Assembly: GCF_029238095.1 (NCBI RefSeq)
Contig: NZ_JAQWGS010000012.1
Location: forward strand, 1-64,000
Length of the DNA stretch: 64,000 bases
Direction of reading: 5' to 3'
Origin: Lacinutrix sp.
GTDB lineage: Bacteria > Bacteroidota > Bacteroidia > Flavobacteriales > Flavobacteriaceae
Below are positions 1 through 64,000 of the stretch, piece after piece. Numbering within the stretch: position 1 is the first letter of the stretch; every line of letters begins with the position of its first letter. The translations under genes were made by a program, and so were the position numbers. The notes below the pieces were generated by a model. It was not told the origin of the DNA and did not search any database. It saw only the letters and a list, made by a program, of their open reading frames with translations.

Positions 1-312
1 AGGTGCGACTTCGTTTACTATAAAAGTAGTTGTGTATTTACCTTCTGTACCAACTAATTGTATTAAAGTTATAAGTTCTACTTTACTTTTAGCAGGAACA
101 TTCATAATTGTTGGTCTGTTACTACTGCGTCTAAAGTCTTCTGTAACCACTCTTAAAAACACATCGTAAGCAATAGAATCTGTATTAGTCGCATAAAGTT
201 TTAAACGTTTGCCTTTCTTTTCTTCAGAGAGTTTAACAAACTCATGCTCATTTTGTGAAAAACATGAGATAGTAATAAGTAAACAAGTAAGTAGTGTTAG
301 GTAGGTTTTCAT
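1..312 (-). CDS. Secreted protein of unknown function, N-terminal 104 residues only
   Basis: This minus-strand reading frame is open from an ATG at 312 to the left edge, so its C-terminus lies outside the window and the ORF track omits it. It begins MKTYLTLLTCLLITISCFSQ, a flavobacterial signal peptide with likely cleavage after the FSQ; a lipobox reading (TISC) is a weaker alternative. The visible mature part (EHEFVKLSEEKKGKRLKLYATNTD and onward) looks beta-rich and charged, with no motif that I recognise. It is divergent from the exonuclease gene. Function unknown; the existence of the gene is well supported by the signal peptide and uninterrupted frame. Confidence 0.75.
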   Translation of the reverse strand, partial: MKTYLTLLTCLLITISCFSQNEHEFVKLSEEKKGKRLKLYATNTDSIAYDVFLRVVTEDFRRSSNRPTIMNVPAKSKVELITLIQLVGTEGKYTTTFIVNEVAP

Positions 313-354
313 TGTAAAATTTAAAGAATCAAAGTAAAAATAACATAATACATT

Positions 355-362
355 TATATTTG
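355..362 (+). promoter_or_regulatory. Putative -7 box of the exonuclease gene
   Basis: TATATTTG matches the Bacteroidota -7 consensus TAnnTTTG exactly, 40 nt before the exonuclease ATG. No convincing -33 TTTG is seen. Confidence 0.5.
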
Positions 363-402
363 CATAAACTGTACCAAGTTTTGGTGCAAAACTATAAATA
401 AC

Positions 403-1176
403 ATGCAATTAAACCTTAAAAAACCAGTTTGCTTTTTCGATTTAGAAACTACAGGAATTAATATTTCTAAAGATAGAGTTGTAGAAATATCAATTTTAAA
501 AGTGTTTCCTAACGGAAATAAAGAAAGTAAAACATGGTTGGTGAATCCAGAAATGCCAATTCCAGCTGAAACTTCAGCAATTCATGGCATTACAGATGCG
601 CGTGTGGCAAACGAGCCTACGTTTAAAGCTTTGTCTAAGGAAATTAATAGCATGATTAAGGATTGCGATTTAGCAGGTTTTAACTCTAACCGCTTCGATA
701 TTCCTCTGTTGGCAGAAGAAATGCTGAGAGCAGACATGGATTTTGATATGAAAGGTAGAGTAGCAATAGATGTGCAAACTATTTTTCATAAAATGGAAAA
801 ACGTACATTAAGTGCAGCGTACAAATTTTACTGCAATAAGAGTTTAGAAAACGCACACTCTGCAGAAGCAGATACTTTAGCAACATACGAGGTTTTAAAG
901 GCACAATTAGACCGTTATGAAGATTTAGAGAACGATTCTAAATTTCTTGCAGAGTTTAGTGCCCATAAAAAGTTTGCAGATTTTGCAGGATTTATTAATT
1001 ATAATGAAGCAGGCGAAGAGTGTTTTAGTTTTGGGAAACATAAAAATAAAAAAGTACTAGATGTTCTAGATAAAGAACCTGGTTATTTTGGTTGGTTATT
1101 AAATGCCGATTTTCCTCTGTATACCAAAAAGGTGCTAACAGCAATAAAGCTAAGAGCGTTTAATAATAAGATTTAA
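403..1176 (+). CDS. DnaQ-like 3'-5' exonuclease with ExoX-type C-terminal domain
   Basis: A DEDDh exonuclease that would remove nucleotides from DNA 3' ends with two metal ions. All catalytic residues are visible: D13 and E15 in FFDLETTG (Exo I), D99 in NSNRFDIP (Exo II), H152 and D157 in HSAEAD (Exo III). The fold occupies about residues 8-172. Residues 207-245 (FSFGKHKNKKVLDVL, then PGYFGWLL) form a small second domain of the kind found at the C-terminus of exonuclease X-like proteins and in DUF3820. It is not the PolC-type replicative polymerase, and it is longer than a bare epsilon subunit. It is often annotated as DNA polymerase III subunit epsilon; a repair or proofreading-type nuclease is the safer label. 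Confidence 0.85.
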   Translation: MQLNLKKPVCFFDLETTGINISKDRVVEISILKVFPNGNKESKTWLVNPEMPIPAETSAIHGITDARVANEPTFKALSKEINSMIKDCDLAGFNSNRFDIPLLAEEMLRADMDFDMKGRVAIDVQTIFHKMEKRTLSAAYKFYCNKSLENAHSAEADTLATYEVLKAQLDRYEDLENDSKFLAEFSAHKKFADFAGFINYNEAGEECFSFGKHKNKKVLDVLDKEPGYFGWLLNADFPLYTKKVLTAIKLRAFNNKI

Positions 1177-1187
1177 CAATAACTAAT

Positions 1188-1240
1188 GTTTATTGCCACT
1201 TCGAGTAATTCTGAAGCATGAAGAATTGTATCGAGAAGCA
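1188..1240. repeat. Dispersed intergenic repeat, copy 1 (TTCGAGTnATT...GTATCGAGAAG)
   Basis: The gap after the exonuclease gene holds CCACTTCGAGTAATTCTGAA, then GTATCGAGAAG. The same ordered blocks recur after guaA at 50411-50465. It is not coding. It looks like one of the short dispersed repeats of flavobacterial intergenic DNA; no hairpin or T-run marks it as a terminator. Confidence 0.6.
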
Positions 1241-1280
1241 TTTTAAAGTTTAACAATCCAAAAAATCGAACAATCAAATT

Positions 1281-1892
1281 ATGAAACTAATTTGCATAGG
1301 TAGAAACTACACAGATCATATTAAAGAGTTGGAAAACGAAAAACCAACAGATCCTGTTGTGTTTTTAAAACCTGACACAGCCATTTTATTGAAAAAGCAA
1401 CCGTTTTTTATTCCAGAATTTTCTAACGATGTGCATCATGAAGTAGAAGTTTTGGTTAAAATTAATCGTGTAGGTAAATACATCGATAAAAAATTTGCAC
1501 ATAAATATTATAAAGAAATTGGATTAGGAATAGACTTTACAGCACGCGATTTACAAACCCAATTAAAAGCTAAAGGTTTGCCATGGGAAAAAGCAAAAAG
1601 TTTCGATGGAGCAGCAGTAATTGGGAGTTGGTTACCAAAAACAGCGTTTCAAGATTTAAACAATATAAATTTTAGTCTTAAAAAAAATAACCAAGTTGTA
1701 CAACAAGGAAATACCAGTTTAATGTTGTGGAAAATTGATGAGATTATAGAATATGTCTCTAAATATTTTACTTTAAAGATTGGAGATGTTATATTTACAG
1801 GAACTCCAGCAGGTGTTAGTAAAGTGTTTGCTAACGATAAGTTAAAAGGATATCTAGAAGATAAAGAGCTATTTTCTATTACAGTAAAATAA
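1281..1892 (+). CDS. Fumarylacetoacetate hydrolase (FAH) family protein
   Basis: A cytosolic metal-dependent enzyme of the FAH superfamily (acylpyruvate hydrolase / oxaloacetate decarboxylase type). The 203-residue length fits the short FAHD1-like branch. The metal site is visible as HHEVEVLV (E54, E56) and GIDFTARD (D85), and the family ending FTGTPAGV is present near residue 175. The substrate cannot be read from sequence. The gene starts a tight run: its stop is 1 nt from the Hpt gene, which is followed by cinA, so the three are probably co-transcribed. Confidence 0.88.
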   Translation: MKLICIGRNYTDHIKELENEKPTDPVVFLKPDTAILLKKQPFFIPEFSNDVHHEVEVLVKINRVGKYIDKKFAHKYYKEIGLGIDFTARDLQTQLKAKGLPWEKAKSFDGAAVIGSWLPKTAFQDLNNINFSLKKNNQVVQQGNTSLMLWKIDEIIEYVSKYFTLKIGDVIFTGTPAGVSKVFANDKLKGYLEDKELFSITVK

Positions 1893-1893
1893 A

Positions 1894-2235
1894 ATGGAAC
1901 AACATTATAAATTACATAGATTAAGAGAATTAGCAGACAATGACGAAGATTTTCTTTTAGCCTTAGCGCAAGCTTTTTTAGAAGAAGTGCCAGCAGATGC
2001 TATGTTGTTAAAACAGGCAGTAGAAAACAATAATAAGCCTCAAGCGTATCAAGTATCTCATAAAATGAAGCCAACTATAGATGTTTTCGAGCTTGGTATA
2101 TTAGACAAGTTAATCGAGATTCAAGATTGGGCAAAATTCGAAAAAGAAGACGAAGACATGACCAATCAGTTAATTTTAGTCCTTGATGCTATAGAAAAAG
2201 CAACTTCAGAAATTAAAGCAGACTTTAATTTATAA
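1894..2235 (+). CDS. Hpt-domain phosphotransfer protein
   Basis: A stand-alone histidine phosphotransfer domain of 113 residues, all helical. The phosphoacceptor is H56 in AYQVSHKMKPTID, matching the Hpt pattern of a His followed by Lys after a helix of small residues. Such proteins relay phosphate between hybrid sensor kinases and response regulators in the cytoplasm. No kinase or receiver gene is nearby, so its partners are unknown. It sits 1 nt after the FAH gene and 3 nt before cinA, a strange functional mix that suggests shared transcription rather than a shared pathway. Confidence 0.82.
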   Translation: MEQHYKLHRLRELADNDEDFLLALAQAFLEEVPADAMLLKQAVENNNKPQAYQVSHKMKPTIDVFELGILDKLIEIQDWAKFEKEDEDMTNQLILVLDAIEKATSEIKADFNL

Positions 2236-2238
2236 CAA

Positions 2239-3486
2239 ATGCAAGCTGAAATTATAACCATTGGAGACGAAATTCTTATTGGGCAAATTGTAGATACTAA
2301 CTCTGCATATATTGGTAAAGCACTAAATAGTATAGGTGTCTCTGTTTATCAAATAACATCTATTCAAGACGATAAAGAACATATTTTAAAAGCTATGGCA
2401 GAAGCCGAAGCGAATGCAGATATTGTGATTTTAACAGGTGGTCTTGGCCCAACAAAAGACGACATTACAAAACATACTATTTGTAATTACTTTAACGATG
2501 TTTTAGTACGAAATACTGCTGTTACTAAAAACATAGAACGCCTTTGGAGAGATTATATTAAAAAACCAATTCAGCAAGTAAATTTAGATCAAGCTTTAGT
2601 GCCTTCAAAAGCAAAAGTGCTTATGAATATGGTTGGTAGTGCTCCAGGAATGTGGATAGAAAAAGGAGAAAAAGTTTTTATATCTATGCCAGGAGTGCCT
2701 TTTGAAATGAAAGCATTAATGGAACAAGAGGTGCTTCCAAGGTTAAAAGTAAAATACAAGAGACCTTTTATAAAACATAAAACGCTCCTTACTTATGGTA
2801 TTGGAGAAAGTGCTTTAGCAGCTATAATTGAAGATTGGGAAGATAATTTACCAAATTACGTTAAGTTAGCTTACTTACCTAATTTAGGTAAAGTAAGATT
2901 AAGACTCTCAGGCAAAGGATTTGATGAGCAAGCCTTAGATATTGAGATAGAAAAACAAGTGCAAGCTGTTTTACCACTAATAAAAGAAGTGTTTACAGGT
3001 TTTGAAGAGGATGGAGATTTAGAAGTGCTAATAGCAAAAAAACTAATAGAACATAAAAAAACGCTTTCTGTTGCAGAAAGCTGTACAGGTGGAAAACTAG
3101 CAGAAATCTTTACGCAACACGCTGGTGCATCGTCTTATTTTAAAGGTGGTTTAATAACATATGCAACGCAAATAAAAATAGATGTTTTAGGTGTAGAAGA
3201 AGCATTAATAAATAAGTACTCGGTAGTAAGTACTCAAGTTGCAGAAGCGATGGCAAAACAGTGTAGAATATTATATGCTTCAGACTATGCAATAGCAACA
3301 ACAGGAAATGCAGGACCTACAAAAGGAGATGCAAATGCAGAAATAGGTACTGTTTATATAGCGATAGCATCAAAAAAACATGTTATTTCACAGAAATTAA
3401 ACCTTGGAAATAACCGAACAAGAGTAATAAATAAGGCGGTAAATAAGGCTTTAGAGCTTCTTCAAAAAGAAATTTTTAAAAATTGA
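2239..3486 (+). CDS. cinA: CinA family protein (nicotinamide-nucleotide amidase)
   Basis: Full-length two-domain CinA (415 residues). Residues 1-170 form the MoCF/COG1058 domain (ITIGDEILIGQIVDTNS, LTGGLGPTKDDITK) linked to ADP-ribose pyrophosphatase activity. Residues about 255-412 are the C-terminal amidase domain (VAESCTGGKLAEIF, TTGNAGPTKGD) that deamidates nicotinamide mononucleotide in NAD salvage. It is the last gene of the FAH-Hpt-cinA run and lies upstream of the ribosomal genes rpmB-rpmG, an arrangement typical of Bacteroidota. The competence-related name is historical. Confidence 0.95.
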   Translation: MQAEIITIGDEILIGQIVDTNSAYIGKALNSIGVSVYQITSIQDDKEHILKAMAEAEANADIVILTGGLGPTKDDITKHTICNYFNDVLVRNTAVTKNIERLWRDYIKKPIQQVNLDQALVPSKAKVLMNMVGSAPGMWIEKGEKVFISMPGVPFEMKALMEQEVLPRLKVKYKRPFIKHKTLLTYGIGESALAAIIEDWEDNLPNYVKLAYLPNLGKVRLRLSGKGFDEQALDIEIEKQVQAVLPLIKEVFTGFEEDGDLEVLIAKKLIEHKKTLSVAESCTGGKLAEIFTQHAGASSYFKGGLITYATQIKIDVLGVEEALINKYSVVSTQVAEAMAKQCRILYASDYAIATTGNAGPTKGDANAEIGTVYIAIASKKHVISQKLNLGNNRTRVINKAVNKALELLQKEIFKN

Positions 3487-3497
3487 TAAAAAAACAG

Positions 3498-3528
3498 ATT
3501 GTCAATACTAAAACATTTCATATATTTG
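3498..3528 (+). promoter_or_regulatory. Promoter of the rpmB-rpmG-DUF4295 operon
   Basis: ATTG (3498-3501) and TATATTTG (3521-3528) are spaced by 19 nt, matching the Bacteroidota -33/-7 promoter layout. The box lies 37 nt before the rpmB ATG. Confidence 0.65.
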
Positions 3529-3565
3529 CACCTCGAATTTTAATAACAATTTAAAGTTATAAGTA

Positions 3566-3802
3566 ATGTCAAGAGTTTGTGAACTTACAGGAAAGAAAGC
3601 AATGGTTGGAAACAACGTATCGCATGCAATGAATAGAACAAAGCGTAAATTTAACGCGAACTTAATCAAAAAACGTTTTTTTCTTCCTGAAGAAGATAAG
3701 TGGGTAACTTTAAAAGTGTCTACCTCTGCTTTAAAAACAATCAATAAGATTGGTATCTCAGCAATGTTAAAAGATGCAAGATCTAATGGATTTTATAAAT
3801 AA
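3566..3802 (+). CDS. rpmB: 50S ribosomal protein L28
   Basis: The 78-residue protein begins MSRVCELTGKKAMVGNNVSHA and has the L28 core NRTKRKFNANL and the IDKIG-like segment NKIGISAMLKDA. It is a structural protein of the large ribosomal subunit. Only one cysteine is present, so this is the zinc-free form. It is the first gene of an operon with rpmG and the DUF4295 gene and has its own promoter. Confidence 0.97.
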   Translation: MSRVCELTGKKAMVGNNVSHAMNRTKRKFNANLIKKRFFLPEEDKWVTLKVSTSALKTINKIGISAMLKDARSNGFYK

Positions 3803-3829
3803 TAGCCAAGCTATATAAGGAATAAGAAA

Positions 3830-4012
3830 ATGGCAAAAAAAGGAAACAGAGTACAAGTAATATTAGAATGCACAGAGCATAAAGAATCTGGACAACCAGG
3901 AACTTCTCGTTATATTACAACTAAGAATAAAAAGAACACACCAGATAGAATGGAGATTAAGAAATTTAATCCAATCTTGAAGAAAATGACTGTTCATAAA
4001 GAAATTAAATAA
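3830..4012 (+). CDS. rpmG: 50S ribosomal protein L33
   Basis: The 60-residue L33 starts [18 protein letters not shown] and ends with the family block [15 protein letters not shown] single cysteine (C14) means the four-Cys zinc ribbon is absent, the C-minus form. It is part of the large ribosomal subunit, 27 nt after rpmB and 8 nt before the DUF4295 gene, in the usual Bacteroidota order. Confidence 0.97.
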
Positions 4013-4020
4013 ATAAAGGA

Positions 4021-4173
4021 ATGGCAAAGAAAACCGTAGCGTCTTTACAGACATCGTCAAAAAGATTGTCTAAAGCAATCAGAATGGAAAAATCTCCAAA
4101 AACAGGAGCCTACATGTTTGTAGAAGCAATTATGGCACCAGAATTTGTAGATAATTTCTTGAACAAGAAATAA
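4021..4173 (+). CDS. DUF4295 family small protein
   Basis: A 50-residue basic protein, MAKKTVASLQTSSKRLSKAI to FVDNFLNKK, too short for the ORF track. It matches the DUF4295 family, which in Bacteroidota almost always sits between rpmG and ftsY. Its size, charge and fixed position in the ribosomal operon suggest a ribosome-linked role, but that is inference. A strong terminator follows 22 nt after the stop, so it closes the operon. Confidence 0.9.
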   Translation: MAKKTVASLQTSSKRLSKAIRMEKSPKTGAYMFVEAIMAPEFVDNFLNKK

Positions 4174-4195
4174 ACTATATCCTATACAATACATC

Positions 4196-4228
4196 AAAGC
4201 TGCTTTCTTTAAAGAAAGCAGCTTTTTT
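4196..4228 (+). terminator. Intrinsic terminator of the rpmB operon
   Basis: AAAGCTGCTTTC, a short loop, then GAAAGCAGCTTTTTT: a long perfect stem followed by a T-run, between the DUF4295 gene and ftsY. Confidence 0.9.
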
Positions 4229-4343
4229 AATTTCAAAATATTACGTTTCTTTACAATTATTAATGACAAAGTAGCAGTTTTTTAAAAAAGGCTTAACTAT
4301 TGTTATTTACTAAACTATTCACCATACAATAGGAAAACAACAG

Positions 4344-5318
4344 ATGAGTTTTTTTAAAAAAATATTTTCTTCAGAAAAAAAAGAAACTTTAGACAAAGGT
4401 TTAGAGAAAACAAGCACCAGCTTTTTAGGTAAACTAAGTAAAGCAGTCGCAGGAAAGTCTAAAGTAGATGACGACGTTTTAGATAATTTAGAAGAAGTAC
4501 TAGTTTCTAGTGATGTAGGTGTAAATACAACACTTAAAATAATTACACGTATAGAAGAACGTGTTGCAAAAGATAAATATTTAGGAACAGATGAACTTAA
4601 TAAAATACTTCGTGAAGAAATTGCAGGTTTATTAAGTAAAACCAATTCTGGTGAAGAAACAGAATACACCATACCACAATTACCAAAACAAAACAACGGA
4701 AGTAAAACACCTTACGTATTAATGGTTGTTGGTGTTAATGGTGTTGGTAAAACAACAACCATTGGCAAATTAGCATACCAGTTTAAAAAGCAAGGTCTAA
4801 AAGTTGTACTTGGTGCAGCAGATACTTTTAGAGCAGCTGCAATAGATCAACTTCAAGTTTGGGCAGATAGAGTAGATGTGCCAATGGTACGACAAGACAT
4901 GGGAAGCGATCCAGCTAGTGTTGCTTTTGATGCTTTAGAGTCTGGAGTAAATCAAAATGCAGATGTTATTATTATTGATACTGCTGGACGTTTGCATAAT
5001 AAAGTTAATTTAATGAACGAGTTAACTAAAGTAAAACGCGTGATGCAAAAAGTAGTTGGCGATGCGCCACATGATGTTTTATTGGTTTTAGATGGCTCTA
5101 CTGGTCAAAACGCATTTGAGCAAGCAAAACAGTTTACAGCTGCAACAGAGGTAACTTCTTTAGCAGTTACTAAACTAGACGGAACAGCAAAAGGTGGAGT
5201 AGTTATTGGTATTAGCGACCAGTTTCAAATTCCAGTAAAGTATATTGGTGTTGGTGAAGGTATTGAAGACTTACAAGTTTTTAATAAATATGAGTTTGTA
5301 GATTCGTTTTTTAAGTAA
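4344..5318 (+). CDS. ftsY: Signal recognition particle receptor FtsY
   Basis: The SRP receptor GTPase that docks ribosome-SRP complexes at the inner membrane. The helical N domain covers about residues 20-100. The G domain carries GVNGVGKTTTIGKLA (P-loop, about 130-144), DTAGRLHNK and TKLDGTAKGG. At 324 residues it lacks the long acidic A domain of E. coli FtsY, as is normal in Bacteroidota. The ATG at 4344 follows an AT-rich leader. rimO, its common neighbour, is separated here by a pseudogene and a serine-hydrolase gene. Confidence 0.96.
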   Translation: MSFFKKIFSSEKKETLDKGLEKTSTSFLGKLSKAVAGKSKVDDDVLDNLEEVLVSSDVGVNTTLKIITRIEERVAKDKYLGTDELNKILREEIAGLLSKTNSGEETEYTIPQLPKQNNGSKTPYVLMVVGVNGVGKTTTIGKLAYQFKKQGLKVVLGAADTFRAAAIDQLQVWADRVDVPMVRQDMGSDPASVAFDALESGVNQNADVIIIDTAGRLHNKVNLMNELTKVKRVMQKVVGDAPHDVLLVLDGSTGQNAFEQAKQFTAATEVTSLAVTKLDGTAKGGVVIGISDQFQIPVKYIGVGEGIEDLQVFNKYEFVDSFFK

Positions 5319-5321
5319 TTA

Positions 5322-5729
5322 ATTCTAATTAAAACTTCAAAAGAAAACAACGTTTTCAACGCTTTAACACAACCAAAACATCTAAACAATTGGTGGACAT
5401 TAAAATCTACAGGAAAGCCAGAATTGAGTGAAGAATACAATCTTAATTTTGCAGATAAATACAATTAGTATTGTAAAGTTTCTAAACTTAAGCAAAATGA
5501 ATCAATTTATTTAAAAAGGACAGCTGCTGATGCAGATTGGAATCCTACTACTTTTGGTTTCCATTTAGAAACTCATGAATACATTGCATTGTTGAAATTT
5601 ACGCATACTAATTGGCAAAAGAATAATCACGAGTTTCGTAACACTTCCTATTTCTGGGCTTTATTACTTAAAGGCTTAAAAAAATATATCGAAACTGGTG
5701 TTGTAGTATTATTTGAGGTTCGCAATTAA
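5322..5729 (+). pseudogene. Broken SRPBCC/AHSA1-type gene
   Basis: The frame directly after ftsY reads VFNALTQPKHLNNWWT, then an in-frame TAG at 5466-5468, and continues uninterrupted through NESIYLKRTAADADWNPTTF, LKFTHTNWQ and SYFWALLLKGLKKYIETG to a TAA at 5727. These blocks match an AHSA1/START-like SRPBCC protein from its first helix to its last. The first strand and start codon are missing, and the stop splits the rest. Both changes argue for a recent pseudogene. The 3' end overlaps the convergent serine-hydrolase gene by 4 nt. A sequencing error could explain the TAG but not the lost start. Confidence 0.75.
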
Positions 5730-6796
5730 TTTATTACTAAATTAATTTTGGCCCATAAATCGTTATCAAAAGTGGAGAGACCAAAATTAGAATCGTCTGC
5801 AGCTTCTCCCATTCTAACAATAACTAGGTCTTTGCTAGGTACAACATATATTTTTTGGTCATTTTTACCTAAAGCAGCATACATATCGTTTGGTGCATTG
5901 GGAATTAAAGCGCCATTAAATTCAAACTGCGTTTGTGGTAAATGAAAAGTATTCTTTCCGTTAAGCCACCATAAATAGCCATACGCTTCATTAATATCTT
6001 GAGAGGTTGAGGTGGCTTGATCTAAAAAGTTACTTGAAACTATTTCTGAGTTTTCCCACGTTCCATTAGCAGACATTAGCAAACCAAAACGTGCCATGCT
6101 TCTTGTATTACTCCAATACACACTTAAATCGCCTAAAGAAATCCAGCTTCCAGACATGCCTATTTTATCTCTTAGTTTTGTGTTAAAATAGTTAGACCAA
6201 CTTTGGTTAGTGGCTTGTGCAACCACATCTTGCATTTTTACATAAACGTTATGGTAAGCCCATCTTTCGCCAGCATCTGTTATATATTGAAGGTTTTCTG
6301 GCGCAACCACATCTCCTAAACTATCATCTAAACCAGAGTTCATAGAAAGTAAGTTTTTGCAAGTAATCAAGTTTTCTTTTTCTAAAGAAGCGCTAGTCCA
6401 ACCAGTACCTAAATAAGTAGACACCTTATTGTTTATATTTATAAGGCCTTCATCTTGTGCAATACCAGAAACAGCAGTAGTTAATGTTTTTCCTGCACTT
6501 GCCCAATACCAATTGGCATTTTCATTATGAGTATTGAAATACTGTTCTACTACAATTTTACCATTATGAAGTACAATAAATCCTTTAGAGTTTTTGTCTT
6601 CTAAGAAATCTAAAAGTGGTTGTAATGCGTTTGTATTCCAATTCAAATCATTTGGAGATGTAGTTTCCCAAACATCAGAATTTAAAGGAGGAAAATAAGT
6701 AGTTTCAGGAGTAGAAATATTTGCTTGAGGTTCTTCATTTTCTGAAGAACAGCTAACAATAACAAAAACTAAAAGTATTAAATTTTTAAATTTCAA
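5726..6796 (-). CDS. Serine hydrolase lipoprotein, class C beta-lactamase fold
   Basis: A 356-residue penicillin-binding-protein-like hydrolase exported as a lipoprotein (lipobox VIVSC, C16). The catalytic pair is in WASAGKT (S100-x-x-K103) and the second motif is YHN (Y181-x-N183). Members act on esters, beta-lactams or D-amino peptides, and the substrate cannot be predicted. The start is TTG at 6796. No ATG lies in frame before an upstream stop, and starting later would delete the signal peptide. It is convergent with the SRPBCC pseudogene and divergent from rimO. Confidence 0.85.
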   Translation of the reverse strand: MKFKNLILLVFVIVSCSSENEEPQANISTPETTYFPPLNSDVWETTSPNDLNWNTNALQPLLDFLEDKNSKGFIVLHNGKIVVEQYFNTHNENANWYWASAGKTLTTAVSGIAQDEGLININNKVSTYLGTGWTSASLEKENLITCKNLLSMNSGLDDSLGDVVAPENLQYITDAGERWAYHNVYVKMQDVVAQATNQSWSNYFNTKLRDKIGMSGSWISLGDLSVYWSNTRSMARFGLLMSANGTWENSEIVSSNFLDQATSTSQDINEAYGYLWWLNGKNTFHLPQTQFEFNGALIPNAPNDMYAALGKNDQKIYVVPSKDLVIVRMGEAADDSNFGLSTFDNDLWAKINLVIN

Positions 6797-6895
6797 AATC
6801 GATGTATTTAAATTAGGACTACCAAATTCACAAAAGGTTTAAATAGTAGATCTCTTAAATATAAATTCTGCAATCGTAAATCGTAAATCATTGCG

Positions 6896-6903
6896 TATCT
6901 TTG
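6896..6903 (+). promoter_or_regulatory. Putative -7 box of rimO
   Basis: TATCTTTG, an exact TAnnTTTG match, lies 17 nt before the rimO ATG. Confidence 0.55.
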
Positions 6904-6920
6904 CAGACCAAAATTAAGAT

Positions 6921-8225
6921 ATGCGCACGAAGTCACTTAAAAAGAACAAAATCAATGTAATAACATTAGGCTGTAGTAAAAATGTTTACGACAGCGAAGT
7001 GTTAATGGGACAGCTTAAAGCCAGTGGTAAAGATGTTGTACATGAAGAGGAAGGCAATATTGTAGTTATTAATACCTGTGGTTTTATTAATAATGCTAAG
7101 GAAGAAAGTGTAAATACCATTTTGGAATACATGCAAAAAAAAGAAGATGGAGACGTAGATAAGGTGTTTGTAACAGGATGCTTGTCTGAACGCTATAAAC
7201 CAGATTTACAAAAAGAAATACCTAACGTCGATCAATATTTTGGAACTACAGAATTACCAGGACTTTTAAAAGCATTAGGAGCAGATTATAAGCATGAACT
7301 TATAGGTGAACGTTTAACTACAACACCTAAAAATTATGCCTATTTAAAAATTGCTGAAGGTTGCGATAGACCATGTAGTTTTTGTGCCATCCCTTTAATG
7401 CGGGGTAAACACAAGAGTAAACCTATAGAGCATTTAGTAACTGAAGCTGAAAAACTTGCAGCTAACGGTGTTAAAGAATTGGTGCTTATTGCACAAGATT
7501 TAACGTATTATGGATTAGATTTATATAAAAAACGAAACCTTGCAGAGTTACTAGAAAATCTTGTAAAAATTGAAGGTATCGAGTGGATTCGTTTGCATTA
7601 TGCATTTCCTACAGGTTTTCCTATGGATGTGCTTGATGTTATGAAGCGTGAGCCAAAAGTGTGTAATTATTTAGATATACCATTACAACATATAAACGAC
7701 GAACTTTTAAAAAGTATGCGTCGTGGAACAACACACGAAAAAACGACTAAACTATTAAAGGAGTTTAGAGCAAAAGTACCAGAAATGACAATTCGTACCA
7801 CTTTAATTGTTGGTTATCCTGGAGAAACTCAAGAAAATTTCGAAGAACTTAGAGAGTGGGTTCGCGAGATGCGTTTTGAACGTTTAGGTTGTTTTACTTA
7901 TTCTCATGAAGAAAACACGCACGCTTTTAATTTGGAAGACAATGTGCCACAAGAGGTAAAACAAGAACGTGCCAATGAAATTATGGAAATTCAATCTCAA
8001 ATCTCTTGGGAATTGAATCAAGAAAAAATAGGTCAGGAATTTAAAGTCGTTATCGATAGAAAAGAAGGCGAATATTTTGTTGGTAGAACCGAATTCGACT
8101 CTCCAGATGTTGATAATGAAGTCTTAATAGATGCAACAAAAACCTATTTAAAAACAGGTGAATTTGCAACAGTAAAAGTAATTGAAGCAGCAGATTTCGA
8201 TTTGTATGCAGAGGTAGTACAATAA
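6921..8225 (+). CDS. rimO: Ribosomal protein S12 methylthiotransferase RimO
   Basis: A radical-SAM enzyme that adds a methylthio group to the conserved Asp of ribosomal protein S12. The N-terminal MTTase domain has its three cluster cysteines in TLGCSKN, NTCGFINNA and TGCLSER. The radical-SAM core carries CxxxCxxC in EGCDRPCSFCAIP. The C-terminal TRAM-like segment covers about residues 365-430 (FKVVIDRKEGEYFVGRTEFD). The length (434 residues) is normal. The start MRTKSLKKNKINVITLGCSK is supported by the -7 box just upstream. The gene is 5 nt before the thioredoxin-like gene and probably shares its transcript. Confidence 0.96.
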   Translation: MRTKSLKKNKINVITLGCSKNVYDSEVLMGQLKASGKDVVHEEEGNIVVINTCGFINNAKEESVNTILEYMQKKEDGDVDKVFVTGCLSERYKPDLQKEIPNVDQYFGTTELPGLLKALGADYKHELIGERLTTTPKNYAYLKIAEGCDRPCSFCAIPLMRGKHKSKPIEHLVTEAEKLAANGVKELVLIAQDLTYYGLDLYKKRNLAELLENLVKIEGIEWIRLHYAFPTGFPMDVLDVMKREPKVCNYLDIPLQHINDELLKSMRRGTTHEKTTKLLKEFRAKVPEMTIRTTLIVGYPGETQENFEELREWVREMRFERLGCFTYSHEENTHAFNLEDNVPQEVKQERANEIMEIQSQISWELNQEKIGQEFKVVIDRKEGEYFVGRTEFDSPDVDNEVLIDATKTYLKTGEFATVKVIEAADFDLYAEVVQ

Positions 8226-8230
8226 ATTAT

Positions 8231-8788
8231 ATGGCACTTACAGAGTCTAATACTTTTGAAAACGGAACATTTGCACCTGAATTCGCTTTGCCTGATGTGG
8301 TTTCTGGAAAAACAGTAACGCTTCAAGAATTAAAAGGTGCTAAAGGTACTGTGGTTATGTTTATTTGTAATCATTGTCCATTTGTAATTCATGTAAACCA
8401 AAAGTTGATTGCTTTAGCAAATACATATTTAACTCAAGGTATAAGTTTTATTGCCATTAGTAGTAACGATGTTGAGAATTATCCACAGGATAGTCCAGAA
8501 TTAATGCAACATCTAGCAGCTAATTTAAAGTATCCTTTTCCATATTTGTACGATGAAACACAAGAAGTAGCCAAAGCTTACAATGCTGCTTGTACTCCAG
8601 ATTTTTATGTGTTTGATGCCAATTTAAAAGCTACTTATCATGGCCAATTAGATGGCTCTAGACCAGGAAATGATATTCCAGTTACAGGTGAGGATTTAAG
8701 GCAAGCAATAAATGCTGTTTTAAATAATGAGTCACCTCTAGAAAACCAAAAACCTAGTATTGGTTGTGGTATTAAGTGGAAACAATAG
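8231..8788 (+). CDS. Thioredoxin-like / redoxin-domain protein
   Basis: A 185-residue AhpC/TSA-type thioredoxin fold. Residues 14-40 hold the APEFALPDV entry, and C46 and C49 lie in FICNHCPFV, the CxxC signature of this small cytosolic family. A third cysteine in ACTPDFYVF and one near the end (SIGCGIKW) are typical of it. No signal peptide is seen. It could be a thiol-disulfide oxidoreductase or peroxiredoxin; the reductant and target are unknown. It follows rimO by 5 nt. Confidence 0.85.
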   Translation: MALTESNTFENGTFAPEFALPDVVSGKTVTLQELKGAKGTVVMFICNHCPFVIHVNQKLIALANTYLTQGISFIAISSNDVENYPQDSPELMQHLAANLKYPFPYLYDETQEVAKAYNAACTPDFYVFDANLKATYHGQLDGSRPGNDIPVTGEDLRQAINAVLNNESPLENQKPSIGCGIKWKQ

Positions 8789-8794
8789 TTCTAG

Positions 8795-8811
8795 AAAGTA
8801 ATGATTACTTT
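8795..8811. terminator. Possible bidirectional terminator between convergent genes
   Basis: AAAGTAA-tga-TTACTTT, followed on the plus strand by ATTTTATT, lies between the thioredoxin-like gene and the convergent lipoprotein gene and overlaps the latter's stop codon. The stem is short and AT-rich. Confidence 0.35.
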
Positions 8812-9314
8812 ATTTTATTAAATCTAACCTTTCTAGACTGCATTTGTTTTCCATTTAGTTCTACACCATGAGTGGTAACTTCTGCCCAAATAGAATCTTG
8901 TTTTATGTCGTTTTTTGATATTAAGTCAAAAGTAATCTTCATTTTTTCGATAGTATCGTTAAGTTTAATAATAGCTCCTTGTAGTTCAATGTTTTTAATT
9001 AATACGTCTTCGATTGTTTTATAATTAGAAAGCGAATCTTTAGTATAATTTTTAAGCTGAGATTTTATTTCCTCACTAAATTCAGGATGCTTATTTTGTA
9101 AAGCAATTAAGTCTAAAAACTCTTGAAGCTTTTCTGTGGTCATGTTTTTGTATAGAAAAGTAGTATTGTTTTCTGTGTTTTTTTCAACCAACATCTCTTC
9201 AACTTCCATCTCAACAGATTCTGTTGCATGCTCTAAAGTATCAGAACTTTTTGCTGTTTCACTTTTACAAGAAACTATAATGAAAACAATAAAAATTAAG
9301 CGTATATTTTTCAT
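8805..9314 (-). CDS. Lipoprotein of unknown function
   Basis: A 169-residue lipoprotein with signal peptide MKNIRLIFIVFIIVSC (lipobox IVSC, C16), then an acidic stretch rich in Glu and Thr and a predicted helical core (LQEFLDLIALQNKHPEF to IELQGAIIKLNDTIEKMK). I recognise no family. Its ATG overlaps the stop of the upstream gene as ATGA (9311-9314), so translation is probably coupled and the two products likely act together at the envelope. Confidence 0.75.
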   Translation of the reverse strand: MKNIRLIFIVFIIVSCKSETAKSSDTLEHATESVEMEVEEMLVEKNTENNTTFLYKNMTTEKLQEFLDLIALQNKHPEFSEEIKSQLKNYTKDSLSNYKTIEDVLIKNIELQGAIIKLNDTIEKMKITFDLISKNDIKQDSIWAEVTTHGVELNGKQMQSRKVRFNKIK

Positions 9315-10201
9315 TTTACAATAAATTTTAGTGTTTCAATTTTTCCGTTAGCAATTGTTTTATCAAGTATTTCTATTGTTTCTAGGCTTTTTGTTGGTAT
9401 GGTTAGTAGGTTTATAAATTCATTTTTAGAATACAATTCAATATCCATATTGTTTTTAAAAAGTCTGTAAATTTTTGCGTCATTAGCAATTAATGCTTTA
9501 AGTTTTTCGATGTGAACTTTCCAATCTTTAATATTTCCGTTGGCATAGTAATGCAACATTAACGCATAATCATCTGGTTTTACTTTTACAATTTGGTTAT
9601 AGTTAGAGTTTATGTTTCTTACAATAGTATCTGTTTTATGGTAAGGCGATTGCACTACAAATTTTATAATATCGTTTTTTGTTTTAAAAGAAAAACAACC
9701 AGCACTATCTGTTTTAAAATAAATAGGAGACTCGTTATCTTGTAATATTTTTATATCTAATGGAATAGAAGTGATGTTTTCATTTTTAATAGCATCCATA
9801 AAACAAAACTCAAAAGTATTTTTAGAATTGCCATAAAATACAATCATTAAAAGTGGAATAATAGACAAGAGCCATAATTTCGACACTTTTTTCTTTTTAG
9901 ATTTTGTTACTTTTAAGCTGTGTTCTGCTTTAAAAGCGCTCCAGTTTTTATAATCTATATAAGTACTTAGTAGATTTAAAACATCTATTCTTGGTAATTT
10001 TTCAGGCTCGTTTTTAATATAAGTATAAAACCATTTCTCGCTAACTTTTCCTTTAACCTTATCGAATAAATCGTTTTGGAAAGCACTTATATCTTCGCCT
10101 TTCCAATCTTCAATTGGAACGTTAGAGCGATTACGCTTTAAAAAAGAAGCTTCAATAGCTTTTTTTAAGTGTTTAAAAAGATGTTGATCTTCTGTGTTCA
10201 A
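9311..10201 (-). CDS. Membrane-anchored protein with W/F-rich N-terminal domain and carboxypeptidase-regulatory-like domain
   Basis: A 296-residue protein in three parts. Residues 1-95 form a soluble domain containing KVSEKWFYTYIKNEPEKLPR and YIDYKNWSAFK, which I know only as a recurring N-terminal block in flavobacterial proteins. One membrane segment lies at about 110-125 (LWLLSIIPLLMIVFY) after a Lys-rich stop-transfer patch. Next is a beta domain resembling a carboxypeptidase regulatory repeat (IPLDIKILQDNESPIYFKTD, SAGCFSFKT), then a helical tail. The start is TTG at 10201, since a TAG lies three codons upstream and no internal Met would keep the first domain. It is coupled to the downstream lipoprotein by ATGA. 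Function unknown. Confidence 0.7.
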   Translation of the reverse strand: MNTEDQHLFKHLKKAIEASFLKRNRSNVPIEDWKGEDISAFQNDLFDKVKGKVSEKWFYTYIKNEPEKLPRIDVLNLLSTYIDYKNWSAFKAEHSLKVTKSKKKKVSKLWLLSIIPLLMIVFYGNSKNTFEFCFMDAIKNENITSIPLDIKILQDNESPIYFKTDSAGCFSFKTKNDIIKFVVQSPYHKTDTIVRNINSNYNQIVKVKPDDYALMLHYYANGNIKDWKVHIEKLKALIANDAKIYRLFKNNMDIELYSKNEFINLLTIPTKSLETIEILDKTIANGKIETLKFIVK

Positions 10202-10298
10202 ATTACTCTATTGGTCTAAAAATTAGTGCTTTAAAAATTGTAAAACGTTTTGCAAAAGGTTTACAAGTGTTTTTCAAAAGAAAAACAACTTATGGTTA

Positions 10299-10306
10299 TA
10301 CGTTTG
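10299..10306 (+). promoter_or_regulatory. Putative -7 box of the DUF4349 gene
   Basis: TACGTTTG, an exact TAnnTTTG match, lies 28 nt before the ATG at 10335. Confidence 0.5.
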
Positions 10307-10334
10307 CTCTAGTAATCTTTAAAAATATAAAATT

Positions 10335-11186
10335 ATGAAAGCAATGAACGTAAAAAACAGATTTAAAATTTTAGTAATAGTGCTATTTACATTAGTATGT
10401 TGCTGTAATCAAAAGGAATACAAAGAATCTGTGGCAGCAGAAAGTGTTGATATTAGTAACGATTTTGAAATGGTAAAAGAAGAAAAAGTCGTTTCAAAAT
10501 TCACCAATAATCAAAACAATGTGCCTTTAGATTTAAAAATCATTAAAACAGCATCTGCTAGATATAAGGTGAATAATGTGGCCAATGCAACGCGAAGAAT
10601 TAAAGTAATAGCACAACAGCATGGTGCTTATATTTCGGACTTAAGATTCGATAACAATTTGTACAGGAAAGAAAACAGGTTTACCATTAAAGTGCCACAA
10701 AAGTATTTTGATAGCGTAATGGATTCTGTAAATACAGTTGTAGATTTTGTAGAGTACGAAAACATAACAACAAAAGATGTTACTGAAGAGTATATAGACC
10801 TTGAAACCAGGCTTAAAACTAAACGAGAAGTCAAAGCGCGATATGAAGCTATTTTACGCAAAAACGCAAAAACAGTAGAAGACATCTTACTTACAGAAGA
10901 CAAACTGCGAATTATTCAAGAGGAAATAGAATCTGCTCAAGGACGTTTAAAATACTTAAGTAGTAAAGTGGCTTTTAGTACCATTCAAATAGATTTATAC
11001 GAATCTGTAGAATATGTTGAAGAGCCTGAAGCTTACACCAAAACATTTTTAGATGAAACAAAGCAAGGTTTGGCCAATGGTTGGTGTTTTATTGAGTCTT
11101 TTGTGATTGTATTAGTTAATATTTGGCCTCTATTAATAATTGGTTTAATAATCTTCTTTTGGCTGAAAAAAAGACTTAAAAAATAA
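10335..11186 (+). CDS. DUF4349 domain-containing lipoprotein
   Basis: A 283-residue envelope protein. The signal peptide ends in a Cys cluster (LFTLVCCCNQ), consistent with lipidation. Residues about 55-225 match DUF4349: KTASARYKVNNVANATRRIK, a dimer-like beta section, and a long coiled-coil (EEYIDLETRLKTKREVKARY to IIQEEIESAQGRLKYLSSKV). A C-terminal membrane helix at about 253-275 (IVLVNIWPLLIIGLIIFFWL) ends in a Lys/Arg tail. The family has no settled role. The gene is alone and is followed by a weak hairpin. Confidence 0.88.
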   Translation: MKAMNVKNRFKILVIVLFTLVCCCNQKEYKESVAAESVDISNDFEMVKEEKVVSKFTNNQNNVPLDLKIIKTASARYKVNNVANATRRIKVIAQQHGAYISDLRFDNNLYRKENRFTIKVPQKYFDSVMDSVNTVVDFVEYENITTKDVTEEYIDLETRLKTKREVKARYEAILRKNAKTVEDILLTEDKLRIIQEEIESAQGRLKYLSSKVAFSTIQIDLYESVEYVEEPEAYTKTFLDETKQGLANGWCFIESFVIVLVNIWPLLIIGLIIFFWLKKRLKK

Positions 11187-11200
11187 ATGTGATAAAATAT

Positions 11201-11233
11201 AGAATAAATAATTTTCTTATTCTCTATTTTTAC
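11201..11233 (+). terminator. Possible terminator after the DUF4349 gene
   Basis: AGAATAA, an 9-nt loop, TTATTCT, then CTATTTTT. The stem is AT-rich and therefore weak. Confidence 0.45.
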
Positions 11234-11250
11234 AACATAAACTAAAGATA

Positions 11251-12183
11251 ATGCAACAAACTACAAATACCATATTAATGATTCGTCCTGTTCATTTTAG
11301 AATGAACGAGCAGACAGCGATTAATAATTATTTTCAAGAGGATTTAGACCTTAAAAATGCTGAAATTAATGCAAAAGCACAACAAGAATTTGATGCTTAT
11401 GTAGAAAAGTTAAGAGCAGTAGGTGTTAATGTAATTGTAGAAGATGATGACAAATTAATGGATACTCCAGATTCTATTTTCCCAAATAATTGGGTGAGTT
11501 TTCATGAAAATGGTAATGTAGGTTTGTATCCTATGTTTGCAGAAAACAGAAGAAAAGAGCGCAGAGAAGAAGTTTTTATGCGTTTAGAGAAAGAAGGTTT
11601 TAAAATCAATAATATAATAGATTATACCGAAGCAGAAAACGAAGGTGTTTTTTTAGAAGGTACAGGAAGTTTGTTGCTAGATCGTGTAAACGATAAAGCC
11701 TATTGTGCATTATCACCAAGAGCAGACGAAAGTTTATTTATTGAATTTTGTGAAGATTTTGAATACACACCAATTGTATTCACTGCAAACCAAACGGTAG
11801 ATGGTAAACGTATGCCTATTTACCATACTAATGTTATGATGTGTTTAGCAGAAACATTTGCTGTTATTTGTTTAGAAACTATAGACGATAAAAAAGAACG
11901 TAAAAACGTATTAAAAAACCTTACTGAAGATAATAAGGAGATTATAAAAATTACTGAAGAGCAGATGGCTAATTTTGCTGGCAATATGTTACAAGTAAAA
12001 GGGAAAGACGATAAGCGTTATTTAATTATGAGTCAGGCAGCTTACAATTCTCTAACTCAAGCGCAAATAAATAAAATAGAAAAACACTGTGCCATTTTAT
12101 CAAGCTCACTAGAAACTATTGAAACTTGTGGAGGCGGAAGCGCACGTTGTATGATGGCAGAAGTCTTTTTGCCAAAAGCATAA
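11251..12183 (+). CDS. ctlX: Citrulline utilization hydrolase CtlX
   Basis: A 310-residue member of the amidinotransferase / guanidino-group-modifying superfamily, matching the Bacteroidota CtlX type. Family blocks visible are IRPVHFRMNEQTAINNYFQ, DTPDSIFPNNWVSFHENG, FLEGTGSLLLDR, the YHTNVMMCLAE histidine region and CGGGSARCMMAEVF with the catalytic cysteine. The enzyme is annotated as a citrulline-consuming hydrolase of nitrogen metabolism; related family members use arginine or dimethylarginine. It is a single gene closed by a strong terminator, with argS next. Confidence 0.9.
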   Translation: MQQTTNTILMIRPVHFRMNEQTAINNYFQEDLDLKNAEINAKAQQEFDAYVEKLRAVGVNVIVEDDDKLMDTPDSIFPNNWVSFHENGNVGLYPMFAENRRKERREEVFMRLEKEGFKINNIIDYTEAENEGVFLEGTGSLLLDRVNDKAYCALSPRADESLFIEFCEDFEYTPIVFTANQTVDGKRMPIYHTNVMMCLAETFAVICLETIDDKKERKNVLKNLTEDNKEIIKITEEQMANFAGNMLQVKGKDDKRYLIMSQAAYNSLTQAQINKIEKHCAILSSSLETIETCGGGSARCMMAEVFLPKA

Positions 12184-12207
12184 TTTAACTCTATTACTAT
12201 AAATTTA

Positions 12208-12238
12208 GGCAGTTCTACACCAAGAACTGCCTTTTTTT
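12208..12238 (+). terminator. Intrinsic terminator of ctlX
   Basis: GGCAGTTCT-acacca-AGAACTGCC followed by seven T: a perfect 9-bp GC-containing stem. Confidence 0.92.
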
Positions 12239-12296
12239 ATGGTGTATTAACTTATAGAGATATTAAAACTATATCTCTATTTAGAGCAATTAATGC

Positions 12297-12304
12297 TATA
12301 TTTG
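12297..12304 (+). promoter_or_regulatory. Putative -7 box of argS
   Basis: TATATTTG, an exact TAnnTTTG match, lies 23 nt before the argS ATG. Confidence 0.55.
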
Positions 12305-12327
12305 TGCCTTTAAAATAACAATCACAA

Positions 12328-14124
12328 ATGAGCCTTCAAACACTACTTACAAAAGCAGTTAAACAAGCTGTTAAAACGGTATACAATGCCGATTTAGAAA
12401 CCGTAGAATTTCAAGCAACACGTAAAGAGTTTGCAGGAGATATTACTGTAGTTGTGTTTCCTATGTTGCGAGTAGTAAAAGGTAATCCTGTACAAATAGG
12501 AGAGGCTATTGGTGACTTTTTAGTGCAAAATGTAGAGGAAGTTAAAGCGTTTAATGTTGTAAAAGGTTTTTTAAATGTTGAAATTGTAGATGCTTATTAT
12601 CTCAACGTCTTTAATATTTTAAAGGCAGACAAGAATTTTGGTGTTTTACAACCTAAAACTAAAGATCATGCTGTAATGGTGGAATACTCATCACCAAATA
12701 CCAACAAGCCATTGCATTTAGGCCACATACGTAACAACCTTTTAGGTTATAGTGTTGCCGAAATTATTAAAGCCTCTGGAAAGACCGTTTACAAAACACA
12801 AATTATTAACGATCGTGGTATTCATATTTGTAAAAGTATGTTGGCTTGGCAACGTTATGGTAAAGGCGAAACTCCAAAGTCTACAGGTTTAAAAGGCGAT
12901 AAGCTAGTAGGTAATTATTATGTAAAGTTCGACCAAGAATATAAAAAGGAGATTGCAGTATTAATTGCTGAAGGTAAAACTGAAGACGAAGCAAAAAAGG
13001 AAGCACCAATTTTACTCGAAGCCCAACAAATGCTTCAAAAATGGGAAGCTGGAGATAAAAAAGTAGTAGCACTTTGGGAGAGCATGAACCAATGGGTTTA
13101 TAAAGGTTTCGATGTTACTTATAAAAATTTAGGTGTCGATTTTGATAAACTGTATTACGAAAGCCAAACCTATTTATTAGGAAAAGAATTTGTAAACGAA
13201 GGACTAAGAACCAATGTGTTTTATAAAAAAGAAGACGGTTCTGTGTGGTGCGATTTAACCGAAGATGGACTCGACGAAAAAATAGTTTTACGTAGCGATG
13301 GTACAGCAGTGTACATGACACAAGATATTGGTACTGCAATACAACGTGCAAAAGATTTTCCAAACGTTGGTGGTATGGTGTATGCCGTTGGAAACGAGCA
13401 AGATTATCATTTTCAAGTGTTGTTTTTAATTCTGAAAAAATTAGGATTCGACTGGGCTAAAAATCTATTTCATTTAAGTTATGGAATGGTAGATTTACCT
13501 AGCGGAAAAATGAAGAGTAGAGAAGGAACCGTTGTTGATGCAGACGATTTAATAGCAGATATGACATCTACAGCTCAAGACATCTCAGAAGAGTTAGGGA
13601 AACTTGACGGTTACAGTGATGAAGAAAAAAGCGAGCTATATAAAACCATAGGTTTAGGTGCTTTAAAATACTATATTTTAAAAGTAGACCCTAAAAAACG
13701 TATTTTGTTCGACCCTAAAGAGTCTATAGATTTTCAAGGTAATACAGGACCTTTTATTCAATATACTTATGCTAGAATACAATCTATTTTACGAAAAGCT
13801 AAAGTTGGAAATGATAACCTTCCTAATGCTGTTGAAGTTTCTATTGAAGAACTTCATGAAAAAGAAAAAAACTTATTAAAACAATTACAATTGTTTCCAG
13901 AAGTAATACAAAACGCAGCAGCAAACCACAGTCCAGCTTTAATAGCAAACTATACTTACGATTTGGTAAAAGACTATAATTCTTTCTTTCAAAACCTACC
14001 TATTGTAATGGGTAACCATAATGAAAACTCTGTTGCATTTAGAGTGCAATTGTCTCAAGTTGTTGGTAATATCATTAAAAATGGGTTTAAATTATTAGGG
14101 ATTTCGGTTCCTGAGCGTATGTAA
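12328..14124 (+). CDS. argS: Arginine-tRNA ligase
   Basis: Class I aminoacyl-tRNA synthetase charging tRNA-Arg. The N-terminal Arg-tRNA add domain lies at about 5-90. The class I signature is EYSSPNTNKPLHLGHIRNN (HIGH equivalent HLGH), and the KMSKS-like loop is SGKMKSREGT. The C-terminal DALR anticodon-binding domain covers about 475-598 (GPFIQYTYARIQSIL, SQVVGNIIKNGFKLLGI). The 598-residue length is normal. It has its own -7 box and strong terminator, so it is transcribed alone. Confidence 0.97.
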   Translation: MSLQTLLTKAVKQAVKTVYNADLETVEFQATRKEFAGDITVVVFPMLRVVKGNPVQIGEAIGDFLVQNVEEVKAFNVVKGFLNVEIVDAYYLNVFNILKADKNFGVLQPKTKDHAVMVEYSSPNTNKPLHLGHIRNNLLGYSVAEIIKASGKTVYKTQIINDRGIHICKSMLAWQRYGKGETPKSTGLKGDKLVGNYYVKFDQEYKKEIAVLIAEGKTEDEAKKEAPILLEAQQMLQKWEAGDKKVVALWESMNQWVYKGFDVTYKNLGVDFDKLYYESQTYLLGKEFVNEGLRTNVFYKKEDGSVWCDLTEDGLDEKIVLRSDGTAVYMTQDIGTAIQRAKDFPNVGGMVYAVGNEQDYHFQVLFLILKKLGFDWAKNLFHLSYGMVDLPSGKMKSREGTVVDADDLIADMTSTAQDISEELGKLDGYSDEEKSELYKTIGLGALKYYILKVDPKKRILFDPKESIDFQGNTGPFIQYTYARIQSILRKAKVGNDNLPNAVEVSIEELHEKEKNLLKQLQLFPEVIQNAAANHSPALIANYTYDLVKDYNSFFQNLPIVMGNHNENSVAFRVQLSQVVGNIIKNGFKLLGISVPERM

Positions 14125-14143
14125 TAGGCTTTAATATAAATTT

Positions 14144-14183
14144 AAAAATCCCAAAACATAAATTTATGTTTTGGGATTTTTTT
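14144..14183 (+). terminator. Intrinsic terminator of argS
   Basis: AAAAATCCCAAAACAT-aaattt-ATGTTTTGGGATTTTTTT: a stem of about 14 bp with a T-run, starting about 20 nt after the argS stop. Confidence 0.93.
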
Positions 14184-14189
14184 GGAGTT

Positions 14190-14335
14190 TCGTTTAAGGG
14201 TTATTATAAGATTAGTTGCGTGGTTTGGCAATTAACTTTGCAAGTACACAACGAGTTGGAAATTCCGCAGGAATTTCAAAAATAGGCGAGGACAAGCAAT
14301 TACATTTGGCCATTGTTGGCAACTGGCTTTTTTAG
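14190..14335. repeat. Long imperfect palindromic intergenic element
   Basis: Non-coding DNA with TAGTTGCGTGGTTTGGC near its left end pairing imperfectly with GCGAGGACAAGCAATTA near its right end (about 11 of 17 positions), a perfect central hairpin GAAATTCC-gca-GGAATTTC at 14259-14277, and a right end CATTGTTGGCAACTGGC. A degraded, inverted version of its right part appears at 15220-15256 on the far side of the next gene. It resembles a dispersed flavobacterial intergenic element, but family membership is from memory and unverified. Confidence 0.55.
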
Positions 14336-14351
14336 TTAGTATTGTTAAAGA

Positions 14352-15008
14352 TTAATCAGGTCTTTCAGGAATATAAACAACATCAACTTCTACATTATTT
14401 CCATATTTTACTATGATAGAACATAATACAGAAACACTTTTACCATTATTAGTAGCAGGTTTCATTACAGGCATTTTTCTAAGCACTCTTAAGATTTCTG
14501 CCTGAACGTTTACTTCTGAATTTCTCACTTTCATGCCAGTTAAATTTCCGTTTTCGTTGATTATAAAAAATGCTTCTACCAGTTTTGGTTCTGAAAGATT
14601 TAAATCTTTAGATAAATTCAAGTTAAACTCTCGTTCAATAAATGTCGACACTTTATTATTAAAACATTCTCTTGTTTCTTCTATCGATAGTTCTTCACAA
14701 CCAATATAAACTGGAACAATTTCTACATCCTTTAATATCATACTATTGTCAGTAGTATAAGTTGCTAAACCATCATCATGTGACACAATGCTACATAAAC
14801 TTAATAAAGCCTGTTCCTCTACTTCTGTCATATTTCCTTGTGCCATCACTTGTTCCTGAACAGCATTTATCTTCATTATTAATTCACTTTCTGTGTTTAT
14901 CGAAGCGCTAGGTGAATCCTTGCAAGAAATACATAAGAAACCTAAAGAGATGATTGAAATATATACTAAATTTTGTGTGCTTTTTCTTCTTTTCATACTG
15001 AATTTCAT
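14352..15008 (-). CDS. Lipoprotein with TonB C-terminal-like domain
   Basis: The ORF track starts at 15059, but the ATG at 15008 (MKFSMKRRKSTQNLVYISII) gives a proper lipoprotein signal ending LCISC, preceded by an AT-rich leader; 14996 is also possible. The mature protein has a helical middle part. Its last 110 residues follow the TonB C-terminal pattern: a Cys-containing VPVYIGCE, ECFNNKVSTFIEREFN, IINENGNLTGMKVRNSE, ILRVLRKMPVMKPATNNGKS. A lipid anchor replaces the usual TonB membrane helix, so it is probably not an energy transducer. It is flanked by inverted copies of an intergenic element. Confidence 0.72.
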   Translation of the reverse strand: MKFSMKRRKSTQNLVYISIISLGFLCISCKDSPSASINTESELIMKINAVQEQVMAQGNMTEVEEQALLSLCSIVSHDDGLATYTTDNSMILKDVEIVPVYIGCEELSIEETRECFNNKVSTFIEREFNLNLSKDLNLSEPKLVEAFFIINENGNLTGMKVRNSEVNVQAEILRVLRKMPVMKPATNNGKSVSVLCSIIVKYGNNVEVDVVYIPERPD

Positions 15009-15141
15009 AATTTTATTTTTTTGCCAAAGTGTTAGAGCTATGTTTTTAAATTTTCTCATAATATTAAATTTAAAGCTAAAATATTCATAATTTGGGTTTG
15101 AAAAATGGGAAAAGCGATATATGACAGGATTGTATAGTGAA

Positions 15142-15162
15142 TCAACAATTTTGTATTGTTGA
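15142..15162. other. Palindrome in the 15.1-15.4 kb gap
   Basis: TCAACAAT-ttgt-ATTGTTGA-like hairpin upstream of the TonB-like lipoprotein gene. There is no T-run, so it is not an obvious terminator; its role is unknown. Confidence 0.4.
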
Positions 15163-15219
15163 ATTACAAGTAAAATGTCAATTGAGACATGATTTTATTC
15201 TGACTAACATACTAAATGG

Positions 15220-15283
15220 TTTTGAGTTTCTGCGGAGCTTGTTGCCAATGCCATGATAAAAAAGCATTTCAATGTTTTTTATC
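15220..15283. repeat. Degraded inverted partner of the 14.2 kb element plus a hairpin
   Basis: Reversed, 15220-15256 reads GGCATTGGCAACAAGCTCCGCAG, similar to the right part of the 14190-14335 element. It runs into the palindrome GATAAAAAAGCATTTCAATG, then TTTTTTATC (15255-15283). The rest of the 15.06-15.45 kb gap is AT-rich with no gene. Confidence 0.4.
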
Positions 15284-15422
15284 AGATGTAAACGAAGTTA
15301 ATTTAAAAAAACTAAAAAGTCAAATCACCTACTTTATTAATACTTTGAGCTAAAATTTATTTTGTTTAAAAATTTTAACTAAACTTTAAACAAAATTTAA
15401 GAGTATTACATAATTTCCTATC

Positions 15423-15430
15423 TAAATTTG
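15423..15430 (+). promoter_or_regulatory. Putative -7 box of the fasciclin gene
   Basis: TAAATTTG, an exact TAnnTTTG match, lies 22 nt before the ATG at 15453. Confidence 0.55.
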
Positions 15431-15452
15431 TATAAACTTAAAAATTAAATTT

Positions 15453-16046
15453 ATGAAAACTAAAAATGTATTATTAGCTTTTGCAGTTGTAGGTCTAGTA
15501 GGATTTACTTCTTGTAAAGAAGAACAAAAAGAAGTAGAAACTGTAACAGAAGAAGTTGCACAAAATGTTGAACAAGTTGTAGAAGAAGTGCAAGATACAC
15601 CTAACATAGTAGGTGTGGCTGCAGGAAACGATAGCTTTTCTACACTAGTAGCAGCAGTTAAAGCGGCAGAATTAGTAGAAACTTTAAGTAGTGAAGGACC
15701 ATTTACTGTATTTGCTCCAACAAACGATGCTTTTAACGCCTTACCAGAAGGAACAGTACCAACTTTATTGGAAGCAGAAAACAAAGGGAAATTAACTTCT
15801 ATTTTAACTTATCATGTTGTTTCTGGAAACTTTGATGCTGCGTCTGTTATACAAGCAGTTAAAGATAATAATGGAACATTTACTGTTAAAACTGTACAAG
15901 GTCAAGACCTAAGTATTATGGTTGTAGATGGTAAAGTAATGTTACAAGACGCTAACGGAAACAAATCTACAGTAGTTATTGCAGATGTTAAAGCGTCGAA
16001 TGGAACTATACACGCTATAGATTCTGTTATAATGCCTAAAGAATAA
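15453..16046 (+). CDS. Fasciclin (FAS1) domain lipoprotein
   Basis: A 197-residue lipoprotein: signal MKTKNVLLAFAVVGLVGFTSC (lipobox FTSC), then an acidic Glu/Val-rich linker, then one FAS1 domain at about residues 60-195. The two FAS1 hallmarks are present: GPFTVFAPTNDAFNALP (H1 region) and the ending GTIHAIDSVIMP (H2 region), with the YHVVSG block between. FAS1 domains mediate adhesion or matrix contacts. A second gene with two FAS1 domains is at 62976. It has its own promoter box and strong terminator. Confidence 0.93.
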   Translation: MKTKNVLLAFAVVGLVGFTSCKEEQKEVETVTEEVAQNVEQVVEEVQDTPNIVGVAAGNDSFSTLVAAVKAAELVETLSSEGPFTVFAPTNDAFNALPEGTVPTLLEAENKGKLTSILTYHVVSGNFDAASVIQAVKDNNGTFTVKTVQGQDLSIMVVDGKVMLQDANGNKSTVVIADVKASNGTIHAIDSVIMPKE

Positions 16047-16085
16047 TATTAGTAATTTTTTATTGGTTAGTTATTAATATTCTTA

Positions 16086-16119
16086 AATGCTTGAGTCGAA
16101 AGATTCAAGCATTTTTTTT
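16086..16119 (+). terminator. Intrinsic terminator of the fasciclin gene
   Basis: AATGCTTGA-gtcgaaagat-TCAAGCATT followed by a run of T. Confidence 0.9.
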
Positions 16120-16132
16120 CATATGTATTCCT

Positions 16133-16140
16133 TACTTTTG
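16133..16140 (+). promoter_or_regulatory. Perfect -7 box only 5 nt before the SprT-like start codon
   Basis: TACTTTTG matches TAnnTTTG. Transcription would start at about the ATG (16146), so the mRNA may be leaderless. Confidence 0.55.
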
Positions 16141-16145
16141 CTGTA

Positions 16146-16763
16146 ATGCAAAACACACTTCAAAACCACATTCCAGAAGAAGCCATACAAAAAGTCATGC
16201 AACTTTTAGAACATGATGATTTATTGGTTTTAATAAAAAACGAGCGTAAAACCAGACATGGTGATTATAGAAAATTACCAAATGGTAAACACCAAATTAC
16301 CATAAACAATAACCTTAATAAATATCGTTTTTTAATTACGCTTATACATGAAATTGCGCATTTTGAAGCTTATAAAAATTATGGTAAGTTTATAAAACCG
16401 CATGGTTTAGAATGGAAACGTACTTTTCAACACCTCATGTTGCCATTTATAAATCCAGACGTATTTCCATTAAAGGTTTTACCATTAATAGCAAAGCATT
16501 TTAAAAACCCAAAAGCATCTAGCGATACAGATTCAAATTTAGCAATGGCTTTAAAACAGTTTGATTTACACAACAATAAAACATATATTTTTGAAGTACC
16601 AATAGGTACTGTTTTTAAATTCAGAAATAGAAAGACTTTTAAAAAAGTAAAAAAACGCGTAAAACGTTTTGAATGTGTTGAAATTAGTACAGGAAAAGTG
16701 TATCTTTTCAGTCCTAATGCTGAGATTGAGCTAGTACCTTCTTTAGAAGTGGTCTCAAATTAA
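16146..16763 (+). CDS. SprT-like zinc metallopeptidase domain protein
   Basis: A 205-residue protein of the SprT-like family. The zinc site is HEIAHFEAYKNYG (H68, E69, H72) with a probable third ligand in KPHGLEWKRTF. SprT-like domains cut proteins, as in SPRTN, which removes DNA-protein crosslinks, but the bacterial role is poorly known. The C-terminal part (FKFRNRKTFKKVKKRVKRFE) is very basic and could bind nucleic acid. The N-terminus fits the family and lies 5 nt after a -7 box. manC-like and DUF389 genes follow closely. Confidence 0.87.
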   Translation: MQNTLQNHIPEEAIQKVMQLLEHDDLLVLIKNERKTRHGDYRKLPNGKHQITINNNLNKYRFLITLIHEIAHFEAYKNYGKFIKPHGLEWKRTFQHLMLPFINPDVFPLKVLPLIAKHFKNPKASSDTDSNLAMALKQFDLHNNKTYIFEVPIGTVFKFRNRKTFKKVKKRVKRFECVEISTGKVYLFSPNAEIELVPSLEVVSN

Positions 16764-16811
16764 AATTAGTGAGAATAATAGAAACAGTAAGCAATTTACA
16801 TTCGCAAATTC

Positions 16812-17909
16812 ATGGCAAAGAAAATTAATAGGAATAAAAATTATTATGCTATTTTAATGGCTGGAGGAGTAGGATCAAGGTTTTGGCCAGTTAGTACTCA
16901 AGAGTTCCCAAAGCAGTTTCACGACATGTTGGGAACAGGAGACACGCTTATTCAAAAAACGTTTCATCGTCTAGCAACACTAATTCCTAAAGAGAATATT
17001 TTTATTTTAACAAATGAGCGTTATAACGATTTGGTTTTCGAGCAGCTTCCAGAAGTCACTAAAAGACAAGTGGTTTTAGAACCAGCCATGCGTAATACTG
17101 CACCTTGTATTCTTTATGCTTCATTAAAAATACAGAAAGAAAATAAAGATGCTGTTATGCTTGTAGCACCAAGTGACCATTGGATTGAAGACGAGCTTGC
17201 TTTTGCAGAAAATGTACAACAAGCTTTTAATTTTTGCGAGAATAATAATGCCTTAATGACTTTAGGTATTACACCAACTTTTCCTAACACAGGTTATGGT
17301 TATATTGAATACAAAAAAGAGTCAACAGATGCTATTAAAGCAGTAAGTCAATTTCGCGAAAAACCAAATTACGAAACCGCAAAAAGTTTTATTTCACAAG
17401 GTAATTTTTTGTGGAATGCAGGTATTTTTATGTGGAGTGCCAAAACTGTAATTGAAGCTTTTAAAAACAGTCAACCAAAATTGTTTTCACTTTTTGAAAA
17501 AGGAATAGCAGCTTATAATACAGCGTTTGAAGACGATTTTATAAGAGACAATTATGGCAATGCCGAAAATATTTCTGTTGATTATGCCATAATGGAAAAA
17601 TCAAAAAACGTTTTTGTGTTACCAGCTTCTTTCGATTGGAATGACCTTGGAACTTGGGGAAGCCTGTACGACAAGTTAGATAAAGATAGTAACGATAATG
17701 CCATTGTAAACTCACAGATATTAGCCGAAGATGCTTCTGGTAATATGATAAGAACCAAAGCAAATAAAGTAGTTGTGATCGATGGCTTGCAAAATTATAT
17801 TATTGTAGATAAGGAGGATGTTTTACTTATCTTTCCAAAGGCAAAAGAACAAGATATTAAAAAAGTATTACAAAAAGTTAAAGACCAGTTTGGCGAACAT
17901 TTAGGATAA
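16812..17909 (+). CDS. Mannose-1-phosphate guanylyltransferase
   Basis: A nucleotidyltransferase making GDP-mannose from mannose-1-phosphate and GTP, feeding capsule, LPS or glycoprotein synthesis. The GT-A pyrophosphorylase signature is LMAGGVGSRFWPVS, with FPKQF, LVAPSDHWI and GFREKP-like QFREKPNYETA. VDYAIMEKS and SFDWNDLGTWGS are also family blocks. At 365 residues it is the single-domain type without the isomerase domain of bifunctional ManC. It ends 3 nt before the DUF389 gene, so the two are likely co-transcribed. Confidence 0.92.
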   Translation: MAKKINRNKNYYAILMAGGVGSRFWPVSTQEFPKQFHDMLGTGDTLIQKTFHRLATLIPKENIFILTNERYNDLVFEQLPEVTKRQVVLEPAMRNTAPCILYASLKIQKENKDAVMLVAPSDHWIEDELAFAENVQQAFNFCENNNALMTLGITPTFPNTGYGYIEYKKESTDAIKAVSQFREKPNYETAKSFISQGNFLWNAGIFMWSAKTVIEAFKNSQPKLFSLFEKGIAAYNTAFEDDFIRDNYGNAENISVDYAIMEKSKNVFVLPASFDWNDLGTWGSLYDKLDKDSNDNAIVNSQILAEDASGNMIRTKANKVVVIDGLQNYIIVDKEDVLLIFPKAKEQDIKKVLQKVKDQFGEHLG

Positions 17910-17912
17910 TTT

Positions 17913-19394
17913 ATGAGCGACGAAAGTAAATTTAATTTTGCTGAAGATTCAGCAAAAAATGATGCAGCTAAGGCAGATGCTGCTAAAAAAGATGAAGCTG
18001 TACAACAGTCTAAAGACGCAGTAAAAAAAGAAGCTAAAACATTTTTTCAAAGTATAAAGCTTTTTTTTAATGAACTACTAGATTTTAGAGACGATACAGA
18101 TAGAGATGCAACAATAGATGCAATAAAGTTAGATATACCTTTTAAAGGTGCAACCGCATGGATATTAATATGTTCTATAATGGTTGCTTCTGTAGGTTTA
18201 AATGCAGATTCTACAGCAGTTGTAATTGGTGCCATGTTAATTTCTCCTTTAATGGGACCTATTTTAGGAATTGGATTGTCGATTGCAATAAATGACATTG
18301 ATACTTTAAAAAAATCATTAATAAACTTAGCAACAATGATTGTGTTGAGTTTATTAACAGCGTATTTGTTTTTTAAGTTTTTTCCAACAGCAGATTTAAT
18401 GACTAATGAGCTTTTTGGACGAACAAAACCAGACCTTAGAGATGTACTTATAGCCTTTTTTGGTGGTGCAGCTTTAATTATTGCACGAACAAAAAAAGGG
18501 ACAATTGCTTCTGTTATTTTTGGTGTTGCTATTGCTACAGCTTTAATGCCTCCTTTATGCACAGCAGGTTATGGTTTGGCTCATGATTTTGATATTTTCT
18601 TAGGAGCAATGAATTTGTTTACCATTAACACTATATTCATCGCTTTAGCCACTTTTATAGTGTTAAAAGTATTGCGTTTTCCAATGCTTAAATATGCAAA
18701 TTCTAAAAAGAGAAAGCGTATAGCTCAACTGGCATCGCTAATTGCAATTTTAGTAATGATCTGGCCAACCATTGCTTTTCTTCATTTTATTGAAGTAAAA
18801 GGTTTGGAAAATGATTATAATAATTTTGTTAAAAGCGAAGTAGAATCTAACAATGAATTATGGTTGCAAAAAGACATACCTAATTATGAAGAAAAAACAA
18901 TAGCCTTATATTTTAATGGAGAGATACCTAATGCAACAATTGCCGATTTAAATAATGAAATAAAAAAGTATGAAAAAATAAAAGATTTTAAATTAGATAT
19001 AAAAGGCAACAAAAACAGAAGCTTCGATAAAATTTCTGAGGCTTACGATCGCGCCATAAAAAGTCTCGACGAAAAAGATAATATTATATTAGGTTTACAA
19101 ACAGAAATAACAAATTTAAGGGAAGAATTAAAAAGTATAAACGAAAGTAAAAACACCATTTCATTTTCAAATTTATCTAAAGACGCAAAAATTAGATTTA
19201 ACGATTTACAGTCTTTTGGTTATTCAAAAATGTTGGCTTCTAAAGATTTTATATCGGTGGATACAATTGATGTTGCAACAGTAAAATGGAATGCAGGAAT
19301 AAGTGACAGTATAGCAAGAATTAAAGAAACAGAACTTGTGAATTGGCTTAAAATTCAGGTTAAAACTGATTCTATTATTTTAAAAAGAGACTAA
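17913..19394 (+). CDS. DUF389 integral membrane protein
   Basis: A 493-residue protein with an Ala/Lys-rich charged N-terminus (about 1-45), then the DUF389 membrane core at about 70-305. The conserved pattern is ADSTAVVIGAMLISPLMGPI, AFFGGAALIIAR and IFGVAIATALMPPLCTAGYG. A long soluble C-terminal part (about 310-493) is predicted partly coiled-coil (DNIILGLQTEITNLREELKS). The family is conserved but has no established function. The extended C-terminus is longer than in minimal DUF389 proteins. Confidence 0.9.
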   Translation: MSDESKFNFAEDSAKNDAAKADAAKKDEAVQQSKDAVKKEAKTFFQSIKLFFNELLDFRDDTDRDATIDAIKLDIPFKGATAWILICSIMVASVGLNADSTAVVIGAMLISPLMGPILGIGLSIAINDIDTLKKSLINLATMIVLSLLTAYLFFKFFPTADLMTNELFGRTKPDLRDVLIAFFGGAALIIARTKKGTIASVIFGVAIATALMPPLCTAGYGLAHDFDIFLGAMNLFTINTIFIALATFIVLKVLRFPMLKYANSKKRKRIAQLASLIAILVMIWPTIAFLHFIEVKGLENDYNNFVKSEVESNNELWLQKDIPNYEEKTIALYFNGEIPNATIADLNNEIKKYEKIKDFKLDIKGNKNRSFDKISEAYDRAIKSLDEKDNIILGLQTEITNLREELKSINESKNTISFSNLSKDAKIRFNDLQSFGYSKMLASKDFISVDTIDVATVKWNAGISDSIARIKETELVNWLKIQVKTDSIILKRD

Positions 19395-19409
19395 AGTTAT
19401 TTTAAAATA

Positions 19410-20177
19410 TTATTTATTTTCTTTTAAAACAGCTTCTCTAACCTTTTTAAATAAATTTGAAGAGTAGACAAAGTCTGTTACAACTTTATTGTCTGTTCTA
19501 AAGATGTCGTCTTTGGTGCCTTCCCATGCTTTTATTCCATCTTTTAGAAACATAATATTGTCTCCAATTTCCATTACAGAGTTCATATCATGCGTATTTA
19601 TTACAGTAGTAATTTTATACTCTTCTGTAATTTCATGAATTAAATTATCGATAACTATTGCTGTTTTAGGATCTAAACCAGAGTTTGGTTCATCGCAAAA
19701 CAGGTATTTTGGGTTATTAACAATTGCACGAGCAATGGCAACACGTTTTTGCATACCACCTGACGCTTCACTAGGCATTTTTTTATGTGCATCTTCAAGG
19801 TTTACACGCTTTAATACAATATTGGCACGTTCACGCATGTCGTTTTTTGTAAGCTTGGTAAACATACGTAATGGAAACATTACGTTTTCCTCGATGGTTA
19901 AAGAATCGAAAAGCGCACTACCTTGAAATACCATCCCAATTTTTGCACGCATATCTCTTTTTTTAGCTTCACTTAAATTGGCGAAAACTTCACCATCATA
20001 TTCAATACTTCCTTCTTCATAATCATATAAACCTAACAAGCATTTTAAAAACACAGATTTTCCCGAACCACTTTGCCCAATAATGAGGTTTGTTTTCCCT
20101 TGGTAGAAAGTCTGGCTAATCCCTTTTAAAATATGAGCTTCTCCAAAAGATTTATGTAAATTTTTTACTTCTATCAT
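19410..20177 (-). CDS. ABC transporter ATP-binding protein, MlaF type
   Basis: The ATPase of an MlaFE-like lipid transporter acting on phospholipid movement between the membranes. The start is set to the ATG at 20177 (MIEVKNLHKSFGEAHILKGI); the ORF-track start at 20237 adds 20 residues foreign to the family. The Walker A motif is GQSGSGKSVFLK, the signature is EASGGMQKRVA, and Walker B is FCDEPNSGLDP. Its ATG overlaps the permease stop as TAATG, so the pair is translationally coupled. No MlaD gene is adjacent. Confidence 0.92.
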   Translation of the reverse strand: MIEVKNLHKSFGEAHILKGISQTFYQGKTNLIIGQSGSGKSVFLKCLLGLYDYEEGSIEYDGEVFANLSEAKKRDMRAKIGMVFQGSALFDSLTIEENVMFPLRMFTKLTKNDMRERANIVLKRVNLEDAHKKMPSEASGGMQKRVAIARAIVNNPKYLFCDEPNSGLDPKTAIVIDNLIHEITEEYKITTVINTHDMNSVMEIGDNIMFLKDGIKAWEGTKDDIFRTDNKVVTDFVYSSNLFKKVREAVLKENK

Positions 20178-20914
20178 TAGCTTAGTAATAATTGGGTTGC
20201 AAGATAATTTATAATAATAATGGCAACACTTGTCCATACAAAAGAGGTTGTACTTGCTTCTCCAACTTCTAGTGCTCCACCTTTCATGTAATAACCATGA
20301 TACGATGGAATTGTTGCTAAAACAAACGCGAATAAAAAGGTTTTAATAAATGCATAACTAATATGAAAAGGATTAAACTCTTGTTGTAAACCCGTAATAA
20401 AATCATCTGTAGAGGCATAACCACCATAAATACATGCCATTAAACCACCAATAACACCTAAAAACATAGCAATTGAGATTACAAAAGGATAAAAAGCCAT
20501 GGCAATTAATTTAGGAAAAACTAAGTAATTTATAGAGTTAATTCCCATAACTTCTAAGGCATCAATTTGTTCAGTAACACGCATTGTACCAATGCTTGAT
20601 GTTATAAAAGAGCCTACTTTTCCTGCCATAATAATAGACATGAAGGTAGGTGCGAATTCTAATAAAATAGATTGTCTAGTTGCAAAGCCAATTAATTCTT
20701 TCGGTATTAATGGATTATCAATATTTAAAGCAGTTTGAATGGTTACCACACCTCCAACAAAAAAAGCGATAAATGCAACAATACCAAGAGAGCCAATTAT
20801 TAAATCGTCTATATCTTTAAGTATAAGTTCTTTCATTACAGACCATTTCGTGGGTTTACGAAACATCTCTATAATCATTAAAAAGTATGTGCCAATATTA
20901 TGTAGATACTGCAT
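20177..20914 (-). CDS. MlaE family ABC transporter permease
   Basis: The 245-residue inner-membrane permease of the same transporter. It has about five to six membrane segments. Family blocks are GSLGIVAFIAFFVGGVVTIQ, RQSILLEFAPTFMSIIMAGK, SSIGTMRVTEQIDALEVMGI and GGYASTDDFITGLQQ. MlaE-type permeases pull or insert phospholipids at the inner membrane together with an MCE-domain MlaD. It is the first gene of the two-gene unit. Confidence 0.93.
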   Translation of the reverse strand: MQYLHNIGTYFLMIIEMFRKPTKWSVMKELILKDIDDLIIGSLGIVAFIAFFVGGVVTIQTALNIDNPLIPKELIGFATRQSILLEFAPTFMSIIMAGKVGSFITSSIGTMRVTEQIDALEVMGINSINYLVFPKLIAMAFYPFVISIAMFLGVIGGLMACIYGGYASTDDFITGLQQEFNPFHISYAFIKTFLFAFVLATIPSYHGYYMKGGALEVGEASTTSFVWTSVAIIIINYLATQLLLS

Positions 20915-21043
20915 ATTAGGATAAGATACGATTTAGTCAAAAAAAATAAAACTGTAAAAGTAATTACAATGCTAAAGTATAAAAATCTGCTATGTAATTG
21001 ATGATATTTTTAAATTGAATTCATAGAGCTATTTAAAATAGTT

Positions 21044-21051
21044 TATTTTTG
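21044..21051 (+). promoter_or_regulatory. Putative -7 box of pafA
   Basis: TATTTTTG, an exact TAnnTTTG match, lies 24 nt before the ATG at 21076. Confidence 0.5.
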
Positions 21052-21075
21052 AGGTAAAAATATAAAGAAGACAAT

Positions 21076-22737
21076 ATGAGATTATTATTAAGCTTATTTC
21101 TTGGGCTATTCCTTTTTAATTGTAACGCGCAAAACAATATTACCCAAACTAAAACCAAAACTGAGACTGTTTTAAATGCTAATCCTAAATTAGTAGTTGG
21201 TATTGTTGTAGACCAAATGCGTTACGATTATTTAACGCGGTTTTATTCAAAATATGGAAATGGTGGTTTTAAACGCTTAATAAACGAAGGTTTTAATTGT
21301 AAAAATAACCATTACAATTATGTGCCTACTTATACTGGACCAGGACATGCTTCAATTTTTACAGGAACTTCACCTAAAAACCATGGTATAATAGCTAATT
21401 ATTGGTACGATAAGTTTAGTAAAGAGAATGTGTATTGCGCTGGAGATTCTACTGTTTTAGCGGTTGGAAGTGACTCTAAAGCAGAACGTATGTCACCTCA
21501 CAGAATGAAAACAACAACCTTTGCTGATGAGAATAGGTTATTTACACAAATGAGAGGAAAAACAATTGGAATCTCTATTAAAGATCGTGGAGCTATTTTA
21601 CCAGCTGGACATTCTGCAAATGCTGCTTATTGGTTTAGAGGTAGAGAGGAAGGTCATTTTATAACTTCTACCTATTACATGAACAGTCTTCCAAAATGGG
21701 TTAAAGATTTTAATGCATCTAAAACAGCAGAAAGCTATTTAAAAGAGTGGAATACACTTTATGATATAGACACATATACAGAAAGTGGGAGTGATTTAAA
21801 TACTTTTGAAGGCGGATTTAAAGGCAAAGATAATGCAACATTTCCGTACGATTTAGCAGCATTAAAAGATAAAAATAAAGGCTTCGATATTATTAAAGCA
21901 ACACCTTACGGAAATAGCATTGTTACAGATTTTGCAATAGAAGCCATTACTGCAGAGCAATTAGGAAAAGATAATTATACAGATGTTTTAACAGTTAGCT
22001 TTTCTAGTCCAGATTATGTAGGTCATAATTTTGGAGTCAATTCAAAAGAAGTAGAAGATACATATATACGCTTAGATAAAGATTTAGAGCGTTTATTCAA
22101 TGCGCTAGATAAAAAAGTTGGAGTAGGAGCCTATACTTTATTTCTAACTGCAGATCATGGTGCAGTAGATGTTCCAGCATTTTTACAAACGGCAAAAATT
22201 CCTTCAGGATATTTTGATAACGATGCATTTAAAAATCAATTGAACACCTTTTTAGTTAAGGAATTTTCAGCTTCAGATTTAATTGAAAACATTAGTAACG
22301 ATCAAATATTTTTAAATAAGAATCGCTTAAAGCAATTAGACTTAGATATAGGCGATGTGCAATATGCCATAGTTAACGAAATAATTAATTATAAACATAT
22401 AGATAAGGTATTCTCTTCAGAAACTATGCAAAATGCTAATTTTACATCAGGAATAAAAGCTTTATTACAAAATGGTTATCACCAAAAGCGTTCTGGTGAT
22501 GTATTAATAGTTAAAAATCCTGCTGTAATAAGTTATAGTAGAAAAGGCTCTACGCATGGTTCTGGTTCTAATTTCGATACACATGTGCCATTATTGTTTT
22601 ATGGAAATGGTATAAAAAGAGGCAGTACTCTAACTAAAACAGAAATTACAGATATAGCGCCAACTATCTCAGCACTTTTAGGAATTAGTTTTCCAAATGC
22701 AGCTACAGGAAATGTTTTAGAATTTGTTTTGGATTAA
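21076..22737 (+). CDS. pafA: PafA-type alkaline phosphatase
   Basis: A 553-residue periplasmic or secreted phosphatase of the alkaline phosphatase superfamily, hydrolysing phosphate monoesters. It has a signal peptide (MRLLLSLFLGLFLFNCNAQ). Metal and nucleophile blocks are visible: VVDQMRYDYL (metal Asp), VPTYTGPGHASIFTG (Thr nucleophile, probably T87), HGIIANYWYD, SFSSPDYVGHNFG and LTADHGAVD. The end has GSNFDTHVPLLFYG with the late metal His. PafA-type enzymes are calcium-dependent and active on sugar phosphates in Bacteroidota. It overlaps the convergent SdpI gene by 4 nt. Confidence 0.88.
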   Translation: MRLLLSLFLGLFLFNCNAQNNITQTKTKTETVLNANPKLVVGIVVDQMRYDYLTRFYSKYGNGGFKRLINEGFNCKNNHYNYVPTYTGPGHASIFTGTSPKNHGIIANYWYDKFSKENVYCAGDSTVLAVGSDSKAERMSPHRMKTTTFADENRLFTQMRGKTIGISIKDRGAILPAGHSANAAYWFRGREEGHFITSTYYMNSLPKWVKDFNASKTAESYLKEWNTLYDIDTYTESGSDLNTFEGGFKGKDNATFPYDLAALKDKNKGFDIIKATPYGNSIVTDFAIEAITAEQLGKDNYTDVLTVSFSSPDYVGHNFGVNSKEVEDTYIRLDKDLERLFNALDKKVGVGAYTLFLTADHGAVDVPAFLQTAKIPSGYFDNDAFKNQLNTFLVKEFSASDLIENISNDQIFLNKNRLKQLDLDIGDVQYAIVNEIINYKHIDKVFSSETMQNANFTSGIKALLQNGYHQKRSGDVLIVKNPAVISYSRKGSTHGSGSNFDTHVPLLFYGNGIKRGSTLTKTEITDIAPTISALLGISFPNAATGNVLEFVLD

Positions 22738-23084
22738 GAAGGTTTAAACTTATCACGAATTGCATTTTCAGTCTTTAATAAAAGATATAATACACTAAAC
22801 ACAATTACTATAAGACTTATAATTAGTGTTTGTTTAGAAGAGAAATCGAAAGCAATAAAATTCACACTTAAAAGCATCATTATTAGTCCAATAACCGTCA
22901 TTTTTTTAGCAGAATATGTTTGTGCAAAATCCCAGGCTTGTTGGTTTTTCATTGAGGATTTTGTTCTATAGCCATATAATGCGTTTATATGTTTAGGTGG
23001 GAATTTGTAGGTAAGTAAACCCATAATAAAAAAAATACTACCACAGACAGATAATGGGTTGATTAAGTTCTCAATAAGTTCCAA
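22734..23084 (-). CDS. SdpI family membrane protein
   Basis: A 116-residue protein with three membrane segments and the SdpI hallmark YGYRTKSSMKNQQAWDFAQ after the first one. In Bacillus, SdpI gives immunity to a peptide toxin and signals, but the wider family has unknown roles. The start is TTG at 23084: a TAA lies five codons upstream and the first Met (residue 21) would destroy the first membrane helix. It is the last gene in the psd-acyl-CoA-binding-protein run. Confidence 0.78.
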   Translation of the reverse strand: MELIENLINPLSVCGSIFFIMGLLTYKFPPKHINALYGYRTKSSMKNQQAWDFAQTYSAKKMTVIGLIMMLLSVNFIAFDFSSKQTLIISLIVIVFSVLYLLLKTENAIRDKFKPS

Positions 23085-23105
23085 ATGATTAAGTTTTTAA
23101 TTCTG

Positions 23106-23372
23106 TTACTCTCTATATAGAAAGTAATTATTAACTAATTCAATATAAGTCTGTTTGGCTTCATCTTCACTAATACCTTGTATTTGAAAAAGGGCATTGG
23201 TTTTAAAAGCATTAATTATTGGTGTTCTACTACTTGGTCTTTCGTAGTTATTAGTTGCCTTTTTGTAGTAAGCATATAAACGAAGCAGGAAATCTGCAGG
23301 AAAAGGTTCTGTATGAGTATTTATGCACTCTACAGCCTCTCTAAATGTGATGTCTATTTCTTCAGAAGTCAT
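23106..23372 (-). CDS. Acyl-CoA-binding protein
   Basis: A short (88-residue) four-helix ACBP. The pattern is FREAVECINTHTEPFPADFL, LRLYAYYKKATNNYERP and, later, AKQTYIELVNNYF. The central YxxYKxAT-like block binds the acyl-CoA. The family normally has a KWDAW block after the phosphate-binding region; here it reads INAFKTNALFQIQ, so this is a divergent bacterial form. Its ATG directly abuts the stop of psd, suggesting it supplies or buffers acyl-CoA for phospholipid synthesis. Confidence 0.85.
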   Translation of the reverse strand: MTSEEIDITFREAVECINTHTEPFPADFLLRLYAYYKKATNNYERPSSRTPIINAFKTNALFQIQGISEDEAKQTYIELVNNYFLYRE

Positions 23373-24023
23373 TTATATTTCGGCAATAATACTTTCGCCT
23401 CCTTTTACTTTCTCGTTTAACTTTACTTTAATTTTAGTGTCTAAAGGTAAGTATAAATCTACACGAGAACCAAATTTTATAAAACCAGAGTCATTACCTT
23501 GAATGGCTTCGTCTCCTTCTTTAGCATAGTTTACAATACGTTTTGCTAATGCACCAGCAATTTGTCTGTATAACACTTTACCATAGCTAGAGTTTTCTAC
23601 AACAACTGTTGTTCGCTCATTTTCCTCACTTGCTTTTGGGTGCCAAGCCACTAAATATTTTCCAGGATGGTATTTGCTAAATAATACTTTTCCATTAATT
23701 GGATATCGTGTTACATGTACATTTAAAGGCGACATAAAAACACTCACTTGTAGTCTTTTTTCTTTAAAATACTCTTTTTCAAAAACTTCTTCTATGACAA
23801 CTACTTTACCATCTACAGGAGAAAGAACGTTGTTATTATTATTTACAGTATTTCTTTTTGGGTTTCTAAAAAACTGAAGAATTAAATATAAAAAAATGGC
23901 AAACGTAGCAAATAGTATATATTTAAGCCATGCTATATCTATAAAACGATCTACAGATATGAAACATGCAACAATAATTATAAAAGTAATAACAATAATT
24001 TTATGGCCTTCTTTATGAAACAT
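23373..24023 (-). CDS. psd: Phosphatidylserine decarboxylase, short type
   Basis: A proenzyme that converts phosphatidylserine to phosphatidylethanolamine at the inner membrane. The 216-residue length fits the short archaeal/Bacteroidota Psd group. Two membrane segments lie at about 8-55 (IIVITFIIIVACFISV, YILFATFAIFLYLILQFF). LSPVDGKVVVIEEV, the HVTRYPINGKV block and FGSRVDLYLP, with the self-cleaving Gly-Ser that becomes the pyruvoyl group, are all present. It overlaps cdsA by 11 nt, placing two successive phospholipid steps in one operon. Confidence 0.93.
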   Translation of the reverse strand: MFHKEGHKIIVITFIIIVACFISVDRFIDIAWLKYILFATFAIFLYLILQFFRNPKRNTVNNNNNVLSPVDGKVVVIEEVFEKEYFKEKRLQVSVFMSPLNVHVTRYPINGKVLFSKYHPGKYLVAWHPKASEENERTTVVVENSSYGKVLYRQIAGALAKRIVNYAKEGDEAIQGNDSGFIKFGSRVDLYLPLDTKIKVKLNEKVKGGESIIAEI

Positions 24024-24834
24024 AGTGTAGTATTCTTAAAAATAAATATATAAATGGCGCTGCAAATATAATACTATCAAAACGGTCTAACAAACCACCA
24101 TGACCTGGCATAATTACACCACTATCTTTTACGTTTGCTTGACGCTTAAATTTTGATTCTATTAAATCTCCTATTGTGCCTATAACACTAATAATAACAG
24201 CTAATATTAACCAATTGTTAAATGTTAAAGTGTTGGTATAGGTCCAAATAAAATAACTCGCAATACAAGAAAATAACAAGCCACCTAGGAAGCCTTCAAC
24301 TGTTTTTTTAGGTGATATGCTTGGAAATAGCTTTTGTTTGCCAAAATTTTTACCAACTAAATACGCGAATGAATCGTTAACCCAAACAATAATAAATGAG
24401 CCTAATAGTAGCTTAGGTGAAAACACATTATTAAAGTTAGCGATAAGTATTAAAAAAACAAATGCACTAGAAATGTAAAAAGTAGTTAATATAAAACGTT
24501 TAGTAATAAATAAAGGAATAACTTTCTCTGAAAACAAATCCTTGATTAAGAGTAATTGAACAAAAATAGTAACAACTTGCATTATCTGTGTTGCCTCATC
24601 TAATCCTTTAGAGGAATTCATTACTAATTGCCAATACCCAAAAATAAAATAGAGTATTGTGAAAATAACGTATGGTAAAAAGCTTTTTAAGTTGATAAGC
24701 TTTTTAAATTCTGCAATACAAATAATACCAAATACAAAAAAAAGTATGATTAATGCATGCTGATTTAAAAGCGATGTAACAAGTAACGTTACGTATAGAA
24801 TACCTGAAAGTGCTCTTGTTGTAGTTTCTTTCAT
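24013..24834 (-). CDS. cdsA: Phosphatidate cytidylyltransferase
   Basis: A polytopic membrane enzyme (273 residues, about eight segments) making CDP-diacylglycerol from phosphatidate and CTP. The CdsA signature is complete near the C-terminus: SKFKRQANVKDSGVIMPGHG followed by GLLDRFDS. It lies 3 nt downstream of the LUD-domain gene and overlaps psd. The run LUD-cdsA-psd-ACBP-SdpI is therefore probably one transcript. Confidence 0.95.
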   Translation of the reverse strand: MKETTTRALSGILYVTLLVTSLLNQHALIILFFVFGIICIAEFKKLINLKSFLPYVIFTILYFIFGYWQLVMNSSKGLDEATQIMQVVTIFVQLLLIKDLFSEKVIPLFITKRFILTTFYISSAFVFLILIANFNNVFSPKLLLGSFIIVWVNDSFAYLVGKNFGKQKLFPSISPKKTVEGFLGGLLFSCIASYFIWTYTNTLTFNNWLILAVIISVIGTIGDLIESKFKRQANVKDSGVIMPGHGGLLDRFDSIIFAAPFIYLFLRILHYVS

Positions 24835-24837
24835 TAA

Positions 24838-25443
24838 TTATAAATCTTCAAGAAGCAATAAATATAAGTTTTTTGAAGCACTACCGTAGGTTAAAAAATC
24901 TTTTTCATCAAGATCTTTAAAATGTTTTATAGTAGTAATGTTTGTAGGTATTTTTTCTGTATTCTTATTTTTAATTTGGCGTAAGCCTTCTCCAATAGTA
25001 TAAACTAATTGGCTAGTAGTTGCAAATACAATAAAATTATTAGGAAATTCGGCTAATTTTTTCTCTGCAATTTGATGAGATGAAATAAGAAGTGATCCAT
25101 CGTTTGCTATTAAATTTTCGCAAGTAGTAAAAAAGTAGGTTGCTTCATTTAAAGCACTTTTTTTAAGATTTAAATTTTTAAAACGTGCTTCTAAATTCTT
25201 ATCGTAAAAATAGCCAGGCTTATCTTCCCAATTATTTTCTTCAAAAATATGATTTACATTTTCGAAAACCTCTTCTAAGTTTTCGCAATACAAGAACTTG
25301 CCACCATTAGATTTAAAGTTTATAGTAAAACTTTCGTCTATAGGTAGTTTAATTTTAGGCATGTATTTACTTGTGTTTTCGTTTCTAGTCTCCTCTGATT
25401 CTTTATTAGACTTAGAACGAAAAAAGTTTTTAAAGATGCTCAT
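24838..25443 (-). CDS. LUD domain (LutC/YkgG-like) protein
   Basis: A 201-residue cytosolic protein. The N-terminal 40 residues are Ser/Lys/Glu-rich and probably disordered. The rest follows the LUD domain: ATYFFTTCENLIANDGSLLI, NNFIVFATTSQLVYTIGEGL and the ending TYGSASKNLYLLLLEDL. LUD proteins include the LutC subunit of lactate oxidation, but no lutA or lutB is present. A lone LUD protein ahead of cdsA looks like a Bacteroidota-specific arrangement whose role is unknown. Confidence 0.85.
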   Translation of the reverse strand: MSIFKNFFRSKSNKESEETRNENTSKYMPKIKLPIDESFTINFKSNGGKFLYCENLEEVFENVNHIFEENNWEDKPGYFYDKNLEARFKNLNLKKSALNEATYFFTTCENLIANDGSLLISSHQIAEKKLAEFPNNFIVFATTSQLVYTIGEGLRQIKNKNTEKIPTNITTIKHFKDLDEKDFLTYGSASKNLYLLLLEDL

Positions 25444-25490
25444 TACTTGTTGCTATTAACCAATATCTTTAAGGTATTTTATCAAATATA

Positions 25491-25530
25491 AAAAATCTCA
25501 AATGAACTAAAGCGTTAATTTGAGATTTTT
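25491..25530 (-). terminator. Terminator of the rsfS-ftsH unit
   Basis: On the minus strand AAAAATCTCAAAT, a loop, ATTTGAGATTTTTT. It separates ftsH from the LUD-cdsA run. Confidence 0.85.
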
Positions 25531-25554
25531 AGAACTATTATAGTGTTAAAGTCT

Positions 25555-27531
25555 TTATTCTACTTCTGTTTTATCTTCTTTGTTATCTGTTAAAAGTTTT
25601 TCAGAAGGTTTTTCTGCAACATTTTCAAAAGGGCGTTTACCTAAAATTTCTTCAAGGTCATCTTTAAAAATCACTTCTCTTTCCATGAGTCTTTGTGCCA
25701 ATTTTTCTAACACATCTCTCTTAGAGGTTAAAAGCTCAACTGCACGATCATATTGTGTTTCTACAATATTTTTTATTTCGTTATCTATTAACTCTGCAGT
25801 GCTTTCGCTGTAAGGTTTTACAAAACCACTTTCTCCAGCTGGATCGTAATAAGTAATGTTTCCAACTTTTTCATTTAAGCCATAAATCATTACCATTGCT
25901 TTTGCTTTTTTAGTTACATTTTCTAAATCGCTTAAAGCACCAGTAGAGATTTCGTTAAATATTATTTTTTCGGCTGCACGTCCACCCATAGTCACACAGA
26001 TTTCGTCTAAAAACTTACTTGTTCTTGTAATGTAAGCTTCTTGAGGTAAATACCAAGCAGCACCTAGAGAGCGACCACGTGGTACTATTGTAACTTTTAC
26101 TAATGGATCTGCATGTTCTAAAAACCAGCTTACAGTGGCGTGGCCAGCTTCGTGGTATGCAATAGTTTTCTTTTCTTCTACTGAGAATAGGTGACTTCTC
26201 TTTTCTAATCCACCAATAATACGATCTACAGCATCTAAAAAATCTTGTTTTTCAACTGCTTTTTTATTATTCCTTGCAGCAATTAAAGCGGCTTCATTAC
26301 ATAAGTTCGCTATGTCTGCACCAGAGAAACCTGGTGTTTGTTTTGCTAAAAAGTCTAAATCTAAACCTTCAACTTTTTTAAGTGGTCTAAGGTGTACTTC
26401 AAAAATAGCACGACGTTCGGTAAGGTTTGGTAAATCTACATGTATTTGTCTATCAAAACGTCCAGCACGCATTAATGCTTTATCTAAAATATCTGCTCTG
26501 TTTGTAGCTGCTAGAACAATAACATTTGTATTAGTGCCAAAACCATCCATTTCTGTTAGTAATTGGTTGAGTGTGTTTTCACGTTCATCGTTACTTCCCG
26601 ACATTGCATTTTTTCCTCTGGCTCTACCAATAGCATCAATCTCGTCAATAAAAATAATAGCAGGAGATTTTTCTTTTGCTTGTTTAAATAAATCTCTTAC
26701 ACGAGAGGCACCAACACCAACAAACATCTCTACAAAATCTGAACCAGATAGTGAGAAAAACGGCACTTTTGCTTCTCCAGCGACTGCTTTTGCTAGCAAG
26801 GTTTTACCTGTTCCTGGAGGACCAACTAATAATGCTCCTTTAGGGATTTTACCACCTAATGAAGTATATTTTTCAGGATTTTTAAGAAAATCTACAATTT
26901 CTTGTACTTCTTCTTTTGCGCCTTCTAATCCAGCAACGTCTTTAAACGTAGTTTTTACCTTAGTATTCTCATCAAATAATTTTGCTTTTGATTTTCCGAT
27001 ATTAAAAATCTGTCCACCAGCTCCACCACCAGCTCCACCAGACATGCGACGCATTATAAATATCCAAACACCTATTAATAAAATGAATGGTAATAGGCTT
27101 AATAAGAGGTCTGCAAAAAGGTTTTCTTCTCTGTCGTTGTCATAGGTTGTTGTTAAATTATTTTTATCAATAATTTCTATGTACTTATCTTCAAAATTAC
27201 TTAAATCTCCATATTGAAATTGATAATTTGGTATTTTACCATTACCAAATAAAGTATTAGAATTTAAAGCTTTTTTATGTTTGTCTAATTTTTTTGCTTC
27301 ATCAGTAAGATATATTTTTACAAAGCCTGTGTTTTTTATAACATCAAAATTTTGAACATCACCATCTTTAAGAATTTGAAAAAATTCTATGGGTGTAATT
27401 TTTTTGTTATCGTTTTCATTACTATTTCCAAAAAGTTGAAAAGTTATAAGCGCTATTAAAAGTGCACCAGAAATCCAATAAGGATTAAACTTAGATTTTT
27501 TAGGTGCTTCAGTTTTTTTATTATTTGCCAT
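25555..27531 (-). CDS. ftsH: ATP-dependent zinc metalloprotease FtsH
   Basis: A 658-residue membrane-anchored AAA+ protease degrading misfolded membrane proteins and regulators. Two membrane segments flank a periplasmic domain (about 17-35 and 140-160), followed by a Gly-rich linker (SGGAGGGAGGQ). The AAA module has GPPGTGKTLLAKA, IFIDEIDAIG and the second region ATNRADILDKALMRAGRFDR. The zinc site is AYHEAGHATVSW. A charged C-terminal tail is present. It lies 8 nt after rsfS and ends at a strong terminator. Confidence 0.97.
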   Translation of the reverse strand: MANNKKTEAPKKSKFNPYWISGALLIALITFQLFGNSNENDNKKITPIEFFQILKDGDVQNFDVIKNTGFVKIYLTDEAKKLDKHKKALNSNTLFGNGKIPNYQFQYGDLSNFEDKYIEIIDKNNLTTTYDNDREENLFADLLLSLLPFILLIGVWIFIMRRMSGGAGGGAGGQIFNIGKSKAKLFDENTKVKTTFKDVAGLEGAKEEVQEIVDFLKNPEKYTSLGGKIPKGALLVGPPGTGKTLLAKAVAGEAKVPFFSLSGSDFVEMFVGVGASRVRDLFKQAKEKSPAIIFIDEIDAIGRARGKNAMSGSNDERENTLNQLLTEMDGFGTNTNVIVLAATNRADILDKALMRAGRFDRQIHVDLPNLTERRAIFEVHLRPLKKVEGLDLDFLAKQTPGFSGADIANLCNEAALIAARNNKKAVEKQDFLDAVDRIIGGLEKRSHLFSVEEKKTIAYHEAGHATVSWFLEHADPLVKVTIVPRGRSLGAAWYLPQEAYITRTSKFLDEICVTMGGRAAEKIIFNEISTGALSDLENVTKKAKAMVMIYGLNEKVGNITYYDPAGESGFVKPYSESTAELIDNEIKNIVETQYDRAVELLTSKRDVLEKLAQRLMEREVIFKDDLEEILGKRPFENVAEKPSEKLLTDNKEDKTEVE

Positions 27532-27539
27532 GAATGGTT

Positions 27540-27911
27540 TTAAAATTTAGATTCAATAATTGTAGTTTTGGCATCTCCCCAAAGACTTTCAATATCATAA
27601 TATTCGCGAATATGTTTTTGGAATACATGTACAACAACGTTCACGTAGTCCATTAAAATCCACTCTGCATTGTCTTCTCCTTCAATATGCCAAGGCTTAT
27701 CTTTAAGTTCTTTGCTTACCTTTTTTTGTATGGCACCAACAATAGCGTTTACTTGAGTGTTAGAGGTACCTTCGCAAATAATAAAATAATCACACACTGT
27801 ATTATCAATCTCTCTTAAGTCAAGAATAATAATGTCTTTTCCTTTTACATCTTCAATACCACTAATTATAGTTGCTATAAGTGAATCTGTGTTTACTTCT
27901 TTTTTAGTCAT
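27540..27911 (-). CDS. rsfS: Ribosomal silencing factor RsfS
   Basis: A 123-residue RsfS/Iojap protein that binds L14 and blocks subunit joining under starvation. Family blocks: DIIILDLREIDNTVCDYFII, CEGTSNTQVNAIVGAIQKKV, WHIEGEDNAEWILMDYVNVV and VHVFQKHIREYYDIESLWGD. It heads the rsfS-ftsH transcript, with a -7 box 19 nt upstream, and is divergent from birA. Confidence 0.96.
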   Translation of the reverse strand: MTKKEVNTDSLIATIISGIEDVKGKDIIILDLREIDNTVCDYFIICEGTSNTQVNAIVGAIQKKVSKELKDKPWHIEGEDNAEWILMDYVNVVVHVFQKHIREYYDIESLWGDAKTTIIESKF

Positions 27912-27930
27912 TAATAGGATTTAATTTGTG

Positions 27931-27938
27931 CAAAGTTA
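27931..27938 (-). promoter_or_regulatory. Putative -7 box of rsfS-ftsH
   Basis: On the minus strand TAACTTTG, an exact TAnnTTTG match. Confidence 0.5.
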
Positions 27939-28016
27939 TTATTTTTTGGTTCTTTATACTTTAAAATTATGATAAAGATTTGTTATAAATTTTAATCACG
28001 AAGATAACCAATTTAT

Positions 28017-28748
28017 ATGCGTATTATCAAACTTGATGCCATCGATTCTACAAATGCTTATCTAAAACAGATTAGCAGTGCAGAAACACTTGAGGATTAT
28101 ACTGTAATTACTGCAAAACAGCAAACTAATGGTCGAGGTCAAATGGGTAAGCATTGGCATTCTAAAGCTGGAGAGAACCTTACTTTTAGTGTGTTTAAAC
28201 GTCTAAATGGACTCTCTTTCTCTAATCAGTTTTATCTAAGTATTGTAATTGCACTTGCACTACATAAAACATTAACACTCTATAATGTGCCTAATTTATT
28301 TGTTAAATGGCCTAACGACATTTTGTCAGCTAACAAAAAAATTGCAGGAATATTAATAGAAAATGTAGTAAAACAGAATAAATTAGACTATTGTATTATT
28401 GGTATTGGGTTAAATGTAAACCAAACTATTTTTAATGATTTATCTAAAGCAACATCATTAAAAATATGTAGTGGGAAAGTATTTGATTTAGATGAAATAC
28501 TCCTTAAATTTTTGGTAGTCTTAAAGGACAGTTTTAAAAAATTAGAAACTAATGCATTTGAAGCATTAAAAGCTGATTACGAATCTAAATTGTTTAGAAA
28601 AAATAAACCTTCAACATTTAAAAATGCTGAAGGTTTGTTATTTTCTGGTTTTATAAAAGGTATTTCTTCAAATGGAAATTTAGTTATCCTCTTAGAGGAT
28701 GAGGTTATTGAAGAATATTCATTAAATGAAATAACTTTACTTTATTAA
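28017..28748 (+). CDS. birA: Biotin--[acetyl-CoA-carboxylase] ligase
   Basis: A monofunctional biotin protein ligase (243 residues) that attaches biotin to carboxylase carrier domains. There is no N-terminal helix-turn-helix, so it should not repress transcription. Active-site blocks: DSTNAYLKQ, NGRGQMGKHWHS (biotinyl-AMP loop), FVKWPNDILSANKKIAGILI and IIGIGLNVNQ. The C-terminal SH3-like part is present. The last 4 nt overlap the convergent SRPBCC gene. A strong hairpin is embedded in the coding sequence near the 3' end. Confidence 0.94.
   Translation: MRIIKLDAIDSTNAYLKQISSAETLEDYTVITAKQQTNGRGQMGKHWHSKAGENLTFSVFKRLNGLSFSNQFYLSIVIALALHKTLTLYNVPNLFVKWPNDILSANKKIAGILIENVVKQNKLDYCIIGIGLNVNQTIFNDLSKATSLKICSGKVFDLDEILLKFLVVLKDSFKKLETNAFEALKADYESKLFRKNKPSTFKNAEGLLFSGFIKGISSNGNLVILLEDEVIEEYSLNEITLLY
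28606..28637. other. Strong hairpin inside the birA 3' coding end
   Basis: AAACCTTCAACATTT-aaa-AATGCTGAAGGTTT forms a stem of about 14 bp with one mismatch, inside the reading frame. The plus-strand tail is GTTATTTTC. Confidence 0.5.
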
Positions 28749-29140
28749 ACTGCTGTTTGCATATTTATTGCAAGTGTATCTATAAATTTGCTAATAGGAC
28801 CTTTAATCATCATGGCCATCATAGCATTAAATTCGCCTTCAAAATGAAGCTGGACTTCGCTTGTATTACTATCTATTTCAATAATATTTCCAATTAAAGA
28901 AAAATCGAGTTTTCCACCAGCTGCACCTAAAACGATTTTGCTATTTGGTACTGTTTCTTTTTTCTTTAATATAATTTCTGGCATACCTTTTAGAGCAAAA
29001 AGAAATTTGTCTTCTCCTAAAACTTCGAATTTACTTATGTTTTCAGGCATTAAGGTTTCGAAGTTTTTAACATTACTTAAAAAGTTAAAAGTATCTTCTG
29101 CAGATTTATTTAATGTTACTTTTTGGGATTCTAAATTCAT
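28745..29140 (-). CDS. SRPBCC family protein
   Basis: A 131-residue START-like fold: MNLESQKVTLNKSAEDTFNF (strand 1 and first helix), FEVLGEDKFLFALKGMPEII, then the long C-terminal helix MMIKGPISKFIDTLAINMQ. Such proteins bind lipids or other hydrophobic ligands; nothing identifies the ligand here. It is convergent with birA (4-nt overlap) and downstream of pyrE by about 65 nt, a common flavobacterial pairing. Confidence 0.85.
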   Translation of the reverse strand: MNLESQKVTLNKSAEDTFNFLSNVKNFETLMPENISKFEVLGEDKFLFALKGMPEIILKKKETVPNSKIVLGAAGGKLDFSLIGNIIEIDSNTSEVQLHFEGEFNAMMAMMIKGPISKFIDTLAINMQTAV

Positions 29141-29204
29141 ATTAGCGTACTGTTTTAATTTATTTTATTTGGATGTTTTAATCCTTTCTATATGCATTTA
29201 GATA

Positions 29205-29849
29205 TCAAGAAGCATTCCATTCGCTCGGGTTTTCATTCCACGCAGATAAGGTTTCTAATTGATGCTCTGTAATATAGTTTGTTTCTACAGCCTCAATTAG
29301 TAGGTTTTCGTAGTTACTTAAGGTGTGTAATTGTATGTTTTCGTTTTCAAAATTAGTTTTAGCAATATCAAAACCATAAGTAAAAATAGCAATCATACCT
29401 TTTACATTTACGTGAGCTTCTTTTAATGCTTTTACCGCATTAAGACTGCTTTTTCCTGTGCTAATTAGGTCTTCAATAACCACAACGTTTTGTCCACGTT
29501 CTATAAAACCTTCAATTTGGTTTTGGCGACCATGACCTTTTGCTTCTGGTCTAACATATATAAAAGGTAAGCCTAAGTATTCTGCTACTAACATGCCTAT
29601 ACCTATGGCACCTGTTGCAACTCCAGCAATAGCATCTGGTTTGCCGTAATGTTCTTCTATGAATTTAGACATTTGTTCACGCACATAATTTCTAACTGGA
29701 GGAAAAGATAAAATAATGCGATTGTCGCAATAAATAGGAGATTTCCATCCAGAAGCCCAAGTAAATGGTTCTTTAGGGCTCAATTTTATAGCGTTAATTT
29801 GTAAAAGCACTTTTGCGGCTTGTCTGGCAATGTGTTTGTCGATAATCAT
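29205..29849 (-). CDS. pyrE: Orotate phosphoribosyltransferase
   Basis: A pyrimidine pathway enzyme making OMP from orotate and PRPP. The start is the ATG at 29849 (MIIDKHIARQAAKVLLQINA). The ORF-track start at 29888 adds 13 residues unlike the family and would translate through a -7 box. Family blocks: FTWASGWKSPIYCDNR, AGVATGAIGIGMLVA, FIYVRPEAKGHGRQNQIEG and the PRPP loop VVVIEDLISTGKSS. The 214-residue length is normal. It is divergent from the Nudix gene. Confidence 0.95.
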   Translation of the reverse strand: MIIDKHIARQAAKVLLQINAIKLSPKEPFTWASGWKSPIYCDNRIILSFPPVRNYVREQMSKFIEEHYGKPDAIAGVATGAIGIGMLVAEYLGLPFIYVRPEAKGHGRQNQIEGFIERGQNVVVIEDLISTGKSSLNAVKALKEAHVNVKGMIAIFTYGFDIAKTNFENENIQLHTLSNYENLLIEAVETNYITEHQLETLSAWNENPSEWNAS

Positions 29850-29854
29850 ACTTG

Positions 29855-29862
29855 CAAAAATA
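29855..29862 (-). promoter_or_regulatory. Perfect -7 box 5 nt before the pyrE start
   Basis: On the minus strand TATTTTTG, then CAAGT and the ATG at 29849. Transcription would begin at or beside the start codon. Confidence 0.55.
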
Positions 29863-29979
29863 AACAATATTTTAATTGTATTGGTCAAGAAATAAAGCTA
29901 AAAAATATTTTTTTAAGAGAACAAAAACTAAAATAAAAATAATATTTTTACCAAAGTTAATTATTTGCCACACCTAAAC

Positions 29980-30561
29980 ATGTATTACATTTTTGTAAAC
30001 GACAAACCTATTATTTTAACAACTTTGGTTGAAAAAGAAACAGACTTTAAAAACTTTCTTTTAAACGATGTAGATATTGAGGAAGCTTTAAAGGTGCTTA
30101 AGAAGAAAAAAAATAAGTCTATAAGACTTATACATCATAACGAAGATAAGATATTAAAGAAATTTTTAAAAAAGCTACCAAATGTTATAGCTGGTGGTGG
30201 TAAGGTTTATAACAAGAATAAAGATATATTATACATCTTCAGAAATAATAAATGGGATTTACCAAAAGGTAAAGCAGAAAAAAAAGAAACCATAGAACAA
30301 ACTGCACTTCGGGAAGTCGAAGAAGAAACTGGAGTTTCTGGATTAAAAATTGTAAAACCTTTAGAAACAACATATCATATATTTAAAAGGAACGATAAAT
30401 TGAGAATAAAAATCACTTATTGGTTTGCAATGGAAACCGATTTTGAAGGTGAATTATTTCCTCAAGAAAACGAAGGAATTACTAAAGTAGCATGGTTAAA
30501 TAAAACACAAAGTATAGAAGCCTTAGAAAACAGTTATGCAAATATTAAATTGTTGTTTTAA
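29980..30561 (+). CDS. NUDIX hydrolase
   Basis: A 193-residue hydrolase of nucleoside-diphosphate-linked substrates. The full Nudix box is GKAEKKETIEQTALREVEEE followed by TGV, preceded by KWDLPKG. An N-terminal extension of about 70 residues precedes the Nudix fold. The ORF-track start (TTG at 29965) adds five residues; the ATG at 29980 is chosen. Its 3' end overlaps the convergent FGAH-like gene by 4 nt. The substrate is not predictable. Confidence 0.9.
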   Translation: MYYIFVNDKPIILTTLVEKETDFKNFLLNDVDIEEALKVLKKKKNKSIRLIHHNEDKILKKFLKKLPNVIAGGGKVYNKNKDILYIFRNNKWDLPKGKAEKKETIEQTALREVEEETGVSGLKIVKPLETTYHIFKRNDKLRIKITYWFAMETDFEGELFPQENEGITKVAWLNKTQSIEALENSYANIKLLF

Positions 30562-31241
30562 GAAGAAACGTTTTTTATAGCTATTAAAAGCACATCCTTT
30601 AGGTTTTTGTTTATTTTATTTTTTATCGAAAATTTCTGATTTAGCTCTATTTCAATCCCTAAATAATTCTCAGGAAATTGTTTTCTTAAATACATTGTAA
30701 AACCATCTGCTTTGCCTAAATACGGATAGTTAAATCTAACGTTAAGTGTTTTATCTTGTTTTAAAATTTCACTTTTTAAATTTTTACTAAACTTTTTTTC
30801 GGCTATGTTTCTAGAGTCAAATAATAAACCGATATCGCAATGTCTAACTTGGTTGTTTAAAATAGGAGTGAAAGAATGTACAGATAAATGTAGCACCTTA
30901 TTATTTGAATAAATATATTTTTTTATGGAAGCTTCAACGTTATTTCTAAACTCTAAATAATAATTAGAAATTAGTTGTTTTTTATCGTCTTTTGAAAGTG
31001 TTTTAGAAAATTCTGAAAACAATTTTTTATGGTGTAAACTTCTATTTAATTCAATTAATAATCTGCTATTATCGCTATATTTTGAATAATTTGAAAGTGG
31101 TTTTAGATAATTAAACACATCTAAAGCACCTAAGTCGTATCCACGATGAGAATTTAAAACTAGATCTTGATTTTTAAAATACAATTGGTATGGTTTCGGA
31201 ATTTTATTTCCACCATGTTCGCATGTTAATATAAGTTTCAA
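30558..31241 (-). CDS. N-formylglutamate amidohydrolase-like protein
   Basis: A 227-residue member of the N-formylglutamate amidohydrolase family, which cleaves N-formyl or similar amide bonds in a metal-dependent way. The family pattern is visible: LILTCEHGGNKIPKPYQ, SHRGYDLGALDVFNYL, ELNRSLHHKKLFS and HLSVHSFTPILNNQVRHCDI. The start is TTG at 31241, overlapping the TGA of the GCS2 gene as TTGA, so translation is coupled. No histidine-degradation genes are nearby. As third gene after two amide-forming ligases it more likely trims or recycles their product. Confidence 0.85.
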   Translation of the reverse strand: MKLILTCEHGGNKIPKPYQLYFKNQDLVLNSHRGYDLGALDVFNYLKPLSNYSKYSDNSRLLIELNRSLHHKKLFSEFSKTLSKDDKKQLISNYYLEFRNNVEASIKKYIYSNNKVLHLSVHSFTPILNNQVRHCDIGLLFDSRNIAEKKFSKNLKSEILKQDKTLNVRFNYPYLGKADGFTMYLRKQFPENYLGIEIELNQKFSIKNKINKNLKDVLLIAIKNVSS

Positions 31242-32464
31242 GATGTAAACATTTTATTTTCTTGCAAACAAGATGCTAATTTATTGTAAGTTTTTGTAAT
31301 GTTTTCTTTTGAAAAATCTTCATTTACAGACTTTAATATTCTAGTTGCTAAAGTACCTTGGTTTAAAATAACTTCTAAAGCTTCATAATGCGATGCATCT
31401 ATATTTGGTTTAGCTATTTGGTAAAGGTGTTTCCAGAGGTTTTGTACTGTTATATTATCTTTAATTTTAAATACCTCTAAGAATTCGAGATTAGAAATTT
31501 TATAGGTTTCTGCATCTTTAATAATTGGGTTTAAAATAGCAAATAAGTCTTGTTTTAGCCACTTTTTCTGATTTTTTAAAGTGCCAAGTTCTTTGTTTAC
31601 TAATAGTTTTAAAACTTCAATTATTAAAACACAAATAGCAATATCTGCTTTTGGGCTTTCTTGTATATCTACTAACCTAATTTCTATAGCATTTCTATCA
31701 AAACGTGCTATTGCACCACGAGAGTTTAAAAAATGATGGTCTAAAATATTTTTAGTATCGTGAGGTTTTATGGCATTATTTATAGGTTCAAAAATAGTCG
31801 CATAATAATCTACTTTACTAAAAACACCTTCTGGAATGACCAAACCAGTCATTTCAGGAATTTCTTTTTGGTTAGTTTTATAGTATTCTAACCTTGTGTC
31901 TTTATAACCTGTCTCTTTTCCTTCTAAAATTGGAGAGCTTGCACATAAACCAGGTATTAGAGGTAAAATAACACGAATAGCAGCATGTAGTTTTTCGAAT
32001 TCTTTATCATCGTAAAAAGGTAGATTTATATGTGTGCTTTGTACGTTACTCCAACCATGACCTTTGCAATTAAAAATGCGGTTGTAAAGTTCATACACTT
32101 CACTATAACTATGCTTCCATAGTTTAGTGTCTGTTAAAGGGTTCATTAAAGGATGGCAAGCCGTTGGTAATAATTGCGCGTTTAGCTTATTTAAAAGGTG
32201 GTTTATTTCCACAACGTTTTTATGAAACAACCCAGACAAGGTATTTAAATTTGCTGCAGGACCATTGGTTTTTAATTCTAATACATGCGCAACAAGTTCA
32301 TTACTCCATGCAATTTCACCATTATCAATATCAGCAGTTAATTTACCCGCTTTTTGTATTAATAATGTGTCTACAATAGGAGCGACTTTAAAGGTGCTAC
32401 TATTTATAAGCATATATTCTAGTTCTATGCCAAAAACTTCAAACAAGTGGTATTTTTTTCCCAT
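31238..32464 (-). CDS. Glutamate-cysteine ligase family 2 (GCS2) protein
   Basis: A 408-residue ATP-dependent carboxylate-amine ligase of the GCS2 superfamily (glutamine-synthetase-like fold). Blocks seen: FEVFGIELEYMLINSST, ANLNTLSGLFHKNV, STHINLPFYDDKEF, the substrate region LIPGLCASSPILEGKETGYK, and RFDRNAIEIRLVDIQESPKA. It would form an amide between an amino acid carboxylate and an amine. Substrates are unknown. It lies 2 nt after the ATP-grasp ligase gene and overlaps the amidohydrolase gene by 4 nt. Confidence 0.88.
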   Translation of the reverse strand: MGKKYHLFEVFGIELEYMLINSSTFKVAPIVDTLLIQKAGKLTADIDNGEIAWSNELVAHVLELKTNGPAANLNTLSGLFHKNVVEINHLLNKLNAQLLPTACHPLMNPLTDTKLWKHSYSEVYELYNRIFNCKGHGWSNVQSTHINLPFYDDKEFEKLHAAIRVILPLIPGLCASSPILEGKETGYKDTRLEYYKTNQKEIPEMTGLVIPEGVFSKVDYYATIFEPINNAIKPHDTKNILDHHFLNSRGAIARFDRNAIEIRLVDIQESPKADIAICVLIIEVLKLLVNKELGTLKNQKKWLKQDLFAILNPIIKDAETYKISNLEFLEVFKIKDNITVQNLWKHLYQIAKPNIDASHYEALEVILNQGTLATRILKSVNEDFSKENITKTYNKLASCLQENKMFTS

Positions 32465-32466
32465 GT

Positions 32467-33912
32467 TTAATCTAATCTGTTTTTAAAAGCGTTAAGAATT
32501 TTGGTATATACCAAATCCCCATAATGTAAATCTTCTACACCAAAATCAATATTTGGGTTATCGTTAATTTCAATAACCATAGGTTTGTTGTTTACCACTT
32601 TTATATCTATGCCATATAAGCCTTTTCCAATAAGTCTTGAAGACTTTAAAGCCATATCTAATACTTTTTTAGGCACTTCTTCTATTGGTAAACAATCGGC
32701 ATCTCCATCTTGATCGTTCTTTTTCTTTGCTTTCCAGTTATAAATTTGCCAATGTCCTTTTGCCATATAATATTTACAAGCATAAAATGGTTTGTCGTCT
32801 ATAATTCCTATACGCCAATCATAATCCGATGGACAAAATTCTTGCGCAATAATAAGATCAGATTCTTTAAGCATTTCATTAACCAAACTGTTGTATTCGT
32901 CTTCTGTTTTTGCTTTTTTTACACCAAAAGAAAAGGTAGAGTCTGGTGCTTTTAAAACACAAGGCAAACCAACTTCTTGAATTACATTATTTCTATTGTC
33001 TTTATGAACAATAACTGTTTTTGGCGTCGCTATATTGGCATTGTTTAAAGCTTCTGTCATATAAACTTTATTGCAGCATTTTAATATAGCATCTGGATAA
33101 TCAATTATAGCAATACCTTCTTGTTGTGCTTTTCTGGCAAATGCATAAGCCTCGTTGTTTACTTCTGTACTTTGTCTAATAAAAAGGGCATCAAAAGAAG
33201 ATAAACGCGATAAGTCTTTAGGCTCAATAATTTCTGCATAAATATTCATTTTTTCAGCTATATCAATAAACTTTCTTATGGCTTTTACATTACTTGGAGG
33301 TGCAGGATCATTAGGATTTACAAGTATTGCTAAATCAAAATCAGACTTTATTAACTTTGGTGTATCGTAACGTTTTTTTGCAAAATATTGGTTTGCAAAT
33401 TCATGCACACTTTCTAAGTGTTCTTCAGGAATTTCAGATTCTGAAACCACGCGTACACTTTGAATATTCCACTTTGTATTATGACTAAATTTTACCTGAA
33501 AAAAAGGTACTTGAAAGTGCTTATAAAATAAGCTACTTAATTCTTTATATTTTAAAGCGACGTTTTGCCCAAAATAAATACTTAATGTAAATTCTCTGGA
33601 TTTAATGTTTTTTAAGCTTTGCTGAATAACATCATCGAACTCGTCTGAAACTATACGAACGAGTTTTAAGTTTTTTAAGTCTACAATATTTTTAACCGTT
33701 GGAATGGCTAAATGACCTCTAGCTTCTGCTAAAAGCGACACATAGTAACCTTTAGATTGGTAGGAATAATCTTTACAAAGATTAAATATTCTAGCTTTTT
33801 TTAAAAGGGAAAATGTAGGATTTGTAAGATATTCTTGCGAAGAAATTACTGTAATATTCTCAATCGAAAAATTCCATTTTTCAGGTTGATTGACAACAAT
33901 GTATTTATTCAT
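32467..33912 (-). CDS. RimK-like ATP-grasp ligase with N-terminal RLAN domain
   Basis: A 481-residue ligase. Residues 1-180 match the RLAN (RimK-like ATP-grasp N-terminal) domain: NPTFSLLKKARIFNLCKDYS, YQSKGYYVSLLAEARGHLAI, TLSIYFGQ. Residues about 205-480 are the RimK-like ATP-grasp: PPSNVKAIRKFIDIAEKM, DALFIRQSTEVNNEAYAFA, LPCVLKAPDSTFSFGVKKA, DYDWRIGIIDDKPFYACKYY and VIEINDNPNIDFGVEDLH (metal-binding ENDNPN). Enzymes of this group ligate amino acids to peptides or small molecules. It leads the operon with the GCS2 and amidohydrolase genes. It is not RimK itself, which lacks RLAN. Confidence 0.92.
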   Translation of the reverse strand: MNKYIVVNQPEKWNFSIENITVISSQEYLTNPTFSLLKKARIFNLCKDYSYQSKGYYVSLLAEARGHLAIPTVKNIVDLKNLKLVRIVSDEFDDVIQQSLKNIKSREFTLSIYFGQNVALKYKELSSLFYKHFQVPFFQVKFSHNTKWNIQSVRVVSESEIPEEHLESVHEFANQYFAKKRYDTPKLIKSDFDLAILVNPNDPAPPSNVKAIRKFIDIAEKMNIYAEIIEPKDLSRLSSFDALFIRQSTEVNNEAYAFARKAQQEGIAIIDYPDAILKCCNKVYMTEALNNANIATPKTVIVHKDNRNNVIQEVGLPCVLKAPDSTFSFGVKKAKTEDEYNSLVNEMLKESDLIIAQEFCPSDYDWRIGIIDDKPFYACKYYMAKGHWQIYNWKAKKKNDQDGDADCLPIEEVPKKVLDMALKSSRLIGKGLYGIDIKVVNNKPMVIEINDNPNIDFGVEDLHYGDLVYTKILNAFKNRLD

Positions 33913-33943
33913 TTATAGCGTAAATCGCGATGTGTATTTTAAA

Positions 33944-33977
33944 CAAAATTATATTATTTTTTAATTGGTTTTACAAA
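33944..33977 (-). promoter_or_regulatory. Putative promoter of the RLAN-GCS2-amidohydrolase operon
   Basis: On the minus strand TTTG (33974-33977), a 22-nt spacer, then TAATTTTG (33944-33951), 31 nt before the ATG. The -7 matches consensus; the spacing is slightly long. Confidence 0.5.
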
Positions 33978-34010
33978 ATTTAAAAAATAATATAACATTT
34001 TTTAACCTCT

Positions 34011-34034
34011 AAAAAAGCAAGCAGCTACTTGCTA
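34011..34034 (-). terminator. Intrinsic terminator after the M14 peptidase gene
   Basis: On the minus strand AGCAAG-tagctg-CTTGCT followed by TTTTT. A second, weaker hairpin AGAGT-aaaatagc-ACTCT-TTTT spans the peptidase stop codon at 34092-34112. Confidence 0.85.
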
Positions 34035-34100
34035 TTTTGTTTGTGCATTTTTGCACTCAGAGAAATAACAAAAAGCTATATTTTTAATCTAAAAAGAGTG

Positions 34101-35834
34101 CTATTTTACTCTATAAACAGGATACTGTAGGTGTGCCTTTTCGTAATTCTCGCTTTTTTTATGAATCCAATCTAATTGTGCATACCAATTATCAGCAAAA
34201 TCTGGTTCGTAAGATTTTTTTAGATTCAGTTCTATTTGTAATCTTGGATTTTGCAGTAAAATTAGTTTAGCCTTCTCTTCCCAAACATAAGGCGAAAAAC
34301 CTTCTTTTTGCTGTAAAATGGTATCGAAAAAATTCCAATTAAAAAACGAATCTGGAGCTTGTGGTTCTAAGGTTTCAAGCAAATATCTTAAACTTGTTTG
34401 GTTCGTTTTAATTAAATAATCACCTTTTTTAAAAGTTATCGTTTTAATTTTTGAAGATACTGTGGTATTATAATGAAGATAATGGCCTTCGTAAGGAGTG
34501 TTTCTACTTTTGTAATCTTTAATTTTATAAATCTCTACTGTATATGAAGAATCCTTTTCTAACTGGAACATTTCAGTGTTATTTATCTTTAATAAATCTA
34601 TTACAGGCCACCAACCTTGAGGAATTATATATGCTGAAGGAATTGTTACTGAATCTGTAGGTTTAAAATAATTTTGGTAGCTAACCTCTTTTGTAAAAGG
34701 TTTGTTTCTATTAAATTTTAAGCGTTGCTTTCCAGTAATTTCACTAGGTATCATTTCGCCCTCAAAACCTTTAAAATTTAACATTGAAGTTTTGCTAGTA
34801 TCTAATTCCCAATTTAAAGTATACGTTTTATTTGTTAGTAGTTTTTTATTAGCGTGTTCACGAAGTTTTTTTATTTTTTCGCCATCGTTTTCTGTAATAT
34901 CAACCATACTTTTCATAAGTTCATAAGTACCTTCCACACGTTGCTTATAAGGTTTTAGCATGTGTGTTTCTACCATCATGCCTAAGGTGTTAAATAGTGT
35001 TGTATAACCTGTGGAATAACGAGGAGAGTCCATAAACTGACTAAAACCAGATTCTGGTGTTTTATTAAAAACATTAACGTAAGGTGTAATGTCCCAATCT
35101 TTATCTGCTAATTGTTGTTCTAAATTGGGCATCATTTCATTGTGTAAATACGCTCCTAAATCGCCTCCAAGTTTGTTATGTTGTGTAAATAAGTGTGTAA
35201 GCGTGTATTGGTAATCTGCGCCATTACTAACATGGTTATCTATAAAAACATCTGGTTGTACTATATGAAATAGTTGAGCAAATGTTTTTGCATTTTTAGT
35301 ATCACATTTTATAAAATCTCTGTTAAGGTCGTAATTTCTAGCATTACCTCTAAAACCATAGGCTTTTGGACCATTTTGGTTGGTTCTTGTTGTTGAGTTT
35401 CTATTTAAACTACCACCAACATTATAGATAGGAATAGTAACTATAACAGTGTTTTTGGGTGCTGTAATTTTACCTTTAGCAAGGTCTCTGTAAAGCATCA
35501 TGGTAGCATCTATACCATCACTTTCTCCAGGATGTATGCCATTGTTTATTAAAAGAATGCGTTTGTTTTTGCGTATTTCTGAAAAATTAAAAATACCATC
35601 AGTGTTTAAGGTAACCATGTGTAACGGTTTTCCTGAGTCTGTTTCTCCAATAGAATCTATTTTTATTGAGGCATAAGTAGCTGCTAAATTCTTGTAATAC
35701 TCAATGGTTTCTGCATACGTTGCTGTTTCTAAACCATTAGATTTTTCGAAAACAGTAGTGAAATTGTACTCTTTCTCTTTTTTGGAGTTACAACTTAAAA
35801 TTACAAGAAGTAAAAGAATAAATATTTTTTTCAT
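34101..35834 (-). CDS. M14 family zinc carboxypeptidase, secreted lipoprotein
   Basis: A 577-residue exported carboxypeptidase. The ATG at 35834 gives a clean lipoprotein signal (MKKIFILLLLVILSC); the ORF-track start at 35858 adds eight residues in front. The catalytic domain covers about 25-320: NNGIHPGESDGIDATMML (zinc His and Glu), RNYDLNRDFIKCDT (substrate Arg) and FIDNHVSNGADYQYT (third zinc His). The C-terminal 250 residues (TLNWELDTSKTSMLNFKG onward) look like beta-rich accessory domains. It would degrade peptides in the periplasm or on the surface. It is divergent from the SulP gene. Confidence 0.9.
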   Translation of the reverse strand: MKKIFILLLLVILSCNSKKEKEYNFTTVFEKSNGLETATYAETIEYYKNLAATYASIKIDSIGETDSGKPLHMVTLNTDGIFNFSEIRKNKRILLINNGIHPGESDGIDATMMLYRDLAKGKITAPKNTVIVTIPIYNVGGSLNRNSTTRTNQNGPKAYGFRGNARNYDLNRDFIKCDTKNAKTFAQLFHIVQPDVFIDNHVSNGADYQYTLTHLFTQHNKLGGDLGAYLHNEMMPNLEQQLADKDWDITPYVNVFNKTPESGFSQFMDSPRYSTGYTTLFNTLGMMVETHMLKPYKQRVEGTYELMKSMVDITENDGEKIKKLREHANKKLLTNKTYTLNWELDTSKTSMLNFKGFEGEMIPSEITGKQRLKFNRNKPFTKEVSYQNYFKPTDSVTIPSAYIIPQGWWPVIDLLKINNTEMFQLEKDSSYTVEIYKIKDYKSRNTPYEGHYLHYNTTVSSKIKTITFKKGDYLIKTNQTSLRYLLETLEPQAPDSFFNWNFFDTILQQKEGFSPYVWEEKAKLILLQNPRLQIELNLKKSYEPDFADNWYAQLDWIHKKSENYEKAHLQYPVYRVK

Positions 35835-35863
35835 AATTGATGCACAGATTAAATTCAATAAAC

Positions 35864-35871
35864 CAAATATA
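35864..35871 (-). promoter_or_regulatory. Putative -7 box of the M14 peptidase gene
   Basis: On the minus strand TATATTTG, an exact TAnnTTTG match, 29 nt before the start at 35834. Confidence 0.5.
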
Positions 35872-35905
35872 AGAATTCCAAGTTTGTGTATCTATTAATT
35901 AAACG

Positions 35906-35913
35906 TACTTTTG
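35906..35913 (+). promoter_or_regulatory. Putative -7 box of the SulP gene
   Basis: TACTTTTG, 18 nt before the ATG at 35932. The ORF-track TTG start at 35911 lies inside this box. Confidence 0.55.
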
Positions 35914-35931
35914 CAGCTTGAAAAAAAGACC

Positions 35932-37554
35932 ATGACAGCATTTTTTAGAAAACAAACCGCAAACGCCAAAAACGATATTTTAAGTGGAATTACCGTTGCT
36001 TTAGCCTTAGTGCCAGAAGCAGTCGCTTTTGCATTTGTTGCAGGAGTAGATCCATTAGTAGGTTTGTATGCCGCTTTTATGATTGGCTTAATTACCTCAA
36101 TTTTTGGAGGAAGACCAGGAATGATAAGTGGTGCAACTGGAGCATTAGCAGTCGTTATGGTATCTCTTGTTGCCGAAGGTAATGGTATGGGAGAAGCTAG
36201 TGAGAACTTAGGACTTTATTACTTATTTGCAACCGTTATTTTAATGGGAATTATACAAATGTTAGCTGGAGTTTTTAAACTTGGAAAATTTGTGCGTTTA
36301 ATTCCGCATCCAGTAATGATGGGATTTGTAAACGGTTTGGCTATTGTGATTTTTCTTTCGCAATTAGGTATGTTTAAAGAAATTGTTGGAGGAGAAAAGG
36401 TTTGGATGCAAGGTGCTGCATTGTATATAATGATAGGTTTAGTATTGCTTACCATGGCAATCATGTTTGGTTTACCAAAACTTACAAAAAAATTACCAGA
36501 AGCCTTAATCGCGATTTTAGTAGTTTCTGCAATTGCTATTTTTGGAAATATAGATGTTGCTACAGTTGGCAGCTTTATTCGTGATGGAGGAGGAGCAGGT
36601 TTAAAAGGAGGTTTGCCTAGTTTTCAATGGGATATTTTTAGTAAAGTGCCACTAAACTTAGAAACTTTAAAATTTATTTTTCCTTATGCTTTAATTTTAG
36701 CAGCTATTGGTTTAATTGAATCTTTAATGACTTTAAACTTAGTAGATGAACTTACAGAAACCAGAGGAAACTCTAACAGAGAATGTTTAGCTCAAGGTGG
36801 TGCAAACATAGTTACAGGATTTTTTGGTGGAATGGGAGGATGTGCCATGATTGGGCAATCGCTTATTAACATAAAAGGAGGTGGACGCGGCAGATTATCT
36901 GGTATTGTTGCTGCATTAACATTATTAGCCTTTATTTTATTCGCTTCAGGATTAATAGAACAAGTGCCAATTGCTGCTTTAGTAGGTGTTATGTTTATGG
37001 TAGTTATAGGTACTTTTGCTTGGTCTAGTTTTAGAATTTTAAATAAAATACCAAAAAGTGATGTTATTGTTTTAGTAGCAGTTTCTGCATTAACAGTAAT
37101 TTTCGATTTAGCGATTGCAGTAATTGCAGGTGTAATTATAAGCGCCTTAGTATTCTCATGGGAAAACGCAAAACGTATTCGTGCGAGAAAACGTATGCGT
37201 GAAGATGGCACTAAAGTTTACGAAATTTGGGGACCTTTATTCTTTGGAAGTATTCAAGCTTTTAACGACAAGTTTGATGCTAAAAACGATCCTGAAAAAG
37301 TAGAAATCGATTTTGTAGAGTCAAGAATAAGTGACCATTCTGCTTTAGAAGCAATTTTTAATTTAGTCGAAAAATATGAAGCTGATGGCAAAAGCATTAA
37401 GCTTAAGCATTTAAGTGAAGATTGTAAAGTATTATTGTACAAAGCGAATCCTAAGTTTAGAGAGGTTATAGTTGAAGCTATAGACGACCCAAGGTATCAT
37501 TTAGCTGAAAATCCAGAAAAGTTTACAAAGCCTTTATCGGAATATAAGTTGTAA
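35932..37554 (+). CDS. SulP family inorganic anion transporter
   Basis: A 540-residue SLC26/SulP transporter. The start is moved to the ATG at 35932 (MTAFFRKQTANAKNDILSGI), because the ORF-track TTG lies within the -7 box. The membrane core covers about 15-420 with the SulP blocks ALALVPEAVAFAFVAGVDPL, GLYAAFMIGLITSIFGGRPG and GATGALAVVM. A cytosolic STAS domain is at about 430-530. Substrates in the family include sulfate, bicarbonate and chloride; sequence does not decide. It is a single gene with its own terminator. Confidence 0.93.
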   Translation: MTAFFRKQTANAKNDILSGITVALALVPEAVAFAFVAGVDPLVGLYAAFMIGLITSIFGGRPGMISGATGALAVVMVSLVAEGNGMGEASENLGLYYLFATVILMGIIQMLAGVFKLGKFVRLIPHPVMMGFVNGLAIVIFLSQLGMFKEIVGGEKVWMQGAALYIMIGLVLLTMAIMFGLPKLTKKLPEALIAILVVSAIAIFGNIDVATVGSFIRDGGGAGLKGGLPSFQWDIFSKVPLNLETLKFIFPYALILAAIGLIESLMTLNLVDELTETRGNSNRECLAQGGANIVTGFFGGMGGCAMIGQSLINIKGGGRGRLSGIVAALTLLAFILFASGLIEQVPIAALVGVMFMVVIGTFAWSSFRILNKIPKSDVIVLVAVSALTVIFDLAIAVIAGVIISALVFSWENAKRIRARKRMREDGTKVYEIWGPLFFGSIQAFNDKFDAKNDPEKVEIDFVESRISDHSALEAIFNLVEKYEADGKSIKLKHLSEDCKVLLYKANPKFREVIVEAIDDPRYHLAENPEKFTKPLSEYKL

Positions 37555-37587
37555 AAAAATGCTCCTATGTTTTAGGAGCGTTTTTTT
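37552..37587. terminator. Bidirectional terminator between SulP and coaD genes
   Basis: AAAAAAAT-GCTCCT-atgtttt-AGGAGC-GTTTTTTT: GC-containing stem with T-runs on both strands, serving two convergent units. Confidence 0.88.
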
Positions 37588-37600
37588 ATAAATCAAAGTG

Positions 37601-38056
37601 TTATTTTACTCGAACACTATCTGGAACTAACTTAGTGTAATCACCATTATTTCTTATTACTTCTCTAACAATAGAAGAAGAAATATAGCTTGTACTCGCT
37701 GCAGTTAATAAAAACACTGTTTCTATAGGAGCAAGATCTCTATTGGTATGCGCAATTGCTTTTTCAAATTCAAAATCTGCAGGATTTCTTAAACCACGAA
37801 GTATAAAGTCTATGCCTAATTCTTGGCAAAAATGTACGGTTAAACCTTTATAGCTTACTACTTTTATTTTGGGTTCGTCTTTAAAAGCTTCTTTTATAAA
37901 ATCCATGCGTTCTTCTAACGTAAACATATATTTTTTTGCAGAGTTTACACCAATGGCAACTATAACTTCATCAAACAAAGTAACACCTCGTTTAATAATA
38001 TCGTAATGTCCAGATGTTATAGGATCGAAAGATCCTGGAAATAGAGCGCGTTTCAT
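37601..38056 (-). CDS. coaD: Phosphopantetheine adenylyltransferase
   Basis: The penultimate enzyme of coenzyme A synthesis (151 residues). The nucleotidyl-transferase motif is FPGSFDPITSGHYDIIKRG, with RGLRNPADFEFEKAIAHTNR and ISSSIVREVI (ISSTxxR equivalent) at the end. Length and blocks are standard. It lies 2 nt downstream of the TPR gene, probably on one transcript with it. Confidence 0.97.
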   Translation of the reverse strand: MKRALFPGSFDPITSGHYDIIKRGVTLFDEVIVAIGVNSAKKYMFTLEERMDFIKEAFKDEPKIKVVSYKGLTVHFCQELGIDFILRGLRNPADFEFEKAIAHTNRDLAPIETVFLLTAASTSYISSSIVREVIRNNGDYTKLVPDSVRVK

Positions 38057-38058
38057 TT

Positions 38059-38934
38059 TTATTTTTTATTTAATTCAGCTTCAAAGTAATCAATATATTT
38101 AATATACTGTGGTGTTTTTTCACCATATTTTCTAGCAATAGCTGCCCACTTTTTAAATCTTATTTTGTCATTTTCTTTAAAAAGTAATTGAGCCATATTT
38201 ACAGCCATTTCACATTTTATAGCAATATTTTTTGAAATTGAAATTCCTTTTTCATAAACTTTCTCAGCTTCATCTATTTGCTTATTGTTTACAAGAGCAT
38301 AACCTAATTCTTTGTATAATAGCTGATTGTTCTCGTCTTTTTTTAACGCTTTTTCTAAAACAGGAATTGCTTTAGAAAATTGTTTTGTGGCATTATAAGC
38401 AAAACCAAGTTCGAACTCTAAGCCTTTGTAATGCGGTTCTTTTTTGTAGGCTTTCAAAAGAGGTTCTATTGCATTATGGCTTGCACCATCATGATTATAA
38501 AAATAACCAATTTTTGTTAAATAACCAACATCGATACTGTCTTTCGGCTTGTAACTTTTCAACCATTCTGGTTGTTTAGGCAGTTGTAAATCTGCTTTTT
38601 GTTCATTAGTTAAAACAGATACAAAAGCGGTGTTTCTATTTAAACGCGCTATTAATGCAGATGTATTTTTATCTGGATTAGGTTGCAGTTTCAGTTTTCC
38701 TTTTTTGTTAATACTAAATTGGTCTTCGAATCTCATACTAAAACCAGCCATTTCATCTACATATATAAAATATATTGAGAAAGTAGAGTCTTTTTCTTTT
38801 TTAGGAAACGCTACATATTGGTCTACTGCATCAAAATACTTAGTATCGAATTTTAATTCTGTTAATTCATTTTGAGCATTTACAGCATGTAGAAAACAAA
38901 TAAATACAATTATTACAGCTAGAGTCTTTTTCAT
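38059..38934 (-). CDS. Secreted tetratricopeptide-repeat protein
   Basis: A 291-residue exported protein with signal peptide MKKTLAVIIVFICFLHAVNA (cleavage near NAQ). Residues about 140-270 contain three to four TPR units: YNHDGASHNAIEPLLKAYKK, ELGFAYNATKQFSKAIPVLE, KELGYALVNNKQIDEAEKVY. The N-terminal 130 residues are unrecognised. TPRs bind partner proteins; no partner is evident. It lies between ddl and coaD on the same strand. Confidence 0.87.
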   Translation of the reverse strand: MKKTLAVIIVFICFLHAVNAQNELTELKFDTKYFDAVDQYVAFPKKEKDSTFSIYFIYVDEMAGFSMRFEDQFSINKKGKLKLQPNPDKNTSALIARLNRNTAFVSVLTNEQKADLQLPKQPEWLKSYKPKDSIDVGYLTKIGYFYNHDGASHNAIEPLLKAYKKEPHYKGLEFELGFAYNATKQFSKAIPVLEKALKKDENNQLLYKELGYALVNNKQIDEAEKVYEKGISISKNIAIKCEMAVNMAQLLFKENDKIRFKKWAAIARKYGEKTPQYIKYIDYFEAELNKK

Positions 38935-38998
38935 AAATTTTATTTTATGTACTTATACTTTATAAATATAATGAAAATTTACAGGCTTGCCTTTTATG

Positions 38999-39973
38999 CT
39001 ATTTTAGAGCTTCTTCAATCGCGCTTTCAAACAATTGAGCCATTGTAATACCAGCTTTGGCAGCTTGTTGTGGCAAAATACTTTCGTTTGTTAAACCTGG
39101 TACAGTGTTTATCTCTAGTAAATGTGGTTCGTTATTTTTAAAAATAAATTCACTCCTTGTAAAGCCTTTCATTTTTAATATGTCGTAAACCTTTTTTGCT
39201 AGTGTATTCACTTTTTCTTCTTGAGATTTAGTGAGTCTTGCAGGCGTAATTTCTTGAGATTTACCAAGGTATTTAGCTTCATAATCGAAAAAATCATTCT
39301 CACTAACAATTTCTGTAATTGGCAATACTTTAGTTTTGCCGTTGTAGGTAATAACACCAACCGAAACTTCTGTACCATCTAGAAAAGATTCAATAATAAT
39401 TTCATCATCTTCCTTAAAAGCATTATCAATTGCAGTTTGAAGGGCTTCCTTTTTATAAACCTTAGAAATACCAAAACTACTTCCTGCTTTATTTGCTTTT
39501 ACAAAACACGGTAAACCTACTTTTGCAATAATTTCATCTTCGTTTATAGTATCTCCTAAATTAAGATAATAGCTTTCTGCAGTTAATATACCATAAGGTT
39601 TTAAAACACTTAAACAATCTCTTTTGTTAAATGTTAATGCAGCTTGATATGCCTCACAACTTGTTTGTGGCAAACCAATAAGCTTAAAATAAGCTTGCAT
39701 AAAACCATCTTCTCCTGGAGAACCATGAATAGCATTAAAAACACAATCGAATGTAATTTTTGTTTGGTTAATTACAACAGAAAAATCGTTTTTATCAATA
39801 GGAAATTCATTGTCATTAGCGTCTACCAAAACCCATTTGTCTTTAAAAACATGAATGCAATAGGCATTATATTTTTCTTTGTTTAAGGTGTTGTAAACAA
39901 CAGTTCCACTTTTTAACGAAATTTGGTATTCGCTAGAATAACCACCCATAATTATGGCTATATTTTTTTTCAT
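38999..39973 (-). CDS. ddl: D-alanine--D-alanine ligase
   Basis: An ATP-grasp ligase making D-Ala-D-Ala for peptidoglycan. Blocks: IIMGGYSSEYQISLKSG, VFNAIHGSPGEDGFMQAYF, LPCFVKANKAGSSFGISKV, FDYEAKYLGKSQEITPARL and EINTVPGLTNESILPQQA. The length (324) is normal. The plus-strand neighbours encode a PASTA-domain protein and a pseudouridine synthase, starting about 200 nt away in the divergent direction. The ddl-PASTA pairing links both to the cell wall. Confidence 0.96.
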   Translation of the reverse strand: MKKNIAIIMGGYSSEYQISLKSGTVVYNTLNKEKYNAYCIHVFKDKWVLVDANDNEFPIDKNDFSVVINQTKITFDCVFNAIHGSPGEDGFMQAYFKLIGLPQTSCEAYQAALTFNKRDCLSVLKPYGILTAESYYLNLGDTINEDEIIAKVGLPCFVKANKAGSSFGISKVYKKEALQTAIDNAFKEDDEIIIESFLDGTEVSVGVITYNGKTKVLPITEIVSENDFFDYEAKYLGKSQEITPARLTKSQEEKVNTLAKKVYDILKMKGFTRSEFIFKNNEPHLLEINTVPGLTNESILPQQAAKAGITMAQLFESAIEEALK

Positions 39974-40143
39974 CTTTAATATTTCCTTATTTTGGCTACG
40001 CTTAACAAAAACTTCAGCGGTAGTCTATAAACGTTTAAACTTCGTATAAATTAATGTAAAGCAAACAAAAAAAGCCTTAAAGTTAATTTTGTTTAGCTAA
40101 AATATCATTTATTTAATAGCAAACGAAAACCTTTTTGTTTTTA

Positions 40144-40151
40144 TATATTTG
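40144..40151 (+). promoter_or_regulatory. Putative -7 box of the PASTA-rluD-like unit
   Basis: TATATTTG, an exact TAnnTTTG match, 28 nt before the ATG at 40180. Confidence 0.55.
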
Positions 40152-40179
40152 CCAGACTTATTTTAACTAATTTTAAACT

Positions 40180-40737
40180 ATGAGTATTTTTAAATTTCTA
40201 ACTAGTAAAACCTTTTTTAAACAACTTGGGTTAGCTATTGTTGCTTTATTAATTTTATGCTTTATTATTTTTAAATGGTTAAATATTAGCACAAATCACG
40301 GTAATTTTGAAACGGTTCCAAATTTAAAAGGCAAATCTATAGATGTTGCAAAAATTGAATTAGATGAAAATAACTTGGTAATGGAAATTCAAGATTCTGC
40401 TAATTTTAATCCAGATTATCCTAAGTTTTCTGTTATAGATCAAGATCCTCCAGCAGGAGAAAATGTAAAAGAAAACAGAAAAATATACATTACACTTAAT
40501 CCTTCAGGATACAGAAAAATTCCTGTTCCAAATATTATCAGTCGTACTTTTCGCCAAGCAAGACCAACTTTAGAGTCTTTAGAATTTGAAATTGGTAAAA
40601 AAACCTACATTGATAATATTGGTAAAGACGAAGTACTAAGCTTGCGTTTTGAAGGCGAGGTCTTAAAACCTGGAACACTTTTACCTAAGCATTCTAAAAT
40701 AGATATTGTTTTAGGAAACGGAAATCGTCCCAACTAA
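40180..40737 (+). CDS. Membrane-anchored PASTA-domain protein
   Basis: A 185-residue protein with a short cytosolic start, one membrane helix (about 15-31, LGLAIVALLILCFIIFKWL) and two periplasmic PASTA domains: VPNLKGKSIDVAKIELDENN to DPPAGENVKENRKIYITLNP, and VPNIISRTFRQARPTLESLE to GTLLPKHSKIDIVLGNG. PASTA domains bind peptidoglycan or muropeptides and are usually attached to kinases or PBPs. Here they stand alone. It is followed 6 nt later by the RluA-type gene. Confidence 0.9.
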   Translation: MSIFKFLTSKTFFKQLGLAIVALLILCFIIFKWLNISTNHGNFETVPNLKGKSIDVAKIELDENNLVMEIQDSANFNPDYPKFSVIDQDPPAGENVKENRKIYITLNPSGYRKIPVPNIISRTFRQARPTLESLEFEIGKKTYIDNIGKDEVLSLRFEGEVLKPGTLLPKHSKIDIVLGNGNRPN

Positions 40738-40743
40738 ACATAC

Positions 40744-41790
40744 ATGGACAATAAAACACCTCAATTACCAGAACAAAACCAAGCTGGAGATACGCTTTAC
40801 GAACATCATGCATTTACAGCAGATAAAGGTCAAGCACCTTTACGCATCGATAAATGGTTAATGAATAAAGTAGAAAATGCAACTAGAAATAAAATTCAGG
40901 CTGCGGCAAAAGATGGTAATATTTATGTAAACGAAGTGGCTGTAAAATCTAACTATAAGGTGAAACCTTTAGACGAGATTCGCGTGCTATTTTCGCATCC
41001 ACCTTTTGAAAACTTGTTGGTTGGAGAAAACATGCCTATAGATATTGTTTATGAAGACGATGCGCTTTTGGTAGTTAATAAACCAGCTGGTATAGTAGTG
41101 CATCCAGGACATGGAAATTATTCTGGAACTTTAATAAATGGTTTGATTCATCATTTCGATAATTTGCCAAAAAACTCTAGCGATAGACCTGGTTTGGTTC
41201 ATAGAATAGATAAAGATACTAGTGGATTGTTAGTGGTTGCAAAAACCGAACATGCCATGGCACATTTGTCTAAACAATTTAAAGACAAAACCAGCGAACG
41301 AGAATATGTCGCTATTGTTTGGGGAAATATGAATGAAGACGAAGGTACCATCGAAGGTAACATTGGTCGTCATCCTAAAAATAGACTGCAGAACACTGTC
41401 TATCTAGAAGACGAAGCAGATAATGGTAAACCAGCGGTTACACATTATAAAGTGATTGAGCGTTTAACTTATGTTACTTTAGTGTCTTGCAAGCTAGAAA
41501 CAGGTAGAACGCACCAAATTCGTGTACACATGAAACATATAGGTCACACACTTTTTAACGATGAGCGTTATGGTGGTGAGCGTATTTTAAAAGGCACAAC
41601 GTTTACTAAATATAAGCAGTTTGTAGATAACTGTTTTAAAATATTACCACGTCAAGCATTACATGCAAAAACCTTAGGTTTCGAGCATCCAACAACTGGA
41701 GAGTTTATGCGTTTTGAAACACCTGTACCTCAAGATATGTCAGACTGTATAGAGAAATGGAGAGGTTACAGTAAGCATATGGATATTTAG
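40744..41790 (+). CDS. RluA family pseudouridine synthase (RluD-like)
   Basis: A 348-residue enzyme converting uridines to pseudouridine in rRNA. The S4 RNA-binding domain is at about 28-85 (LRIDKWLMNKVENATRNKIQ). The catalytic domain follows, with active-site Asp in GLVHRIDKDTSGLLVVAKT, plus LVSCKLETGRTHQIRVHMKH. The S4 domain and length favour RluD-type 23S rRNA modification. It probably shares a transcript with the PASTA gene. Confidence 0.93.
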   Translation: MDNKTPQLPEQNQAGDTLYEHHAFTADKGQAPLRIDKWLMNKVENATRNKIQAAAKDGNIYVNEVAVKSNYKVKPLDEIRVLFSHPPFENLLVGENMPIDIVYEDDALLVVNKPAGIVVHPGHGNYSGTLINGLIHHFDNLPKNSSDRPGLVHRIDKDTSGLLVVAKTEHAMAHLSKQFKDKTSEREYVAIVWGNMNEDEGTIEGNIGRHPKNRLQNTVYLEDEADNGKPAVTHYKVIERLTYVTLVSCKLETGRTHQIRVHMKHIGHTLFNDERYGGERILKGTTFTKYKQFVDNCFKILPRQALHAKTLGFEHPTTGEFMRFETPVPQDMSDCIEKWRGYSKHMDI

Positions 41791-41805
41791 TTTGGTAACC
41801 TAAAG

Positions 41806-41925
41806 AGCGTGCTTTCCGTTATATCTTTTTTTTATGCTTCAAAAAAGGATACCACATCAAATGCTTTGTATTCACGATTTTATGTATTTAAAATATTAAA
41901 GAAAGAGAAATCGCTAACGCAAATC
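41806..41925. repeat. Dispersed palindromic repeat, copy A
   Basis: GCTTTCCGTTATATCTTTTT, then TTTATGCTTCAAAAAAGGATACCA, and further on ATCGCTAACGCAAAT. ATCCTTTTTT pairs with AAAAAAGGAT-like arms. Copy B after guaA shares GTTATATCTTTTTTT...AAAAAAGATACCA...CGCTAACGCAA. In copy A about 50 nt of AT-rich DNA separates the hairpin from the CGCTAACGC end. The rest of the 41.79-42.03 kb gap shows no gene. Confidence 0.6.
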
Positions 41926-42028
41926 GAATTTCATAATCAACACTTATACAAGCATAGAATTTTTCAGTTTTAATATTTTATGTATTATAGATGTAAATTG
42001 TAAATTCGTAGAAGAAAAAATTAAAGTC

Positions 42029-42787
42029 ATGAAACTCGTATTATCACCTGCAAAATCTTTAGATTTTGAAAGTAAACTACCAACAACAAAAACTACAGAT
42101 GCTCAGTTTTTAGAACAATCTCAACGCTTAAATAAAGTTCTAAGAAAGAAATCTGCAAAAGGCATTTCAAAATTAATGCATGTAAGTGATGCTTTAGGTC
42201 AATTAAATTACGACCGCAATCAAGACTGGCAATTGCCATTTACAAAAGATAATGCGAGACAAGCTATTTATGCATTTAGTGGTGATGTTTATAGAGGATT
42301 AGACGCTTATACCATTTCTAACGATAAAATAGATACATTACAGAATAAGGTGAGAATATTGTCTGGTTTGTACGGTATACTCAAACCATTAGATTTAATG
42401 CAAGCTTACCGCCTAGAAATGGGAACAAAATTACCTGTAGGAACTAAAAAAAATTTGTACGAGTTTTGGAAGAAAGACATAGTAAATGCACTTAACCAAG
42501 AATTAGAAGATGACGAGGTTTTTGTAAACTTAGCAAGTCAAGAATATTTTAAAGCAATAGATACAAAGGCACTTAAAGTGCCAGTTGTAACTGTAGATTT
42601 TAAAGAGTTTAAAGATGGCAAATATAAAATTATTGCCATTTTTGCTAAACTAGCTAGAGGCTTAATGGCAAGATATATTGTAGATACAAATGCGCAAACC
42701 ATAGATGATTTAAAAGGTTTTACAACCGATGGTTATGGATTAAGTGACGAATTATCTAGCGAAAACCACTTAGTCTTTACAAGATAA
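42029..42787 (+). CDS. yaaA: Peroxide stress protein YaaA
   Basis: A 252-residue YaaA/DUF328 protein. It begins MKLVLSPAKSLDFESKLPTT and contains AIYAFSGDVYRGLDAYTISN, RILSGLYGILKPLDLMQAYR and ARGLMARYIVDTNAQTIDDL. In E. coli YaaA lowers free iron and limits DNA damage during hydrogen peroxide stress. It is a single gene. The minus-strand THX gene ends directly after its stop codon, with no gap. Confidence 0.94.
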   Translation: MKLVLSPAKSLDFESKLPTTKTTDAQFLEQSQRLNKVLRKKSAKGISKLMHVSDALGQLNYDRNQDWQLPFTKDNARQAIYAFSGDVYRGLDAYTISNDKIDTLQNKVRILSGLYGILKPLDLMQAYRLEMGTKLPVGTKKNLYEFWKKDIVNALNQELEDDEVFVNLASQEYFKAIDTKALKVPVVTVDFKEFKDGKYKIIAIFAKLARGLMARYIVDTNAQTIDDLKGFTTDGYGLSDELSSENHLVFTR

Positions 42788-42919
42788 TTAAGGCTTAATT
42801 TTTTTATTAATCTCTATTTTTGTTTCCGGTCGAACACGCTTTTTTATTTTTGGTCGTCTTGCACCATAAGTACCTCGACTTATTTTTCCGCGTTTTGTTT
42901 TTTTGTCTCCTCTTCCCAT
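42788..42919 (-). CDS. 30S ribosomal protein THX (bTHX), 43 residues
   Basis: Too short for the ORF track. The minus-strand ATG at 42919 opens MGRGDKKTKRGKISRGTYGA, then RRPKIKKRVRPETKIEINKK, stop TAA at 42788-42790. The GRGDKKTxRGKIxRGTxGxxRP signature is that of the small basic ribosomal protein THX, which stabilises the 30S head. The protein is about 40% Lys/Arg. The gene ends exactly where yaaA ends (convergent, no gap). It is in the otherwise gene-free 42.79-43.0 kb stretch. Confidence 0.9.
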   Translation of the reverse strand: MGRGDKKTKRGKISRGTYGARRPKIKKRVRPETKIEINKKIKP

Positions 42920-43005
42920 TTTTTTATGTGTTTCAATTTCCCATAAATTAGTGAATTTTTGAGTCTTTCTTCACTATATTTAACACTTTAAATTAATTTT
43001 AACTC

Positions 43006-43728
43006 ATGTTTACCTATCTTATTGTTGCTTTACAAGCTTTCTGTATATATCATGTTATTAAGAACAGAAATCAATATTTCTGGATTTTCATCATCATTTT
43101 CATACCAGCAATTGGCTCTATAATTTACCTAATTACACAAGTGTACAATAAACGCGATGCTTCAATTATTAAAGAAAATTTAACTTCAGTTTTAATACCT
43201 ACAAAAAAAGTAAAAGATTTAGAAAAAAAACTTCAATTTGCCGAAACGTTTCAAAACCGATTAGATTTAGCTGATGCTTTTTTTGAAATTAAAGATTACC
43301 AAAACGCCATTATTCATTACGAAGTCGCCTTAAAAGACGAAAGCCAAAATAACTATTTCATTCTTGAAAAGTTAGTTGCTGCTTATTATAATCTTGAAGA
43401 TTATGATAACACTATATCTTATGGAGAAAAACTAAAACACCATCCAGAGTTTAAGCAATCTAAATCAGAATTTATTTACGGTCTAGCTTTAGATAAAACA
43501 GGTCAAACCGAAGCTGCCGAAAAACATTTAAGAGCTATAGATCAACGCTATTCTAATTATAGTGAACGTTTGGTTTTAGCAAAGTTTTTTATAGAAAAGG
43601 ATAAAGTTGAAGAAGCTAAAGCTATTTTAAATGAAATTTTTGTAGAATCTCAACACATGACTAAGCCTAATAAACGCAAGTATGGAACTACAATAAACGA
43701 AGTAGAAAAGCTTTTAAAGCGTTTATGA
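43006..43728 (+). CDS. Membrane-anchored TPR-like protein
   Basis: A 240-residue protein. Residues 1-45 contain two hydrophobic segments resembling a PLDc_N/cardiolipin-synthase N-terminus (YFWIFIIIFIPAIGSIIYLI). Residues about 65-235 are helical TPR-like repeats (FQNRLDLADAFFEIKDYQNA, YNLEDYDNTISYGEKLKHHP, AEKHLRAIDQRYSNYSERLV). It looks like an inner-membrane-anchored cytosolic scaffold. The next gene starts 4 nt later, so the two are likely co-transcribed. Function unknown. Confidence 0.8.
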   Translation: MFTYLIVALQAFCIYHVIKNRNQYFWIFIIIFIPAIGSIIYLITQVYNKRDASIIKENLTSVLIPTKKVKDLEKKLQFAETFQNRLDLADAFFEIKDYQNAIIHYEVALKDESQNNYFILEKLVAAYYNLEDYDNTISYGEKLKHHPEFKQSKSEFIYGLALDKTGQTEAAEKHLRAIDQRYSNYSERLVLAKFFIEKDKVEEAKAILNEIFVESQHMTKPNKRKYGTTINEVEKLLKRL

Positions 43729-43732
43729 TTTT

Positions 43733-44413
43733 ATGTTTAAACATACTCATCCATACCAACCATTTATAAAAAATGACACAAAAAAACTTATTGTTGGTAC
43801 CTTGCCACCACCAAGATTTACAACAGGAAATCTACTAGAAAAAGACGTTAACTTTTGTTATGGAAGTTACTATAATAGCTTATGGTTGTTTATAGATAAA
43901 ATTCACAATTTAAATTTACGTTATAACAATTCTAAAGCTGCTGTTAAAGAACGCCAAGAGTATTTAATAAAGCATAATATAGGTGTTTGCGATATTGTAG
44001 AAAGTTGTGAGCGCGAAAAAGTAGATGCTTCAGATTTAGGAATGCAAAATTGTAAGCTTCGAGATATAATAGCTTATTTAAAACAATTTCCTAATATTGA
44101 CACGTTATTATTTATTGGTGGAAATTCTAAAAATGGACCAGAGTATTTCTTTCGTAAACACATTAAAGAGTACAATATTAAATTAGAATTAGTCTCTAAA
44201 GAGACACCAAAAATTCAAGAATTCGTTATGCCTAATAAATTGTTAGAAGTTAATTCAAAACAACGCATAATAAAAACGGTATCATTAACGTCTTCTTCTG
44301 GTGCAGCAAATATTTCTATAGGTAGTAATCCATTGTACAAACAATTAAAAGCTAATAATCCAAAATTTAATACTTTCGATTTTAGAATACTTCAATACCA
44401 AGAATATTTGTAG
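43733..44413 (+). CDS. Uracil-DNA glycosylase superfamily-like protein
   Basis: A 226-residue protein with a UDG-like layout: KLIVGTLPPPRF at the first strand (GxxPxx motif), then CYGSYYNSLWLFIDKIHNLN (YY...N.FW-like block of the inosine/uracil glycosylases), IGVCDIVESCEREKVDASD and LLFIGGNSKNGPEYFFRK. These fit the family, but the catalytic residues cannot be confirmed by eye. It could be a base-excision repair enzyme or a diverged relative. It is co-directional with the TPR-like gene and convergent with the next. Confidence 0.65.
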   Translation: MFKHTHPYQPFIKNDTKKLIVGTLPPPRFTTGNLLEKDVNFCYGSYYNSLWLFIDKIHNLNLRYNNSKAAVKERQEYLIKHNIGVCDIVESCEREKVDASDLGMQNCKLRDIIAYLKQFPNIDTLLFIGGNSKNGPEYFFRKHIKEYNIKLELVSKETPKIQEFVMPNKLLEVNSKQRIIKTVSLTSSSGAANISIGSNPLYKQLKANNPKFNTFDFRILQYQEYL

Positions 44414-44414
44414 T

Positions 44415-45665
44415 TTATAAATCTTTTTTTAGCTGTTTGCTTATTTTTTTAATTGCAGATTCTATAGATTTTTCTGGCTCTATAATATTGTATGCTCCCC
44501 AAAAATCTGGATCTGCAAAGCCAGAGGCTTGGTCTGCTAGTATAGTATTAGGTTTTAACCTATCTTTAGGTTTGTTTTTAAATGTAGTTGTGTTAAGGTT
44601 CCAATCTGTAATTGCCATTTCACTTTGTAATGTATAACGACTATTAAATAGCTTGTTATCCCATTTTACCTTGAAGGTTAATAATGTGTTACTGTAGCCA
44701 AAATACCATTTACCATCTTTAGTTCTATAATTAACACGATATGACGCTTCTGTAGGATAAACAGTAGCTTTTCGTGGTTTCCTTTTTACAAACAGCTTGC
44801 TAGCTTGTTCTTTATTACTCACATTTAGATTGTAAATAGCACTTGTTAAGGCGTAAGTTTCTGCATCAATAAATAGTTGACCATAATACATTGGTCTTGT
44901 AATTGCTTCTTTTTGTTTAAAACCCACTACAAAAACCAATTTGTTATTTATTTGTGTAGATTGATTAAAACTAAAAATATAATCATCTATATCTTCTGCG
45001 TTAAAAATAAATTCTGGATATTTAATTATATCTGTGTATAGCGAACTAAACGGTCCACCTTGTAATTTTAATGCAAGCGTATCTAATCGAGAATAATCCG
45101 TTTTTTTTCTAGCTTTTATTATTTTAATAGCATCTGATCTGTTTGTAATATAGGGTTGTTTTTGTATTTTTAAAACTGCTTCAGATAGTGATGCATTTTT
45201 ATTTCTCTTTTTTATGGTTTCTCTGTAGAAACTAGTCATAACCACTTCATTGTTTAAGTAATTTTGTCCTTTTAAGCTTAATGCTTTTTTTACAAGAGTT
45301 TCTGCGTCTTTTGGAGCATTTACATCTACTTGAGCTAAAACTGTTGCTGCAACTGTTAGTGCAATTTTTGTGTTCTTATTTTTAAATTGCGATAAAGGGA
45401 TTTGTTGTTTTTTATAGCCTAAATAAGACACTAAAACAGAATTAGACATGAAAGTATTTGGTACTTTAAGTAAAAATTCACCTTCGCTATTTGTAATGGT
45501 ACTAATGTTAGTGTTTATAATCTGCAAATCTGCAAGAGGAAGTGCTTTTTTAGTATCCTCATCAATAACTTTTCCTCTAAATTCTTGAATATTTTGAGCC
45601 AAGCAAAAGCAAGAAATAAGTAGAAAAAAAGTGATAAATAATTTTTGTTTTTGAAAATGATTCAT
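44415..45665 (-). CDS. Carboxypeptidase-regulatory-like domain protein, exported
   Basis: A 416-residue exported protein with signal peptide ending CFCLAQ. Residues 25-105 form a CarboxypepD_reg-like beta-sandwich (FRGKVIDEDTKKALPLADLQ, ITNSEGEFLLKVP, VSYLGYKKQQIPLSQF). This domain also precedes TonB receptors, but no plug or barrel follows. The rest (about 115-416) is beta-rich (YYGQLFIDAETYALTSAIYN, YRVNYRTKDGKWYFGYSNTL) and resembles proteins found in flavobacteria with the same N-domain. Probably envelope-associated; function unknown. Confidence 0.82.
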   Translation of the reverse strand: MNHFQKQKLFITFFLLISCFCLAQNIQEFRGKVIDEDTKKALPLADLQIINTNISTITNSEGEFLLKVPNTFMSNSVLVSYLGYKKQQIPLSQFKNKNTKIALTVAATVLAQVDVNAPKDAETLVKKALSLKGQNYLNNEVVMTSFYRETIKKRNKNASLSEAVLKIQKQPYITNRSDAIKIIKARKKTDYSRLDTLALKLQGGPFSSLYTDIIKYPEFIFNAEDIDDYIFSFNQSTQINNKLVFVVGFKQKEAITRPMYYGQLFIDAETYALTSAIYNLNVSNKEQASKLFVKRKPRKATVYPTEASYRVNYRTKDGKWYFGYSNTLLTFKVKWDNKLFNSRYTLQSEMAITDWNLNTTTFKNKPKDRLKPNTILADQASGFADPDFWGAYNIIEPEKSIESAIKKISKQLKKDL

Positions 45666-45744
45666 TGAATTTTTATATTAAAAAAGGAATGAAAATAGTT
45701 ATTAAATTTAGGGAAATCCAATCAATTTTCTTTAGTTTTTATGT

Positions 45745-45752
45745 TAATTTTG
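45745..45752 (+). promoter_or_regulatory. Putative -7 box of bshC
   Basis: TAATTTTG, an exact TAnnTTTG match, 54 nt before the bshC ATG. Confidence 0.45.
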
Positions 45753-45806
45753 CCACAGTCTTTTGGTTAAAGAGCCTTATATTTACAAAGAATAACCAAA
45801 TTATTT

Positions 45807-47405
45807 ATGCTATCAAACAGTATTTCGTTTAAAGACACTGGATATTTTTCTAAACTTATTTGTGATTATTTAGCTGAGGCTGAAACACTAACACCATTTT
45901 ACAATCGCTTTCCAAAGCTTGAAAATTTTAAAGCGCAAATAGAAGAAAAAAGTACGTCTATAAAACAAGAATCAAGAACCGTTTTAGTGGACGTGCTAAA
46001 AAAGCAATACAAAAACACTCAAGCATCTCATGCTACTATAAATAATATACGATCTCTAGAAGATAGTAATACCTTTACTGTAACCACAGGTCATCAATTA
46101 AACTTATTTACAGGACCTTTATATTTTTTGCACAAAATTGTATCAACGCTAAATTTAGCAAAACAATTAAAAGCAAAATATCCCAAACACAATTTCGTGC
46201 CAATCTATTGGATGGCTTCAGAAGATCATGATTTTAATGAAATTAATTATTTTAATTTTAAAGGACAAAAAGTACAATGGAACCAAAAGGGTTCTGGAGC
46301 AATTGGAGATTTAAGTACAGAAGGATTAGAGGCAGTATTTAATACGTTCTCTAAAACTTTGGGTCTTGGAAAAAAAGCAGATGTGCTTCGAGAGCTTTTT
46401 AAATCTGCTTATTTAGAACATAATAATTTAGCAACAGCCACTAAATTTCTTGCTAACGAACTCTTTAAAAACTATGGTTTAGTTATTGTTGAAGCAAACA
46501 ATAGAGATTTAAAACGTTTGTTCATTCCGCATATCGAAAGAGAGCTAGTAGAGCAAATTTCAGAGAAAAATGTTTTAGATGTTAATTCTAAAATCGAAGC
46601 TTTAGATTTTGGAATTCAAGTTAATCCTCGAGCAATAAACCTTTTTTACCTTTCTGAAGGTCTTAGAGAACGTATTGTTTTAGAGAAAGAAACTTATAAA
46701 GTTTTAAACACTAATATGAGTTGGAGTAAGAGTGAAATATTAAAAGAAGTCAATGAGTTCCCTGAACGTTTTTCGCCTAATGTTATATTAAGGCCATTAT
46801 ATCAAGAAGTAATTTTACCAAATCTCTGTTATATTGGAGGAGGAGGAGAATTAGCCTATTGGTTTCAATTAAAATCTAATTTTGAAGCGAATAAAGTCGT
46901 CTTTCCAATGTTGTTGTTACGTAATTCGGTTTTAATTAAAACTAAGTTGCAAGCTAATAAACTTGAGAAGTTGAATCTTTCTAACGAAGCTATTTTTTTG
47001 AAGCAAGAAATATTAATCAACAAAAAAATTAAGGAGGTTTCAGCTATAAATATTGATTTTTCAAAGCAAATCAATCACCTAAAAAATCAATTTAAAGATT
47101 TATATGTATTAGCAGAGAAAACCGACAAATCTTTTCTTGGAGCAGTTTCAGCTCAAGAAAAAAAGCAAATTAATGGTTTAAAACATCTTGAGAAGCGTTT
47201 GTTAAAAGCACAAAAAAGAAAGTTAAAAAGCCAAGTGCAACGTATAACAACAATTCAAAACGAGTTGTTTCCAAATGGTAGTTTACAGGAGCGAAATCTT
47301 AATTTTAGTGAATTATATTTAGAGTTTGGAAACGATTTAATTCCAAGTTTAATTAACTCTTTACAGCCTTTAAAAGGAGAGTTTTCAATACTAACCTTAG
47401 ATTAA
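45807..47405 (+). CDS. bshC: Bacillithiol biosynthesis cysteine-adding enzyme BshC
   Basis: A 532-residue enzyme that attaches cysteine to glucosaminyl-malate, the last step of bacillithiol synthesis. Blocks: VTTGHQLNLFTGPLYFLHKI, KYPKHNFVPIYWMASEDHDF, SPNVILRPLYQEVILPNLCY and GGGGELAYWFQLKSNFE. A coiled-coil lies at about 385-475. It shows this organism uses bacillithiol as low-molecular-weight thiol. bshA and bshB are not in the window. The decarboxylase gene starts 3 nt later. Confidence 0.95.
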   Translation: MLSNSISFKDTGYFSKLICDYLAEAETLTPFYNRFPKLENFKAQIEEKSTSIKQESRTVLVDVLKKQYKNTQASHATINNIRSLEDSNTFTVTTGHQLNLFTGPLYFLHKIVSTLNLAKQLKAKYPKHNFVPIYWMASEDHDFNEINYFNFKGQKVQWNQKGSGAIGDLSTEGLEAVFNTFSKTLGLGKKADVLRELFKSAYLEHNNLATATKFLANELFKNYGLVIVEANNRDLKRLFIPHIERELVEQISEKNVLDVNSKIEALDFGIQVNPRAINLFYLSEGLRERIVLEKETYKVLNTNMSWSKSEILKEVNEFPERFSPNVILRPLYQEVILPNLCYIGGGGELAYWFQLKSNFEANKVVFPMLLLRNSVLIKTKLQANKLEKLNLSNEAIFLKQEILINKKIKEVSAINIDFSKQINHLKNQFKDLYVLAEKTDKSFLGAVSAQEKKQINGLKHLEKRLLKAQKRKLKSQVQRITTIQNELFPNGSLQERNLNFSELYLEFGNDLIPSLINSLQPLKGEFSILTLD

Positions 47406-47408
47406 ATT

Positions 47409-48779
47409 ATGCATAAAATAGATATTGAGTTAATAGAAATGACTTTGGATATCATGAAATATGCCATTGGTAGAATTTCTGCAACAGAGCATCCTATTGG
47501 TAAACCAAAAAAATACGAAGAATTAAAAGCTTTAGTAGGAGAATCTATCACAAATAAGGGTGTTGGAGGAGAGTATGCTTTTAATTTATGGAAAGAGCAT
47601 TTAGCAAAAGCAAATGTACCAGTAGATCACCCAAGAAATTTAGCTTTTGTGCCTGCTTCACCAACACGAGCAGCAGTTATGTTCGATCTGGTTACATCTG
47701 CTTCAAGTATTCATGGAGCTTATTGGATGGAAGGCGCAGGAGGAATATTTTGCGAAAACGAAGCTATGAAATGGATTGTCTCTCTTACAGGATTACCAGA
47801 AGGTGCTTTTGGTGTGTTTACAAGTGGTGGTACAGCAGCAAATCTATCTGCCATTGTTACTGCAAGAGAATATTGGAGAGAAGATGAAACTTACAAAAGA
47901 GAAAAAGGATTAATAATTACTTCTATTGGAGCACATTCATCTATTAAAGCAATGGCCAAGGTTGCAGATGTTGATATTTTATTAGTAGAATCTGAAGAGC
48001 GCTTAACAGGAAAAGCACTCAGCGATACTATAGATAAGTTAAACTTTCACCAACGTAAGCGTTTATTTGCAGTTGTAGCAACAGGAGGAACTACAAATGC
48101 AGGAATTATTGACGATTTAGAAGGTATAGCAGATGTTTGCAAAAAAGAAAATATTTGGTTTCATGTTGATGCAGCTTATGGAGGAGGAGCTTTAGCAGCA
48201 GATTCTGTAAGGCATCTATTTAACGGAATTGAAAGATCTGATAGTATTACCATAGATCCTCACAAGTGGATGTTTTCACCTTACGATTGTGGAGCCGTTA
48301 TTTATAAAAATCCAGAACTGGCAAAAAAAGCACATTCGCAACAAGGTTCTTATTTAGATATTTTTAAGGATGAAGGTGCTCATGGTTTTAATCCAACAGA
48401 TTATCAAATTCAACTTACACGTCGTGTTCGTGGATTGCCACTATGGTTTTCACTAGCTACGCATGGTACAGATAAATATAAACAAGCAGTAGAACGAGGC
48501 ATCGAGTTGGCTCAAATTGCTGGTAAGTTAATAGAAGAAAATCCAAATGTAGAATTAGTTAGAGCGCCAAGTCTATCTTGTGTGCTTTATAGAAGAATAG
48601 GTTGGAAGCCAGAAGATTATACACACTGGACCTACGAAAACCATAAAAAAGGATTTGCTTTAGTAACACCAACCAAATGGAAAAATGGTGATACATTCGA
48701 GACCGTTTCTCGTTTTTGTTTCATTAGTCCAGATACCACAGAAAACGATATTCAAATGATTTTGGATTCGATGAATTAA
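47409..48779 (+). CDS. PLP-dependent amino-acid decarboxylase (group II)
   Basis: A 456-residue pyridoxal-phosphate enzyme of the glutamate / aromatic / diaminobutyrate decarboxylase group. Visible: GVFTSGGTAANLSAIVTARE, AHSSIKAMAKVADV (PLP-stacking His), HVDAAYGGGALAADSVRHLF and the PLP lysine in SITIDPHKWMFSPYDCGAV. The C-terminal domain has VLYRRIGWKPEDY. The substrate is not determined by these blocks. It follows bshC by 3 nt, which could link it to amino-acid or thiol metabolism, but that is inference. Confidence 0.9.
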   Translation: MHKIDIELIEMTLDIMKYAIGRISATEHPIGKPKKYEELKALVGESITNKGVGGEYAFNLWKEHLAKANVPVDHPRNLAFVPASPTRAAVMFDLVTSASSIHGAYWMEGAGGIFCENEAMKWIVSLTGLPEGAFGVFTSGGTAANLSAIVTAREYWREDETYKREKGLIITSIGAHSSIKAMAKVADVDILLVESEERLTGKALSDTIDKLNFHQRKRLFAVVATGGTTNAGIIDDLEGIADVCKKENIWFHVDAAYGGGALAADSVRHLFNGIERSDSITIDPHKWMFSPYDCGAVIYKNPELAKKAHSQQGSYLDIFKDEGAHGFNPTDYQIQLTRRVRGLPLWFSLATHGTDKYKQAVERGIELAQIAGKLIEENPNVELVRAPSLSCVLYRRIGWKPEDYTHWTYENHKKGFALVTPTKWKNGDTFETVSRFCFISPDTTENDIQMILDSMN

Positions 48780-48865
48780 TAACAAAATTGAACCTTTAAG
48801 TTTTCGTTAAATGGTTATTATTTTAAAATTTGTTTTGTTAAACTATTAATTAAAAAATCAATTAC

Positions 48866-48873
48866 TATTTTTG
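48866..48873 (+). promoter_or_regulatory. Perfect -7 box 3 nt before the guaA start
   Basis: TATTTTTG, then CAC and ATG at 48877. The ORF-track TTG start (48871) lies inside this box. Confidence 0.55.
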
Positions 48874-48876
48874 CAC

Positions 48877-50409
48877 ATGCAACACGATAAAGTACTTATT
48901 TTAGATTTCGGATCGCAATACACACAACTTATTGCGCGTAGAGTTAGAGAACTTAATATCTATTCCGAAATATTTCCTTTCAATAAAATTCCAGCAAATT
49001 TAAACGACTACAAAGCGGTTATTCTCTCGGGAAGTCCAATGTCTGTAAGGTCTGCCGAAGCATTTCATCCAGATTTAAAAGGTGTTAGAGGTGTAAAACC
49101 AATGCTTGCAGTTTGTTATGGTGCGCAATATTTAGCTCATTTTTCAGGAGGAGAAGTAGCAGAATCTAACACAAGAGAATATGGTCGTGCTAACTTAAGT
49201 TTTGTAGAAGAGGATGCTTTTTTAAAAGGTATTTCTTCAGGAAGTCAAGTCTGGATGAGCCATAGCGATACTATTAAAAACTTACCAACAAACGGCAAGC
49301 TTTTAGCAAGTACACACGATGTTAAAAATGCAGCTTATAAAATAGAAGGTGAAACCACTTACGCCATACAATTTCATCCAGAAGTATATCACAGTACAGA
49401 TGGAAAACAATTACTAGAAAACTTTTTAATAGGTATTGCAAATGTTAATCCAGACTGGACACCAAATGCATTTGTGGGTGAAACCGTTGAAGATTTACAA
49501 AAGCAAATAGGAAACGATAAAGTAGTTCTTGGATTGTCTGGTGGAGTTGATTCTTCTGTTGCAGCCATGTTATTACACAAAGCCATTGGTAAAAACCTTT
49601 ATTGTATTTTCGTTAACAACGGTTTATTGCGTAAAAACGAATTTACAGATGTATTAGAACAATATAAAGGCATGGGATTAAACGTAAAAGGCGTAGATGC
49701 TTCGGCACGCTTTTTGGAAGCACTTGCAGGAAAGAGTGATCCAGAAGAAAAACGTAAAGCCATAGGTCGTGTATTTATAGAAGTTTTTGATGATGAAGCA
49801 CATGAAATAGAAGATGTAACCTATTTAGCACAAGGCACCATATATCCAGACGTTATAGAAAGTGTAAGTGCAACAGGAGGACCAAGTGCGACTATAAAAA
49901 GTCATCATAATGTTGGTGGACTACCAGATTTTATGAAACTTAAAATTGTAGAGCCATTAAAAGCCTTGTTTAAAGATGAGGTGCGTCGCGTAGGCGCATC
50001 TATGGACATGGATCCAACGCTTTTAGGTCGTCATCCTTTTCCTGGACCAGGTTTGGCTATTAGAATTTTGGGCGATATTACTCTAGAAAAAGTGCGTATT
50101 TTGCAAGAAGTCGATGCTGTTTTTATTAATGGATTAAGAGACGCTGGATTGTACGATAAAGTTTGGCAAGCAGGTGCTATTTTATTACCTGTAAATAGTG
50201 TAGGAGTTATGGGAGACGAGCGTACATATGAAAAATGTGTTGCACTTAGAGCAGTAGAAAGTACAGATGGTATGACTGCAGATTGGGTAAATTTACCATA
50301 CGAATTTCTGCAAAAAACAAGTAACGACATAATAAACAAAGTAAAAGGCGTTAATAGAGTGGTGTACGATATTAGTAGTAAACCTCCAGCAACAATAGAA
50401 TGGGAATAA
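48877..50409 (+). CDS. guaA: GMP synthase (glutamine-hydrolysing)
   Basis: Makes GMP from XMP using glutamine and ATP. The start is the ATG at 48877 ([20 protein letters not shown]), the family N-terminus; the ORF-track TTG adds two residues and overlaps the promoter. The glutamine amidotransferase domain has [13 protein letters not shown] (catalytic Cys) and FHPEVYHS. The ATP-pyrophosphatase loop is [16 protein letters not shown]. The dimerisation end contains [16 protein letters not shown] and [11 protein letters not shown]. The 510-residue length is normal. Confidence 0.97.
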
Positions 50410-50410
50410 A

Positions 50411-50465
50411 GTTGTTATTTCGAGTGATTTGAGAAGAACAAGCAAATAGTATCGAGAAGTAACCG
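50411..50465. repeat. Dispersed intergenic repeat, copy 2 (TCGAGTGATT...GTATCGAGAAG)
   Basis: Directly after guaA: ATTTCGAGTGATTTGAGAAG, then AGTATCGAGAAGTAACC. It shares the ordered blocks TCGAGTnATT, AAG, AG and GTATCGAGAAG with 1188-1240. Confidence 0.6.
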
Positions 50466-50549
50466 ATTTTATAAATAATATTAATAATTATGGCGTTTCA
50501 GTTTGTTAATACCTATAAGGTTTTTAGAAGTCTTTCAGGATTACAAAAA

Positions 50550-50622
50550 GTCATGTTTTTTGTTATATCTTTTTTTGCCATACATGGAAAAAAAAGATAC
50601 CATTACAACCGCTAACGCAACT
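50550..50622. repeat. Dispersed palindromic repeat, copy B
   Basis: TTGTTATATCTTTTTTTGCC, then CATGGAAAAAAAAGATACCA and CGCTAACGCAA. TATCTTTTTTT pairs with AAAAAAAGATA around a short loop. Same block order as copy A at 41806. It ends about 20 nt before the LysM gene. Confidence 0.6.
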
Positions 50623-50641
50623 TATTACGTACAATATACAT

Positions 50642-52618
50642 ATGAAGAAAATAATATACATCTTAAGCCTGTTTATACTATTGGCTTGTGGCTCTGCAAA
50701 CGCACAGAAGTACAATACACATCGAGTTAAATCTGGAGAAACAATAGAAAGTATTGCTAAAAAACACAAGGTATCTGCTTCAGATATTTATAAACTCAAT
50801 CCAGATTCTAGAAAAAAAATAAATGTTAATTCCATTTTAATTATTCCAAAGGCAGGCAGTGTAGCTTCTACCAAAACAACTGTAACATCAGAAAAGGAAA
50901 AAGTTGTTGAGAATGTATTCGATAGGTACCAAAAACACAAAACAAAACGTAAAGAGACACTATATAGTATTTCTAAAAAGTATGATGTAGACATTGAAGA
51001 CATAAAAAAACACAATAAGTTCTTATATGCAAATAACCTAAGAAAAGGAGATAAACTACAAATACCTATTTATAAAAAAATCACCTACGTTACTGTCCCA
51101 GAAGTAGTTGTTGCAGAAAACACAACTTATGTTGTACAACCAAAAGAAGGAAAATGGAGAATAGCTTATAAATATGGTATTACAGTTCAAGAGCTAGAAG
51201 CATTAAATCCTAACATGCCAAATATATTACAGCCAGGTCAAACTATTAATGTACCAAATTTAGAAACAGATAAAGTTAAGACTATAGAGGCAGAGTATAG
51301 TTACTATAAAGTGTTGCCAAAAGAAGGATTCTATAGGCTAAAAGTTAAATTAGGTATAGAACAAGCAGATTTAGAACGTTTAAACCCAGAATTAACAACT
51401 ACTGGTTTAAAAGAAGGTATGATTTTAAAAGTGCCTTTAGATACCTCAGTTAATACTATAGAATTTGAAATAACCTCAAGCGATACGATTAGTAAGAATT
51501 TAGATTTTGTTAATTTATCTAATAAAGTAACAGATTACAATGTTAAAAACATTGCACTAATGTTGCCTTTTACGCTTAATAAAATAAATACAGATTCTAT
51601 TTACGACACAAAGAATAAAATTAAAAACGATAGAACCTTAGCGATTACTTTAGATTTCTACACAGGAACTTTAGTGGCTTTCGATTCTCTTAAAAAATTA
51701 GGAATCAATTTAAAAGTCGATGTTTACGATACGCAAAATAGACTAAGCGAGGTTAATACCATTGTTAGAAGAAACGATTTTTCTGCAACTCACGCTTTTA
51801 TAGGTCCATTACTATCTGGGAATTTTAATGCAGTTGCTAGTGCTTTAGAAAGCGATAATGTGCCTATAATTTCACCAATAGTTAAAACTGTTAATTTAGG
51901 GCCAAATGTGTTTCAATCAAGACCAAACGATGACAATTTAAAAGCTAAAATTGTAGATTATTTTAAAGCAGATTCAACAGCTCAAATTGTTGTGATTTCA
52001 GATCGAAATAATAAAGCAACAAGTACGATGCTTAAAGGTAGGTTTACCAATGCTAAATTAGTAAGTTCACGACTAGACAAGAAAACTCAAAAAGACGCAT
52101 ATTACATTGTAGAGCAGGATTTAATAGATGTTATTAAACCAGGTAATAATGTAGTGTTTTTAGAAACAGATAATGCAGGATTTGTATCTAACGTAACAAG
52201 TATACTTAATGGATTGCAAATAGAAGGTACTAAAATAACCTTAACCACTACAAACCAAAATAATGCTTTTGAGGATGATGAGGTTTCTAATTACCACTTA
52301 TCTAATTTACATTTTACATATCCTTCAATTAATAAAATTCTAAATTCAGAATCAAGTAATTCATTTGTAGAACAATACAAAAAGCTATACAACACTTCTC
52401 CTAATGCATACGCTATTCGTGGTTTTGATATAACTATGGACGTGGTATTACGTTTGGTAACGTCTCAAAATTTATTTGAGTCTGTAGACTATTCACCATC
52501 CACCTCTTATATCGAGAATAAGTTTTCATATAAAAAGAAGCCATTTGGAGGTTTCTACAACGAAAGTGTTTACTTAGTGCAATATAACGCATTAGAAATC
52601 GAAGAGATTAAGCAATAA
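50642..52618 (+). CDS. LysM and PBP1-like (periplasmic-binding fold) lipoprotein
   Basis: A 658-residue exported protein (signal MKKIIYILSLFILLAC, lipobox LLAC). Four LysM-type repeats follow: about 27-70 (HRVKSGETIESIAKKHKVSA), 98-145 (KTKRKETLYSISKKYDVDIE), 162-208 (YVVQPKEGKWRIAYKYGITV) and 222-268 (YYKVLPKEGFYRLKVKLGIE). Residues about 300-655 form a type-1 periplasmic-binding fold (NIALMLPFTLNKINTD, FIGPLLSGNFNAVASALESD, YAIRGFDITMDVVLRL). LysM binds peptidoglycan; the sensor-like second half binds an unknown ligand. It follows guaA by 232 nt of repeats. Confidence 0.88.
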   Translation: MKKIIYILSLFILLACGSANAQKYNTHRVKSGETIESIAKKHKVSASDIYKLNPDSRKKINVNSILIIPKAGSVASTKTTVTSEKEKVVENVFDRYQKHKTKRKETLYSISKKYDVDIEDIKKHNKFLYANNLRKGDKLQIPIYKKITYVTVPEVVVAENTTYVVQPKEGKWRIAYKYGITVQELEALNPNMPNILQPGQTINVPNLETDKVKTIEAEYSYYKVLPKEGFYRLKVKLGIEQADLERLNPELTTTGLKEGMILKVPLDTSVNTIEFEITSSDTISKNLDFVNLSNKVTDYNVKNIALMLPFTLNKINTDSIYDTKNKIKNDRTLAITLDFYTGTLVAFDSLKKLGINLKVDVYDTQNRLSEVNTIVRRNDFSATHAFIGPLLSGNFNAVASALESDNVPIISPIVKTVNLGPNVFQSRPNDDNLKAKIVDYFKADSTAQIVVISDRNNKATSTMLKGRFTNAKLVSSRLDKKTQKDAYYIVEQDLIDVIKPGNNVVFLETDNAGFVSNVTSILNGLQIEGTKITLTTTNQNNAFEDDEVSNYHLSNLHFTYPSINKILNSESSNSFVEQYKKLYNTSPNAYAIRGFDITMDVVLRLVTSQNLFESVDYSPSTSYIENKFSYKKKPFGGFYNESVYLVQYNALEIEEIKQ

Positions 52619-52649
52619 GCAATGTAGATGTTTCGTTTCAATAAACAAA

Positions 52650-53210
52650 ATGAAACACAATTTTACTATGACTACTTTTTTTATAATTATTAGTTTTTTG
52701 TTGTATTTTCAAAGTAGTGATACTAAAGAAATTTCATGGCATGAAAACCATAAACTAAAGTGGACTGATTTTAAAGGTAAGCCAGATGAAAATTCTAATG
52801 CAGCTGCTATAACAGCTTCTGGAATAACCTTTAGCTATTCTATACAAAAAACCAGTTCTCAAGTTGTTACTAGTTTTAAAACTAAGGTTTTTGCACATTT
52901 TTATCCTGAAGAGTCTTGGTGTAAAAAAAACCTAATAGACAACCATATTTTAACACACGAACAGTTTCATTTTAATATTACAGAATTACATGTCAGGTAT
53001 TTTCGAGAGAAAATTGCAACATTAAGCGTGAGTAACGCTATTGAAAAGGAACTAACAAAAGCTCATAAAAAAGCGAATAACGACCTAGAAGCCATGCAAC
53101 ACCTTTACGATACAGAAACCAACTATTCTATAGATAGAGAAGGACAGCAAAAATGGAATGCTTTAGTAAACAAAGAATTAAAACGATTAGAGAAATATAA
53201 ATCTAACTAA
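52650..53210 (+). CDS. DUF922 domain protein with putative zinc-peptidase motif
   Basis: A 186-residue protein with a hydrophobic N-terminus (TMTTFFIIISFLLYFQSS), so probably exported. The body matches DUF922: ISWHENHKLKWTDFKGKPD, AAAITASGITFSYSI and the HExxH-like HEQFHFNITELHVRYFREKI, which may bind zinc. A peptidase role is suggested by that motif but unproven. The start could also be Met6. The stop overlaps the next ATG as TAATG, so the two genes are coupled. Confidence 0.82.
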   Translation: MKHNFTMTTFFIIISFLLYFQSSDTKEISWHENHKLKWTDFKGKPDENSNAAAITASGITFSYSIQKTSSQVVTSFKTKVFAHFYPEESWCKKNLIDNHILTHEQFHFNITELHVRYFREKIATLSVSNAIEKELTKAHKKANNDLEAMQHLYDTETNYSIDREGQQKWNALVNKELKRLEKYKSN

Positions 53211-53446
53211 TGCAACTACAGCCAGATAAAACGTTTCTAATTAAATTAGCACATACAAAAATGCCTTATGGTAAATACGAAGGTAGATACCTAATAGACT
53301 TACCAGAATATTATATTGTTTGGTATCACAACAAAGGATTCCCAAAAGGAAAACTAGGAGACATGCTAGAAACCGTTTATACGCTTAAATTAAATGGCTT
53401 AGAAGAATTGGTAAGGAATATACAACGTAATTTTTCTAAGTTGTAA
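53210..53446 (+). CDS. DUF3820 family small protein
   Basis: A 78-residue protein made almost entirely of the DUF3820 block: MPYGKYEGRYLIDLPEYYIV, WYHNKGFPKGKLGDMLETVY. The same GKxxGxxLxDxPxYxxW pattern occurs at the C-terminus of the exonuclease at 403-1176. Its function is unknown; a nucleic-acid link is suggested by that sharing. It is coupled to the DUF922 gene. The gap from here to acr3 (53447-53588) shows nothing recognisable. Confidence 0.88.
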   Translation: MQLQPDKTFLIKLAHTKMPYGKYEGRYLIDLPEYYIVWYHNKGFPKGKLGDMLETVYTLKLNGLEELVRNIQRNFSKL

Positions 53447-53588
53447 AAGCTGGATTCAAGTTTTATTTAACGTTCTTATACATGAAAAGTAGTTTTGGAT
53501 TTAGAAATTCCCTTACTGTTTAACCGTGAGACATCTTTTATTTTTAGGTTTTTTATAAATCTGCAAGCATTGAAAAATATATATTGCT

Positions 53589-54635
53589 TTAAGCGTTGGC
53601 TTTTCCATAATACTTTTTTCGCAACCAAAAGGAAACTCGAACCAATAAAATCAGCGCTGGAACTTCTACTAAAGGACCAATAACTCCTGCAAATGCTTGT
53701 CCTGAATTTAATCCAAAAACTGCAATAGCAACTGCAATTGCTAATTCAAAATTATTTCCAGCAGCTGTAAATGCAACCGAAGCGGTTTTGTCATATTCTG
53801 CTCCAGATGCTTTGGTAAAGAAAAATCCAATGATAAACATTAGCGTAAAATAAATAAGTAAAGGAATTGCAATAATTACAACATCCATTGGGATTTCTAC
53901 AATCAATTCTCCTTTAAGTGAGAACATAACTACGATTGTAAACAAAAGCGCTATTAAAGTTATTGGCGAAATTGCCGGAATAAATGTATTGGTGTACCAA
54001 TCCTCACCTTTCAATTTAACTAAAATTAATCTGCTTAAAATTCCCATCACGAAAGGAATACCTAAATAAATAGCAACACTTTCTGCAATTGTTCCGATTG
54101 AAATATCTACAATTGCTCCTTCAAAACCAAAATAGGGCGGAAGAACTGTAATAAAAAGCCAAGCATAAAAACTGTAAGCAAATACTTGAAAAACACTATT
54201 TAATGCAACTAAACCTGCTCCATATTCACTACTTCCTTCTGCAAGGTCGTTCCAAACCAAGACCATTGCAATACAACGAGCTAAACCAATTAGAATTAGT
54301 CCGACCATATATTCGGGATAATCACGTAAAAATGTAATTGCCAAAACAAACATTAAAACGGGACCAATTACCCAATTTAGAATAAGTGAAATAGAAAGGG
54401 TTTTTGTGTTTCTAAAAACCTTTGGTAACAAAGCATAATTAACCTTTGCCAAAGGTGGATACATCATTAAAATTAAACCAATCGCAATCGGAATATTGGT
54501 TGTTCCACTACTAAATGAGTTTATAATGTTTGGAAAAGATGGAATAAAATATCCAAGTCCAACTCCAATTGCCATTGCGACAAATATCCAAAGTGTTAGA
54601 TTTCTGTCAAGAAAACTTAATTTTTTTGAAGCCAT
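53589..54635 (-). CDS. acr3: ACR3-type arsenite efflux transporter
   Basis: A 348-residue inner-membrane carrier exporting arsenite. About ten membrane segments and family blocks are visible: [57 protein letters not shown] (with the conserved Cys) and [20 protein letters not shown]. It is last in the arsR-DUF6428-arsC-acr3 order, 3 nt after arsC, exporting the arsenite that arsC makes. Confidence 0.95.
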
Positions 54636-54638
54636 TTT

Positions 54639-55271
54639 TTATGAATTTATTTGAGAGAAAACGTAAAATAACTCTGTTGCTATTTGTAGACTTCTTTCAT
54701 TGTATTTTTCTGCTTGCTGTGGTGTATTGTCAAATGCTTTTGGGTCTTCAAAAGTTATTGGAATACGTTTTTTTGCACCAGGAACAAATGGACAAGCTTC
54801 ATTTGCTGAATCGCAAGTCATAATCGCTACAAATTCAGATTTTGGATTAAAATCGTCATCTAACTTTTTTGAAAATCCGATAATAGGATGCTCATTGTCG
54901 GCATATTTAATGCTGTAAATTGGGTTCTCGTTTTTTGAAATGGTGTTTATTTGAAATCCAGAATTTTGCAAAGTTTCTGCAACCATTGGAAAAAGAGCGG
55001 TACTTTCCGTGCCACCTGAATAACAAAACACATTTTTAATATTGAAATAATTTGCCATTGTTTGTGCCCAAACTTGCGATAAATGACTTCTTCTCGAATT
55101 ATGAGTACAAATGAAATTGATACGAATTTCTTGATTTCCGGAAACCTTTGACTGAATAAAATCAGTTAGTGGTTGTAAAACTGTTTTACGTTCACTTGAT
55201 ATAGTTTCTGTATTTAATGATTTGATTAAATCTTCTATTTTTAAAAATAGGGTTGGTTTTGTTGTTATCAT
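54639..55271 (-). CDS. arsC: Arsenate reductase, low-molecular-weight phosphatase type
   Basis: A 210-residue cytosolic enzyme reducing arsenate to arsenite. The anion loop CxxxxxR is in FICTHNSRRSHLSQVWAQ. Two more redox cysteines sit in MTCDSANEACPFVPGAKKRI, the pair that relays electrons in the thioredoxin-linked type. An N-terminal helical extension of about 45 residues precedes the fold, as in flavobacterial proteins often labelled protein-tyrosine-phosphatase. It is between the DUF6428 gene and acr3. Confidence 0.9.
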   Translation of the reverse strand: MITTKPTLFLKIEDLIKSLNTETISSERKTVLQPLTDFIQSKVSGNQEIRINFICTHNSRRSHLSQVWAQTMANYFNIKNVFCYSGGTESTALFPMVAETLQNSGFQINTISKNENPIYSIKYADNEHPIIGFSKKLDDDFNPKSEFVAIMTCDSANEACPFVPGAKKRIPITFEDPKAFDNTPQQAEKYNERSLQIATELFYVFSQINS

Positions 55272-55294
55272 TTTTTTTAAAATTTAAATTGGTT

Positions 55295-55762
55295 TTAGCA
55301 ACAGTTTCCATCTGGTGAACAGCAAGGTTCATCATTTAAATTAGATAATTTTACTTTTGTCTTTTCTACTGGAATTCCGCAATTGTCTTTTGCTAGACAA
55401 TCGGTTTGTTTGTTAGTTAGCAAGAAGTTTTTGCCGTCAAAGTCTAGTCCAAATTTACCAATGGTATCTGCTTGATATTCTACTTCGATTTCTAAATCGG
55501 CTATTTTTAAGATTTTTTCCGAAAGTTCAATGATATTCAACAGCTTTTCGGGATGTAATCTGTGGTCGTAGTCGTTTGCATTCCAAAGTTGGAAGTTTAC
55601 AACATCTTCTTTCCTTTCTGTTCCGCCACAATCGATAAAATGTTTTGTGATTTTACCAACTTCTGTAACGTGAAAGTGATTTGGAATTAATTCTCCGTTT
55701 GGTAATTGAAAACCTATAGTTTCCACTTCTCTTAATACTGATTTTGCTTGTGATAATTTCAT
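55295..55762 (-). CDS. DUF6428 family protein of the ars operon
   Basis: A 155-residue protein found in Bacteroidota arsenic operons. N-terminal block: MKLSQAKSVLREVETIGFQL, then HFHVTEVGKITKHFIDCGGT. It ends in a cysteine-rich tail, DEPCCSPDGNCC, with other cysteines in DCLAKDNCGIP. The cysteines could bind arsenite, acting as a chaperone or sink; this is inference. It lies between arsR and arsC, with an operator-like sequence in front. Confidence 0.85.
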   Translation of the reverse strand: MKLSQAKSVLREVETIGFQLPNGELIPNHFHVTEVGKITKHFIDCGGTERKEDVVNFQLWNANDYDHRLHPEKLLNIIELSEKILKIADLEIEVEYQADTIGKFGLDFDGKNFLLTNKQTDCLAKDNCGIPVEKTKVKLSNLNDEPCCSPDGNCC

Positions 55763-55774
55763 AACTCTATTTGT

Positions 55775-55795
55775 TTATTGCGATTATACGATTAA
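55775..55795. promoter_or_regulatory. Second ArsR-box-like sequence inside the ars operon
   Basis: TTATTGCGATTATACGATTAA, close to the operator at 56161-56180 (TTATTGCAATATTACGATAA), in the 48-nt gap between arsR and the DUF6428 gene. Confidence 0.55.
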
Positions 55796-55810
55796 TTGAT
55801 TCAAATTTTT

Positions 55811-56143
55811 TTAACAGCAATCTTGGCTTTTGCTTAAGTCTTGGTTTAGAAATTCGGTCATTATAGTTTTCATTACTGTCCAGTTTTCTTTGTGAATACA
55901 GTAACAAACACTCGTTCCTTCTACATTTCCTTTTATTAAGCCTAAATGTTTTAGTTCTTTTAAATGTTGTGATATTGTAGGTTGAGCTAATCCAATTTCG
56001 TTTACCAAATCTCCACAAACACAAGAGTTAATTTTAAACAAATGTTGTAAAATCGCTACTCTCGCAGGATGCCCGAAAACTTTTGCAAAAAGAGAAATTT
56101 CATTTTGTTGATCGGTAAATATTTCGGTTTTTGTTAATCCCAT
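55811..56143 (-). CDS. arsR: ArsR/SmtB family transcriptional repressor
   Basis: A 110-residue winged-helix repressor released by arsenite or antimonite. The metal site is CVCGDLVNEIG near the start of helix 3, and the recognition helix is GLAQPTISQHLKELKHLGLI. The last residues are CC, possible extra metal ligands. It is the first gene of the operon and probably represses its own promoter through the box at 56161-56180. Confidence 0.95.
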   Translation of the reverse strand: MGLTKTEIFTDQQNEISLFAKVFGHPARVAILQHLFKINSCVCGDLVNEIGLAQPTISQHLKELKHLGLIKGNVEGTSVCYCIHKENWTVMKTIMTEFLNQDLSKSQDCC

Positions 56144-56160
56144 TTTCAGTAAATATTAAT

Positions 56161-56180
56161 TTATTGCAATATTACGATAA
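56161..56180. promoter_or_regulatory. ArsR operator candidate at the ars promoter
   Basis: TTATTGCAATATTACGATAA is a dyad with 8 of 10 arm positions paired. It lies 18 nt before the arsR start and overlaps the -7 box, so a bound repressor would block transcription. Confidence 0.7.
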
Positions 56181-56197
56181 ATATTTGAGAGTTCAAA
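56167..56197 (-). promoter_or_regulatory. Promoter of the ars operon
   Basis: On the minus strand TTTG (56194-56197), a 19-nt spacer, then TAATATTG (56167-56174, one mismatch to TAnnTTTG). Confidence 0.55.
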
Positions 56198-56331
56198 TTT
56201 TTTTGACTTTGTATAATAGAACTCACAAATAAGTTGGCTTAATTTTTTAACAAAGTCAAGTATACTTTAATTAAATCAAAAATTTAAAAACAAATAAAGT
56301 AATAATTTGTTGTAAAATGGCGTATTTTAAT

Positions 56332-58149
56332 CTATTCGAAAACAACATCATCAATATAAATTATTTGGTCACTTTTAAAGCCTCTTGAAAAAAGTGTAAA
56401 GCCAGACCTAATACAACTTAAGTCTAGTCTTTTGGTATTAATAGAGTATTGTTTCCATTTGGTGGTAAGTTTAACTTCTATAGCTTTTTTTGCTGTATCT
56501 GGAAAAGTTTTGTTTTTTCCTATTAAACCAAAACCAATGGTTGCCACCACATCTTTTTTATTGGCTTTTGCCCAAAAAGTGAGTTTTTTAGCTCCAGTAA
56601 TATTGTATCCACCAAGAATATCTCCCCAATCATTAGCGGGATTTACAAGACCTAAGCCATACCAATCGTATTCTTGTTTGTATTCAATTTTCAAAGCTGC
56701 TTTTCCAGAGTGAACTTCGGTTTTATGCTGTGTATCAACAGTCATAACTTTATAATTTCCCATATAAGCAGATGCTGTATAAGGATCGTTATCGCCATCT
56801 TTATATACGTAAAATGGTAAACTAACCTTTGGAACTAGATATTTTTGATTTTTAGCATTTTCATCCAAAACAACAATAGATGTAGAGCCTATACCTATAT
56901 TTTTATAACTGTCTTTTACATAGACATAAACTTTAATAGCTCCATTTTCTTTAGGCAATTGTATTTCGAAACCATTAACAAGGTCTCCTCTATAATGTAA
57001 TGGGTTTATTTGGTCACGACGCTTTCTGCTTCCTGTACGTTGGTTGTACCCAAAGTTTACTTCTAAACTATCGTTCTCTAAGTCTTTGGTTTCTAGAACA
57101 ACAGGAATCCAAGTTTCGCTTTGAAATTTCGAGTTTGGAAGTGTAAAGTTTATAACCTTTGGTACAGTGTTTAAAGGTTTATTGCCTGTAAATGCCTCTC
57201 TAATAGCCCAATATTGAGGTCGCGTCATGTTTTCATAATGTGTAAACAACCAAGGTGCCATAAACTCATTTCCTGAGGCATAATGAAAGACAAATACACC
57301 CAAGTTTTTAGATTTGTTTTTAATCCAATTATTGTAACCATTTAAAATAGTATCATACTTTTCTGTGTCGTTAGGCTCTACGATAACATCATTTATTTTT
57401 TGTTTAATATCCCATTCTCCAGTTACACCAAACTCTGTTAATATGTAGGGTTTGTTAATTCCTTTTTTTTTCAACTCTTCCTCTAGTAAATTTGCACTAG
57501 GACCATAACTATTAAGACCATAAATATCGAGGGAAGGTACATGCTTTTGCCACCAATCTAAACCAAAAGTCCAAGCCTCAACAGACGTTATAAGATGCTC
57601 AGTATCTTTTTGTTTGATTGCACTACAAATACGCTCTAATAATGTTGAATACGCCAGTTTTTCTTCATCTGTAGCTGTATTTAAATAGACTTCATTACCA
57701 ATGCCCCAAATTAGAACTGCAGGATGATTTTTATAAGTATCAACAACATGTATAGCATTTTGGAACATATCTTCTTTACCTTTTGTATTCTCTATATAGT
57801 TAAAGCTATCATCGTCTTCCATTCCAGGTCTTCCATGTCGCATCCATATACCAAGCATTACTTTAATACTATTGGCATGCGCTGCATCTAATAATTTTGG
57901 AGTGTTTTCTCCTGTAGCCCAAGTTCTAATAGTATTTACACCAAGAAATTTTAAATCTTTAAAACTGGTGTCGTAATTATCAATATCTTTATTAAACCCA
58001 AACGTAACGCCTTTAATTTCGTATGGATTACTATCTACTAATAACTCCCAATTCCCATTATTTTTTGCAATAGTTGTTTGCGCATAAAGCATATTAATAC
58101 CAATAGAAATTAAAATAGAGAAAATTATTTTTGTGAGATTTTTATTCAT
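56332..58149 (-). CDS. Secreted clan-A (GH2-barrel-like) glycoside hydrolase
   Basis: A 605-residue exported enzyme with signal peptide ending LYAQ. The TIM-barrel covers about 40-335. Acid/base E153 is in LIWGIGNEVYLN and nucleophile E239 in PYILTEFGVTGEW, the clan-A spacing. Further barrel blocks: GVNTIRTWATGENTPKLLDA and VFVFHYASGNEFMAPWLFTH. Residues about 350-430 look like a beta linker domain and 450-605 like a carbohydrate-binding jelly roll (TEVHSGKAALKIEYKQEYDW). Specificity is unknown. No SusC/SusD pair is adjacent. Confidence 0.85.
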   Translation of the reverse strand: MNKNLTKIIFSILISIGINMLYAQTTIAKNNGNWELLVDSNPYEIKGVTFGFNKDIDNYDTSFKDLKFLGVNTIRTWATGENTPKLLDAAHANSIKVMLGIWMRHGRPGMEDDDSFNYIENTKGKEDMFQNAIHVVDTYKNHPAVLIWGIGNEVYLNTATDEEKLAYSTLLERICSAIKQKDTEHLITSVEAWTFGLDWWQKHVPSLDIYGLNSYGPSANLLEEELKKKGINKPYILTEFGVTGEWDIKQKINDVIVEPNDTEKYDTILNGYNNWIKNKSKNLGVFVFHYASGNEFMAPWLFTHYENMTRPQYWAIREAFTGNKPLNTVPKVINFTLPNSKFQSETWIPVVLETKDLENDSLEVNFGYNQRTGSRKRRDQINPLHYRGDLVNGFEIQLPKENGAIKVYVYVKDSYKNIGIGSTSIVVLDENAKNQKYLVPKVSLPFYVYKDGDNDPYTASAYMGNYKVMTVDTQHKTEVHSGKAALKIEYKQEYDWYGLGLVNPANDWGDILGGYNITGAKKLTFWAKANKKDVVATIGFGLIGKNKTFPDTAKKAIEVKLTTKWKQYSINTKRLDLSCIRSGFTLFSRGFKSDQIIYIDDVVFE

Positions 58150-58323
58150 TATATGTGGTATGTAAATTAATATACGTTTTGAATATTTTTAATATAAACG
58201 TTATACAATGTAGTGGATTTTTTTTGAAAGTTAAGCGGTTTGCTTTATTCAAAATACAAATAATCTTTAATTTAGATCATTAAAAATAAAACTCTAAACA
58301 CTTAGTTTTTCAACTTAAAATTG

Positions 58324-58331
58324 TAAATTTG
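58324..58331 (+). promoter_or_regulatory. Putative -7 box of pyrG
   Basis: TAAATTTG, an exact TAnnTTTG match, 20 nt before the ATG at 58352. Confidence 0.55.
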
Positions 58332-58342
58332 CTCGCGTTTAA

Positions 58343-59968
<1,626 letters not shown>

Positions 59969-60030
59969 GATGTCACTATGGCATAAAATAAATAACGGAT
60001 TACTTTTTGAAGAGTAATGCTCTAGAACAA

Positions 60031-60064
60031 AAACCTGTTTGTTTTATAACTAACAGGTTTTTTA
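60031..60064 (+). terminator. Intrinsic terminator of pyrG
   Basis: AAACCTGTTT, a loop, AACAGGTTTTTT, about 60 nt after the pyrG stop. Confidence 0.85.
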
Positions 60065-60101
60065 AATTAACTAATTAGTTTACCGCTTTAGCGGAAATAA
60101 C

Positions 60102-62018
60102 ATGGAAGAAAAGAAATTAGACGTAAAATCAATAATAGGATTCGTGCTTATATTCGCAATCTTATTGTTTATGATGTGGAAAAACCAACCATCACCAGAA
60201 GAAGTTGCAGCTGAAAAAGCGAAACAAGAATTAGTAGAAGCAGAAAAGACTAAAGCAGAAACTGAAGCAATAGAGAAAGATGAGCCTAAAGTTTTAGCTT
60301 CAGAAGATTTTTCTAATATTAAACCAGGAGATTCTTTACAAGAAGTAGCGCTTAAAAATAAATTTGGTGCTTTTGCTTATGGAATGGGTTTAACTTCAGA
60401 AGATGTAATTGTGGATAATGGTGTACTTCATTTAAAATTTTCAAAAATTGGTGGTCACTTATCAAAAGTTAAACTCAGCAAGTTTGTAGATTTCGATTCT
60501 ATTCCTATTTACTTAGTTAAAGATAATAATGCGAGTTTTAATATCAATCTTGGAACTACAGAAAGCAGAATATTAAATACTAAGGATTTACCATTTCAAT
60601 CTAAAGTCACTAAAAACGGAGAAAATACTGTGGTTTCAATGAAGCTTAAAGTATCAGAAACCAAGTTTTTAGAATACTTATATGTTATCAAGCCTAACGA
60701 TTACATGATAGATTTTACCATTAAATCTCAAGGTTTAAGTACTATTATTAATGGTTCTCAAGATGTAAAACTAGAATGGACGCAAAAAACTAAGCGTCAC
60801 GATGAAAGTATAAGTTACGAAAACCGTTACACACGTTTAACTTACCAACATGATGGTGGAAATATTGATAAACTATCACAAACTGGAGAAGATGAAGAAA
60901 CTGCAGAAAATGCAGATTGGTTATCTTTTAGACAACATTTCTTTAGCTCAATATTAGTGGCAGATAAGCCTCTAACATCTGTTTTATTATCGTCTAAAGA
61001 CTTAGTAGAGGACGAAGATATAGATACTGTATACACAAAATCGTTTGGTGCAAAAACTAATTTAGTCTTTTCAGGAAACGAATTAAATACAACTTTCGGA
61101 TTATTTTATGGACCAACAGATAGTGAAGTCCTAAAACCTTACAATAAAAATTTAGAAGAAAGTATACCACTTGGTTGGGGACTTTTTGGTTGGATAAATG
61201 AGTATATGTTTATTCCATTATTTAGTTTTTTAAGTAGCTTTCTACCATTTGGTATTGCTATTATTGTAATGACAGTACTTATTAAACTAGTTATGTCTTT
61301 TGTTCAGTATAAGCAGTATTTGTCTCAAATGAAAATGAAAATCCTTAAGCCAGAACTTGAGGCTATTCGTGAGAAGCATAAAGACAACAAAATGAAGGCG
61401 CAACAAGAAACAATGGCCTTGCAAAATAAAGCAGGAGCTAGTCCGCTTGCAGGATGTTTACCAGCTCTAATACAAATGCCAGTCTTCTATGCTCTATTTA
61501 TGTTTTTTCCAACAGCCTTTGCTTTAAGACAAAAAAGTTTCCTTTGGGCAGACGATTTATCATCATTCGATGCCATATACCATTTTCCTTCAGGATTTAG
61601 TATTCCTATTTATGGAGATCATATTAGTTTATTTCCAATATTAGCAGGTATTGCTATTTTCTTCTATATGAAAATGACTACTGGACAGCAAGCAGCTTCT
61701 GCAGCACCACCACAAGAAGGTATGCCAGATATGCAAAAGATGATGAAATACATGATTTACTTTGCGCCAATAATGATGATTGTATTCTTTAACTCCTATG
61801 CATCAGGATTAAGTTTATACTATTTTATTTCAAACTTGATTAGTATTGGAATTATGTTAGTAATCAAGAATTACATCTTAGACGAAGATAAAATTCATGC
61901 ACAAATGCAAGTTCAAAAAGCAAAACCTAAAAAGGAAAGTAAGTTTCAGAAAAAAATGAAAATGATGATGGAGCAGGCAGAGCAACAAAAACAAGCTCAA
62001 AAGAAGAATAAAAAATAA
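60102..62018 (+). CDS. yidC: Membrane protein insertase YidC
   Basis: A 638-residue insertase placing proteins in the inner membrane with or without SecYEG. N-terminal anchor at about 10-25 (IIGFVLIFAILLFMMW), then a charged Glu/Lys linker, then a large periplasmic beta domain (about 85-370). The conserved core follows: FGIAIIVMTVLIKLVMSFVQ, KMKAQQETMALQNKAGASPL, AGCLPALIQMPVFYALFMFF. The tail is strongly basic (KKESKFQKKMKMMMEQAEQQ), able to touch ribosomes. It ends at a strong terminator. Confidence 0.97.
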   Translation: MEEKKLDVKSIIGFVLIFAILLFMMWKNQPSPEEVAAEKAKQELVEAEKTKAETEAIEKDEPKVLASEDFSNIKPGDSLQEVALKNKFGAFAYGMGLTSEDVIVDNGVLHLKFSKIGGHLSKVKLSKFVDFDSIPIYLVKDNNASFNINLGTTESRILNTKDLPFQSKVTKNGENTVVSMKLKVSETKFLEYLYVIKPNDYMIDFTIKSQGLSTIINGSQDVKLEWTQKTKRHDESISYENRYTRLTYQHDGGNIDKLSQTGEDEETAENADWLSFRQHFFSSILVADKPLTSVLLSSKDLVEDEDIDTVYTKSFGAKTNLVFSGNELNTTFGLFYGPTDSEVLKPYNKNLEESIPLGWGLFGWINEYMFIPLFSFLSSFLPFGIAIIVMTVLIKLVMSFVQYKQYLSQMKMKILKPELEAIREKHKDNKMKAQQETMALQNKAGASPLAGCLPALIQMPVFYALFMFFPTAFALRQKSFLWADDLSSFDAIYHFPSGFSIPIYGDHISLFPILAGIAIFFYMKMTTGQQAASAAPPQEGMPDMQKMMKYMIYFAPIMMIVFFNSYASGLSLYYFISNLISIGIMLVIKNYILDEDKIHAQMQVQKAKPKKESKFQKKMKMMMEQAEQQKQAQKKNKK

Positions 62019-62038
62019 GCATAATATATTTTTAGAAG

Positions 62039-62073
62039 GCTGCCACTTATTATTTAAGTTTGGCAGCTTTTTT
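62039..62073 (+). terminator. Intrinsic terminator of yidC
   Basis: GCTGCCACTTA, loop, TAAGTTTGGCAGC, then a T-run. Confidence 0.9.
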
Positions 62074-62162
62074 GTTTAATACAATTTGAATTTAAAAATC
62101 ACGTTAACCAAATAGACTGCTATTACGTATTTGATACATATTACATTTAATAAAAAACAAAA

Positions 62163-62861
62163 ATGAATAAGACCTTAATTTTACTAATCGCTTTAGTATC
62201 AAGTACTACTTTTGCACAAGAAATAAATCAAAAAGATGTTAATGGATTTCGCCATGGCGAATGGAGAAAAAATTTCGAAGGCACAAAAGTATTACGATAC
62301 GAAGGACAATTTAATCATGGAGAAGAGATTGGTACCTTTAAATTTTATAAAAATATTGATGGACAATCTGTATTAACTGCTACAAGAACATTTTCGCCTA
62401 ATAGTGATTTAGCCGAAGTCAAATTCTATTCTTCAACTAAAAACTTAATTAGCGAAGGTAAAACGCGAGGTAAAACTTATGTTGGTAAATGGATATATTA
62501 CCATAACAAATCTAAAGTTGTCATGACAGAGGAGTTTTACGATCATAAAGGTAAGCTAGAAGGTTTAAAAAAAACCTATTATTTAAGCGGACAATTAGCA
62601 CAACAAGAAAACTATAGTTCTGGGATTTTAGTAGGCGAATCTAAATGGTTTTCTGAGTCTGGTAAAGTAATTAGAGTTTTTAATTACCAAAATGGAGAGT
62701 TACATGGTCCTGCTAAAATATATGATGTTAAAGGTAATATTGAAATGGAAGGTGTTTATCAAAACGATAGACGCCATGGTATTTGGAAGTTTTATAAAAA
62801 TGGAAAATTAGATAAAGAAAAAGACTTTACAAGACGAAGTAAAAGCCCTTATAAAAAGTAG
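62163..62861 (+). CDS. Exported MORN-repeat (YwqK-like) protein
   Basis: A 232-residue protein with signal peptide MNKTLILLIALVSSTTFAQ. Five to six MORN-like beta repeats of the pattern Y.G....G.W..Y follow: GFRHGEWRKNFEGTKVLRYE, HGEEIGTFKFY, GKTYVGKWIYYHNKSKVVMT, GVYQNDRRHGIWKFYKNG. It is often auto-annotated as a toxin-antitoxin YwqK antitoxin, but the signal peptide makes that unlikely. Its position after yidC suggests an envelope role; function unknown. Confidence 0.87.
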   Translation: MNKTLILLIALVSSTTFAQEINQKDVNGFRHGEWRKNFEGTKVLRYEGQFNHGEEIGTFKFYKNIDGQSVLTATRTFSPNSDLAEVKFYSSTKNLISEGKTRGKTYVGKWIYYHNKSKVVMTEEFYDHKGKLEGLKKTYYLSGQLAQQENYSSGILVGESKWFSESGKVIRVFNYQNGELHGPAKIYDVKGNIEMEGVYQNDRRHGIWKFYKNGKLDKEKDFTRRSKSPYKK

Positions 62862-62865
62862 TAAA

Positions 62866-62902
62866 AACAAACAAAGCACTTAGAAAGTATCTAAGCGCTT
62901 TG
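62866..62902 (-). terminator. Probable terminator of the fasciclin gene at 62976
   Basis: CAAAGCACTTAGA-aagta-TCTAAGCGCTTTG is a nearly perfect 13-bp stem. On the minus strand it is followed by TTTGTTTTTAC. It lies between two convergent genes. Confidence 0.6.
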
Positions 62903-62975
62903 AATTAAATAAAAGGACTTGTATTTATCTATTAACCAACCGTAGAAAATGCCTTTTACCTTAAATATTTTAAAA

Positions 62976-63974
62976 TTACATAGGTAATAATACTTTATTT
63001 ACTGCATGTATTACTCCGTTAGAAGCTTGTACATCTACAGCAATAATACCTATATCTGTATTGTTAGAACCATCTGTTACATCTGCAATGTTTCCATTTG
63101 TTCCTGGTAATGTGATTGAAAAATCTTGACCTTGAACACTTGGTGCAGTTGTAGTTCCTGGGTTTGTTAATGATCCAGAAGTTACATTTCCAGCAGTAAC
63201 ATGGTGAGTTAGTACAGCAGTAAGTGTTGCGTCGTCAATATCTCCAGGTCCATTCCATGCTGGATTAGAATTCAATAAAGCTGTAAATGCAGCGTTAGTA
63301 GGTGCAAGAACAGTTAGAGGAGCAGTTGGAGTTGCATTTGTTAATGCAGTTGCTACAGCACCTTGATTTGGTAATAATACTGAAGCTTCTAAACTTGAAA
63401 AAGTGTCATCAGCTGTTGCGAAAGTTAATAATGTAGGTAAAGCTATTACTGTATCTACAACGTGTACAATACCATTACTCGTAGATATATCTGCTAAACC
63501 AGAAACAACACTAGAAGAACCATTAAAAGTTACACCAGCATTACCGTTAAAAAAGATACTTAAGTTAGTTCCACCAGGTCCTGAAGCTAGAGTATTTCTA
63601 TATCCTGTGTTTCCAGCCAAAGCTCCAGATAAAATGTTTTCGTTATCTATAACATGGTTTAATAATACTTGTGTTAATACAGCATTATCAATATCTGTTA
63701 TACTGTTCCAAGCCATATTACTATCTAGTAAATCTTGAAAAGCAGCATTAGTTGGTGCTAAAACTGTTCTTTGTCCATCTGCTGAAAGCGCATCGACTAA
63801 TCCAGTTTGAATAACAGCTTCAACTAGCATACTTAAATCTGCAGTAGCTTGTGCTGTTTGTACAATGTTTAATGGCTGTGCTGCTGGTGGTGTGGTTGCG
63901 TCGTCATCATTACTACATGACCATACTAAAGATACAATAAGTAGTAATACTGGTAATTTTCTTAAATTTTTCAT
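62976..63974 (-). CDS. Two-domain fasciclin (FAS1) lipoprotein
   Basis: A 332-residue lipoprotein with signal MKNLRKLPVLLLIVSLVWSC (lipobox VWSC), then an Asp-rich linker SNDDDATTPPAAQ. The first FAS1 domain covers about 37-180 (RTVLAPTNAAFQDLLDSN, NGIVHVVDTVIALP). The second covers about 183-332 (LTVLAPTNAAFTALLNSNP, NGVIHAVNKVLLP). Both hallmarks appear twice. The domains are similar in their opening blocks, suggesting tandem duplication. A role in adhesion or matrix is likely for the family. The promoter region is cut by the window edge. Confidence 0.93.
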   Translation of the reverse strand: MKNLRKLPVLLLIVSLVWSCSNDDDATTPPAAQPLNIVQTAQATADLSMLVEAVIQTGLVDALSADGQRTVLAPTNAAFQDLLDSNMAWNSITDIDNAVLTQVLLNHVIDNENILSGALAGNTGYRNTLASGPGGTNLSIFFNGNAGVTFNGSSSVVSGLADISTSNGIVHVVDTVIALPTLLTFATADDTFSSLEASVLLPNQGAVATALTNATPTAPLTVLAPTNAAFTALLNSNPAWNGPGDIDDATLTAVLTHHVTAGNVTSGSLTNPGTTTAPSVQGQDFSITLPGTNGNIADVTDGSNNTDIGIIAVDVQASNGVIHAVNKVLLPM

Positions 63975-64000
63975 TGTTAATTGATTTTGTTTGTTAATAT

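Follow-up and report, generated by a model that had tools for sequence, protein, structure and literature searches.

A conserved operon of two amide ligases and an FGase-family amidohydrolase in Lacinutrix, a possible cassette for a small N-capped peptide

Organization of the operon

The window, a 64,000-nucleotide stretch of a Lacinutrix sp. contig, carries three closely packed genes on its minus strand and a Nudix gene that faces them. The features are as follows.

32467–33912, minus strand: RLAN/RimK-like ATP-grasp ligase gene, first gene of the operon, 481 aa (ORF list and Pfam)
33403–33837, minus strand: RLAN domain, aa 26–170 (PF14401, E = 2e-47)
32545–33072, minus strand: ATP-grasp catalytic domain, aa 281–456 (PF08443 (RimK) / PF07478 (Dala_Dala_lig_C))
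32465–32466, minus strand: 2-nt intergenic gap between the RLAN and GCS2 genes (ORF coordinates)
31238–32464, minus strand: GCS2-family carboxylate-amine ligase gene, 408 aa (PF04107, E = 8e-26)
31238–31241, minus strand: 4-nt start/stop overlap of the GCS2 and FGase genes, TTGA (ORF coordinates)
30558–31241, minus strand: FGase-family amidohydrolase gene, 227 aa, TTG start (PF05013, E = 8e-14)
29965–30561, plus strand: Nudix gene, sharing 4 nt with the end of the FGase gene

The 2-nt gap and the 4-nt overlap between genes of one strand agree with the first-pass annotation. Its assignment of two different amide ligases and an amide hydrolase is borne out by the Pfam profile search, in which the RLAN, GCS2 and FGase matches all lie above the curated cut-offs. 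The Nudix gene, which it had regarded as perhaps unrelated, shows no linkage to the trio: in many relatives it lies kilobases off or is absent. The Bacteroidota promoter pattern had no match ahead of the operon, nor was it more frequent than expected by chance. Active-site residues are conserved in all three operon enzymes.

The RLAN/ATP-grasp ligase

The first protein is an RLAN-ATP-grasp protein, composed of an RLAN domain (160.9 bits, cut-off 25) followed by a RimK-like ATP-grasp domain (38.9 bits, cut-off 21). Its 80 homologues share 74–94% identity. Among solved structures, the ATP-grasp domain is most closely related to RimK (7qyr, 7qys and 5zct); family-model scores place this part closer to RimK, LysX and MptN than to GshB, and the similarity extends to glutathione synthetase. 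Structure prediction from 28 close homologues reached a pLDDT of 57, and the AlphaFold model of the RLAN domain is poor. No experimental study of an RLAN protein came up in the literature searches. RLAN proteins are absent from the phage records, where two Yersinia phages carry ATP-grasp fragments only.

Three glutamate-contacting residues of Pseudomonas aeruginosa RimK (R64, R189 and N262) align with R246, R367 and N450 of the RLAN protein. R246 is invariant among 51 RLAN proteins, and R367 and N450 are present in at least 90%. Only R246 is informative, because R189 and N262 presumably belong to the general ATP-grasp active site.

The first-pass annotation had named a ligase that modifies only ribosomal S6 as one outcome that would count against its proposal. 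Such a role is unlikely because contig 8 of the same genome holds a canonical rimB-rimK cluster, apart from the operon, and the RimK encoded there reaches 387 bits on the S6-ligase model, above the cut-off of 331. The RLAN protein scores 35.3 bits on this model (NF007764) and 71 bits against a RimK family cut-off of 143. On the best reading of its family and its conserved ATP-grasp residues, it would be the constant, peptide-bond-forming ligase of the system, with substrates that are predicted.

The GCS2 ligase and the FGase-family amidohydrolase

The second protein belongs to the GCS2 family (91.5 bits on PF04107, cut-off 21). A sequence search of the PDB with this protein returned no match; its AlphaFold model (pLDDT 86) is most similar to YbdK (1r8g; Foldseek TM 0.67/0.77) and next to the plant glutamate-cysteine ligase 2gwc. 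It falls outside the glutamate-cysteine ligase and YbdK equivalogs, with 45 bits on gshA_cyano (cut-off 249) and 57.5 bits against 371 on the best of all models. Fifteen of the genomes that carry the operon type encode a second, YbdK-like GCS2 protein that scores 190–237 bits, compared with 60–109 for the operon proteins. The operon GCS2 belongs to a subfamily distinct from YbdK.

The third protein belongs to the FGase family (52.7 bits on PF05013, cut-off 28.9) and matches the PDB entry 2odf (E = 6e-13). Residues E8, H9, H32, D36, R67, H118, H122 and R133 are invariant among 24 aligned members; for E8, H9, H118, H122 and R133 we infer a catalytic role from this invariance. The protein had no NCBIfam match at E 0.1 and lies outside the HutG equivalog; operon FGase proteins score 49–90 bits on PF05013, whereas HutG-like genes elsewhere score 216–230. 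The operon FGase is divergent from HutG, and no hut genes lie alongside the operon, as had been remarked earlier of the histidine-degradation genes. We know of no gamma-glutamyl-cap hydrolase activity in the FGase family.

Conservation of the three genes

The RLAN, GCS2 and FGase genes are adjacent in 75 of the 76 evaluable close loci from other species, in varying surroundings, so their grouping is more than chance. The first-pass annotation had also named separation of the three genes in related genomes as an outcome against it, and the comparison did not bear this out. Olleya and Winogradskyella are among the marine flavobacteria that carry the trio. The trio is also present on a plasmid of Legionella adelaidensis, Pseudomonadota having been surveyed through plasmids only. 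The distribution is patchy (7 of 40 near relatives). The three genes co-diverge (Mantel r 0.87–0.96), which is a matter of consistency only since shared species history also predicts it. Among the neighbourhoods compared, no conserved neighbouring gene is fit to be a protein substrate.

Two architectures in Bacteroidota

In an even sample of the phylum Bacteroidota, all 26 GCS2-type loci outside the window's family begin with a gene for a C39-like cysteine peptidase, located directly upstream of the RLAN gene, which gives a four-gene cassette in the order C39-RLAN-GCS2-FGase. The C39 active-site residues Cys15, His172 and Asp190 are conserved. For the window's family this sample has five further GCS2-type loci, and none of them carries the peptidase gene; it is absent from the window, and a weak test with one query found no match in the genome.

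In a second architecture the RLAN ligase is partnered by a GNAT acetyltransferase and GCS2 is missing. The GNAT domain resembles the RimI N-acetyltransferase. GCS2 is present in 31 loci and GNAT in 15, with no locus containing both. Of the 31 GCS2-type loci, 22 have the FGase gene, whereas all 14 GNAT-fusion loci lack it (Fisher p = 7e-6). Few independent events underlie this association, since the fusions group into just two clades of the RLAN tree. Eight of the nine GCS2-type genomes without a cassette FGase have no FGase-family gene anywhere, and no GCS2-type locus in the sample is without a hydrolase, each having C39, FGase or both. The earlier reading of the operon as a conserved unit of two ligases and one hydrolase therefore stands, but it lacked the fourth gene, the exchange of GCS2 for GNAT, and the dependence of FGase on GCS2 rather than on RLAN.

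Comparison with known systems

Iyer et al. 2009 reportedly predicted amidoligase operons in which ATP-grasp, glutamine-synthetase-fold (GCS2) and acetyltransferase-fold ligases are linked with peptidases of unrelated folds. This work (doi 10.1039/b917682a, PMC3268129) is cited in PMC12239564 and PMC4431377. The trio probably lies within that set.

EgtA is a member of the GCS2 family, and EgtC is of the Ntn type. In ergothioneine synthesis, EgtA adds a gamma-glutamyl group that the amidohydrolase EgtC later removes (PMC6374457). The trio likewise pairs a putative gamma-glutamyl ligase with a candidate later-acting amidohydrolase, but EgtC is not an FGase, the trio adds an ATP-grasp ligase, and no EgtB- or EgtD-like genes lie beside the operon. 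To our knowledge, the synthetase of N-acetylglutaminylglutamine amide (NAGGN) has no RLAN domain. Its model TIGR03103 includes a GNAT region and an ATP-grasp region. The NAGGN operon, which encodes a peptidase along with an enzyme of the GNAT family and serves to make a capped dipeptide (PMC8070244), is similar to the type with a GNAT-RLAN fusion. It differs in having an amidotransferase in place of GCS2 and another peptidase, and the window operon has no GNAT.

A predicted route to a capped peptide

We tentatively favour, at somewhat less than an even chance, the reading that the operon is a cassette for making and recycling a small N-capped peptide. Peptide-bond formation would fall to the RLAN ATP-grasp enzyme, acting on predicted substrates. 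GCS2 would use ATP to activate the gamma-carboxylate of glutamate and couple it to an amine on that same molecule; this gamma-glutamyl cap is predicted from the GCS2 family and from the replacement of GCS2 by GNAT in other lineages, where GNAT would supply an acetyl cap instead. The amide beside the glutamyl group may be cut by the FGase-like enzyme, either in maturation of the product or in recycling. Cap removal by FGase would not be essential everywhere, because nine of the 31 GCS2 loci are without it. In most Bacteroidota the C39-like peptidase may contribute an additional hydrolysis or transfer step, and in the window's family it would have been lost or never present.

Several observations favour this reading: the trio is intact in the close loci, in most GCS2-type sample loci and on the Legionella plasmid; GCS2 and GNAT exclude each other, FGase occurs only with GCS2, and a hydrolase is found in every GCS2-type locus. 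Retained active-site residues, the proximity of the GCS2 fold to YbdK and plant gamma-glutamylcysteine ligase, and the RimI-like GNAT point the same way, as do, by analogy, the EgtA/EgtC and NAGGN precedents. On the other side, GNAT and GCS2 may not act at one position.

Alternative explanations

The trio could instead tag proteins reversibly, with RLAN adding amino acids (perhaps glutamate), GCS2 a gamma-glutamyl branch, and FGase or C39 erasing them. We consider this unlikely. The match of R246, R367 and N450 to RimK would suit it, although of these only R246 is informative. GCS2-fold enzymes include the Pup ligase and depupylase (fold comparison), PafA and Dop, which act on proteins; a protein substrate is therefore possible, which counts against the small-peptide reading. 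The RimI-like GNAT domain also fits, the target of RimI being a ribosomal protein. RimK and RimB, of S6 poly-glutamylation, provide a writer–eraser precedent (PMC10092738, PMC12239564), with a ligase and a hydrolase in one operon and the nearest ATP-grasp relative of the RLAN protein. In contrast, the trio has a GCS2 partner and no retropepsin, and an RLAN domain replaces the N-terminus of RimK. The lack of a conserved neighbour as candidate substrate argues against tagging, and the patchy occurrence is easier to reconcile with an accessory metabolite than with a core protein being modified.

A glutathione-like pathway, in which GCS2 makes gamma-Glu-X (the GshA role), RLAN adds the C-terminal residue (the GshB role), and FGase or C39 degrades the tripeptide, is improbable. 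It would agree with the structural neighbours of GCS2 and the reach of the ATP-grasp similarity to glutathione synthetase. However, RLAN occurs with GNAT and without GCS2 in 15 loci and so can do without gamma-Glu-X as a substrate, its ATP-grasp domain is closer to RimK, LysX and MptN, and GCS2 scores far under the glutamate-cysteine ligase cut-offs.

We give an equally low rating to FGase as the direct counter-hydrolase of RLAN, whereby the ligase makes an N-acyl-glutamate through the glutamate amine and FGase splits it like N-formylglutamate. The substrate chemistry of FGase fits that of the RimK family. A second FGase gene on contig 26 of the same genome, part of a conserved operon that also encodes a GshB-like ATP-grasp ligase and a MATCAP-type carboxypeptidase, shows FGase recurring beside an ATP-grasp ligase and a peptidase without GCS2; that operon, also kept in relatives, differs in its GSH-S type ligase, the lack of RLAN, and a MATCAP-family enzyme in place of C39. 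Nevertheless, among RLAN loci FGase tracks GCS2 and never GNAT, even though both locus types have the RLAN ligase.

Accidental adjacency of housekeeping genes (HutG, YbdK and an S6 ligase) fits the broad family names only and is highly improbable, contradicted by an adjacency that persists across genera and phyla, by the GCS2 and FGase bit scores and by the separate rimB-rimK cluster.

Implications

An osmolyte role for the predicted capped peptide was raised since many hosts are marine, but was set aside: the Legionella strain comes from cooling-tower water, which speaks against salt being what the hosts share. It is doubtful, although conceivable, that the cassette represents a widespread pathway for N-capped peptides with interchangeable caps (acetyl by GNAT, gamma-glutamyl by GCS2), a shared RLAN ligase, and FGase as the gamma-glutamyl-cap hydrolase. 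The GCS2/GNAT exchange and the dependence of FGase sharpen a vague prediction of some peptide to a testable prediction of a cap. If true, a gene set common among marine Bacteroidota, and also found in Legionella, would make a small peptide not seen before, and the related RLAN sets of Pseudomonas and Azospirillum would make such a peptide too.

Organization and conservation of the operon

Three minus-strand genes of the window had been read in the first-pass annotation as two ligases and one amide hydrolase. The open reading frames confirm their packing, with a 2-nt gap between RLAN and GCS2 and a 4-nt TTGA overlap between GCS2 and FGase, and each product scores above its Pfam cut-off, RLAN being an existing Pfam family.

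33912-32467, minus strand: RLAN and RimK-like ATP-grasp protein, 481 aa
32464-31238, minus strand: GCS2 ligase, 408 aa
31241-30558, minus strand: FGase-family amidohydrolase, 227 aa

As noted originally, no histidine-degradation (hut) or S6 gene is seen among the reading frames of 24-42 kb. The gene at 34101-35858 (minus strand) encodes a 585-aa protein that has no Pfam match at E 0.1 but shows a leader resembling those of lipoproteins and motifs like those of M14 peptidases (HPGESDG); it is the upstream neighbour in many relatives.

One genome per species was scanned, which gave 80 RLAN homologues (74-94% identity), almost all of them from marine Flavobacteriaceae. The order RLAN-GCS2-FGase is kept in 75 of the 76 judgeable loci, the sole exception being Brumimicrobium glaciale (L082), which is without FGase. 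Junctions within the trio are mostly a few bases or overlapping. The flanks vary: some loci have the upstream peptidase gene and the downstream Nudix-PyrE block, others lack them or have them displaced, and the facing Nudix gene, suspected of being unrelated, is not regularly beside the trio. RLAN-GCS2-FGase is thus a genuine unit, as the neighbourhood comparison proposed at the outset bears out. The RLAN gene is patchy, occurring in 7 of 40 genomes of the window's genus and near relatives. In the RLAN tree the Brumimicrobium protein is nested within the flavobacterial branch, though this genus belongs to another family, which suggests transfer as a unit. The trio is also found on a plasmid of Legionella adelaidensis, with ~40-44% identity.

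In another genome of the window's genus (G008, L011/L012), stops (TAG/TAA) break the RLAN frame, and this gene may be decaying or mis-assembled. A 509-aa GNAT and carbon-nitrogen hydrolase protein (L022 4400-5929) is encoded immediately upstream of RLAN in 11 of the 80 close loci, and in three others it is separated from RLAN by a few genes; in the window's genome, a copy with 73% identity lies on contig 27 instead.

Distinction from housekeeping enzymes

A rimB-rimK cluster distinct from the trio lies on contig 8 of the window's genome. Against the S6-ligase model (cut-off 331 bits), its RimK scores 387 bits and the window's RLAN protein 35, so that a role confined to S6, raised in the first-pass annotation, is unlikely. 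GCS2 proteins of the operon score 60-109 bits against PF04107; 15 of the genomes that encode them also have a second, YbdK-like GCS2, which scores 190-237. Operon FGase proteins reach 49-90 bits, compared with 216-230 for HutG-like proteins. The trio as housekeeping enzymes was therefore rejected.

On contig 8 (L003 481-2817), the canonical rimB-rimK is followed on the same strand by a succinylglutamate-desuccinylase-like gene. Two Yersinia phages (LC779065, MW570730) contain a RimK-like ATP-grasp stretch within a gene that is annotated as encoding a structural protein.

Alternative partners of RLAN across the phylum

Among 393 genomes drawn evenly from the phylum, 47 have RLAN, and its surroundings were read at 46 loci, the window's own being set aside. 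GCS2-type loci account for 31. A C39-like cysteine peptidase gene, with invariant Cys15-His172-Asp190 in the aligned peptidases, directly precedes RLAN in all 26 GCS2-type loci outside the window's family and is absent from all five within it. FGase follows GCS2 in 22 of the 31; the other nine all have C39, and eight of these nine genomes contain no FGase-family gene. At 14 loci, a RimI-like GNAT domain is fused ahead of RLAN-ATP-grasp in a single protein; these loci lack an adjacent GCS2, FGase or C39 gene. RLAN is the constant element, GCS2 and GNAT are alternatives, C39 is found with either, and FGase is found with GCS2 only (Fisher p=7e-6, a value that ignores relatedness, the GNAT fusions forming two clades in the RLAN tree). 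A GNAT-C39 fusion protein lies beside RLAN at the one remaining locus, L172, and on Azospirillum and Tistrella plasmids. This operon type is very probably covered by the 2009 comparative-genomic amidoligase survey; the GCS2/GNAT swap and the FGase-GCS2 dependence are results of this analysis, and may or may not already be in that survey.

At L172 (4068-6689), in one genome of the Bacteroidota, RLAN and ATP-grasp are not joined but are encoded by two frames, of 207 and 298 aa, next to the fusion. A DUF155 (RMND1/Sif2-like) gene stands ahead of the C39-RLAN-GCS2 set at L137, L165 and L167, all of one related family. In a published Pseudomonas gene list, a 'RimK family protein' adjoins a GNAT (PMC9756463).

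Likely chemistry

The predicted GCS2 structure (pLDDT 86) is closest to YbdK and plant glutamate-cysteine ligase, followed by other glutamate-cysteine ligases and Pup ligases, which supports the view that the modelled enzyme uses ATP to activate a carboxylate of glutamate. RimK contacts glutamate through R64, R189 and N262 (PMC10092738). R64 aligns with R246 of the RLAN protein, invariant across 51 RLAN proteins. R189 and N262 align with R367 and N450 (conserved in at least 90% of the 51), positions that are general ATP-grasp residues.

Protein tagging by the RLAN and GCS2 enzymes is possible, since RimK and Pup ligases are both their relatives. FGase might instead undo the RLAN-made bond: the second FGase of the genome lies in a conserved operon without GCS2 (contig 26, 89117-93425; L175 5118-9426) that encodes a GshB-like ATP-grasp protein, a rhodanese, a TerB-like protein, the divergent FGase and a MATCAP-family peptidase. 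Across many Bacteroidota its genes for the GshB-like protein, FGase and MATCAP peptidase remain linked, and it is another uncharacterised ligase-hydrolase set. A glutathione-like thiol is less likely as the product because RLAN exists without GCS2 in many genomes.

GCS2 would acylate an amine with gamma-glutamyl and GNAT with acetyl; their mutual exclusion and shared amine acylation suggest that the two caps are interchangeable on a shared RLAN product. For the GNAT type, the NAGGN capped-dipeptide operon is the closest worked example (PMC8070244). In ergothioneine synthesis, EgtA adds a glutamyl group that EgtC removes (PMC6374457). The restriction of FGase to loci with GCS2 suggests that it acts on the glutamyl cap, a proposed role that would mirror that of EgtC.
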